NCBI GenBank assembly: GCA_903871545.1
Contig: CAIQHG010000063.1
Location: 1-43,233, forward strand
Direction of reading: 5' to 3'
Source of the DNA: an uncultured Burkholderiales bacterium
Lineage (GTDB): Bacteria > Pseudomonadota > Gammaproteobacteria > Burkholderiales > Burkholderiaceae_C
DNA length: 43,233 bases
Both the position numbers and the translations under genes were made by a program. Below the pieces are notes generated by a model that made no database searches, was not told where the DNA came from, and saw only the letters and a program-made list of their open reading frames with translations. Below are positions 1-43,233 of this stretch, in pieces. Positions within the stretch are counted from its first letter, which is position 1; each line of letters begins with the position of its first letter.

Positions 1-455
1 CCTTGGGGGAGATTGTTCTAGATTTCTTTGATAAGTTGAAATCCGTGAGCCGCGGTTATGCCTCAATGGATTATGAATTTAAAGAGTACCGGGCCTCTGA
101 CGTGGTTAAGGTTGATATCTTACTTAACGGCGAGAAGGTGGATGCATTATCAATCATAGTGCACCGCTCGCAGTCACAATACCGGGGACGGGCGGTGGTT
201 GCAAAAATGCGGGAAATCATCAGCAGACAAATGTTTGATGTAGCGATTCAAGCCGCCATAGGTGCAAACATCATCGCGCGTGAATCAATTAAAGCTTTAA
301 GAAAGAACGTCTTGGCAAAATGCTACGGTGGAGACATAAGTCGCAAGAGAAAACTACTTGAGAAACAAAAGGCAGGAAAAAAGCGAATGAAGCAAATCGG
401 ATCTGTAGAAGTCCCCCAAGAGGCATTCTTGGCTATTTTGCAAGTAGAGGATTGA
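1..455 (+). CDS. lepA: Elongation factor 4 (LepA), C-terminal part
   Basis: This is the last 150 or so residues of the ribosomal back-translocase/EF-4 GTPase, which acts on stalled or mispositioned ribosomes at the cytoplasmic face of the membrane. The frame is open to the left edge, so the GTPase domains lie outside the window. The visible part has the LepA-specific C-terminal domain, including the [19 protein letters not shown] stretch and a Lys/Arg-rich tail ([17 protein letters not shown]) that contacts tRNA and rRNA in the family. The stop codon overlaps the lepB start by one base. The lepA-lepB pairing is the usual proteobacterial arrangement and implies co-transcription. The identification is firm. 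Confidence 0.96.
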
Positions 456-1456
456 TGAATATGCCAGTTATTACGGCCGTGGTTTTGGGCGCATTTGCCA
501 GCTATATAGGATTTTGGTACCTGGGTTACATCGAGGGCAATTTTTCCTTGCTATTATTCGTAGCGAGCGTTGTCACTGGAATTTATTGGTTGGCAGAGCG
601 GTTTTATTTCCTTCCCCAAAGGATTAAAGGCGTCCAATCCCTACAAGACCAAACAATCGCGCGTGACACACAGCTTAGAGCTCTTGGCATCACTCCTCAA
701 GAAAATGATAATTCTCAGAAAATAGAGGAAACAGCTCGCCAACCTTGGTGGCTAGACTGGACTGCTGGGTTGTTTCCAGTTATTGTGGTCGTGTTTTTAC
801 TCAGATCTTTTTTATTTGAGCCCTTCAAGATTCCCTCAGGCTCGATGATTCCCACCCTACTGGTTGGAGACCTTATTTTGGTCAATAAGTTTCACTACGG
901 GGTGCGCCTGCCTGTCGTGAATCTAAAAATCACCGAAGGAACACCCGTAGAGCGTGGGGACGTGATGGTCTTTAGATTTCCCCCAAAACCCAGTTTGGAT
1001 TACATCAAACGGGTGATTGGAGTGCCCGGCGATGAGGTGGCCTACCTCAACAAGCAATTGACCATCAACGGCGTTAGTGTTGAAAAAAAAGCATTACCAG
1101 AATTTTTCGAAGAAGACAGTCTTCGATACATAAAACAATTTGTTGAGGATTTACCTGCAGGTCATGACCAACAAATCAGTGCAGCGCGTAAAACTCATCC
1201 CCTCTTAAATGAGGATGAGCGTCCTGCCTTTGTTGCGGGCGCCGATAACTTCAAGTTCAAAGAACTATGCACCTACAGTGTTGAGGGATTTATCTGCAAA
1301 GTTCCCCAAGGGCATTACTTTATGATGGGGGACAACCGAGATAATTCACTGGATTCAAGGTACTGGGGGTTTGTGCCTGATGAAAATATAGTGGGTAAGG
1401 CTATATTTGTATGGATGAACTTTGGCAGTCTTAAGCGAATAGGTAGCATCAACTAA
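455..1456 (+). CDS. lepB: Signal peptidase I
   Basis: Membrane-bound serine/lysine protease that removes signal peptides from exported preproteins on the periplasmic side. Hydrophobic segments lie at about residues 3-27, 30-47 and 106-120. They are followed by the catalytic Ser box PSGSMIPT (Ser about 130), the box with the general-base Lys (YIKRVIGVPGD, Lys about 185) and the C-terminal GDNRDNSLDSR box. At 333 residues it matches Gram-negative LepB. The frame also has a TTG at 452, but the ATG at 455 overlaps the lepA stop (TGATG) and is the natural translational-coupling start. Its stop overlaps the rnc start by one base. All key catalytic motifs are intact. Confidence 0.97.
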   Translation: MNMPVITAVVLGAFASYIGFWYLGYIEGNFSLLLFVASVVTGIYWLAERFYFLPQRIKGVQSLQDQTIARDTQLRALGITPQENDNSQKIEETARQPWWLDWTAGLFPVIVVVFLLRSFLFEPFKIPSGSMIPTLLVGDLILVNKFHYGVRLPVVNLKITEGTPVERGDVMVFRFPPKPSLDYIKRVIGVPGDEVAYLNKQLTINGVSVEKKALPEFFEEDSLRYIKQFVEDLPAGHDQQISAARKTHPLLNEDERPAFVAGADNFKFKELCTYSVEGFICKVPQGHYFMMGDNRDNSLDSRYWGFVPDENIVGKAIFVWMNFGSLKRIGSIN

Positions 1457-2151
1457 TGCAAATAAAGCCTCAGGTACAGTTTTATGCTGTCCTCGAGCAG
1501 CGACTTGAGCACACATTCAAACAACCAGAGCTGATAGTTCAAGCCCTAACTCACCGAAGTTACGGATCCAATCACAACGAGAGACTGGAGTTCTTGGGCG
1601 ACTCGGTCCTTAACCTTGCAGTTTCTCAATTGCTTTATAAAGAATTATCAAATTTACCAGAAGGTGATCTGTCAAGGGTTCGTGCAAACTTAGTCAAACA
1701 AGAAACACTGCACCAACTCGCTCTTGAATTGGGCCTGGGGTTGTTGATCAAACTAGGGGAGGGCGAGATAAAGTCGGGGGGGCAAAGTCGTCCCTCCATA
1801 CTTGCCGACGCGCTAGAGGCTGTCATTGGGGCTGTATTTCTGGATGCGGATTACACCGCTGCTCAGGCCCTTGTGTTCCGACTTTACGAGCAAGTCAGCA
1901 TTACCCCGTCCATGTCCGCCGCCTCAAAGGATGCAAAAACCGAACTCCAGGAGTGGTTACAAGGCAGGCGTCTTAGATTACCCGTTTACCGTGTTGTAAA
2001 TACAAAAGGTGCTGCACATCAACAAACCTTTGAAGTTGAATGCGAGATACTTGATTTAAAAATAAGTCAACGCGGTGTAGGCGAATCAAAGCGCTCGGGA
2101 GAACAATCAGCGGCTAAGGCTATGTTAGAGTTACTGAGTAAACAAACTTAA
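1456..2151 (+). CDS. rnc: Ribonuclease III
   Basis: Double-strand-specific endoribonuclease for rRNA precursors and structured mRNAs. The RNase III domain covers about residues 9-140, with the signature NERLEFLGDSVL at 41-52. The acidic residues Glu42, Glu45, Asp49, Asp118 and Glu121 sit where the two-metal site is known to be. A dsRNA-binding domain follows at about 157-228, ending in the conserved KRSGEQSAAKAMLELL helix. At 231 residues it is of normal length. The ATG overlaps the lepB stop by one base. The lepB-rnc-era order is conserved in proteobacteria, and in several species RNase III trims this transcript; I see no long hairpin here that proves it for this organism. Confidence 0.97.
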   Translation: MQIKPQVQFYAVLEQRLEHTFKQPELIVQALTHRSYGSNHNERLEFLGDSVLNLAVSQLLYKELSNLPEGDLSRVRANLVKQETLHQLALELGLGLLIKLGEGEIKSGGQSRPSILADALEAVIGAVFLDADYTAAQALVFRLYEQVSITPSMSAASKDAKTELQEWLQGRRLRLPVYRVVNTKGAAHQQTFEVECEILDLKISQRGVGESKRSGEQSAAKAMLELLSKQT

Positions 2152-2243
2152 ATGGGCGTGCAAGAAAACATCCTTATTTTTTCACGTACTGTGGAGTGGT
2201 TGGCAAAACAAGACCTCACATCAATAAATATAAAAAATAATAA

Positions 2244-3344
2244 ATGACCGATAACGTCTCTTCATCTGGTGATGTAAAACCAAAAGCTCAAAAGAAAAAA
2301 ACCAAGCCAACCAAGCTTGTTGCTGACTTGCCTGAGACTGCACCCGCTCTCTTGCAAGAGCAACCCGAGCGCGAAGGGCAAGAAATCTTGGACGTCGATA
2401 AAGACACCTTAACCCAGATGTTGCAAGCAGCAATTGGCCCCACTAATGCGTTGCACCGCTGCGGCACCCTTGCAATCGTTGGAAAACCTAACGTGGGTAA
2501 ATCAACTCTCTTAAATGCCTTAGTGGGTCAAAAAATAAGCATTACGTCTCGGAAAGCTCAAACTACTCGTCACCGAATTACGGGGATTAAAACTCAAGGG
2601 GACTCTCAGTTTGTGTTTGTCGATACGCCTGGATTTCAAACACGGCACTCCAACGCCCTTAACCGCTCACTCAACAAAACAGTTGCGGGTGCAGTTAGTG
2701 GCGTGGACTTGATCCTCTTTGTGGTCCAGTCGGGTGCATTCTCCGTTGCTGATGCAAAAGTACTTGACTTGTTAGGAGCCCATACGCCGATCATTTTGAT
2801 TGCTAACAAATTAGACATGATCCATAGACGTGCGGAATTAGCTCCTTGGCTTCAAGATATGCAAAAAAGGGGCACATTTATTGAGACAGTTCCTATGTCT
2901 GCTAAAAACGCAAAGGACGTCGAGAGGCTTTTGAGTGTTTGCTCAAAGTACCTCCCTCAGCAGGCTTGGTGGTATGCCCCCGATGAGCTTACCGACAGAA
3001 GCGAAAGATTCTTGGCAAGTGAAATAATAAGGGAAAAGCTTTTTAGACTGACTGGGGATGAGTTGCCCTACACCTCTACAGTCATTATTGATACCTTCAC
3101 CCAAGAGCCCGGCAGAACAGTATCTCGTATGGTGCGAATTGCTGCAACTATTGTTGTTGAGCGCGATGGACACAAATCAATGGTGATTGGCGAGAGCGGA
3201 GACCGGTTAAAGAGAATAGGATCTGAAGCACGTCAAGAGCTTGAGCACTTAATGGATGCGAAAGTATTCTTAGAAATTTGGGTCAAAGTGCGCTCTGGGT
3301 GGGCGGACGATGAAGCGCGGGTGCGCAGTTTTGGCTACGAATAA
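2244..3344 (+). CDS. era: GTPase Era, with an N-terminal extension
   Basis: Essential GTPase that binds the 3' end of 16S rRNA during 30S assembly. G motifs are intact: GKPNVGKST (80-88), DTPG (127-130), NKLD (188-191) and SAK (219-221). A KH RNA-binding domain follows at about 280-360, with the [12 protein letters not shown] loop. At 366 residues the protein is about 65 longer than E. coli Era. The surplus is a Lys-, Pro- and Glu-rich N-terminus before the first G-domain strand (about residue 75). No clear Shine-Dalgarno precedes the ATG at 2244, and the next in-frame ATG (residue 59) has none either, so the extension may be real but is not proven. The 3' end overlaps recO by 35 bases. Confidence 0.95.
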
Positions 3345-4113
3345 GAGATCTTCGCTCAGCCGGGTCGTAGACCAGTCGGCCTACGTGCTCCAAACTTTTG
3401 ACTGGAGTGAGACAAGTTTAATCGTAGAAGTGCTAACTCAAAACTTTGGACGCACCACGCTCGTTGCCAAGGGGGCTAAGCGCCCGAGCTCGAGCTTTCG
3501 CCCTATACTTCTTCCGCTTCAAATCTTAAAGCTGACGTACGGCGGGGACTCAGACATTAAAACTTTAAAGTCCGCTGCCTGGGGCGGCGGCACTGTGATG
3601 CCAAAGGGCGAGGCATTATTGTCGGGCTTATATTTGAATGAGCTTGTTTTAAGGATGCTTGCAAGGGATGATCCTCATCCAGAGCTTTTTCAAATTTATT
3701 CCCAGGTGGTACAGATACTCTCGACCCAAGACGAAATCGTCAAAGTCCCCGCGCTGAGAAGCTTTGAGTTACTTTTGTTAAAAGACCTTGGTTGGTTGCC
3801 TGACTTTACTCGACAATCTTTGACCCTTCAGCTCCTAAAGGATGAGCAAGTGTACTCCTGGATACCTGAGGTCGGACTATGCGAACAAGAGGGCACTGAG
3901 CTCATGGGTTTACCGGGCAAATGTTGGACGCAACTAAAGGCGGCGTTAAGCGCAGAGCATGCTCTAAGCTCAGTGATCCGGGTGTGTGCAGAGTTTGCCC
4001 CTCCTTACAGGCAGTCTTTGCAAACACAGTTGCGCGCTGTTCTACACTATCACTGTGGCGTCACCAAACTCAGAACTCGTCAATTCATGATGGATGTTCA
4101 ATCCATACAATAA
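3310..4113 (+). CDS. recO: DNA repair protein RecO
   Basis: RecO loads RecA at gaps together with RecF and RecR and anneals single strands. The N-terminal OB fold is seen in the stretch [20 protein letters not shown], followed by [12 protein letters not shown], typical of the family. The helical C-terminal domain makes up the rest. The protein is 267 residues against about 242 in E. coli. As in other proteobacterial RecO proteins, there is no obvious four-Cys zinc site. The ATG at 3310 lies inside era; an in-frame TTG at 3331 would remove seven residues. The era-recO-pdxJ order is the standard betaproteobacterial one and supports the call. Confidence 0.92.
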
Positions 4114-4146
4114 GTATTCATTAAGCATAAGATTGGCAATTGATAT

Positions 4147-4896
4147 ATGACCGCACTATCTGTTAATTTAAATAAAGTAGCAACGCTTCGCAATACAAGA
4201 ATGTTGTCTATCCCAAGCGTCACTAAAGCGGCACTGATTTGTATTAAAGCGGGTGCAAACGGTATAACGGTTCACCCCAGACCTGATGAGCGCCATATCC
4301 GTGCGAATGACGTGCGTGAGCTATCTGAAATTGTTAAAAGCGCTAAGCATGTCGAGTTCAACATTGAGGGTAACCCATTTCATAATTTAATGCCTTTTGT
4401 GAGGGAAATAAAACCGGATCAAGTTACTTTTGTACCCGATTCGCAGGGCCAACTAACCAGTGATCACGGTTGGCGCTTTCCCCAGGACTTAGAGCGCTTG
4501 AGACCGCTTGTGCAAGAGGCTTTGAGCTTGGGTGTGAGGGTGAGTTTGTTTATGGACGCCGCACCCGATCAAATGCATTTTGTCAAAGAACTGGGCGCTC
4601 AAAGGGTCGAGTTGTACACAGAGCCGTACGCTGCCGCGTTTTTGACACCGAAAAGACAAAGTGTCTTGCAATCCTTCATCACCACCGGAGACAAAGCAAG
4701 CGAGATAGGTTTAGGGCTGAACGCGGGCCATGATTTAAACCAAGCTAACCTAACTCCCTTGCTTCGCGCTATTCCACAGATTGAGGAAGTATCGATTGGG
4801 CACGCCTTGATTGCTGACGCTTTAGAAATCGGGTACGAAGGGGCCGTAAAAGCGTATCTAAGCTGTATCCAAGCTGCTCGGGGAGGAGTGAATTGA
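4147..4896 (+). CDS. pdxJ: Pyridoxine 5'-phosphate synthase
   Basis: Final ring-closing step of the deoxyxylulose 5-phosphate-dependent vitamin B6 pathway: 3-amino-2-oxopropyl phosphate and 1-deoxyxylulose 5-phosphate give pyridoxine 5'-phosphate. The TIM-barrel protein has the family landmarks [14 protein letters not shown] near the N-terminus, [16 protein letters not shown] (about 38-53), EFNIEGNP and [16 protein letters not shown] length of 249 residues is typical. It follows recO by 33 bases, and its TGA overlaps the TTG start of acpS, so the two are translationally coupled. The pdxJ-acpS pair is widely conserved. Confidence 0.96.
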
Positions 4897-5291
4897 TTTA
4901 CGGTGTGGGTACGGATGTGTGCGATATTCGGCGAATATCCAAAGCACTGGAGCGACACGGAGAACGTTTTGCGTTAAAAATTTTATCCTCCTCTGAGATG
5001 AAAACTTTTCGCGCACGTAGTGCACGTTTCCCAGAGCGAGGTGTACGTTTTTTAGCAACCCGTTTCTCCGTTAAAGAGGCTTTTAGTAAAGCCGTTGGAC
5101 TGGGCATGCGAATGCCGATGTGGTGGACTAGGTGCGAGGTGGTAAAGCTCAGTAGTGGACAACCCACCCTCAACTTGAAGGGTGATTTGTTGGAGTGGTT
5201 TAATAAAAAAGGGTTGATAGCTCATGTCAGCTTGAGTGATGAAACTGACTATGCAACTAGTTTTGTGATTGTGGAGAAAAAAAGTGATTAA
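4893..5291 (+). CDS. acpS: Holo-[acyl-carrier-protein] synthase
   Basis: Transfers 4'-phosphopantetheine from coenzyme A to the serine of acyl carrier protein, activating fatty-acid synthesis. The short family motifs are present: [12 protein letters not shown] at the N-terminus (Mg-binding Asp) and [17 protein letters not shown] (about 51-67). The start is a TTG at 4893 overlapping the pdxJ stop. A very strong Shine-Dalgarno (GGGGAGGAG, about 4880-4888) sits just before it at proper spacing and there is no better ATG, so the TTG is chosen with confidence. At 132 residues it is of normal length. It overlaps nagZ by eight bases. Confidence 0.95.
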
Positions 5292-6378
5292 CCAATGCCC
5301 AATTATTATTGACATAGCGGGACTCACGCTTACAAAAATTGATGTCAAACGCTTGCTCCACCCTTTGACGGGGGGAGTTATTTTATTTACAAGAAACTGG
5401 CAATCAAGGGAGCAACTGAGCTCTCTTTGCAGAGACATTAAAAGAATCAGGTCTGATTTATTGATCTGTGTAGACCATGAGGGGGGTCGAGTACAGCGTT
5501 TTAAAACCGATGGCTTTACGCACCTTCCCCCCATGGGTGCGTTGGGGGTGATGTGGCACAGTGACACAAACTCCCGCGAAGGCAGCGGGGCTCTTCGCGC
5601 CATGAACGCTGCAACCGCTTGCGGCTACGTACTTGCAGCTGAGCTGAGGGCTTGTGGGGTTGATTTAAGCTTCACCCCCGTGCTTGATTTAGATTGGGGT
5701 ACCAGTGGTGTGATTGGAGATAGAGCGTTTCATAAAGACCCAAGAGTGGTGAGCGTACTCTCAAAGAGTTTGATGCACGGTTTACTAAAAGCGGGAATGG
5801 CTAACTGCGGGAAACACTTCCCAGGTCACGGCTACGTGCGGGCTGACTCACACGTGGACATACCCGTTGATAACCGGACCCTGAGTGAGATTCTTTCTAA
5901 AGATGCTTGGCCCTACGAGGATCTAAACACCGTACTCACAAGTGTGATGCCCGCTCACGTTGTATATGAACTGGTGGATAAACGACCTGCTGGTTTTTCT
6001 AAAGTTTGGTTGGAAGATGTTCTTCGCGCGCAAATGAAATTCCAAGGCGCCATATTTAGTGATGACTTATCTATGGCAGGTGCAAGGCAATTAGACGGTA
6101 AAGAGTTAACTTTTCTTCAAGCCGCTTTGCACGCACTTGCAGCCGGTTGCGATATGGTGCTTCTTTGCAATCAAAGCATCGAGGGTAAGCTTAGTCTTGG
6201 AGAACCCATTGATGAGTTGTTAGAGGGACTAGAAAAGGCTTTAACAGATGGTCAATGGAGTCCAAGAGGTGTGAGTGAAGACCGAAGACTATCCTTGCTG
6301 GGACGCACTGATCCTCAAAACTGGAGTGACCTTATGACAGATCCTCAGTATATTCATGCACTTACGTTGTTGCCTTGA
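5284..6378 (+). CDS. nagZ: Beta-N-acetylhexosaminidase (cell-wall recycling)
   Basis: Cytoplasmic glycoside hydrolase family 3 enzyme that removes N-acetylglucosamine from anhydro-muropeptides during peptidoglycan recycling. Visible landmarks are [11 protein letters not shown], the KHFPGHG loop (about 177-183), whose His is the acid/base in NagZ, and FSDDLSM (about 258-264), which carries the catalytic Asp nucleophile. The frame opens at a TTG (5269). The GTG at 5284, eight bases into the end of acpS and preceded by GGAG at 5273-5276, is the better start and gives 364 residues. NagZ from E. coli is about 341 residues. It appears to be the last large gene of the lepA-nagZ run. Confidence 0.94.
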
Positions 6379-6562
6379 TCTATGTGTTGAACTTCTTATC
6401 TTTTTAAGGCATTTTTTAAATATTAAATATTGATGAGTAATCCCTTTTAAATCGCCACACATATCATTATTTACATTTCATACGCGGTAAAATAAGAGCC
6501 ACCAATAAGACGAGATTAATCAACTCGTTGTGTTCATCTTAAAAAAGAACTAGGGAATTTGA

Positions 6563-6805
6563 ATGGCGACAAAAACGGGTAAAAACGCAGTTGCTGAAAG
6601 TGGTTTGCGTTTCACGAGTCGTGAAAACGGTTCACCATTTGCTGGTATGGGAAAGATAGGGGAGACGATGTCTTGCATGATGTGCGGACATCACAAACCT
6701 AGAAGCCAAGGTAGTCAAAGACGCTTTGCGGGTAGCTTGGCATTCTTTTGTTACGATTGCAAGCCAGCCGTCAATTTAGAAAAACCAATTAAAGCAGCAG
6801 CCTGA
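6563..6805 (+). CDS. Small zinc-ribbon-like protein
   Basis: An 80-residue protein with two CX2C knuckles, Cys38/Cys41 (SCMMCGHHKPRSQG) and Cys63/Cys66 (FFCYDCKP), separated by 21 residues, as in zinc ribbons. His43 and His44 lie next to the first pair. The rest is Lys/Gly/Ser-rich and short. The ATG is preceded by an AGGGAA ribosome-binding site at about eight bases, and an inverted-repeat terminator begins at the stop codon, so this looks like a real separate gene. The 184 bases upstream are AT-rich and could hold its promoter, though no confident -35/-10 pair is visible. Similar Cys-knuckle proteins may exist in related betaproteobacteria, but I cannot assign a function; nucleic-acid binding is only a guess. 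Confidence 0.8.
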   Translation: MATKTGKNAVAESGLRFTSRENGSPFAGMGKIGETMSCMMCGHHKPRSQGSQRRFAGSLAFFCYDCKPAVNLEKPIKAAA

Positions 6806-6830
6806 AAAAATTCCGAGTAAGGGATTTTTT
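6805..6830. terminator. Bidirectional rho-independent terminator
   Basis: Ten-base stem (6805-6814 with 6821-6830, one T-G pair) around a GAGTAA loop. The outer six pairs are A-T, so each strand ends in a run of six Us. It lies at the stop of the small zinc-ribbon gene and 43 bases past the stop of lysS, which converges from the other strand. It can therefore serve both genes. Confidence 0.7.
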
Positions 6831-6873
6831 AGACGAGCCCAGTTCTTAGTGTCTCAAGGCTAATGAGTTATTT

Positions 6874-8454
6874 CTAGGACTGTTCTTTTCTAAGCGCTGG
6901 GAAAAGTATCACGTCCCTGATACTGGGGCTGTCCGTTAAAAGCATCATGAGTCGATCTATTCCAATACCGCAACCTCCGGTGGGAGGCATTCCGTACTCT
7001 AAAGCTTTTACGAAATCGTGATCAAAGAACATGGCCTCATCGTCGCCATTTTCTTTTGCATCCACTTGAGACTGAAAACGCTTGGCTTGGTCCTCGGCGT
7101 CATTGAGCTCAGAGAACCCGTTTCCAAATTCTCGCCCAGTTATATAAAGCTCAAAGCGCTCAGTGACCTCTGGGTTTTTGTCGCTAGCCCTAGCGAGGGG
7201 AGATATCTCAACTGGATGCTCGCAAATAAATGTGGGCTGCCATAACAACTCCTCTATCACTTCCTCAAAGTAGAGGACCTGCAAGGAGGCGAGTGAACGC
7301 TTTGAGAGTTGGTGCTTGTGCTCGCTCAGTCCAAGACCTTGCAAGGTCTTGATCATCTCCTGAGCAGAGGTGCAGGGGACCGGTGAGGGCGCATATTTCT
7401 GGATAGCTTGCGGGATAGTTAAACGCTCAAAAGGAGCGCTTAAATCGACTTCTCTTCCTGCGTAGCTTAGAGTTAGAGAGCCTCTTGTTTGTTCGGCTAC
7501 ATACCTAATAAGGGATTGAGTGAATTCCATTAAATCAAGGTAATTCCAGTATGCCGCGTAAAACTCCATCATCGTAAACTCTGGGTTGTGTCGAACGGAG
7601 ATACCTTCATTTCTAAAATTACGATTTATCTCAAACACTCGCTCAAAACCACCCACAATGAGCCGCTTTAAATAAAGCTCGGGCGCAATGCGCAGAAACA
7701 TCTCTTGGTCTAAAGCGTTGTGATGCGTCGCAAAGGGGCGAGCATTTGCACCCCCCGCAATCGGGTGAAGCATCGGGGTTTCTACTTCCAAGAATTCATG
7801 CTTGACCATAAATTCACGCATGCAGTTAATGGCCTTTGATCTTGCAATGAAGCGTTGTTTGGTGCTTTCATCTGTGATAAGGTCAATGTGGCGTTGGCGG
7901 TACTTAATTTCTTGATCACTCACGCCGTGAAACTTATCGGGTAATGGCCTAAGGCTTTTCGTGAGAAGCCTGAGCTTTGTCACGTGCACAGATAGTTCGC
8001 CCGTTTTGGTGATGAAAAGCACGCCCTCAGCGCCCACTATATCGCCTAAATCCCAGTGCTTAAAGGCGTTGTAGGAATACTCCCCAACCTTATCTCTGAC
8101 CAAGTAGACCTGAATGCGTGAGCTGGCATCTTGCAAAGTTGCAAAGCTTGCTTTACCCATCACTCGTTTGAGCATCATTCGTCCCGCAACACTCACCGTG
8201 ATGTTTGCTTTTTCAAGCTCCTCGGGCAGACTTTTACCGTAAACAGAGTGAAGGTGCAATGCGCGGTGAGTAGGCTTAAAGTCGTTTGGAAAAACGGCCT
8301 CACCACTGTCCAAACAACTTGCTCTGAGACCGCTTAATTTTTGACGTCTCTCAGCGATTAATTTATTCTCATCCACGGGCTGCACCCCTTCAACTGCACC
8401 TGCGGATGAGGGGTTTGGGGAGGCGCTCAATTTGGGTTCGGTGGATGAATTCAA
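6874..8454 (-). CDS. lysS: Lysyl-tRNA synthetase, class II
   Basis: Charges tRNA-Lys in the cytoplasm. The N-terminal OB-fold anticodon-binding domain is followed by the class II core: motif 1 around FLEVETPML, motif 2 around [17 protein letters not shown], and motif 3 [20 protein letters not shown] near the C-terminus. At 526 residues it is about 20 longer than the E. coli enzyme. The start at 8454 is a TTG with a poor ribosome-binding site; a GTG at residue 28 ([11 protein letters not shown]) is an alternative that lines up better with known N-termini, so the first 27 residues are uncertain. It lies 34 bases after accD on the same strand, a position often held by folC in Burkholderiales. 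Confidence 0.96.
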
Positions 8455-8488
8455 TTTAAGATCTTTAGAAAAAAAGTGTGTTGTAAAT

Positions 8489-9364
8489 CTAAATGCTCAC
8501 TGCGTCGACCGGTTGCTTTAAGAGTATTGCGCAGGTGTCTGCAATTGTTTTCTTAAGCTCTCGTCTGTCGCAAATAAAGTCAATTGCTCCTTTGAGTTGC
8601 AAAAACTCGGAGCGCTGAAAACCCTCTGGTAATGTGACCCTAACCGTGCTCTCAATGACTCTAGGGCCTGCAAAACCAATCAAAGCCTTAGGCTCAGCAA
8701 TTACGATATCTCCCATAAATGCAAAACCCGCAGAGACTCCCCCCATTGTGGGATCGGTGAGGACGCTTATAAAGGGCAATCCTTTTTTGGCAAGTCGTGT
8801 AAGTGAGGCATTGGTCTTGGCCATTTGCATCAGCGATAAAAGACCCTCTTGCATACGTGCGCCCCCAGTTGCGGTAAAGCAAATAAAGGGCACCTTTTGC
8901 TCAATGGCGGTGTGCACGCCCCTGACAAACCGCTCACCCACAACTGAGCCCATACTGCCCCCCATGAAGTCGAATTCAAAACAGGCTACAACTACATTGA
9001 TGCTGTGAATGGAGCCCCCCATCACAACCAAGGCATCTGTTTCCCCCGTGTTGGCCATGGCCTCTTTTATTCGCTCGGGATATCTTCTCGAGTCTTTGAA
9101 CTTGAGGGGATCAACAGGCAAAACTTCTTGACCTATTTCGTACCTGCCTTCAGGGTCTAGGAAGAAGTTCAATCTTGAGCGCGCAGAAAGCCTGTGGTGG
9201 TGGGAGCACTTGGGGCATACATTTTGGTTTTGCTCTAGGTCGGCTGTGTACAGCACAGTCTCGCAACTCGGACATTTGACCCACAAGCCCTCAGGCACCG
9301 TGCGTCTCTCTGTCGGATCAGTTTGCTGTATTTTTGGTGGAAGAAGTTTTTCAAGCCAGCTCAT
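8489..9364 (-). CDS. accD: Acetyl-CoA carboxylase carboxyltransferase subunit beta
   Basis: Beta subunit of the carboxyltransferase that makes malonyl-CoA for fatty-acid synthesis together with AccA. The N-terminal zinc ribbon has Cys31, Cys34, Cys50 and Cys53 ([11 protein letters not shown] and [10 protein letters not shown]). The crotonase-like domain follows, with [12 protein letters not shown] and [12 protein letters not shown] marking oxyanion-hole and CoA-site glycine loops. A length of 291 residues is normal. Its ATG overlaps the trpA stop by four bases. The trpA-accD link is common in betaproteobacteria and joins tryptophan and lipid precursor synthesis in one transcript. Confidence 0.97.
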
Positions 9365-10191
9365 AAAACCTCGCTATTTGTTTGTTCATCCATTGCCGCT
9401 CTAATGCTTGCCATAAATGTTTGAGCCACCTCAGGGGCAGCGCTCGGCGTAGCCTCTCTTATAAGCTCAATCAAGCGAGAGCCGATCACAACCGCATCTG
9501 CAACTTGGGAGACAGTGCGTGCAGTTTTAGCATCCCTGATTCCAAATCCCACGCCTACAGGTATTTTTACGTGTTGACGGATCTTAGGTATCATGGCCTG
9601 GACCTCATCGGTGTTTAAATTGCCCGCCCCGGTCACCCCTTTTAATGAAACGTAATAAACATAACCAGAGGCAACTTTTGCCACCTCTTGCATTCTCTTC
9701 TCTGTTGAGGTGGGAGCAAGTAAGAAGATGAGATCCATACCACGCGCACGAAGCTCAGCAGCGAACTCAGTGCATTCGTTGGGTGGGTAATCCACAATAA
9801 GCATACCGTCCACGCCGCATTTATGAGCGTCTTCAACAAAGGCGTTCACACCGTGTTGCAAATCATACTGCTCAACAGGATTTGCATACCCCATCAATAC
9901 AATTGGGGTATGCTGATTTTGTGTCCTAAAGGATTTAACCATCTCAAGCACTTGGGCAAGCCCGACTTTGTTGACGATTGCTTTTTCCGCCGCTTTTTGT
10001 ATAACCGGACCATCTGCCATGGGGTCGCTAAAGGGGATACCGAGCTCAATAATATCGGCGCCCCCTTGAACTAGGCCTTGCATGAGTCCAAGCGTCGAAT
10101 CGCGCTCTGGAAAGCCGGCCATCAAATAAGGGATCAATGCCTTTTTGCCTTGACTGCTCAGCGTATTTAGAGTAATTTGTATTCGGCTCAT
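9361..10191 (-). CDS. trpA: Tryptophan synthase alpha chain
   Basis: Cleaves indole-3-glycerol phosphate to indole and glyceraldehyde 3-phosphate; the indole is channelled to TrpB. The TIM barrel carries the catalytic pair Glu49 (ELGIPFSDP) and Asp60 (MADGP) at the same numbers as in E. coli. The phosphate-binding loop is visible in [11 protein letters not shown]. At 276 residues it is of usual size. It starts six bases after trpB and overlaps accD by four bases, consistent with an operon trpF-trpB-trpA-accD. Confidence 0.97.
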
Positions 10192-10197
10192 GATGGC

Positions 10198-11469
10198 TCA
10201 ATTCTTTTCAAAGTGAATGGAGGAGACGCCACCTTTGACCCCTTGTCCCTGACAACTAGGTCGGCAATAAAAGTCAGCATTGCTTAAGTCTGCAACAGTT
10301 CCAATGTCTTTATCACCTCGTCCTGATAAATTCACCAAGATTGACTGAGTTGGCTTCATTGAGGGTGCAAGTCGCATGGCATAAGCAACTGCGTGACTCG
10401 ACTCGAGCGCAGGAATAATACCTTCAGTACGGCAAAGGTAGTGAAACGCGTCTAAAGCCTCTTTATCCGTAGCGCCTACATACTGAGCGCGCCCAATATC
10501 CTTTAAAAAAGCGTGTTCCGGACCCACGCCTGGATAGTCCAGTCCAGCGCTGATGCTGTGCGTCTCTGTGATCTGACCATGCGCGTCTTGAAGCACGTAG
10601 GTTCGGTTACCGTGAAGTACGCCTGGGCTACCCCTTTGAAGCGAGGCAGAGTGTTTGCCGCTGTCAATGCCCTCACCTGTTGCCTCAACTCCAATCAACT
10701 GAGTGTTTTCGTATTGGATATAGGGGTGAAAAATTCCCATCGCATTACTACCCCCCCCCACGCAGGCGATCACTGCGTCAGGTTGAGCTCCGAAGTGCAT
10801 TAGCGGCATCTGCTCGATACACTCTTTTCCAATCACGCTTTGGAAATCTCTTACCATCATGGGGTAGGGATGCGGACCTGCTACGGTTCCGATAATGTAG
10901 AAAGTGTTCTCTACGTTTGTTACCCAGTCCCGTAGGGCCTCGTTGAGCGCGTCCTTTAAGGTTTTACTGCCACTCGTAACAGGCACAACTGTAGCCCCCA
11001 ATAACTTCATCCTGTAAACATTGGGACTTTGTCGCTTCACATCTTCGCTGCCCATGTAGACCACGCACTCGAGTCCGTACCTGGCGCAAATAGTTGCCGT
11101 TGCAACACCGTGTTGGCCTGCTCCCGTTTCTGCAATAACTCTAGGCTTGCCCATTCTTTTGGCAAGCATCGCTTGGCCAATGGTGTTGTTGATTTTGTGG
11201 GCGCCAGTGTGATTTAAGTCCTCACGTTTTAAATAAATTTGAGCACCCCCTAATTCTTTGCTCATTCTCGCGGCGTGGTATATGGGCGAGGGACGACCTA
11301 CAAAGTGCTTTAACTCGTAGTGAAACTCTTTTAAGAACTCTGGCTCATTATGGTACTTCTCATACGCGGTAGTTAACTCGTCTATCGCGTGGGTCAGTGT
11401 TTCGCTGACAAAGCTCCCGCCGTATTTTCCAAAATGCCCTCTTAAATCTGGTTGTTGGTAGGTATACAT
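10198..11469 (-). CDS. trpB: Tryptophan synthase beta chain
   Basis: PLP enzyme that joins indole and L-serine to tryptophan. Lys92 in [13 protein letters not shown] is the Schiff-base lysine, and the glycine-rich phosphate loop [12 protein letters not shown] is present. The frame is open for another 58 codons upstream, into trpF. The ATG at 11469 is chosen because AAGGA sits eight bases before it and because the protein then begins [20 protein letters not shown], the normal TrpB N-terminus. This gives 423 residues. The 145 bases between trpF and trpB hold no recognisable gene. Confidence 0.96.
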
Positions 11470-11614
11470 GTTTGATTCCTTTTGACACTGGGGCGTTGGA
11501 CTGAGCGTCTTTGATTCCAATGCCGTTTCTAGAGTTGCTTTGTTTGATGATTGCTTAAGATGTTTGAAAAAGCGTTTGAAAGCACTCTTTGCACTCCACA
11601 GTATGGCAATTGAG

Positions 11615-12280
11615 TTAACCTGCGCTTCGAACTGCTTTAACAAAGGCCTTTATTTTTTCAGGATCTTTGATTCCTTTTTCTTGCTCCACACCTGAGCTAA
11701 CGTCCACTCCGAGCGAAAGCCCTAAAGATTTAAAGTGAGCAATGCCGCTTGCCACGTTTGCAGGCGTGAGTCCACCAGACAAGACGAGGTGAGCGCTTAC
11801 ATTTTGAGTAATGTGTGACCAATTAAATGTTTGTCCCCCGCCACCGTATCCTTGCACATGTGCATCAAGCAGCAAAGCTTGGGCTGATTTATATTCCAAT
11901 GCATATTTTACAAGGTCAAAGGCTGAACTCTCAAAATCGGTGCCAATTCTTACAGCACGAATCCAGCGTGTTTTGAGTTGTTGGGCGGTTTGTGTACAAA
12001 ATTCAGCACTCTCGTCCCCGTGAAACTGAAGCCAGGCGCCTGGCACACGATCCAAGGATTGCTCAATCAAGGCTTTATCTGCGTTGACGAAAAGTAATAC
12101 GGGGGTGACAAAGGCGGGTAATCTGCGTGCCAATATGCCTGCTCTTTCAGAACTGACGTGGCGAGGACTCTTGGAGTAGAGCACAAAACCGATCGCGCTG
12201 GCTCCGTTTTCAACGGCTGTGTCAACGTCTTGTTCACGCGTAAGACCGCAAAATTTGATACAAGTACTAAGATTAATCAT
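11615..12280 (-). CDS. trpF: Phosphoribosylanthranilate isomerase
   Basis: Isomerises N-(5-phosphoribosyl)anthranilate to the carboxyphenylamino-deoxyribulose phosphate in tryptophan synthesis. The single-domain TIM barrel has the catalytic Cys in [11 protein letters not shown] (Cys11), the [18 protein letters not shown] strand with the general-acid Asp, and [11 protein letters not shown] length of 221 residues is typical of a stand-alone TrpF, i.e. not fused to TrpC. Its ATG overlaps the truA stop (ATGA). The truA-trpF-trpB-trpA-accD order is standard in Burkholderiales. Confidence 0.96.
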
Positions 12281-13092
12281 ACTAACCAGTTCATCAAGGG
12301 TGTATCTGTTGGTAGGCCTAGTTTCGGATCATATTGAGGGCCCGCGAAATAAAGACCTTCGGGTGCAAATGTGGGCGCAGCGGCGTCCCTGTTTTTTGCG
12401 TCCAACACCTCTTTCATCCAAGAGACTGGTTTTTTACCCTGACCCACAAAGACCAGACAGCCCATGATGTTGCGAATCATGTGGTGTAAAAATGCATTCC
12501 CAATAAACTCAAAGCGCCAATAAGAGGATTCCCCCCTTAACTCGTGCAAGGCTTGTTGGCGTTTGCGCTCAACTTTAATAGAGTGCAAGGTTTTAATTGG
12601 GGTAAGTGACTGGCAGGCGGCGGCCCTGAAAGAGGTGAAATCATGTGTGCCAATTAAACACTGAGTAGCGCTTTGCATTTGCTCTTGTTCAAGCGGTTTA
12701 AAACACCAGCCCACTCGGCCGTGGTCTAGACTTGGTTTTATGGGGGACTCTAACAAAATGTAAATGTATTTGCGAGAAAGGGCGCAGCGTCTGGCATCAA
12801 AAGATACATCAACCTGAGTTGCCCAGTGAACGCTGATGTCGTGCGGCAAAAAACTATTCAAACCCCGCACCCATGAGGATTTATCACGCTGTACGGGGCT
12901 ATCAAAATGTACAACTTGCATAAGGGCGTGAACCCCTGAGTCCGTTCTCCCTGCGCAGTGTGTTCGAATGGGATGCTGGGTAAACTCGAGCAATGATTTC
13001 TCTAGCTTATCTTGAATTGTTTGACCGTTAGGTTGACTTTGCCAACCCTCGTAATCAAGACCCAAGTAACTCAGGCCTAAAGCGATACGCAT
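12277..13092 (-). CDS. truA: tRNA pseudouridine(38-40) synthase
   Basis: Makes pseudouridine at positions 38-40 in the anticodon arm of tRNAs. The catalytic aspartate is Asp51 in CAGRTDSGVHALMQ. Other landmarks are SYLGLDYEGWQSQPNGQTIQ at the N-terminus and FLHHMIRNIMGCLVFVGQGK near the C-terminus. At 271 residues it is of normal length. It follows the fimV-like gene by five bases and overlaps trpF, so the three are probably co-transcribed. Confidence 0.97.
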   Translation of the reverse strand: MRIALGLSYLGLDYEGWQSQPNGQTIQDKLEKSLLEFTQHPIRTHCAGRTDSGVHALMQVVHFDSPVQRDKSSWVRGLNSFLPHDISVHWATQVDVSFDARRCALSRKYIYILLESPIKPSLDHGRVGWCFKPLEQEQMQSATQCLIGTHDFTSFRAAACQSLTPIKTLHSIKVERKRQQALHELRGESSYWRFEFIGNAFLHHMIRNIMGCLVFVGQGKKPVSWMKEVLDAKNRDAAAPTFAPEGLYFAGPQYDPKLGLPTDTPLMNWLV

Positions 13093-13097
13093 GTTTA

Positions 13098-14963
13098 TTA
13101 AGCGTGCTCTGCGAGCCAGCGCTTAGCTCGGTCTTGCATATCAAGACTGGCTTGCTCGGCTACCTCTTGAGCCAATGCTCTTCCAGTATGCTTTTGCCCA
13201 AGCTTCCATAGCTCTTCAGCCAAGTCCATTCGTACTTTAAAAGGGTCTTCAACTTCCACTTTTTCTTCGCCTAGACCTTCAGCCGTGGGTTGCGATGAGG
13301 GGGGTATATTTTTAGTATCCAAATGAGAGGTTTCACCCAAACCAGTCGAGGGGGTATTTTGAACTGGGGCTTTAGGGGGTAGAGCTGGCGCATTTTGGGG
13401 CGACGTTTGGAGCACCGGCGAAGTTGGGGATTTTAGAAACGTTTCACCTGAGTTCTCAGTAGGCAAATCTAAGTCAAAATTGAATTGCATTTTGGGAGTT
13501 GTTTCACCCAGGCCGGTTTTAGTCTGATCGCCTTCGAGCTGAGACTGCTCCGTGTGTTGGGGGACGATCTCCTCCAAAGATATGGGGTTGAACGCGCCAC
13601 CTTGCTTGTGTTCACCGCTTGATTGAGCGGGCTTAGAGCCAGCATTTAAGTCATTTGGATATATCGGAGCTGCAGATGAATCCCCAGATTTATTTTCACC
13701 CGTATCGCCAGGGTTGGTGGGGTCTATGGGGTCTGTGGGGCCAGTGGATGTAATTGGACTTGTATATGCAGTGCCGTGACTCATGCGCCGCCATAACCAA
13801 AACAAAATAGCGATTATGAACACCAATGAAAAGATAAAGATAAGCAATATATTTGAATTGTTATCGGCATTCGATTCAGTAGAGCTATCGTTTCGTTGAG
13901 GGCTTGGCACTTCAGGAGTTTGCCCTTCATTTTTGGTATCAGAACCCAAACTTTTTGATAGCTTTGCGAGTTCTTCAATATTTTTTGCTAAATCATTGGC
14001 TCGATCTTTGTTTTCTTCGTTTTGTTTTTCTAAAGCAATCTTTTCCTCTTTGGGAGATTCTTTGGAAGAACCTTTTACTTCAGGAGAACTTAGTTTGAGT
14101 TGATCTTTAGGCTTTTCTGTGCCGTCTTTCACGGTGCCAGTTATTCTGCCCTCAACAGTTTTAGAGTTTACTTCGTTGGGCGTTAAAGGTAATTGGTTGG
14201 CGAGTTTTGCCTTGTAATTGGCAAACTCCTTAGCCTGCAATGAAACCGTTTGCTTAGCTTCATTTTTATCAAATCTTAATGCATCTTGAGTGCTTGGAAT
14301 TTCTAGTGTTGCACCAGCTTTGACCAAGTTGACATTGTTGCCAATGAAAGCGATGGGGTTACTTTTAAGCAAAGCAAGCAACATCTGGTCAAGAGAGAGT
14401 TGGGAGGAGTCCATCCGCTGCAAAACAATTTTGCTGGCACTGTCCCCCTCTTTAACAATTACTTGACCGCTAGAGAATGAAGTGGACTGAGCAGTGAGGC
14501 CAGATTGGGAATCGTTAGTCGAAGTGCTAAGGAATATCCCCAAATCTCTCAAAATACTTCCGCTAGCCCATTTCAAAGATACTAAGATTTCAAGAAATGG
14601 ATCAACAACGGGTTGTGAGCCCTCAATTTGAATGTATCTAGAGCCATTAGCACGGGTGAGTATGCGCGCCTGCGCCAACTCTAATGCTGCATTTGGAACA
14701 ATATTGGAAATTTTATAGCTAGAGGGCTCTGCCAAGCTTGCCTGGAGATCGACCGACTCTTCTGGTGAAATATTTACAATATCTATCTCAAGCCGTAAGG
14801 GCTGACCGAGCTGGGAGCGAATCACTGGACGGCTGAGGTTTAGGGCATTAGCAGGAGTCAAACTGGCAAAGAGGAGCGCACAAGCAAAGAAACCCATCAG
14901 CGTGTGAACTGCAAACGGGCGCTTGGTCGACTCTAGACAGTTGATTGACAGATTAGGATCCAT
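13098..14963 (-). CDS. fimV: FimV/HubP-like polar membrane protein
   Basis: FimV proteins are inner-membrane, peptidoglycan-binding scaffolds at the cell pole, linked to type IV pili and polarity in other bacteria. The N-terminus has a signal segment (LMGFFACALLFASLTPANA) and the FimV N-domain starting LNLSRPVIRSQLGQPLRLEI. A LysM-like domain follows (VIVKEGDSASKIVLQRM to ATLEIPS). Next come a Lys/Glu-rich stretch, one transmembrane helix (ILLIFIFSLVFIIAILFWLW) and an acidic, Pro-rich cytoplasmic region. The conserved C-terminal helical motif (DPFKVRMDLAEELWKLGQ) closes the protein. The GLGE motif occurs three times in the cytoplasmic part. At about 620 residues it is shorter than P. aeruginosa FimV. 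The start may be the ATG at 14963 or a GTG at 14972. The asd-fimV-truA context is the usual one. Confidence 0.87.
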   Translation of the reverse strand: MDPNLSINCLESTKRPFAVHTLMGFFACALLFASLTPANALNLSRPVIRSQLGQPLRLEIDIVNISPEESVDLQASLAEPSSYKISNIVPNAALELAQARILTRANGSRYIQIEGSQPVVDPFLEILVSLKWASGSILRDLGIFLSTSTNDSQSGLTAQSTSFSSGQVIVKEGDSASKIVLQRMDSSQLSLDQMLLALLKSNPIAFIGNNVNLVKAGATLEIPSTQDALRFDKNEAKQTVSLQAKEFANYKAKLANQLPLTPNEVNSKTVEGRITGTVKDGTEKPKDQLKLSSPEVKGSSKESPKEEKIALEKQNEENKDRANDLAKNIEELAKLSKSLGSDTKNEGQTPEVPSPQRNDSSTESNADNNSNILLIFIFSLVFIIAILFWLWRRMSHGTAYTSPITSTGPTDPIDPTNPGDTGENKSGDSSAAPIYPNDLNAGSKPAQSSGEHKQGGAFNPISLEEIVPQHTEQSQLEGDQTKTGLGETTPKMQFNFDLDLPTENSGETFLKSPTSPVLQTSPQNAPALPPKAPVQNTPSTGLGETSHLDTKNIPPSSQPTAEGLGEEKVEVEDPFKVRMDLAEELWKLGQKHTGRALAQEVAEQASLDMQDRAKRWLAEHA

Positions 14964-15085
14964 AAACGACACAGTGAAACAAAATAGTCAGGTTGAGATC
15001 ATAAACCACCTGCCCCCTAATTTAGCCTAAATCATTGATTTAAAGACTAAATTTTGAATAAACTTTAGGAATTATGTCTTGAGTT

Positions 15086-16228
15086 TCAACCTCGCTCAAG
15101 CAAAATCCTGAGCATTCTTCTGAGCGGCTCGGCAGCCCCCCAAAGAAGCTGGTCTCCGACAGTAAATGCCCCTAAAAAGTCCTCTCCCATGGCTAACTTG
15201 TGAAGGCGTCCCACTGGGATCGTCAACGTACCGGTCACTGCAGCAGGGGTAAGTTCTTTTTCTGTGATCTCTCGTTGGTTGGGGATGACTTTAACCCATT
15301 CATTTTCAGCAGCTATGGTCTCCTCAATGTCTTTAAGCGCAATGTTCTTTTTCAGCTTAATTGTTAATCCCTGCGAGTGGCAGCGCATCGCCCCTACGCG
15401 AACACACAATCCATCAACGGGGACGCTACCTGGCGAGCGAAATGCAGGGAGACCAAGGATTTTGTTGCACTCTGCGCCGCCCTTCCATTCTTCTTTGCTT
15501 TGGCCGTGATCAAGGGGCACATCAATCCACGGAATTAGGCTGCCAGCGAGTGCAGTATTTCTAAAATTCTCTTTTGGAAAAGATGAGCCTCTAAGTGTCT
15601 GAGTCACCTTTCGGTCGATTTCTAAAATAGCAGAAGATGGGTTTTGTAGCTCAGACTTCACACTGTCGTGAAGTGCGCCCATTTGTTGTAGAAGCTCCCT
15701 CATGTTTTGTGCGCCCGCCCCGGAGGCGGCCTGATAGGTCATGGCGCTGACCCACTCCACCCATCCCTTATTCATCAAGGAGCCTACCGCCATTAACATC
15801 AGACTTACTGTGCAGTTACCACCAATCCAGTTTTTACCCCCTGCGTTTAGGGATTTATCAATTACGGCTTTGTTGACTGGATCAAGAATAATGACGGTAT
15901 CGTCTTTCATCCTTAGACTTGAGGCGGCATCTATCCAGTGACCATCCCAGTGAGCACTGCGTAGCCTTGGGAAAATCTCATTGGTGTAGTCACCACCTTG
16001 AGCAGTAATGATGATGTCGCATTTGCTAAGAGCAGCAATGTCTTTTGCATCTAATAGTTTGGTCTCGTTTTTAGCAAATTCGGGCGCTTGACCGCCGACG
16101 TTTGAAGTGGTGAAAAAGATGGGTTCAATCAACGCAAAATCACCCTGTGAGTGCATCCGCTCTAGCAATACGGAGCCAACCATGCCCCTCCATCCAACTA
16201 AGCCCACTACTTTAATGGCCCTTGACAT
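15086..16228 (-). CDS. asd: Aspartate-semialdehyde dehydrogenase
   Basis: NADPH-dependent reduction of aspartyl phosphate to aspartate semialdehyde, the branch point to lysine, diaminopimelate, threonine and methionine. The nucleotide loop is [17 protein letters not shown], and the active-site cysteine is Cys139 in [21 protein letters not shown] and [12 protein letters not shown] (catalytic His) mark substrate and acid/base positions. At 380 residues it belongs to the long, Gram-negative Asd type. It lies between leuB (147 bases upstream) and the fimV-like gene (122 bases downstream), as in other Burkholderiales. Confidence 0.97.
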
Positions 16229-16264
16229 GACTGATTTCCTTTATAAATTAATAACCTAAAGTGA

Positions 16265-16284
16265 CTTTGCGCAAAAACGCAAAG
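16265..16284. repeat. Perfect 7-bp hairpin in the asd leader
   Basis: CTTTGCG, a CAAAAA loop, then CGCAAAG, about 36 bases before the asd start. There is no U-run after it on the minus strand, so it is not a typical intrinsic terminator. It might be a protein-binding site or a leader structure affecting asd expression; this is inference. Confidence 0.35.
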
Positions 16285-16375
16285 AACAACTTAGAAATGA
16301 AGAGAAACTGTAAGTAACTCGTAAAAGCTAGAGGGAGATAGTTTTTTAAAAATCCAACTCACCTTCCAAGAACCC

Positions 16376-17446
16376 TTATCTAATCTCGGCCACAACCGCG
16401 TTGCCCATCTCCACCGTTCCTACGAGTTGAGTTCCTGATGAGTGAATATCTGGCGTACGAAGACCTGACGCCAAAACCCTTTGAACGGCTTGTTCTATGG
16501 CAAGCGCTGCACTCTCCATGTTTAGGGAGAATCTAAGCATCATTGCAGCCGACAAAATTGTAGCCAATGGGTTTGCAAGACCTTTTCCTGCAATGTCAGG
16601 GGCGCTTCCGTGACTAGGTTCATAAAGACCTTGATTTTTCGAGTTCAACGAAGCAGATGGAAGCATGCCAATTGAGCCCGTGAGCATTGCTGCTTCATCG
16701 GACAAAATGTCTCCAAACATATTGCCGGTGACGAGGACATCAAATTTTTTAGGCTCCTTAACCAATTGCATCGCCGCATTATCAACATACATGTGGTCCA
16801 AAGCAATGTCAGGATATTCTTTGCCCACCTGAGTTGCAACGTCACGCCAAAGCTGTGAGGTCTCAAGCACATTGGACTTGTCCACGCTCGTCACTCGTTT
16901 TGATCTTTTCTGTGCAGCCTTAAAAGCGGTGTGCATGATGCGTTCAATTTCGCTGCGTGTGTAACGCATCGTATCAAAACCTTCGTCGTCACCGATGAAA
17001 GGCCCATCCACAGCTTTGCGTCTGCCTTTGGGTTGGCCAAAGTAAATATCTCCTGTTAACTCTCTGATAATTAAAATATCAAGTCCGTTGATCAGCTCAG
17101 GCTTTAAGCTTGAAGCGTGAGTCAGCTCAGGATAACAAATTGCGGGTCTAAAGTTGGCAAAAAGGCCCATATGCTTGCGCAGTCCAAGAATCGCTTGCTC
17201 TGGTCTTAAAGCGCGCGCAAGGTGATCGTATTTCCAGTCACCCACCGCTCCAAATAAAACCGCATCCGCCCCCCCAGCAAGTCGAGTGGTTGCCTCTGGT
17301 AGCGGGTGACCACTTAGTTCGTAAGCAGCCCCTCCAACCTCAGCTTGTTCGAATTCAATTTTTAAGTCTAAGGCGACTAAGACTTTTAGTGCTTCTTTTA
17401 TGATTTCAGGTCCGATTCCATCACCAGGTAAAACAGCAACTTTCAT
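16376..17446 (-). CDS. leuB: 3-isopropylmalate dehydrogenase
   Basis: Oxidative decarboxylation of 3-isopropylmalate to 2-ketoisocaproate with NAD+, the third step of leucine synthesis. Typical features are the start [13 protein letters not shown], the substrate-Arg region [25 protein letters not shown], and the metal/NAD loop [36 protein letters not shown] lies further on. A length of 356 residues is normal. Its ATG overlaps the leuD stop by four bases, so the leuC-leuD-leuB set is coupled. Confidence 0.97.
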
Positions 17447-18105
17447 TTTGCGACTCCTTCAATCATCGTTTGTGCCAACCAAGGTTTAGTGGATAAGCGC
17501 TCTGCCTCGAAGGCCCTAATTTTGTCTGCATGCCTAAGCGTCAGCCCAATATCATCAAATCCATTCAGCAAACAATAGCGCCTAAATGGCTCTACGCTAA
17601 ATTTAATTGCTTCACCTTGGTCTTTAATAATTACTTGTTCTTGCAAATCGATGGTGAGCTGAAAGCCTGGGAAAGCAGCACTCTCATGAAAGAGTTGGTC
17701 AATAACTTGTTCGGACAAAATGATAGGCAATAAACCATTTTTGAAACTATTGTTAAAGAAAATATCTGCATAACTAGGTGCCAAAATGCATCTAAAACCA
17801 TATTGGTCTAGCGCCCAGGGTGCATGCTCTCTTGAGGAGCCACAGCCAAAGTTTTTACGAGCTAAAAGTATTGACGCCCCTTTATAGCGCGGGAAATTCA
17901 AAACGAAGTCAGGATTGGGTTTGCGGCTTAATGGATCTTGACCTGGAAACCCGGGATCCAAATAGCGCCATGCATCAAACAAATTGACGCCGAAACCCGT
18001 TTTTCGAATAGATTTTAAAAATTGCTTTGGGATGATTGCATCTGTGTCCACGTTCTCTCTGTCCATCGGCGCAACCAAGCCTTTGTGTACGGTAAATTTT
18101 TGCAT
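17443..18105 (-). CDS. leuD: 3-isopropylmalate dehydratase small subunit
   Basis: Swivel-domain subunit of isopropylmalate isomerase; forms the active enzyme with LeuC. Landmarks are [20 protein letters not shown] at the N-terminus and the [18 protein letters not shown] loop that reaches the substrate. The frame is open for 72 more codons into leuC, but those residues are unlike the family. The ATG at 18105 gives the normal MQKFTVHKG start and 220 residues, although it has no strong Shine-Dalgarno. Separation from leuC is 55 bases. Confidence 0.95.
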
Positions 18106-18160
18106 GATGAGTGTATTTAATACGGTTATATATTTTTGTTGTGATTGATTAAGTGAGGCG

Positions 18161-19582
18161 TCAGGAGAATTGTCGGATATCGACAAAGTGGCCGTGTATA
18201 GCTGCAGCTGCAGCCATGGCAGGGCTGACCAAATGCGTTCTACCACCGGCGCCTTGTCTGCCCTCAAAATTGCGGTTACTAGTGGAGGCGCATCGTTCAC
18301 CTGGCTCGAGTCTGTCCGCATTCATGGCAAGACACATTGAGCAACCCGGTTGTCTCCACTCAAACCCTGCAGCTTTAAAGATTTTGTCCAGGCCCTCTTT
18401 CTCAGCCTGCTCTTTAACTAAACCGGAGCCCGGCACTATCATCGCAACTTTGACGTCTTTGTGTACCTTTTGACCTATTTTCTTTATGACTTGCGCTGCC
18501 TCTCGCATATCCTCTATTCTGCTGTTGGTGCAAGAGCCGATAAATACTTTATCAATTGTGATGTCCGATATTTTCTTACCCGGTGTTAGACCCATGTAGG
18601 CCAAAGCACGCTCAATTGCACCGCGCTTATTCTCATCCTTCTCCTTATCTGGATCTGGAACCCTATCTAGTACTGACAACACCATCTCAGGTGAGGTGCC
18701 CCAAGTCACTTGAGGCAAAATTTCAGACGCGTCAAGTGTGACTGTTTTGTCAAAATGTGCCCCTTCATCGGAGTGCAATGTTCTCCAATAAGCGAGTGCC
18801 TGGTCCCAAGCAACCCCCACGGGAGACAAAGGCTTACCTTTAACGTACTCTATGGTGCGCTCATCGACTGCGACAAGTCCAGCCCTAGCGCCTGCTTCAA
18901 TAGCCATATTGCAAAGCGTCATACGCCCCTCCATGCTGAGGGCGCGTATGGCGGAGCCTGCAAACTCAATGGTGAACCCTGTACCCCCAGCGGTGCCGAT
19001 CTTACCAATAACGGCTAAAACGATATCTTTAGCCGTGCAGCCCCTGGGTAGTTGGCCGTTGACTTGGATGAGTAAGTTTTTAGCTTTTTTAGTCAATAAA
19101 GTCTGTGTCGCCATCACGTGCTCGACCTCACTTGTGCCGATTCCGTGGGCGAGTGCAGCAAATGCGCCGTGGGTAGAGGTGTGTGAGTCCCCGCACACCA
19201 CGGTCATTCCTGGAAGTGTGGCCCCGTTTTCCGGGCCTATTACGTGAATAATGCCCTGGCGCTTGCTGAGAAAGGGGAAGTAGGCGGCTGCGCCGTACTC
19301 GGTGATGTTTTTATCAAGCGTAGTGACCTGCTCTTTGCTGATAGGGTCGGTAATGCCGTCGTAACCGTTCTCCCAGCCCGTGGTTGGGGTATTGTGATCG
19401 GCCGTTGCCACAATGGAGGAAAGCCGCCAAAGTTTACGGTTTGCAACACGAAGTCCCTCAAAAGCTTGTGGGCTGGTGACTTCGTGGACGAGGTGACGAT
19501 CGATATAGAGCACTGCGGTACCGTCCTCTTCAGAGTGGATGATGTGTTCGTCCCAAATTTTGTCGTAAAGAGTGCGTCCCAT
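18161..19582 (-). CDS. leuC: 3-isopropylmalate dehydratase large subunit
   Basis: Aconitase-family large subunit that isomerises 2- to 3-isopropylmalate using a 4Fe-4S cluster. Cluster cysteines are visible in [13 protein letters not shown] and in [10 protein letters not shown] (two Cys). The N-terminal [29 protein letters not shown] block is characteristic. The frame runs on to a TTG at 19612; the ATG at 19582 ([15 protein letters not shown]) matches family N-termini and gives 473 residues. The 203 bases upstream should hold the leu promoter, but I see no convincing -35/-10 pair or Leu-codon leader there. Confidence 0.97.
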
Positions 19583-19785
19583 ATAAGTAAGATTCCTAAT
19601 CAAGCCAGTCAAACGTTAAATAAAATAAAGCAGGGCAGGGGAGTTAACCACTGGTCACAATTTATTTACCCTATTGCGCATTTTAGCAACGACTTGAGGT
19701 GCGGCTTTGGTGCAAAGCAAAGGGAGCAAATTTTGGTTGCGTTTGACCACCACTGAGCGATGTGCAGGCTCAGCAACAGGCACTT

Positions 19786-20211
19786 TTAGTGTCCCATTTG
19801 CGGGTCTGAAATAACTTGTTCAGAGCGCACTCGCCGTGCCCGTTGGTCAATATAGTAACCACCGTACTCTGTGTACCTTAAAACTCCTTGGTTACAACGA
19901 TTGCATTGAAAAACATCGCATCTGTTATAGGGAAAATGGGCAATTGAAATTAAAGCATTTGACGCCTCAAAACGGGCGCCGCTGGGTTGAAACTCCTCAA
20001 AGGTGGGCTCATCGATGCTGATGTCCCTAAGAGTTGCAAGGGGCCCTTTGATCTCTAAGGGCCATGCGCTTTCGCTTACTGAGTCCCATCCGCTGCAACG
20101 CTTTAAACTACAGTTGCATCTTGATGCATCGTAGGGTACGCCTTTCTCTGCTTGCTTTAGCAGCTTGATCAGCTCCGTGGGATCTTTGATGAGACCAATT
20201 TCTTTGGGCAT
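19786..20211 (-). CDS. Conserved-looking Cys-rich protein of unknown function
   Basis: A 141-residue protein that I do not recognise. It has six cysteines in two groups: Cys32, Cys34 and Cys39 in SRCNCSLKRCSGW, and Cys98, Cys103 and Cys106 in RCDVFQCNRCNQG. The second group is followed by an aromatic and Arg-rich segment (RYTEYGGYYIDQRARRV). The pattern suggests a metal site, probably zinc, but the fold is not clear. There is no signal peptide or membrane helix. It lies on the gltA strand, 107 bases downstream of gltA, with a strong intrinsic terminator in between, so it is probably transcribed separately. The ATG at 20211 has only a weak ribosome-binding site. Confidence 0.7.
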   Translation of the reverse strand: MPKEIGLIKDPTELIKLLKQAEKGVPYDASRCNCSLKRCSGWDSVSESAWPLEIKGPLATLRDISIDEPTFEEFQPSGARFEASNALISIAHFPYNRCDVFQCNRCNQGVLRYTEYGGYYIDQRARRVRSEQVISDPQMGH

Positions 20212-20237
20212 ATCTACTTTTTTTGTATTGCAGGACT

Positions 20238-20270
20238 AAAAAAAGAGCTCATCAGATCAACTGTGAGCTC
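20238..20270 (-). terminator. Rho-independent terminator of gltA
   Basis: On the minus strand, GAGCTCA and TGAGCTC form a perfect seven-base stem (20264-20270 with 20245-20251) around a 12-base loop. It is followed directly by seven Ts (20238-20244). It lies 49 bases beyond the gltA stop and in front of the next gene. Confidence 0.85.
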
Positions 20271-20318
20271 TAATTGTTTAGCTGGCATTAGATGCTCTCC
20301 AATACCTTGCGAAAAGGA

Positions 20319-21629
20319 TTATCTTTTGTCAATTGGGGGCACGTCGCGACGTGGATGACCAGTGAATAGTTGACGGGGACGACCAATTTTATATTCGGGG
20401 TCTGCGATCATTTCGTTGAGTTGTGCAATCCAACCCACCGTTCTTGCCATTGCAAAAATACCCGTAAAGAGATTAACTGGTATGCCTATTGCGCGCTGAA
20501 CGATGCCCGAATAGAAATCAACATTGGGGTAGAGTTTGCGAGAGACAAAGTAATCGTCTTCTAAAGCTATTTTCTCAAGCGCTTTGGCAAGCTTAAATAG
20601 CGGATCATTCTCTAGTCCCAGTTCTTTCAATACCTCGTTGCAAGTCTCCTGCATTAATTTGGCCCTTGGGTCGTAGTTTTTGTAAACCCGGTGACCAAAA
20701 CCCATTAGTTTTACGCCGGAGTTTTTGTCTTTGACTTGTGCAATAAATTCGCCTACTTTCTCAACTCCACCGTTTCTTTGAATCTCACCTAGCATATTTA
20801 AACATGCTTCATTGGCTCCACCGTGTGCGGGGCCCCATAAACAAGCGACACCTGCTGCAATTGCAGCAAATGGGTTCGTACCCGATGATCCACAAAGACG
20901 CACTGTGGAAGTAGACGCATTTTGTTCATGATCGGCATGGAGAATGAAAATACGGTCTAAAGCTTTTTCCAAAACAGGGCTGACTTCATAGTCTTCACAT
21001 GGAGTGCCAAACATCATCCGCAAAAAATTACCAGCATAACTAAGGCTATTTTTGGGGTACATATAGGGTTGTCCCTGGCTGTATTTATAAGCCATAGCAA
21101 CCATTGTTGGCATTTTTGCAATCAGTCTAATTGCAGAAATATCACGGTGCTCTGGGTTATTGATATCCGTGCTGTCATGATAAAAAGCAGATAGCCCCCC
21201 TACCAAACCAGTCAACACGGCCATTGGATGTGCATCACGCCTAAAGCCTCTCATGAAGAACTGCATTTGCTCGTTGACCATGGTGTGGTGGGTCACGATA
21301 TGAGTGAATTTCTTTTTCTTATCAATGTTTGGTAATTCTCCATACATCAATAAGTGACAAGTATCTAAAAAGTCACAAGAGGTGGCCAACTGTTCAATGG
21401 GATACCCGCGATAAAGAAGCTCACCTTTGTCACCATCAATATAAGTAATGGCTGATTGGCAAGAGGCGGTTGATAAGAATCCTGGGTCGTAGGTAAACAT
21501 ACCCGTTTGACCATATAACTTACGAATGTCGATCACATCTGGGCCGATCGAGCCTTGATAAATGGGCATCTCAAAGCTAGGAGCACCGTTACTAAAGGAA
21601 ATAGTTGCTTTGTTGTCGGAGATTTTCAT
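20319..21629 (-). CDS. gltA: Citrate synthase (type II)
   Basis: Condenses acetyl-CoA and oxaloacetate at the entry of the TCA cycle. Active-site regions are [16 protein letters not shown] (His), [15 protein letters not shown] (His) and VDFYSGIV (Asp), the three catalytic residues of the family. At 436 residues, with an N-terminal beta domain ([24 protein letters not shown]), it matches the hexameric, NADH-inhibited type of Gram-negatives. AGGAAA precedes the ATG. It lies 87 bases after sdhE and ends at its own terminator. A weak promoter candidate overlaps the sdhE stop, so gltA may be expressed both with and without the sdh genes. Confidence 0.97.
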
Positions 21630-21693
21630 TGGTTGTTTCCTATTACTTGTTCTATGGCTTTGTAGTTTTCTTCAGCACTCTTTCTTCACTCTA

Positions 21694-21720
21694 ATGATAT
21701 ATCGCTATATTTCTTTTCAA
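21694..21720 (-). promoter_or_regulatory. Weak sigma-70 promoter candidate for gltA
   Basis: On the minus strand, TTGAAA (21715-21720) and TATCAT (21694-21699) each match five of six consensus bases, but the 15-base spacer is short. It lies 65 bases before the gltA ATG and overlaps the last codons of sdhE. This is a by-eye call only. Confidence 0.25.
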
Positions 21721-22112
21721 ATCTTTTTCACGCTCGTTGAATTTTCCCCATTATCTGACCCTTTAAGTAGGGCAAGAACTTCTAGAATCTCTGGCTTTTC
21801 TTTTGTGGCCCTAAAGTCTGAATCTTTTATGTTGTGTATCAAAGCTTCAATAGGGGTACTCACCCTATTTAATAAGATATCCAATAAATCATTATCCGTT
21901 AGTCTCATGATTTCGTAGAGCGCTCTCGCGTTTGCTACGGTTAATCGATGACCGTGTGATTTGAAAAACTTTTCAATTATCAGATCGTTTTCCAACAACC
22001 CCCTCCTGCACCTCCAACGAAGACGGTTGAATCCCGCCTCCCCCAAAAGTTCGTCTCCAGGGAGTCCGAGCAATTTGGCGTCACTTGGATGATCTAACAA
22101 CGAATCTAGCAT
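21717..22112 (-). CDS. sdhE: FAD assembly factor SdhE, extended
   Basis: SdhE promotes covalent attachment of FAD to SdhA. The signature RGLLENDLIIEKFF (RGxxExD at residues 37-43) and the following helices (LTVANARALYEIMRLTDNDLLDILLNR) identify the family. At 131 residues it is about 40 longer than E. coli SdhE (88 residues). The extra parts are an N-terminal stretch of about 28 residues and a C-terminal tail rich in Glu, Lys and Ser. It follows sdhB by 30 bases, ahead of gltA, which is its usual place in Burkholderiales. Confidence 0.9.
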   Translation of the reverse strand: MLDSLLDHPSDAKLLGLPGDELLGEAGFNRLRWRCRRGLLENDLIIEKFFKSHGHRLTVANARALYEIMRLTDNDLLDILLNRVSTPIEALIHNIKDSDFRATKEKPEILEVLALLKGSDNGENSTSVKKI

Positions 22113-22142
22113 AGTGTAACTAAAGAGGGCTCAAAAGGGCAG

Positions 22143-22847
22143 TTAAACAGCTCTGCTAACCATCAATTCCTTGATTTTTCCAATAGCTTTTGTAGGATTT
22201 AATCCTTTAGGACAAACGTCAACACAGTTCATTATGGTGTGGCATCTAAACAAACGGTATGGATCCTCCAAATTATCTAGACGCTCAGCAGTCGCTTGGT
22301 CCCGGCTGTCGGCTATGAAGCGATAAGCCTGAAGCAATCCTGCAGGACCTACAAATTTGTCTGGATTCCACCAAAAGGAGGGGCAAGCTGTGGAGCAACT
22401 CGCACACAAAATGCACTCGTAAAGTCCGTTTAATTCGTCTCTTTCCTCGGGGGATTGAAGACGCTCTTTCTCAGGTGGCCTGGTGTCGTTTACTAAATAC
22501 GGTTTAATGGAGTTGTATTGCTTGAAGAATTGAGTCATGTCAACAATTAAGTCGCGAATAACGGGCAATCCAGGCAGCGGTTTTAAGACAATAGTTTGTG
22601 GAAGGCTCAGCAAGTTGGTTAGGCAAGCAAGTCCGTTTTTACCATTGATATTCATTGCATCAGAGCCACAAACGCCCTCTCGGCATGAGCGTCTGTAGGA
22701 GATGGAGGGGTCGAGTGCTTTTAGTTTAATGAGCGCATCTAAGAGCATGCGTTCGTTGCCTTCGAGTTCAATCTCGATGGTCTGCATGTAAGGTTTCTCG
22801 TCTTTCTCAGGGTCGTAGCGATAGATTTTAAAAGTGCGTTTTTGCAT
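22143..22847 (-). CDS. sdhB: Succinate dehydrogenase iron-sulfur subunit
   Basis: Carries electrons from the flavin in SdhA to quinone through three Fe-S clusters on the cytoplasmic side of the inner membrane. The N-terminal ferredoxin fold has RRSCREGVCGSDAMNINGKNG-type cysteines for the 2Fe-2S cluster. The C-terminal domain has ILCASCSTACPSFWWN and CHTIMNCVDVCPKGLNP for the 4Fe-4S and 3Fe-4S clusters. A length of 234 residues is normal. It starts 55 bases after sdhA in the sdhCDAB order. Confidence 0.97.
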   Translation of the reverse strand: MQKRTFKIYRYDPEKDEKPYMQTIEIELEGNERMLLDALIKLKALDPSISYRRSCREGVCGSDAMNINGKNGLACLTNLLSLPQTIVLKPLPGLPVIRDLIVDMTQFFKQYNSIKPYLVNDTRPPEKERLQSPEERDELNGLYECILCASCSTACPSFWWNPDKFVGPAGLLQAYRFIADSRDQATAERLDNLEDPYRLFRCHTIMNCVDVCPKGLNPTKAIGKIKELMVSRAV

Positions 22848-22902
22848 GAGTTTTCTCCGTTTGACTCAGAGGATTTTGATGGGTTGAGTTGAGTGATTTT
22901 TT

Positions 22903-24708
22903 TTAGAAAGTTCTTACTTTGGGCGGTACGCTATCGACGGTAAGTGGTTTTAGCTGTACTGGTTTGTAACTCAAGGAATTGTCATTTGCATGCCATAAAG
23001 AATGTTTCATCCAATTGGCATCATCTCGACCAAGCGGGTGTACAGGATCATCTGCGCTGCGCTCGTAGTCTTCTACAGTGTGCGCTCCTCTGCACTCCTT
23101 GCGAGCCGCAGCCGACTCCATGGTTGCCTGGGCGCACTCAATCAAGTTATCCACCTCAAGGGCCTCGATTCTTGCAGTATTAAAGACTTTGGAAGTATCT
23201 TTAAGACCGATTCGACCAATACGTTCACGCAACGCAGCAATTTTTTTCACGCCTTCATCCATGCTGGCCTGAGTTCTAAAAACACCCGCATGCAGTTGCA
23301 TTGCAGCCCTGAGATCGTTGGCGACGTCTTGAGAGTATTCACCGTCTTTTGCGTTGTCAAGTCTTGCAAGCCTTGACAGGGACTTATCTGCCGCATCTGC
23401 AGGCAGTGGTTTGTGTGATTTATTTTTCAAACCACTATCAACAACATGGTTACCCGCAGCACGTCCAAAAACCAATAGATCCAAAAGTGAGTTGGTACCG
23501 AGCCTGTTAGCGCCGTGAACGCTAACGCATGAACATTCCCCTACAGCGTAAAGGCCTTGGACAACGGAGTTAAAGTTGTCTCCTTTGGGTATAACAACCT
23601 GTCCGTGAATGTTGGTCGGTATGCCGCCCATCTGGTAGTGGATAGTTGGAACTACTGGTATGGGTTCTTTGGTGATGTCAACGTTTGCAAAGTTCACACC
23701 AATCTCATAAACCGAGGGCAATCTCTTATGGATGGTGTCGGCACCTAAATGATCCAATTTCAAAAGAACGTGATCTTTGTTAGGACCACATCCTCGGCCC
23801 TCTTTAATTTCTTGGTCCATTGAGCGAGACACAAAGTCTCGAGGCGCTAAATCTTTAAGTGTTGGTGCATAACGCTCCATGAAACGTTCACCATTGCTAT
23901 TTAACAAAATAGCGCCTTCACCTCTGCAGCCCTCGGTTAGCAAAACGCCAGCACCGTGAACGCCAGTGGGGTGGAACTGCCAAAATTCCATATCTTCCAG
24001 TGGTATGCCTGCTCTTGCAGCCATACCCATGCCGTCGCCAGTGTTGATATAAGCGTTAGTGGAGGCAGCAAAAATACGCCCAGCCCCACCAGTTGCTAAC
24101 ATCACAGTCTTGGCCTCAAGTATGAAGAGCTCACCCGTCTCCATCTCAAGTGCTGTAACCCCAACTACGTCACCCTCTGAGTCGCGAATGAGGTCAAGGG
24201 CCATCCACTCCACGAAGAAGTTTGTTTTGGATTCTATATTTTGTTGATAAAGGGTGTGAAGCATTGCGTGACCGGTTCGGTCAGCTGCAGCGCAAGCTCT
24301 TTGTACTGCTTTTTCACCGTAGTTCGCAGTGTGTCCCCCAAATGGTCTTTGGTAAATTGTGCCATCAGGATTCCTGTCAAAAGGCATACCCATGTGCTCT
24401 AACTCATAGACTACTTTTGGGGCCTCGCGACACATAAACTCAATCGCATCTTGGTCTCCCAACCAGTCAGAGCCCTTGATGGTGTCATAAAAATGATAGT
24501 GCCAATTGTCCTCAGACATGTTTCCCAGCGAGGCGCCAATTCCGCCTTGGGCGGCAACTGTGTGTGAGCGGGTTGGAAAAACCTTGGATAAAACTGCCAC
24601 ATTTAGACCTGCCCTAGACAGTTGTAGGGAAGCTCTCATTCCAGAGCCACCAGCGCCCACAATAACGACGTCAAATCTGCGACGGGGAATTGTTGATGAT
24701 TTCGTCAT
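22903..24708 (-). CDS. sdhA: Succinate dehydrogenase flavoprotein subunit
   Basis: Oxidises succinate to fumarate with covalently bound FAD. The dinucleotide loop is VVIVGAGGSGMRASLQLS. The His in RSHTVAAQGGIGASLGN is the FAD attachment site of the family. WQFHPTGVHGAG, EGCRGEGAILLN and HGANRLGTNSLLDLLVFGRAAG are substrate- and FAD-binding blocks. At 601 residues it has the usual length (E. coli 588). It begins three bases after sdhD and depends on the SdhE encoded in the same cluster. Confidence 0.98.
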   Translation of the reverse strand: MTKSSTIPRRRFDVVIVGAGGSGMRASLQLSRAGLNVAVLSKVFPTRSHTVAAQGGIGASLGNMSEDNWHYHFYDTIKGSDWLGDQDAIEFMCREAPKVVYELEHMGMPFDRNPDGTIYQRPFGGHTANYGEKAVQRACAAADRTGHAMLHTLYQQNIESKTNFFVEWMALDLIRDSEGDVVGVTALEMETGELFILEAKTVMLATGGAGRIFAASTNAYINTGDGMGMAARAGIPLEDMEFWQFHPTGVHGAGVLLTEGCRGEGAILLNSNGERFMERYAPTLKDLAPRDFVSRSMDQEIKEGRGCGPNKDHVLLKLDHLGADTIHKRLPSVYEIGVNFANVDITKEPIPVVPTIHYQMGGIPTNIHGQVVIPKGDNFNSVVQGLYAVGECSCVSVHGANRLGTNSLLDLLVFGRAAGNHVVDSGLKNKSHKPLPADAADKSLSRLARLDNAKDGEYSQDVANDLRAAMQLHAGVFRTQASMDEGVKKIAALRERIGRIGLKDTSKVFNTARIEALEVDNLIECAQATMESAAARKECRGAHTVEDYERSADDPVHPLGRDDANWMKHSLWHANDNSLSYKPVQLKPLTVDSVPPKVRTF

Positions 24709-24711
24709 TTT

Positions 24712-25077
24712 TCAAAGTCTCCAAAGAACTTGGATTGCCCAGCCCGCACAGGCCACCAACCACACGATAGTAAAAATTTGCAGTGTTAAACGCACACCGG
24801 TTGGCTTGATGTAGTCCATCCAAATGTCTCTCATTCCCACCCAAACGTGATAATTGAGTCCCACAATGGTTGCGAAGGTCAAAGCCTTCATCCACTGGGA
24901 ACTAAAGATGGATGCCCACTTGTCGTAACCAATCTCACCTGATGTGAAAATGATTTGAACAAGAATCAAAGCAGTTAATAATGCAATCAAAGCAGCTGTT
25001 ACGCGTTGCGCTAACCAATCGCGCAAACCGTAATGTGCTCCAACAACAATCCGTTTCGAACCAAAATTTACGGACAT
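24712..25077 (-). CDS. sdhD: Succinate dehydrogenase membrane anchor subunit
   Basis: One of two small membrane subunits that hold SdhAB to the inner membrane and form the heme b and quinone site. Three hydrophobic helices lie at about residues 22-44, 60-80 and 96-118. LTFATIVGLNYHVWVGMRDIWMDY includes His and Asp residues typical of the heme/quinone region. The N-terminal GAHYGLRDWLAQRVTA matches the SdhD family. It is 121 residues long, 14 bases after sdhC and three before sdhA. Confidence 0.93.
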   Translation of the reverse strand: MSVNFGSKRIVVGAHYGLRDWLAQRVTAALIALLTALILVQIIFTSGEIGYDKWASIFSSQWMKALTFATIVGLNYHVWVGMRDIWMDYIKPTGVRLTLQIFTIVWLVACAGWAIQVLWRL

Positions 25078-25091
25078 TTGTGCGACTCCTA

Positions 25092-25523
25092 TTAATAGAT
25101 ACCAAATAACTTAGCCCCAAGCACGACGGTAAGCCCAATGCTGAGGATTAAAACGAAAAGAGCTGATGAGCGACCAAACTCTATGTTTACTGAGTGGGTC
25201 GCATCCATGTACAAGTGGCGCAGTCCTGCGATCAAATGATGCAAAAAGGCCCAAATCAATCCCAATGTAACGAGTTTGATGATGAATCCGGGAAAAATTC
25301 CTAGGCCTACCGTAAAGGCTGATTTAAATTTATAAAATGAAATCTCAGAAGAGACTGAGGTGTCAAAAAGCCAGATTATGAACGGCAACAACAAAAACAT
25401 AAATGCACCGCTGACTCTGTGAAGGATGGATACCCAGCCTGCAGGGGGGAGTCTGTAGGTGGGTAAATCATTAAAGGCGTTAATGTTTCGAAACTCAGGT
25501 TTATTTTTGCGTAATTCACTCAT
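25092..25523 (-). CDS. sdhC: Succinate dehydrogenase cytochrome b556 subunit
   Basis: Membrane subunit of complex II contributing to quinone and heme b binding. The signature RLPPAGWVSILHRVSGAFMFL near the N-terminus and HHLIAGLRHLYMDATH (heme-ligand His) are present, with three membrane helices. The frame continues 20 codons upstream, but the ATG at 25523 gives the usual short N-terminus (MSELRKNKPEFRN) and 143 residues. It is the first gene of the sdhCDAB-sdhE cluster; a long inverted repeat lies about 70 bases ahead of it. Confidence 0.93.
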   Translation of the reverse strand: MSELRKNKPEFRNINAFNDLPTYRLPPAGWVSILHRVSGAFMFLLLPFIIWLFDTSVSSEISFYKFKSAFTVGLGIFPGFIIKLVTLGLIWAFLHHLIAGLRHLYMDATHSVNIEFGRSSALFVLILSIGLTVVLGAKLFGIY

Positions 25524-25590
25524 GAGTGGCTCTTTCTTTTTTGATTTCACTAAAAGGGGCTGAAAATTTTTGCTATCAATCAACTGAAAA

Positions 25591-25618
25591 GCATTTTATT
25601 GCAATGCAATAAGAATGC
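25591..25618. promoter_or_regulatory. 28-bp near-perfect palindrome before sdhC
   Basis: TTATTGCA (25596-25603) and TGCAATAA (25605-25612) are perfect arms around a single A. GCATT (25591-25595) and AATGC (25614-25618) extend the symmetry with one unpaired G at 25613. With only one central base this is unlikely to be an RNA hairpin loop and looks like an operator. It sits between the gntR stop and the sdhC start, where the sdh promoter must be. Confidence 0.55.
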
Positions 25619-25640
25619 GAATTTTAAGGGTAAGAAAATC

Positions 25641-26522
25641 TTAATTTAGTTCATTTCTGTAATGACAGTCCAAAGTTAAGTAAAGTCCTTGTCTGAACTC
25701 CATCGGGTTATTGTTGTAAGTGAAAGCTGTTCTCTCAACGCTCAATACAGGCGTAGATTCAGAAACAGCCAGGAGCTCGGCTTGAACCGAGTTTGGCAAG
25801 ACCGCTTTTATTCTTTCTTGAGCACGAACCATTTTGATGCCAAATGCTTTTTCGAAAAACCCATACATTGGACCCCCGTAAGCATTCAACCGATCGGCGG
25901 TAAGTCCTTTAAAGGAATGACAGGGTAGCCAAACATCTTCCAAAATCGTAACAACCCCTGAGAAAGACAAAACCCTCCTCAGACAAAACACATCATCCAT
26001 TGCGTTAATAGCGAGGGCGTTCGCTACAAAATCACTTGCCGGAATTTGCTTAAATGAGATGATTTCACGTTCGGAGGATCCTTTTTTTAAGCTATTTTCC
26101 AAGTCCGGCATCAATTTTAGGAATCTGTACTGAACTTGCTCCTCGCTGTGCGTGGCCACAAATGTCCCTACGCCTTGTTTCCTTGTTAGTATATTTTCAC
26201 CAGACAACTCATCAATTGCTTTTCTGACTGTACCCTGACTGACTTGAAAGCGCTCAGCTAAGTCCATTTCGCTAGGAATGGACTCACCAGGCTGCCACTC
26301 TCCAACTTGTAGACTTTTTAAAATCAATTCCTTAATCTGTTGATACAGAGGGCTGAATAAAGGAAGACTGGTCGAGTTTTTCAAAGTAGGGTTATTGGCT
26401 AACGCGTCATTTGCTGTAATATTAGGAAGAGATGATTTTTTGGTTGGTAAGTACTCGCCTTCAATTTTTGACTCTTTTTTATCAATATCTGAGTATGTGC
26501 TTTTTTTAATTTGAGCGGACAT
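25641..26522 (-). CDS. GntR-family transcriptional regulator (HutC-like, UTRA)
   Basis: DNA-binding regulator probably controlling the surrounding TCA-cycle genes. The winged helix-turn-helix lies at about residues 55-123, with IPSEMDLAERFQVSQGTVRKAIDEL as recognition region and RKQGVGTFV as wing. The rest (about 140-290) fits a UTRA effector domain, ending in FRQGLYLTLDCHYR. Before the HTH is an unusual 50-residue Ser/Lys/Asn-rich extension with no predicted function. The gene lies directly upstream of sdhC on the same strand and diverges from mdh, a conserved arrangement in Burkholderiales. The ligand is unknown; a carboxylic acid of the cycle is a reasonable guess. Confidence 0.9.
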   Translation of the reverse strand: MSAQIKKSTYSDIDKKESKIEGEYLPTKKSSLPNITANDALANNPTLKNSTSLPLFSPLYQQIKELILKSLQVGEWQPGESIPSEMDLAERFQVSQGTVRKAIDELSGENILTRKQGVGTFVATHSEEQVQYRFLKLMPDLENSLKKGSSEREIISFKQIPASDFVANALAINAMDDVFCLRRVLSFSGVVTILEDVWLPCHSFKGLTADRLNAYGGPMYGFFEKAFGIKMVRAQERIKAVLPNSVQAELLAVSESTPVLSVERTAFTYNNNPMEFRQGLYLTLDCHYRNELN

Positions 26523-26572
26523 GTATTAGATAGATTTACTGAACTAGTGATGGGTGAGAGTTGAAAAAACTA

Positions 26573-26595
26573 TCTTATATAAGACACAAGATGTG
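26573..26595. promoter_or_regulatory. Paired palindromes in the gntR-mdh divergent region
   Basis: TCTTATATAAGA (26573-26584) is a perfect 12-bp palindrome. It is followed immediately by CACA-AGA-TGTG (26585-26595), an inverted repeat with a three-base centre. Both lie in the 151-base gap between the divergent starts of gntR and mdh. GntR-type regulators bind such short AT-rich palindromes and often autoregulate, so these are operator candidates. Confidence 0.45.
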
Positions 26596-26673
26596 AGATA
26601 TTTTAAGGGTTTTCGATAGTAAACTGTGTAAATAGTATTTTTATTTAATATTTTTTAATTTCTGGAGTTTTGA

Positions 26674-27660
26674 ATGAGTAAAAAACCTGTTCGCGTAGCC
26701 GTTACTGGTGCTGCTGGTCAAATTGGATATGCACTGTTGTTTAGGATTGCCTCTGGCGAAATGTTAGGCAAGGATCAACCCGTAATTCTCCAGATGCTTG
26801 AAATTGCGGATGAAAAAGCCCAAAAAGCCTTAAAAGGCGTCATGATGGAATTGGAAGATTGTGCTTTTCCTTTATTAGCAGGCATGCAAGCTCACTCAGA
26901 CCCGGTTCAAGCCTTTAAAGATACCGACTACGCTTTGCTCGTTGGCGCAAGACCCAGAGGCCCCAACATGGAGAGGGCTGACTTGTTGGCCGCAAATGCC
27001 CAAATCTTTACGGCCCAAGGTCGTGCATTGAATGCCTCTGCGAGCCGCGATGTGAGGGTGCTGGTTGTTGGGAATCCGGCTAACACCAACGCATACATTG
27101 CAATGAAAAGCGCTCCAGATTTAAAACGCTCAAACTTTACAGCTATGCTTCGTTTGGACCACAACCGCGCAGCAAGCCAAATAGCTGCCAAAACGGGTAA
27201 GTCAGTAGCTGATATCCATAAATTGTGTGTCTGGGGAAATCACTCTCCTACGATGTACGCTGACTACAGATTTGCAACGATAAATGGTCAAGCCGTTAAG
27301 GACATGATCAATGACCAAGTGTGGAACGCAAATGTGTTCTTACCCACTGTTGGCAAAAGAGGTGCAGCAATTATTGAGGCAAGAGGTTTGTCCTCAGCCG
27401 CTTCCGCGGCTAATGCCGCGATCGACCACATGCATGACTGGGCGTTGGGTACCAACGGTAAATGGGTCACCATGGGTATCCCATCAGACGGTTGGTACGG
27501 GATCCCTAAAGATACGATGTTTGGTTTCCCCGTGACTTGCGAAGCTGGATCTTATAAAGTGGTAGAGGGCTTGGCAATCGATGAATTTAGTCAGCAGTGC
27601 ATCAATAAAACTTTACAAGAGTTGCAAGACGAACAAGCCGGCGTTAGCCACTTGCTTTAA
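26674..27660 (+). CDS. mdh: Malate dehydrogenase
   Basis: NAD-dependent oxidation of malate to oxaloacetate. The Rossmann loop is [19 protein letters not shown], followed by the mobile substrate loop [15 protein letters not shown]. Asp162 in LRLDHNRA and His190 in [12 protein letters not shown] form the catalytic relay. At 328 residues it belongs to the betaproteobacterial, eukaryote-cytosol-like MDH type rather than the 312-residue E. coli type. CTGGAG precedes the ATG. It is transcribed divergently from gntR and 12 bases ahead of the CitE-like gene. Confidence 0.97.
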
Positions 27661-27672
27661 CAACAGGAAAAT

Positions 27673-28665
27673 ATGAGTCCCCACCACCCCAAAGATGTAT
27701 TAGAAGCCGCACAGGCTGGGCATATTAAATTGCCCGTTTGTGATCACTACTGTGGGGTGGAGGCGAGAATGCTTAAAAGTATTCAACTCCAAGAGGAGAT
27801 GACTGAGGAGTTCGGCGTTTGTGTATTTGATGTGACTCTTGATTGCGAGGACGGCGCCCCAGTGGGAGGAGAACTTGAACATGCACATATGGTCTCAGAG
27901 CTCGCCTTGTCAGTCAAAGCAAATGCCCGCATAGGTGTCAGAGTTCATCCGATCCACCACAACAGTTTTGCCTCGGACGTGCATACGATTCTTCAAAAAG
28001 CAGGTAAAAAAATATCCCACATAATGCTGCCCAAAGTAGACACTTATGAGGAACTAACACGAGCGTTACATGATGTCAACGAAGCAGGGGGAATTCATAC
28101 CCCAATTCATGTGTTGATTGAGTCCCCCAAAGGGATTGCCAACACCTTTGAGATTGCCGCGCACCCCAGAGTTCAATCCATCAGTTTCGGAGTCATGGAT
28201 TTTGTGTCAACACATGCCGGAGCAATACCCTCAAGTGCGATGGATTTGGAGGGGCAATTTACCCATCCTTTGGTATTAAGAGCCAAGATGGAAATCTCAG
28301 AGGCCTGTCACGCGAATGGCAAAGTACCCTCACATTGTGTGGTGACTGAGTTTAAAGATACCAAGGCGTTGTCAAAGGCTGCTAAAACTGCAGCTAGCCA
28401 ATATGGCTACACCCGGATGTGGAGCATTCATCCTGATCAAATTCGTCCAATCGTGGAGGCCTTCGCACCAGACGCCTCAGAAGTTGAGCGAGCGAGCGAA
28501 ATTATTTTGGCAGCACTAAAAGCCGATTGGGCACCTATTTCTTATCAGAACCAACTTCATGACCGAGCAAGTTATAGATATTTTTGGAATCTATTGGAAA
28601 AGGCCTATGCAACAGGGCGGGTATTGCCTGATGAAATTCGCCTTCTAATAAATGAAAATTCTTAG
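27673..28665 (+). CDS. CitE-like aldolase/lyase (HpcH/HpaI superfamily)
   Basis: Member of the citrate lyase beta / malyl-CoA lyase superfamily, which cleaves or forms C-C bonds of CoA-thioesters or 2-keto acids. Family residues are visible: FDVTLDCEDGAP (52-63), Arg90 in IGVRVHP, LPKVDT (119-124), the metal ligands Glu150 (VLIESPKG) and Asp176 (SFGVMD), and SIHPDQI near residue 258. At 330 residues it is longer than CitE. There are no citD/citF partners, so it is unlikely to be part of a citrate lyase complex. Genes of this type often follow mdh in Burkholderiales; the substrate is not known to me. AGGA precedes the ATG. Confidence 0.85.
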   Translation: MSPHHPKDVLEAAQAGHIKLPVCDHYCGVEARMLKSIQLQEEMTEEFGVCVFDVTLDCEDGAPVGGELEHAHMVSELALSVKANARIGVRVHPIHHNSFASDVHTILQKAGKKISHIMLPKVDTYEELTRALHDVNEAGGIHTPIHVLIESPKGIANTFEIAAHPRVQSISFGVMDFVSTHAGAIPSSAMDLEGQFTHPLVLRAKMEISEACHANGKVPSHCVVTEFKDTKALSKAAKTAASQYGYTRMWSIHPDQIRPIVEAFAPDASEVERASEIILAALKADWAPISYQNQLHDRASYRYFWNLLEKAYATGRVLPDEIRLLINENS

Positions 28666-28690
28666 CTTTACATCACAAGGAAGAAGTCAC

Positions 28691-29143
28691 ATGAAAAAGA
28701 TATTTGCATTTATCCTATTTTTAATATTCGCTTTATGTGTTCAAGCCCAGGGCGCAAACAGTAGCGATTCGACTTTTAGTCAAGTTGAATTGCAATCTTT
28801 GGTAAGTCAAATTCAAACCGGAAAAATGCCGTGCGAACTCGGCCAATCGGTGACTTTGACCGCGGATAGCAAGTCCCCCAATCAGTTTTATTTACAGTTT
28901 AAAAAAGAGAGCTTTCACTTAACGCCGGTTAAAACATCTACCGGAGCAATTCGCTTGGAAGATGACGCTAAAGGCGCAGTTTGGATACAGTTGCCAAGCA
29001 AATCGATGTTAATGAATAGTAAATTAGGTCAACGTTTGGCCGATGAGTGCAAGAGTTCGCAACAAGTTGCTATATCTCAGTCTACAAGGTTTGCACCTCC
29101 CGTTAACCTTTTGACGCCTGATGCAGGAGTGGCTAAGAAATAG
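28691..29143 (+). CDS. Small exported protein of unknown function
   Basis: A 150-residue protein with a clear signal peptide (MKKIFAFILFLIFALCVQAQG, cleavage likely after residues 18-20). The mature part is about 130 residues with two cysteines (MPCELGQ and DECKSS), which could form one disulfide in the periplasm. Strand-like alternation (QFYLQFKKESFHLTPV) suggests a small beta-rich fold. An earlier in-frame ATG at 28652 overlaps the CitE-like gene, but AAGGAAGAAG stands before the ATG at 28691 and the signal peptide begins there. It lies between the CitE-like gene and acnB; the reason for this position is unknown. I do not recognise the family. Confidence 0.75.
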   Translation: MKKIFAFILFLIFALCVQAQGANSSDSTFSQVELQSLVSQIQTGKMPCELGQSVTLTADSKSPNQFYLQFKKESFHLTPVKTSTGAIRLEDDAKGAVWIQLPSKSMLMNSKLGQRLADECKSSQQVAISQSTRFAPPVNLLTPDAGVAKK

Positions 29144-29169
29144 CATGCAGACATAGTGGTTTGCTAATT

Positions 29170-29205
29170 GCTTTCAAATAAGTGTTTGAAAGCTGCACTT
29201 TTTTT
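29170..29205 (+). terminator. Hairpin with T-run between the exported protein and acnB
   Basis: GCTTTCAAA (29170-29178) pairs perfectly with TTTGAAAGC (29185-29193) around TAAGTG. Five bases later seven Ts follow (29199-29205). The spacing of the T-run is slightly long, so it may be a leaky terminator separating acnB from the mdh transcript, or a leader structure 50 bases before the acnB start. Confidence 0.5.
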
Positions 29206-29254
29206 AAATTTTGGAATCGGTATTTTGTAATCGTAAATAGACAGGAGAATTTAT

Positions 29255-31840
29255 ATGTTGTCAGCTTACCATCAACAAGCTAAAGAGCGTGCTGCCTTAG
29301 GGATACCGCCATTACCTTTAACCGCTCATCAAACGGCTGATCTAATTGAGTTGCTCAAATCCCCTCCCAAAGGCGAGGAGCAAGAATTAGTGGAGTTGAT
29401 CACTCACCGCGTACCGGCAGGTGTGGATGATGCTGCAAAGGTAAAGGCCTCCTTTTTGGCCGCAGTCGCAAAGGGGACAGTGGCCTGCGCCCTCATCTCC
29501 AGATCAAAGGCCACGGAGCTGTTGGGCACCATGCTTGGCGGGTATAACTTAACGCCCCTCATAGAATTGTTGGAGGACAGTGAAGTTGCACAAACTGCTG
29601 CTGAAGCCTTGAAGAAGACTTTGCTGATGTTTGACCAATTTCATGACGTCAAAGAAAAGGCAGATAAGGGTAACGTTCATGCCAAGGCCATTTTGAAGAG
29701 TTGGGCGGATGCAGAGTGGTTCACTTCAAGACCTGAGTTGGCTAAGAGTATTAAATTAACGGTACTAAAAATTACGGGTGAGACCAACACGGATGATCTG
29801 TCTCCAGCCCCCGACGCTTGGAGCAGACCGGATATTCCTTTGCACGCATTGGCCATGCTCAAAAACAAGCGTGACGGCATTACCCCAGAGGAAGACGGTA
29901 AACGCGGACCTGTTAAATTCATTGAAGATTTACGCGCTAAAGGTAACCTAGTCGCTTATGTTGGAGACGTAGTGGGTACCGGATCTTCCCGTAAATCAGC
30001 TACAAATAGTGTTTTATGGTTTACTGGAGAAGATATACCTTTTGTTCCCAATAAACGCTTCGGAGGTGTTTGTTTGGGCAACAAGATAGCGCCTATTTTT
30101 TACAACACCATGGAGGATGCAGGCGCGTTGCCCATCGAGTTGGATGTAAGCCAAATGAATATGGGCGACGAGATAGAGCTAAGGCCCTATGAAGGAAAAG
30201 CCTTAAAGGGAGGACAAGTAATAGCTGAGTTTCAAGTCAAGAGTGATGTTTTATTTGATGAAGTTCGCGCTGGCGGACGCATCCCCCTCATTATTGGTCG
30301 TGGCCTAACGGCTAAGGCACGCGAGGCGTTGGGTTTGCCGGTTTCTACATTATTTAGACTTCCAAAGGTACCCGCTAAAACAAATCATGGCTTCACTTTG
30401 GCTCAAAAGATGGTAGCTAGAGCTTGTGGCCTACCTGAGGGGCAGGGAATATTACCTGGAACTTACTGTGAGCCAAAGATGACATCAGTCGGCTCCCAAG
30501 ACACAACGGGCCCGATGACTAGGGATGAACTCAAAGATTTAGCTTGCCTAGGCTTTTCCTCTGACTTGGTCATGCAGTCGTTTTGCCATACCGCAGCATA
30601 CCCAAAACCCGTTGATGTAAAGATGCACCATGAGTTGCCTGATTTCATGAGCACAAGAGGCGGAATCTCTCTTAAACCAGGTGACGGTATTATTCACTCA
30701 TGGCTTAATAGAATGTTGTTGCCAGATACCGTTGGCACGGGGGGGGACAGTCATACTCGGTTTCCTATTGGAATTAGTTTCCCTGCGGGCTCTGGATTGG
30801 TTGCCTTTGCGGCAGCAACCGGTGTGATGCCGCTTGACATGCCTGAATCGGTATTGGTGAGGTTTAAAGGAAAGATGCAACCAGGCGTGACCTTAAGGGA
30901 CTTGGTGCATGCGATCCCACTTTATGCAATCAAACAAGGCTTACTAACTGTTGAGAAAAAGGGCAAGAAAAACATCTTCTCTGGACGAATACTTGAGATT
31001 GAGGGACTCTCTGATTTGAAGGTAGAGCAGGCCTTTGAGCTCTCAGATGCTTCTGCCGAACGTTCAGCTGCAGGGTGCACAGTTCATTTGAACAAAGAGC
31101 CCATCATTGAGTACATTCAAAGCAACGTAGTTTTGTTGAAAAACATGATTGCACAAGGCTACAGTGATGTAAGAACTATTACGCGTCGTATACAAGCGAT
31201 GGAGGCGTGGCTTAAAAAACCTGATCTACTTCAACCCGATAAAGACGCACAGTATGAGGCAGTGATTGAAATTGATTTGGCGCAGATTACTGAGCCCATC
31301 GTTTGCTGCCCCAACGACCCTGACGACGCTAAAACCTTGTCTGATGTTGCGGGAGCAAAAATTGATGAAGTCTTTATTGGTTCTTGCATGACCAACATTG
31401 GTCATTTCCGAGCAGCCTCTAAGCTCTTGGAGGGCAAGCGGGACATTCCAGTCAAGCTGTGGATGGCTCCACCCACTAAAATGGACGCACAGCAATTGAC
31501 TCTAGAGGGGCACTACGGTGTCTTCGGTGCGGCAGGTGCGCGCATGGAGATGCCGGGATGCTCTCTTTGTATGGGCAACCAAGCACAGGTCAAAGAAGGT
31601 GCTACGGTGATGTCCACAAGCACTCGCAATTTCCCTAACCGGTTGGGGAAAAACTCAAACGTTTATTTGGCCTCTGCAGAGTTGTCAGCCGTTGCCTCTA
31701 AACTTGGCAGGATACCTACGAAGGCTGAATACTTGACCGATATGGGCGTGTTGAGCGCCAACGGAGATAAAATTTACAAGTACATGAATTTTGATCAAAT
31801 GCAAGATTACAAGGAGGTCGCTGATCACGTTGTTTCTTGA
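29255..31840 (+). CDS. acnB: Aconitate hydratase B
   Basis: Isomerises citrate to isocitrate using a 4Fe-4S cluster; the main exponential-phase aconitase of Gram-negatives. The N-terminal HEAT-like domain and swivel domain ([19 protein letters not shown]) precede the catalytic domains, the arrangement specific to AcnB. Cluster cysteines are Cys711 ([12 protein letters not shown]), Cys769 and Cys772 ([10 protein letters not shown]), nearly at E. coli numbers. At 861 residues it is of normal length (E. coli 865). AGGAGAA precedes the ATG. It is the last gene of the mdh-side transcript and ends at a strong bidirectional terminator. Confidence 0.98.
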
Positions 31841-31887
31841 TTTGTCAATTGTTGTTTTTAGATCTTGAATCTAAAAGCTTAAAAAAT

Positions 31888-31922
31888 AAAGGGCTTCTGA
31901 GCATCAACTCAGAAGCCCTTTT
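31888..31922. terminator. Strong bidirectional terminator between acnB and guaC
   Basis: A perfect 14-base stem (AAAGGGCTTCTGAG at 31888-31901 with its complement at 31908-31921) around CATCAA. Outer A-T pairs and the flanking A-rich stretch (31881-31890) give U-runs on both strands. It ends acnB from the left and guaC, which converges from the right. Confidence 0.9.
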
Positions 31923-31945
31923 GTATGGCCCATCAATTTTTTTGG

Positions 31946-32923
31946 TTACATCAGCAAATGCTCGCCCGCATTGTCTCCCCCCAAAGTTACGTAGTTTACG
32001 CGTCTGATATCCATCAATTTAGTGCCTCCTGCGTATGAAATAGAGCTTTGAATGTCCTCTTGCATTTCTCTAAGCGTGTCTTCTAATTTGCCTTTTATGG
32101 GTTCTAAAATTCTTTTGCCTTCAACGTGCTTATACTCGCCTTTGTTAAAGTCGCTTGCACTGCCGTAGTATTCTTTAAAGCGTTTGTCCTCCAAGATCAC
32201 GGTCGTGCCTGGGCTCTCTTCATGCCCCGCTAGCATGGATCCAATCATGACCATGGTGGCTCCAAAGCGAATACTCTTTGCTATATCGCCGTGTTCGCGA
32301 ATGCCGCCATCGGCAATGATGGGTTTAGTTGCAACACGTGCGCACCATTTAACTGCTGACAATTGCCACCCTCCGGTTCCAAAGCCAGTTTTGATTTTCG
32401 TAATACAAACCTTACCAGGTCCGATACCCACTTTGGTTGCATCCGCTCCCCAGTTCTCTAAATCGATCACGGCCTCAGGCGTACCCACATTTCCAGCAAT
32501 CACAAAGGAGCGCGGAAGCTTTGTTTTTAGGTGGCCAATCATTCTTTGAACCGTATCAGCGTGACCGTGCGCAATATCAATAGTGATGTACTCGGGATCT
32601 AAACCCAGGCTCTTTAATTGATCCACTGTTTTGTAGTCAGCCTCTTTGACGCCTAAGGAGATGGAGGCAAAAAGTCCTTTGTCTTTCATGGACTTTAAAA
32701 ACTGAATGTTATCCAGGTCAAAGCGGTGCATGATATAAAAATAGTTATTCGCCGCCAACCACTGGCAGATTGATTCGTTTACCACTGTTTTCATATTAGC
32801 GGGTACGACGGGCAGTTTAAATGTACGACCTCCTAAAGTCACTGAGGCATCGCACTGAGAGCGACTCTCAACTCTGCATTTGCGGGGCAGAAGAAGAATA
32901 TTTTCGTAGTCGAATATTTCCAT
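31946..32923 (-). CDS. guaC: GMP reductase, Bacillus (GuaC2) type
   Basis: NADPH-dependent deamination of GMP to IMP in purine salvage. The TIM barrel contains [31 protein letters not shown], the catalytic Cys in [31 protein letters not shown] and [11 protein letters not shown]. These blocks resemble B. subtilis GuaC more closely than the E. coli enzyme, whose loop reads differently from memory. There are no CBS domains, so it is not IMP dehydrogenase. The frame opens at 32941, but GGAG eight bases before the ATG at 32923 sets the start, giving 325 residues. It is a single-gene unit between acnB and the helicase gene. Confidence 0.93.
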
Positions 32924-33006
32924 GGACCAAGCTCCAAACATAAAAGTTAAACAAAAGGGTGCTTGGTTGGTCGGAACTTTAAGAAACCGGACACAATATC
33001 TTGGAC

Positions 33007-33026
33007 CCGGTATCTGATTCTACCGG
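33007..33026. repeat. Inverted repeat between guaC and uvrD
   Basis: CCGGTA (33007-33012) and TACCGG (33021-33026) are separated by eight bases in the gap between the divergent guaC and helicase genes. No U-run follows on either strand. It could be a regulator site or a small leader hairpin; low confidence. Confidence 0.3.
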
Positions 33027-33099
33027 CTATTTGCAAAATCAACCCCAGGGAGGATGAATTAGTAAAGATATGGCTAGTACTTATACATACAATTGAAGG

Positions 33100-35541
33100 A
33101 TGCATGATTCTTCAAAACAAACTGTTATTGACTCACCCCAGGCCTTGGCTAACCTTTCCTTTGAATCCTCGCTTACGAAGGGACTGAACGAGGAGCAACG
33201 CCTCGCAGTGGAGTTGCCAGATGAACATGCTTTGATTTTGGCCGGCGCAGGCTCGGGCAAAACAAGGGTCTTGACCACTCGAATAGCTTGGTTACTGCAA
33301 ACCGGCCAAGTCTCACCTGGTGGCATTTTAGGCGTGACTTTTACGAATAAAGCAGCTAAAGAAATGCTCGCCCGCCTATCCTCCATGCTCCCCATTCATG
33401 CGCGGGGTATGTGGATCGGGACCTTTCACGGTCTTTGTAACCGTTTTTTGCGCGCGCACTGGAAATTGGCTAATTTACCGCAGGCTTTTCAAATTCTAGA
33501 CACACAAGATCAGTTGTCTTGTATAAAGAGGTTGTACAAAGAGTTTAAAGTGGATGAGGAGCGCTATCCGGCAAAACAAACGATGTGGTTCATTGCCGGG
33601 TCCAAAGAGGAGGGGCTAAGGCCCGAGCAAGTCATCGTTAAAGATTCAGATACACGAAAACTAGTTGAGCTTTATCAACTGTATGAAGCGCAGTGTCAAA
33701 AAGAAGGGGTCGTAGATTTTGCAGAATTGATGCTTCGCTCCTATGAGCTATTAAGAGACAATGAAGCCTTGAGGGTGCACTACCAAACTCGCTTTAAGCA
33801 TTTATTGGTTGATGAATTTCAAGATACCAATAAATTGCAGTATGCATGGTTAAAAATGTTGTGCGGTCCCAGTTCTAGTATTTTTGCCGTCGGAGACGAT
33901 GATCAAAGTATCTACGCTTTTAGGGGCGCTCGGGTTGGAAATATGGCTGATTTTGTGGATCAGTTCAAAGTCAAGCATCACATCAAACTTGAACAAAACT
34001 ACCGCTCGCACAGCAATATTTTAGACACCGCTAATCATCTGATTAGTCATAACAAAACGCGCTTGGGTAAGAACTTGAGAACGGACCAAGGGGCAGGCGA
34101 GCCAGTCAGGCTCATTGAGACCCCCACAGATCTGATGGAAGCTCAGTGGCTGGTTGAGGAACTCAAGCAGGTTCTACGAGACGCTGAAAACGGGGACTCT
34201 AATTCAGGCGTGCATAACAAAAGTGAAATAGCAATTTTGTACCGTAGCAACGCACAAAGTCGAATTATTGAGACAACACTTTTTAATAATTCCGTGCCTT
34301 ACCGCGTTTACGGAGGTCTTCGATTTTTTGAGCGAGCTGAAATTAAAAATGCGTTGGCCTATTTAAGGCTTCTTGAAAATCCAAGTGATGACACTAGTTT
34401 TATAAGAGTTGTAAATTTTCCCGCAAGAGGGATTGGTGCCAGGACTCTTGAGCACTTAACCGATTTAGCCAGAGAAAAAGGATTGTCTTTATACGAGGCA
34501 GTGCCTTTAATGAGTGGTAAAGCAGGTACTAACTTATTGGTCTTTAACAGTTTGATCCAAAACTTGAGAGATCAATCTATCAATTGCACGCTCAAAGATA
34601 TAGTTGAACTGGTTCTCGATCAAGCAAAACTTGTTGAGCATTATCAAAGTGAAAAAGAGGGTGCGGATAGAGTTGAGAACTTGCTCGAGTTGGTGAATGC
34701 AGCGCAAAGTTTTGTATCTATTGAGGGGTTTGGTAAAGATGCGGTTGCTGTGTCGCAGAAAAAACCATCCCTTGACGATCAGGATGATTTAAAGGGAGAA
34801 TTTAAGGGGGATGCAAGCGTTGATGAAATTAATTCCTTCATAAACGAGGATACAGGTGAAACTCAGTCCCCTTTAATTGCATTTTTAACTCATGCGGCTT
34901 TAGAGGCGGGGGACAACCAGGCACAAGCAGGCCAAGAGGCTGTTCAACTCATGACTGTTCATGCAGCCAAGGGGCTTGAATTTGATTGCGTCTTTATTAC
35001 CGGTTTGGAGGAGGGATTGTTTCCCCATGAAAACTCAATGAACGATAACAACGGACTTGAGGAGGAGAGACGTTTGATGTATGTGGCCATTACTCGTGCC
35101 AGAAAACGTTTGTACATTAGTCACTCCCAAACGCGAATGCTGCATGGTCAAACCAGGTACAACATCAGATCCAGGTTTATTGATGAATTTCCGACTCATG
35201 CAATTAAAGCCCTGACTCCGCCAAAGAGTGCCGCGCCACTCCCAACTTGGGGTGCGTGGGATGCTGCTGGCTCTAAGAGCTCAAACTACTCTTCAAGCCT
35301 GTCCCCTTATAAAAGAGCCAATGCAAGCGCTCCCCCAGTACCCGTAGTTCAGCGGCCTAAAGAGGGCCCAAACTCATGGATCCAAGTTAGTGTGAGCGTC
35401 TTTCATACTAAGTTTGGCGAAGGAAAGGTTCTCTCCTTAGAGGGTAGCGGTGAGAATGCGAGGGCGCAAGTCAATTTTTCTAGGCATGGCACCAAATGGC
35501 TTGCCTTGTCCGTTGCCAAGCTCACGCAGGTTGATGCCTAA
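33100..35541 (+). CDS. uvrD: UvrD/PcrA-type ATP-dependent DNA helicase
   Basis: Superfamily 1A 3'-5' helicase of nucleotide-excision and mismatch repair. All helicase motifs are visible: Walker A AGAGSGKT (48-55), TFTNKAAKEM, Walker B LLVDEFQDTN, VGDDDQSIYAFRGA, QNYRSH, LMTVHAAKGLEFDCVF and EEERRLMYVAITRARK. The C-terminus (FHTKFGEGKVLSLEGSG...) fits the Tudor-like domain of PcrA/UvrD rather than Rep. At 813 residues it is somewhat long (E. coli UvrD 720). The surplus includes an acidic insert around 545-600. The ATG at 33100 lacks proper spacing to GAAGG, so the exact start is uncertain. Rep is the main alternative name. Confidence 0.92.
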   Translation: MHDSSKQTVIDSPQALANLSFESSLTKGLNEEQRLAVELPDEHALILAGAGSGKTRVLTTRIAWLLQTGQVSPGGILGVTFTNKAAKEMLARLSSMLPIHARGMWIGTFHGLCNRFLRAHWKLANLPQAFQILDTQDQLSCIKRLYKEFKVDEERYPAKQTMWFIAGSKEEGLRPEQVIVKDSDTRKLVELYQLYEAQCQKEGVVDFAELMLRSYELLRDNEALRVHYQTRFKHLLVDEFQDTNKLQYAWLKMLCGPSSSIFAVGDDDQSIYAFRGARVGNMADFVDQFKVKHHIKLEQNYRSHSNILDTANHLISHNKTRLGKNLRTDQGAGEPVRLIETPTDLMEAQWLVEELKQVLRDAENGDSNSGVHNKSEIAILYRSNAQSRIIETTLFNNSVPYRVYGGLRFFERAEIKNALAYLRLLENPSDDTSFIRVVNFPARGIGARTLEHLTDLAREKGLSLYEAVPLMSGKAGTNLLVFNSLIQNLRDQSINCTLKDIVELVLDQAKLVEHYQSEKEGADRVENLLELVNAAQSFVSIEGFGKDAVAVSQKKPSLDDQDDLKGEFKGDASVDEINSFINEDTGETQSPLIAFLTHAALEAGDNQAQAGQEAVQLMTVHAAKGLEFDCVFITGLEEGLFPHENSMNDNNGLEEERRLMYVAITRARKRLYISHSQTRMLHGQTRYNIRSRFIDEFPTHAIKALTPPKSAAPLPTWGAWDAAGSKSSNYSSSLSPYKRANASAPPVPVVQRPKEGPNSWIQVSVSVFHTKFGEGKVLSLEGSGENARAQVNFSRHGTKWLALSVAKLTQVDA

Positions 35542-35642
35542 AAATCGTGGAAAAAAACTATTGGGTTTCATTGTGTTGACAGCAGTCTATAAGTGATAGT
35601 TACAAACGCTCTACCGCTTTTTATTTAAATTAGGAGTTTTTT

Positions 35643-36614
35643 ATGTTTCAAAGTAAATTCATTCGTTCGGCAAGATTTTGTTTTTTAATACTTTTGGGTG
35701 GATTGACTATTCCCTTCAGCGCAAGCTTTGCTCAAGCCGCATTTGCCAAAATACAAGCGCCGGGTTTCTACCGTTTTAAATTAGGGACTTTTGAAGTTAC
35801 AGCGTTATCTGATGGCACTATCCCTTTACCAGTTGACCAATTACTAGATTATCCAAAAGCACAAATCAGTCATGATTTACAGATGTCATATTTGAAGTCA
35901 CCCGTGGATACTTCAGTGAATGGATACCTTATAAATACTGGTGAAAAGTTAATATTAATTGATACTGGGGCGGGTGCATTTTTTGGACCTACAGTTGGCA
36001 AACTAGTCTCAAACTTAAGAGCTTCAGGGTATCAACCAGAACAAGTGGACGAAATCTACATCACGCATATGCACGCGGACCATATTGGTGGCTTGGTTGA
36101 CGGCGAGAAAGTTGTGTTTCCAAATGCGTTATTGCGAGCTGATAAAAAAGAGGCTGATTTTTGGTTGACCCAATCTAATATGGAAAAAGCAAGTGAGAGT
36201 AACAAAGACTTCTTTAAAAATGCGTTGGCAGCCGTAATCCCGTACATCAAAATAGGACATTACAAAACCTTTGACGGTGAGACTAAGCTCTCAGAGGCAA
36301 TTAAGGCGTTGCCCTCATCAGGCCATACCCCTGGTCATACGACCTACTCAATTCAAAGCAATGGTGAACGACTTGATGTGGTTGGAGATTTAATTCACGT
36401 CGGCCCCATTCAATTTGCAAATCCAAGTGTGACCGTTCATTTTGACATTGATACCAAAAATGCCAAAAAGGCTCGAATGAATGAATTTCGAGACGCAACT
36501 AAAACTGGATACCTGGTTGCTGCAGCGCATATCGCTTTTCCTGGAGTAGGGCACTTAAGGGAGTCGGGGACGGGCTTCACTTGGATTCCAATCAACTACG
36601 CGTCTACTCCCTAA
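35643..36614 (+). CDS. Exported metallo-beta-lactamase-fold hydrolase
   Basis: A 323-residue MBL-superfamily enzyme with a signal peptide (cleavage near residues 30-35, SFAQAAFA). The zinc-binding motif THMHADHIGGL gives His142, His144, Asp146 and His147; His228 or His232 (SSGHTPGHTTY) and Asp249 (VVGDLIH) supply further ligands, so both metal sites appear complete. The sequence resembles the lactonase/quorum-quenching-like and general MBL hydrolase group rather than true beta-lactamases; the substrate cannot be told. AGGAG precedes the ATG. It stands alone between uvrD (101 bases) and the convergent oxygenase gene (six bases). Confidence 0.88.
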   Translation: MFQSKFIRSARFCFLILLGGLTIPFSASFAQAAFAKIQAPGFYRFKLGTFEVTALSDGTIPLPVDQLLDYPKAQISHDLQMSYLKSPVDTSVNGYLINTGEKLILIDTGAGAFFGPTVGKLVSNLRASGYQPEQVDEIYITHMHADHIGGLVDGEKVVFPNALLRADKKEADFWLTQSNMEKASESNKDFFKNALAAVIPYIKIGHYKTFDGETKLSEAIKALPSSGHTPGHTTYSIQSNGERLDVVGDLIHVGPIQFANPSVTVHFDIDTKNAKKARMNEFRDATKTGYLVAAAHIAFPGVGHLRESGTGFTWIPINYASTP

Positions 36615-36620
36615 ACCGCC

Positions 36621-37199
36621 TTAACCTTTTGCGGGGACCATGGGATATTTGAATATATTTGTTGCCACGATGACCCGCCGGCTGTTGGTCGGCGGTACAT
36701 GGTGATTTAGGATTCCCGGGAACAAAACAAGCGAATTTTTGACGGGCTGCACCATAATTGAATTGGCAAAAATGATGGGCGCACAATTTGGTTCTGCCTC
36801 TAAGTAAACGACCGCTGAAAAATCTGCGGGGAAGTGGTTGTGAGGTACGGTTTGGTCCGCTTTCTCATAAACAGAACACCAACAATCTGCGGTAAAAAGA
36901 CCCACATTGATTTTTTCAAGATCGCAGGTCAAATGCTCCCTAGAAACTTGGTGTGCCACTTTTTCAAGTAATTGAGTAAGGGGAGTTAGCTTATTATTTA
37001 ATAGATGGCTTTTGTAAGGGCTTGAGTAAGTGGCTTGGACGTTGGAGGCCATAGGGTCTGGGTGTGATATCCGCAACTCATCTACCGCCTCCCTAGCCGC
37101 CGAGATCTCTTGTACGTGAGAACTAAGATCACAACAAAAGATGGGAAGGATAAGGGGTATATCTATTTTCTTTATATTCAATGAAATCCTAGGGCTCAT
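36621..37199 (-). CDS. Putative 2OG-Fe(II) oxygenase
   Basis: A 192-residue protein resembling the small 2-oxoglutarate/Fe(II) oxygenases of the TIGR02466/PF13759 kind. The second half has the double-stranded beta-helix pattern: WCSVYEKADQTVPHNHFPADFSAVVYLE with likely iron ligands His120 and His122, NSLVLFPGILNHHVPP with His166/His167, and SRRVIVATNI with Arg174/Arg175 for 2-oxoglutarate. Such genes are found in bacteria and in marine phages, and substrates are mostly unknown. There is no signal peptide. It converges with the MBL gene at six bases and diverges from the repeat-protein gene across an AT-rich gap. Family assignment is from pattern recognition, so it carries some doubt. Confidence 0.75.
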   Translation of the reverse strand: MSPRISLNIKKIDIPLILPIFCCDLSSHVQEISAAREAVDELRISHPDPMASNVQATYSSPYKSHLLNNKLTPLTQLLEKVAHQVSREHLTCDLEKINVGLFTADCWCSVYEKADQTVPHNHFPADFSAVVYLEAEPNCAPIIFANSIMVQPVKNSLVLFPGILNHHVPPTNSRRVIVATNIFKYPMVPAKG

Positions 37200-37266
37200 G
37201 TTTTAAATTCGCATAATTCTACTCATTTGTATGTATATTTTAAGATAATGAAACTGTATTTAAATA

Positions 37267-37310
37267 ACTACTTTAGTAGTACAAATTATATATTTATTAA
37301 TACTAATAAA
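37267..37310. promoter_or_regulatory. AT-rich divergent region with two inverted repeats
   Basis: Within the 276-base gap between the oxygenase and repeat-protein genes (37200-37475) lie ACTACT-TT-AGTAGT (37267-37280) and TTTATTA-ATAC-TAATAAA (37293-37310). The gap is strongly AT-rich and must hold both divergent promoters; no gene is visible in it. The inverted repeats are operator candidates only. Confidence 0.3.
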
Positions 37311-37475
37311 ACTATTATTTGAGGTTGATACCTGAAATTAGTTGAGTTAAAAAGTGTGTTGGTCCCGAATAAACTCAATGTAAGTGGAAATTCGTTTGAA
37401 AGGTAGCTTAAAGTAATAACTTTTGAAACCGATTTATATGCACCAGAATTGAAAATTCGAACACCAAAATAAATC

Positions 37476-39464
37476 ATGTCCATAGAAGTTAATGACAATT
37501 CAAGTATCCAAACAGTTTTAAAGACTCCCAGGAAAGCTTTGTCTCGAGTCTTTGGGTTTGCTTTAGTTGTGTGTGTATGGGTGACTTGCTCAGTGGCTCA
37601 GGCTGACGATCCTAAAGAAACGTGGATACAGTATCCGCCTAGGGCTGCTGTCAAGCTCACTGAGCAAGTCCAAGCGTTTAAGGAAATGGAATTAGAGAAA
37701 AAGGGTGTTGCTGCTGGTGAGCTCAAAAAGCGTGAAGAAAAAATTGACCTGACACCCCTGAAAGAAACAAAACTAGAGTCCACTGAAAAACCACAAAGCG
37801 AAGAAAAGAAAATTGAGCCCCCCAAGCCTCGTGAGAGAAAGCTTTTGAGTCAGGATGAGTCTTGGGCTCAAGATCACAAGACAAAAACCACGACTCTAAA
37901 ATATGACGACGGCACCCTTGACTGGAAAGTGGACGTCATCGAACCTACCCCTGGACAGCCAACTTACAAAGCCGATATTCAATCGATTCCTATGAGCTAC
38001 GCAGATGGAACCCAATCCATTGTGACTAGAAAAGCCAAAAGTGTGGATCAACAGTGGGGAAGAGATCATTCAACTAAAACATTAATTTACAAATTTAGTG
38101 ATGGAACTTCCAACATTGAAATTAAAAATATTCCCAAAAAATACAGTCAACCTGAATTTAAGAACGGAATTGAAAAAATCACGATAACTTTTGGCGACGG
38201 TACTCAAAGAGTCGAGGAAAATGAGGCGATTGACCGTAAAACTATTTGGTCAAAAGATCATTTGGTTCAAACCATCATCTATTATTTCGAGGACGGGAAA
38301 AGCTTTGAGGAAAGAATTGAAACTCCAAGAGTTTTGAGCACTCCTATCTATAAAGATGATCAAGAAATTATTAAAGCTACTTACGGGGACGGTTTTACAC
38401 AGGAGATTATCGAAACTGCCGTGGATACTAAGGTAAGTTTTGCAAGCGATCATCAAACTAAAACGACAACTTATATTTTTAAAGACGGCACTATCAACGA
38501 GGTCGTATCCACGATCCCTAGGGATGAAGTAGCAAAGTCATATAAAGGCAATTTGCAAGTATTGACGTATTTGTACCCTGATGGCACAAAGACAGCGGTT
38601 ACCAAAAAAGCTGTTTCTGAAAAACTCTCTTGGTCTGAGGACCATTTGATAAAAACACTTGAGTATCAATTTGCCGATGGGTCTGTAAATAAAGTGGTCT
38701 CTGAGGTAAAGCCAGAAACATCTAAGCCCGTTTACAAGAAAAATTTACAATTTATCAATTATAAATTTGGGGACGGAACTACTAAATCGGTTGTAAATAA
38801 GGCGATATCTGAAGATACGAGTTGGTCGGAGAGCCGTCTTTACAGGACGGTGACCTATAAATTTGCCAACGGAGGTGTGAGCAGTGAGGAGTTTAGTGAG
38901 CCACAAAAACTTGCAGATAAAAAGAACACCGTCGCCGCGCTAGATAGTGAACCCAAGGTTAAGCTTGAAGCGGATAGAGAGCAAAAATTGGTACTAAACG
39001 TTGTAAAGGTAGACAACGTACCAGAAGATACAAAAACCAATCAAAATAACCGTGTCAGTCCAACAAAGTCTGCTGTAGGCGCAGAGCTTTTGACAAAGAA
39101 GTCTGAGGAATTTAGTTTTAAAAATATAATCAACAAGTTTTTAGATAAAAGTAGCGATGACGAGCAGATCAATGATCATAAGATTTCCAGCAACTCTGCC
39201 AATCAACCTGTCTACTTACAAGGCCTACAAATTATTACTAAGCCTGCAATTGATGGTAAAACCGTCACTCTTACCTACAAAGCAATTGACAAGGAGGAGA
39301 GTTGGAGTAATGATAAAAGTAAAAAAATTACGACTTATAAATTTGCTGATGGAACAGTCAATAAAGTTATTACTGACGTCAATAGCCAAGTGAGTAAAGC
39401 CCCTAAGCCCAACTTATTCACAGGCGACGAGGAATTAACACGCCGCACCCTTGCTGACGATTGA
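37476..39464 (+). CDS. Exported protein with 64-residue repeats, unknown family
   Basis: A 662-residue protein that I do not recognise. The N-terminus has a signal peptide (VFGFALVVCVWVTCSVAQA, cleavage near residue 43). A Lys/Glu/Pro-rich linker (about 60-125) follows. From Trp130 a tandem array begins: W-x2-DH-x2-KT, then Y-x-F-x-DG, then Y-K-x3-Q, then F/Y-x-DG. The lead aromatic falls at 130, 194, 258, 322, 386 and 450, exactly 64 apart. The sixth unit breaks off near 475; after about 96 other residues its second half resumes at 578 and a seventh unit starts at Trp610. No C-terminal anchor is seen. No Shine-Dalgarno precedes the ATG; a TTG at 37539, with AGGAAAG before it, would give a compact signal peptide. 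An extracellular or periplasmic structural or binding role is inference. Confidence 0.8.
   Translation: MSIEVNDNSSIQTVLKTPRKALSRVFGFALVVCVWVTCSVAQADDPKETWIQYPPRAAVKLTEQVQAFKEMELEKKGVAAGELKKREEKIDLTPLKETKLESTEKPQSEEKKIEPPKPRERKLLSQDESWAQDHKTKTTTLKYDDGTLDWKVDVIEPTPGQPTYKADIQSIPMSYADGTQSIVTRKAKSVDQQWGRDHSTKTLIYKFSDGTSNIEIKNIPKKYSQPEFKNGIEKITITFGDGTQRVEENEAIDRKTIWSKDHLVQTIIYYFEDGKSFEERIETPRVLSTPIYKDDQEIIKATYGDGFTQEIIETAVDTKVSFASDHQTKTTTYIFKDGTINEVVSTIPRDEVAKSYKGNLQVLTYLYPDGTKTAVTKKAVSEKLSWSEDHLIKTLEYQFADGSVNKVVSEVKPETSKPVYKKNLQFINYKFGDGTTKSVVNKAISEDTSWSESRLYRTVTYKFANGGVSSEEFSEPQKLADKKNTVAALDSEPKVKLEADREQKLVLNVVKVDNVPEDTKTNQNNRVSPTKSAVGAELLTKKSEEFSFKNIINKFLDKSSDDEQINDHKISSNSANQPVYLQGLQIITKPAIDGKTVTLTYKAIDKEESWSNDKSKKITTYKFADGTVNKVITDVNSQVSKAPKPNLFTGDEELTRRTLADD
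37863..39395 (+). repeat. 192-bp (64-residue) coding repeat array
   Basis: Units start at 37863, 38055, 38247, 38439, 38631 and 38823, then after an interruption at 39303. Each holds two Asp-Gly turns at +15 and +47 from the lead aromatic, i.e. 32 residues apart, so the array is also a 32-residue half-repeat. The units are diverged at the DNA level, which points to an old duplication kept by selection rather than a recent expansion. Confidence 0.85.
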
Positions 39465-39542
39465 ATTGCCTTTCTCGCTCAATCAAAACCTCAAAAATAA
39501 GCTACTATTTGCATCTGCGTACTACCTTAAAGGATCGTCATC

Positions 39543-40211
39543 ATGCAAACAGCTTTGGTTATCGGTGCATCTCGGGGGATAGGAAAAGAATTTGTCAGTC
39601 AACTTCTTCAGGGGAACTGGAGCGTCTACGCAAGTGCAAGGACTCCCAAAGACATTGAGCACCTAAACTCATTGGGGGCCAAGGGCATTGTTTTAGATGT
39701 TACCGATCAGGATTCACTAAGAAGTGCTCTGCTGTCTTTAAACAAAGTCAGTTTGAACTTGGTGATATATGTTGCAGGAATTTACGGACCAGAACAAGGC
39801 GCCACCCACGCACCCAGCGCCGCTGAATTTAACCAAGTCATGCATACCAATGTTCTTGGCGCAATGCAATCAATTGAATTGTTAGCGCCCGCCCTTGGCC
39901 TGAGTAAGGGCAAGTTCATTTTCATCAGTAGCTTAATGGGTAGCGTGTCTGCTACGCAAAGTAGTTTTGGTTGGGTTTACCGAAGCTCAAAAGCCGCATT
40001 AAATATGTGCGTTAAAGCGGCTAGCTTTGATTATCCAGACGTTATTTGTGCGCTCATGAATCCTGGTTGGGTCAGGACTGATATGGGTGGGAGCAACGCT
40101 TCCATCTCGGTCAACCAAAGTGTGTCTGGGATGCTTGATGTAATAAGTCGTTTATCGATTAAAGACTCAGGTAGCTTTCAAAGTTATGAGGGAAGGCCTA
40201 TGCAGTGGTAA
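39543..40211 (+). CDS. Short-chain dehydrogenase/reductase (SDR)
   Basis: Classical SDR oxidoreductase of 222 residues using NAD(P). The nucleotide loop GASRGIG (8-14), YVAGIYG (about 76-82, in place of NNAG), Asn103, the Ser at about 129-130 (IFISSLMGS) and the Tyr146-x3-Lys150 motif (YRSSK) make a complete active site. Arg after the loop (SARTP, about 31-35) suggests NADP preference. PGWVRTDMGG follows near the C-terminus. The sequence resembles the C-factor/short SDR group. AAAGGA precedes the ATG. It lies 78 bases after the repeat-protein gene on the same strand; a functional link is not evident. Confidence 0.9.
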   Translation: MQTALVIGASRGIGKEFVSQLLQGNWSVYASARTPKDIEHLNSLGAKGIVLDVTDQDSLRSALLSLNKVSLNLVIYVAGIYGPEQGATHAPSAAEFNQVMHTNVLGAMQSIELLAPALGLSKGKFIFISSLMGSVSATQSSFGWVYRSSKAALNMCVKAASFDYPDVICALMNPGWVRTDMGGSNASISVNQSVSGMLDVISRLSIKDSGSFQSYEGRPMQW

Positions 40212-40230
40212 GCTCATAAGCTCATAAGCT
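40209..40230. repeat. 8-bp tandem repeat at the SDR gene end
   Basis: TAAGCTCA occurs twice and then partly a third time, starting at the SDR stop codon. It is a short direct repeat, probably slippage; it also lies at the convergent end with the next gene. Confidence 0.5.
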
Positions 40231-40249
40231 TGTATCCGCGCACAAAGCA

Positions 40250-40852
40250 TTAAGAGTCAGAGGCGACTGCGTTTTTGTTAATATTTACTTTGGGTGTATA
40301 ACCACTAGGTTGAATCCAGTGCACGCCGTACCCTGCATTACTTGTTACTTTATTTGAAGGGGGGGCACTAGTGATGTAGTAACTTGGGCAGTCATATCTT
40401 GCAATGTCTTGAGCGTTTAGCGGAAAAGAATTGCAGTTTGAAAACTTTCTGAACGCAGATGTGTAAATCCCGCATTCGAATTCTGTATCACTGGTCTGCT
40501 CCAAGAAAACACATCTTTTGTTGAGGCAACAGTTTCCGCATTTAATGCAGGAACCTTCAATATGAGCCGGTACTTCGTTCTCCAAGCCAACTACGTCGGT
40601 GAAATAGTGATCTAAAGGTCCTTCTTTTAAGGCATCAATGTAGATCAAAAGTTTGGAGATCGTGATCCAATAGTTGAGGATAAACTTTGGCTTAAAGAAA
40701 ACTACAGTTAAGAGAATGGGTTGAACTGGTAGAAGTATATAAAAGACAATGACGCTTAAATGCTTAGCTGCCTTAGTAAGAATATGTTTGAAAATTTTTG
40801 CACCTGAATGAACGTTTAAAACTTTGACTACTTTATGCACAATTGATGACAA
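40250..40852 (-). CDS. YkgJ-type Cys-cluster protein with membrane segment
   Basis: The central part has the zinc/iron-chelating pattern of the YkgJ (PF03692-like) family: Cys102, Cys105, Cys108 and Cys109 (SCIKCGNCCLN), Cys114, Cys127 (CGIYTSAFRKFSNC) and Cys140, followed by FPL; Cys155 may also take part. In front is a hydrophobic stretch (about 33-53, VIVFYILLPVQPILLTVVFF) that looks like a membrane segment, which typical YkgJ proteins lack. The TTG at 40852 is the frame's first start and has no ribosome-binding site, so the N-terminus is uncertain. Function of the family is not established; metal binding is inferred from the cysteines. It converges with the SDR gene. Confidence 0.75.
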   Translation of the reverse strand: MSSIVHKVVKVLNVHSGAKIFKHILTKAAKHLSVIVFYILLPVQPILLTVVFFKPKFILNYWITISKLLIYIDALKEGPLDHYFTDVVGLENEVPAHIEGSCIKCGNCCLNKRCVFLEQTSDTEFECGIYTSAFRKFSNCNSFPLNAQDIARYDCPSYYITSAPPSNKVTSNAGYGVHWIQPSGYTPKVNINKNAVASDS

Positions 40853-40928
40853 TATTGTGAAATGGTCACTAAAAAATCAATTTTCAATTGTTTTAATAAT
40901 TTTTTCTAGATGCAATTAAATCTCTCAT

Positions 40929-41882
40929 TTATTCTGATGGGGCTCCAGACTCACGTACTATTTTCTCATATCTGATGAGCTCAGATTTTGCAAATGCTAG
41001 AAATTCATTAGAAGAACCGCCTAAGATTTCAGCCCCCATTTCTTCAAACTTTGATTTAATGTCTGGCCTTTGAAGAATGGCGTTAAGTTCTTTGTTCAAT
41101 CTATCAGTGACTTCGGGAGGTGTTTTCGGGGGGAGCATAACGCCGTACCAAGCCGAGGCCATCATGTTTACACCGGACTCTTTGAAGGTAGGCAAATTGG
41201 GTAGTGCATTTAATCTTCGATCAGAGGCAACGGCAACGGGTCTGAGTAGCCCGGCTTTAATGCTTGAAAGCGATCCAGTGTCAATCATCATGTCAATGTG
41301 TCCCGCAATGAGGTCCTGAGCTGCGGGACCGCTTCCCTTGTAGGGGACATGATTGATGTCGATGTGAGTCACAGTTTTAAACTCCGCTCCAGCGAGGTGC
41401 TGCGAGCCCCCGACCCCAGCAGATCCGTAAGAGAACTGGCCCGGATGCTGTTGGCTATCAAGAATAATATCCTTCAAGGTGAACCAGCGAGATTTAGTGG
41501 GTACAACCATGACATTGGGGATTGAGCAAATTAAAATGACGTGCGTAAAATCATTAATCGGATCAAAACCCAGTTTTGAATAAAGATAGGGACCCGCTGC
41601 GTTGGTTGAACTCGTTGCCACTAGCAATGCGTACCCATCGGGCTTTTCTTTTACAAATAGCTGTGTCCCGATTGTCCCTCCAGCGCCGCCCTTGTTCTCA
41701 ACAATGACGGATGTGTTCATTGATTTTGCAAGCGCTTGCCCAAGAATACGCCCAATTTGATCGGTTGCGCCTCCTGGGGCCCAAGGAACGATGACTCTAA
41801 TGGGTTTTGAGGGGTAATTTTCAGACCACGCTATTAGCGGCAAACTCAAAACGATAAAAATGAATAGGCTAAATTTTTTCAA
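40929..41882 (-). CDS. Bug/TctC-family periplasmic substrate-binding protein
   Basis: Extracytoplasmic binding protein of the tripartite tricarboxylate transporter type, very abundant in Burkholderiales. The signal peptide is MKKFSLFIFIVLSLPLIAWS. The mature part has the family pattern YPSKPIRVIVPWAPGGATDQIGRILG, then VIVENKGGAGGTIGTQ, YGSAGVGGSQHLAGAEF, NHVPYKGSGPAAQDLIAGHIDMM and SAWYGVMLPPKTPPEV. A length of 317 residues is typical. The start codon is a TTG at 41882, preceded in frame by a stop. No tctA/tctB membrane genes are in the window, so it is an orphan receptor here; the ligand, usually a carboxylate, cannot be read from sequence. Confidence 0.93.
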   Translation of the reverse strand: MKKFSLFIFIVLSLPLIAWSENYPSKPIRVIVPWAPGGATDQIGRILGQALAKSMNTSVIVENKGGAGGTIGTQLFVKEKPDGYALLVATSSTNAAGPYLYSKLGFDPINDFTHVILICSIPNVMVVPTKSRWFTLKDIILDSQQHPGQFSYGSAGVGGSQHLAGAEFKTVTHIDINHVPYKGSGPAAQDLIAGHIDMMIDTGSLSSIKAGLLRPVAVASDRRLNALPNLPTFKESGVNMMASAWYGVMLPPKTPPEVTDRLNKELNAILQRPDIKSKFEEMGAEILGGSSNEFLAFAKSELIRYEKIVRESGAPSE

Positions 41883-41953
41883 TGTGATACTTCAGTAGTC
41901 TTTAAATATTCATTCTAAACTTCTAATTAATTTTAAAAAACTATTTCCGAAAC

Positions 41954-43233
41954 TTAATTTAACAGCGAGAGACACTCCCCTCCTGGATAGGAGTAGGATT
42001 TAAAGTGTTTTATCCAATCCGTTGTGAGCTCTGATATTTTGAGGCTCTTAATTCCTCTCAAACTCTCCCCTGATAGCTTGGCAGCAGCTAGAAACGATTC
42101 GTTATCCTGGGTTCTCAAAATAAAATAGGCACCGTAATTGAGTGGCTCCAAATTGCTTGCGTCTTTAAAGATGAAGCAGCCGATATTATTAATTTTCCTA
42201 TCAATAAGTCGAGTGATGCCGGGGAATAAATTGACAGCTTGTTCAGTTGCAATGTCAGTTTTTGTTGAACTATGCGAATCAGGACTAAGCGAATCAGGAC
42301 TAAGAGTATTAGGATTAAGCGGAGATAGGCTCTGCGCATCAGGGGTTTGTGTATCAGAAATTTGTCTATCAGGAATCTTTGTAGTAATAGTCCAAGGCAT
42401 GACCTCTGGTGATATTGAGAGATCAATATCTTTGTTATCGTTGAATTGAATCAATACAGCCTTTCGATTTTCTTTGGCAATCAAAGCTTTGCGAAAATCT
42501 GAAAGTAAGGGGCCGACCAAATTACGCCATTTCACATAAGACTTACCCACTCCGTTTTGAACGTCACCAAAAATGAACTGTGGTTCAGGTATTCCGTAGA
42601 TGTATTCCACAAAGGCTTGAACAACTGGACTTTGCTCAAAACAGCTGCGTACATTAGAGGGGTTGTTATACCAAGAGCTATCTCCTCGAGCCTCATCAAT
42701 AAAGCTTTTCATGATGATTGCCGTATCTAAACTGCTGACATCCATTTTGCTCAGCTTCTCAAACCCAAGCGCACACGCAGTTTTAAATTCTTTATCAGAC
42801 GCGCGAGCCACTGCGATAAGCAAACTTGGTGAAGTATTATTAAGAGATTGAAGGAAATTTTCACTAACTCCTTGCATTTTAAAATTCAACACTCTTACGG
42901 GCGAGAGGTCCTCATTCAAATTAAGATTTTCAATAGAGCTGATGGTTGTATTGAATAAACTTCTTGTAAAGTTGAATGAAAACTTGACAGTAAAGAGCTT
43001 TGTTTTCTCAGCTTTCGGATCGTTTTGAAGTTGCTGAATTTTTTTATCTGTTAATTCACCCATGTTTTTGTTGGACCTATAAACCCCCACCTCAACAGAG
43101 TTGATTCCGCCCCGAAGCTGTGACCAGTTTAGGGGTATGGGTACTTTTGCATCTATCATCGCGTTCAGTAGCTTATTTGCACGAGTTTGAGTTTCAGATA
43201 TCACGGAGCTCCCCACTGTGCTTGTAATTCCTC
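41954..43233 (-). CDS. Unrecognised two-part protein, 5' end cut by window
   Basis: The frame is open to the right edge. A GTG at 43216 could start a 420-residue protein, but the true start may lie outside. I recognise no family. The N-terminal part (about 1-285 from that GTG) has a regular mix of strands and helices with no membrane segment. A low-complexity linker rich in Ser, Pro, Asp and Thr (about 285-325) is built of five-residue units such as IPDRQ, ISDTQ, TPDAQ and LSPDS. A C-terminal part of about 95 residues follows (LIDRKINNIGCFIFKD...), ending SYPGGECLSLLN. It is 71 bases upstream of the Bug gene on the same strand. Confidence 0.65.
   Translation of the reverse strand, partial: GITSTVGSSVISETQTRANKLLNAMIDAKVPIPLNWSQLRGGINSVEVGVYRSNKNMGELTDKKIQQLQNDPKAEKTKLFTVKFSFNFTRSLFNTTISSIENLNLNEDLSPVRVLNFKMQGVSENFLQSLNNTSPSLLIAVARASDKEFKTACALGFEKLSKMDVSSLDTAIIMKSFIDEARGDSSWYNNPSNVRSCFEQSPVVQAFVEYIYGIPEPQFIFGDVQNGVGKSYVKWRNLVGPLLSDFRKALIAKENRKAVLIQFNDNKDIDLSISPEVMPWTITTKIPDRQISDTQTPDAQSLSPLNPNTLSPDSLSPDSHSSTKTDIATEQAVNLFPGITRLIDRKINNIGCFIFKDASNLEPLNYGAYFILRTQDNESFLAAAKLSGESLRGIKSLKISELTTDWIKHFKSYSYPGGECLSLLN
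42274..42382. repeat. Two clusters of 15-bp tandem repeats in a linker
   Basis: GCGAATCAGGACTAA occurs at 42274-42288 and exactly again at 42289-42303, with a diverged third copy at 42304-42318. A second 15-bp family starting ATCAG runs through 42338-42352, 42353-42367 and 42368-42382. Both keep the reading frame, giving five-residue repeats in the linker of the unrecognised protein. Confidence 0.8.

Follow-up and report, generated by a model that had tools for sequence, protein, structure and literature searches.

Results

Organization of the repeat-protein gene and its surroundings

The window analyzed here, the whole 43,233-nucleotide stretch of contig CAIQHG010000063.1 from an uncultured Burkholderiales bacterium, carries on its forward strand an open reading frame (37476–39464) that was confirmed at this place and encodes, from an ATG start, a protein of 662 amino acids (P0001). 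The features of the gene and its kept neighbor are listed below, with residue numbers referring to P0001 and the basis of each assignment in parentheses.

37476..39464, + strand: repeat-protein gene, P0001 (open reading frame; orthologues sharing the downstream SDR gene in 6/6 named relatives)
37476..37604, + strand: predicted signal peptide, residues 1–43, likely cut after A-Q-A (by eye; helix 19–41 in the AlphaFold2 model)
37605..37706, + strand: conserved mature N terminus, residues 44–77, with W-I-Q-Y-P-P-R (50–56) and a predicted helix (57–77) (identity, motif counts)
37707..37835, + strand: Lys/Glu-rich low-complexity linker, residues 78–120 (pLDDT <50 at 76–117; 23% identity for 77–120)
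37860..38051, + strand: repeat unit 1, residues 129–192 (register/autocorrelation, HMM)
38052..38243, + strand: repeat unit 2, residues 193–256, the best conserved (73% mean pairwise identity over 12 rows; other complete units 53–65%)
38244..38435, + strand: repeat unit 3, residues 257–320 (register/autocorrelation, HMM)
38436..38627, + strand: repeat unit 4, residues 321–384 (register/autocorrelation, HMM)
38628..38819, + strand: repeat unit 5, residues 385–448 (register/autocorrelation, HMM)
38820..38915, + strand: half unit 6, residues 449–480, A half only, with NG replacing DG (profile and register)
38916..39200, + strand: variable linker, residues 481–575, where longer relatives have about two more units (pLDDT <50 at 478–574; 33% identity; alignment)
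39201..39395, + strand: degenerate C-terminal repeat unit, residues 576–640 (A-half profile at 609–640, 31.0 bits; B-half at 577–607, 9.2 bits; 67% identity; pLDDT 73–83 over 581–630)
39396..39461, + strand: conserved C-terminal tail, residues 641–662 (50% identity; invariant L654 and L659)
39543..40211, + strand: SDR-family oxidoreductase gene, a neighbor outside the repeat protein, kept directly downstream (family match; synteny)

A signal peptide without an anchor, as given in the original prediction, agreed with inspection by eye, and a regular-expression search over the first 40 residues of P0001 detected no lipobox-like tetrapeptide. The five complete units that had been described were recovered; the array, however, comprises 5.5 rather than six units, and the C-terminal unit at residues 576–640, with DG pairs at 593 and 625, had been missed.

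The SDR gene lies downstream on the same strand in the window and in all six named relatives, each an uncultured Burkholderiales (the stretch of L037 starts inside the repeat gene). Among the five loci with upstream sequence, the upstream genes of the window were kept only in the closest, L036. Identity between the repeat protein and its L036 orthologue is 57%, as compared to 65–96% for the neighboring genes compared, indicating that the repeat protein changes fastest there. Scans for promoters and terminators returned 10 sites (5.4 expected) and 3 sites (2.2 expected), respectively, and were set aside.

Several other genes were observed in these surroundings. Adjoining the repeat gene on the opposite strand of the window is a frame (36621–37199) for a weakly TIGR02466-like protein, whose score of 39.5 bits lies below the cut-off of 62.5. 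An apparently cut frame at 41954–43216 of the window has complete relatives of 572–580 amino acids in five of the six named loci; these look exported and had no NCBIfam match. Upstream of the repeat gene, L039:1-3873 and L041:2-4534 are frames of 1290 and 1510 amino acids, respectively, both still open where the stretch begins, which start with a different short repeat (AL[ST]TxQ[IV]xxL) and possibly encode giant surface proteins. Lipoprotein-like genes with a Cys-Gly-rich start lie directly upstream of the repeat gene at L039:4837-6153, L040:2-1258 and L041:5531-6808. The window has no lipoprotein-like gene at this place, and the gene found there in L079 has a YGTT..GG tail.

A 64-residue register built from two homologous halves

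The lead aromatic residues at 130, 194, 258, 322, 386 and 450 (W, W, W, F, W and W) are spaced exactly 64 residues apart, as had been noted from the sequence, and DG pairs fall at +15 and +47 in all five complete units, the sixth being the half unit with NG. Most of the other columns named in the original prediction were borne out in full, with Asp-His at +3/+4 and aromatic residues at +13, +34 and +45 in 5/5 complete units; the aromatic residue at +11 and Lys-Thr at +7/+8 were each present in 4/5, unit 3 having Q-T at the latter position. At +39, where Gln had been claimed for most units, Q occurs in three complete units and E in two. The description of the repeat as exact applies to the register but not to the letters, units 1–5 being mutually 23–42% identical. 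BLOSUM62 autocorrelation over residues 116–485 was 1.55 at lag 64, 1.24 at lag 128 and 0.21 at lag 32, as compared to a best value over any lag of −0.23 in 300 shuffles, and for 10 of the 12 DG pairs a second pair follows at a distance of exactly 32 residues (no more than 2 in any of 20,000 shuffles).

The five 64-residue units (residues 129–448) follow one another without gaps, each formed of two homologous 32-residue halves, and are succeeded by the half unit at 449–480. The A half reads W..DH.TKT..Y.F.DGT and the B half P.Y....E.I...Y.DG; hhalign aligned the two over 18 columns with a probability of 82.5 (E 9.8e-6). Positions marked in the register profile of units 1–5 are W2, D5, H6, Y13, F15, D17, G18, P34, Y36, Y47, D49 and G50. 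Single half-types, assigned by eye, run in tandem in subtilase relatives, the B type at a spacing of 30 in P0021 and the A type at ~33 in P0028 and P0030. Because either half-type occurs in tandem alone, the true unit is ~32 residues, with the 64-residue unit a fixed pair. An HMM whose training included the half unit and the residues following it overrated 449–512, and the profile was therefore retrained on units 1–5 from 8 of the 16 rows.

Predicted structure of the array

AlphaFold2 modeling from 16 sequences gave a pLDDT of 82–92 over residues 121–450 (units 1–5), 79–80 in the half unit and <50 in the linkers of P0001, with a pTM of 0.30. A three-unit piece modeled from 15 gap-free sequences reached a pLDDT of 92.8, with no residue <70 and a pTM of 0.57. 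The gap-free alignment of 15 three-unit pieces sharing at most a few end residues (A3) replaced an alignment of 37 overlapping three-unit pieces (A2), which extended over 388 columns, apparently with whole-unit shifts, and was discarded. Each half is predicted to form a pair of 7-residue strands joined by a 5-residue DG loop, plus an extra strand of 6 residues in A and mostly 3 residues in B, such that the main array comprises 33 strands in the AlphaFold2 model. Secondary structure in the model (residues 189–474) agreed with itself at 0.97 for lag 64, 0.80 for lag 32 and 0.70 for lags 31 and 33. A folded solenoid or β-hairpin repeats had been anticipated; the model has the repeated hairpin architecture, periodic at 32 and 64 residues, while no entry titled as a β-solenoid was among the best 50 listed for each PDB structure search.

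Foldseek comparison with solved structures repeatedly returned β-propellers and OspA single-layer sheets as local fits only, and there was no global match among the best 50 listed for each search of both models. The Borrelia OspA sheet recurred for both models but superposes only at 20 to 32 Å. PSAM forms are derived from OspA, whose sheet differs from the present array in being capped at its ends. Such globular ends are described for the engineered PSAM sheets (PMC3776556). We read the array, on a model whose pTM is low, as an open, free-standing ladder of β-hairpins in which the strands would form a continuous sheet. That each unit instead folds on its own as a small propeller-like blade or bead with a ligand-binding site appears improbable.

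Relation to known repeat families

In accord with the original prediction that the motif belongs to no known repeat family, P0001 had no significant match in Pfam, NCBIfam or PDB sequences and no curated Pfam or NCBIfam match, and neither MORN nor RHS/YD appeared among the Pfam families listed for P0001 (E up to 10) and for 10 relatives. MORN repeats are similar in that tandem short-strand hairpins, with a 5-residue loop and fixed aromatics, make up an elongated open sheet (PMC7725318), the hairpins being predicted in the present case. The MORN unit has 23 residues, GxG and YEGEW motifs, 6-residue strands and a 6-residue connection (PMC7725318); in contrast, the repeat described here has 32 residues, the motifs W..DH and Y.F.DGT, and strands of 7 residues, with additional short strands separating the hairpins. 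Membership in MORN was rejected on the period, 32 within 64 rather than 23, and on a register profile with no GxG or YEGEW motifs.

The TCP or G-box domain of CPAP (Tcp10_C, PF07202) is described as a single-layer meander of ~20 strands, often with PDG turns and with no hydrophobic core, one edge of which binds a proline-rich peptide (PMC3776556). It belongs to a eukaryotic centriole protein, whereas P0001 combines a signal peptide with a strict 32/64 register. PF07202 matched A3 weakly in 5/15 members (best E 0.004), the window's own piece not among them, and TCP chains were absent from the best 50 listed of the PDB structure searches (in one case the best 50 of 1191).

DUF6061 (PF19537) was the most recurrent weak Pfam match in the relatives (P0008, P0012, P0015, P0018 and P0031), with a best printed score of 22.0 bits against a cut-off of 23.7 over ~33–46 of its 81 positions, about one unit. 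It also matched 4/15 members of A3 (best E 5.2e-5) and was not listed in the Pfam scan of P0001. DUF6061, a domain of unknown function, may be a remote relative of the repeat, which would leave the reading of the protein unchanged. Precomputed protein-database annotation places PF28435 on P0012 and P0015 and PF19537 on P0012; since PF28435 is absent from the Pfam release used, a newer release may already name the repeat. Among the best 25 of 35 families in the Pfam comparison of A3, and among the Pfam matches listed for P0001 and 10 relatives, there was no WD40 family. Two other matches of A3 were judged to be chance, namely LRR_adjacent (8/15 pieces, best E 0.02) and, in the PDB profile comparison, cellulosomal scaffoldin anchoring protein C (E 0.005 over 74 columns, the next match being at 0.062). 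A literature search by title and abstract opening found no description of the repeat or of repeats before a TpsB POTRA domain. By the family libraries used, we file the repeat as an unnamed hairpin-ladder repeat working like MORN or TCP.

Occurrence of the repeat in other proteins

Three protein searches, each scoring ~8,000 candidates (E up to 0.001), yielded 87 records, in which the query stands twice (P0001 and P0002). Classed by search annotation and repeat position, with 20 relatives domain-scanned anew, the records comprise 17 stand-alone proteins, 17 TpsB transporters, 45 subtilases, 4 TbpB/FHBP-like lipoproteins (P0025, P0041, P0043 and, under the cut-off, P0046), 1 FG-GAP protein and 3 unassigned proteins. 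This sharing of the module with TpsB transporters, subtilases and lipoproteins goes beyond what had been observed from the window, as does the C-terminal unit. In the subtilases and lipoproteins, the module lies between the signal or lipid anchor and the effector domain. A lipobox-like tetrapeptide was detected by regular expression in the first 40 residues of 17/53 records that are neither stand-alone nor TpsB, where it precedes most or all repeats, in 0/17 TpsB records and in 1/17 stand-alone proteins (P0003, in which it stands ahead of the hydrophobic stretch).

In genomes of the genus, 8/9 subtilase-type matches start no earlier than residue 277 of P0024, a protein in which the repeats extend to about 281, and the module thus looks dispensable to that enzyme. 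As further observations, the subtilase matches of six genus genomes (L083–L088) start at or past the end of the P0024 repeats in five cases, and a C-terminal ALAP[VI]G.L[RK] motif occurs in P0021–P0030 except P0022, P0023 and P0025, and also in frame L081:3627-5249. In P0066 the repeat precedes FG-GAP repeats in a lipoprotein, and the repeats of P0061, P0067 and P0073 are C-terminal, with no Pfam match above cut-off.

A three-unit profile detected repeats in 9/84 genomes of the genus, of which seven carry the stand-alone gene; a repeat-bearing TpsB was found in two (G014, and G019, which has the stand-alone gene too) and G102 has a subtilase lipoprotein with the repeats. In a sample of 399 genomes from the order, the profile matched the window's own genome and gave one doubtful match (G400, E 5.7e-4); as a relative beyond the genus the latter is unproven, being a very long frame with no unit >5 bits. 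An alignment-based scan of genome contigs recovered relatives in 6/40 stretches, and a single-protein scan recovered none among 26 stretches.

Conservation of the ends and of unit identity

Identity figures refer to 12 of 16 aligned rows, P0005, P0006, P0007 and P0015 being omitted because retained rows are close to them. Mean pairwise identity amounts to 63% for residues 44–76, the N-terminal motif region, 53–73% for the complete units, 67% for the C-terminal unit and 50% for the tail, as compared to 23–33% for the linkers, indicating that both ends and unit 2 are held and that the linkers drift. The number of units before the linker varies, as a survey of related Burkholderiales had been expected to reveal, from 5.5 in the nearest relatives (P0003–P0007 and P0014) to 7.5 in the other nine stand-alone relatives. 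Within eight stand-alone proteins, 50/52 units best matched the same-numbered unit of another protein. This pattern rules out recent amplification and shows that the array is old, with a separate constraint on each position; such unit-specific conservation suggests that the arm also binds partners.

A motif of the W[IV]Q[YF]PP type (searched as W/V/I/L-V/I/L-Q-Y/F-P-P) is present in the first 140 residues of 17/17 stand-alone proteins, 14/17 TpsB records, where it sometimes occurs twice, and 0/53 others. Of the TpsB records missing it, two carry close variants (P0023 and P0040) and the third, P0053, a more divergent form.

Conservation also bears on whether P0001 could be a secreted adhesin or matrix protein, its array leaving the cell to bind other cells, sugars or surfaces. 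In lipoproteins the module accompanies TbpB/FHBP-like barrels and FG-GAP repeats, domains that surface proteins typically have; this occurrence, the predicted signal peptide without an anchor and the identity to the L036 orthologue, the lowest among the neighboring genes compared, are consistent with this possibility. However, no route of export other than Sec is apparent; the Pfam scan of P0001 listed neither an autotransporter nor a TPS domain, and both ends are conserved, unlike those of a tip-variable adhesin. On balance, we regard an adhesin as distinctly unlikely.

Possible connection with two-partner secretion

In 17 of the 87 records the repeats precede the POTRA_2 and ShlB domains of a TpsB (FhaC/ShlB) transporter, as confirmed by rescan for P0018, P0019 and P0031, whereas P0001 has neither POTRA domain nor barrel. 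WD40-Omp85 proteins likewise have a region of β repeats before an Omp85-type barrel, although these repeats are WD40 propellers and the barrel is of another subfamily (PMC4104836). As POTRA domains are periplasmic (PMC9355242), the TpsB arm should lie in the periplasm.

This arrangement, together with the N-terminal motif common to the stand-alone and TpsB forms, raises the possibility that P0001, as a stand-alone copy of the TpsB arm, acts freely in the periplasm to assist two-partner secretion, and would catch unfolded TpsA on its strand edges and pass it to the POTRA domains of TpsB; POTRA domains may generally bind partners by β augmentation (PMC5422565). A TpsB is encoded in 6/7 genomes that carry the stand-alone gene; completeness of the remaining genome is 68%. 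However, this co-occurrence is weak, since a TpsB is present in 25/37 genomes of the genus, the window's own included, and in none of the six TpsB-bearing genomes does the stand-alone gene share its contig with a TpsB match. A TpsB partner next door was likewise rejected for the window's genome, whose three TpsBs are on other contigs and all without repeats. Moreover, subtilases and lipoproteins carry the repeats without a TpsB domain. A role as secretion helper seems unlikely to us. In G019, a repeat-bearing TpsB gene (within L043:2-7500) immediately precedes a large frame whose C-terminal part is repetitive and which looks like its TpsA partner.

A further arrangement can be drawn by analogy with the docking of a proline-rich peptide on the TCP domain. 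The stand-alone protein and the TpsB arm might form one periplasmic device, in which free-standing ladders would be joined through the WIQYPPR end of each binding to the edge of the following ladder's sheet, giving a track attached to the outer membrane and guiding exported chains to TPS pores. We consider this very doubtful.

Discussion

We favor, with moderate confidence, a reading of P0001 as an exported, probably periplasmic, spacer arm made of a hairpin ladder with conserved docking ends. The likely signal peptide would direct export, with the periplasm as the presumed default destination of the stand-alone protein, and the ten gap-free 32-residue units would fold as a free-standing β-hairpin ladder. 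Nine two-strand repeats of MORN1 span about 80 Å (PMC7725318); if the strands formed one continuous sheet at that spacing, the arm would be ~15 nm long. The WIQYPPR end, unit 2 and the C-terminal unit with its tail would be the sites that hold partners. This is the most economical account of an array whose repeat number varies between conserved ends and whose module, in other proteins, separates the functional domain from the anchor or signal peptide.

The repeat could merit a family entry of its own. To the knowledge of the authors of the TCP structure, a free-standing meander sheet with no core is unique among natural proteins (PMC3776556). If the spacer-arm reading is true, a bacterial hairpin ladder that evolution shifts between proteases, surface lipoproteins and a secretion pore would represent a natural, length-tunable protein ruler. 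If the device of linked ladders were real, it would constitute a bacterial single-layer β scaffold and a new accessory part of type Vb secretion. TpsB transporters gain a long N-terminal region that goes unmentioned in the consulted portion of the 2014 survey of the superfamily, where no further domain profiles are linked to the TpsB barrel (PMC4104836), and this raises the question of whether that stretch ahead of POTRA has a part in secretion.
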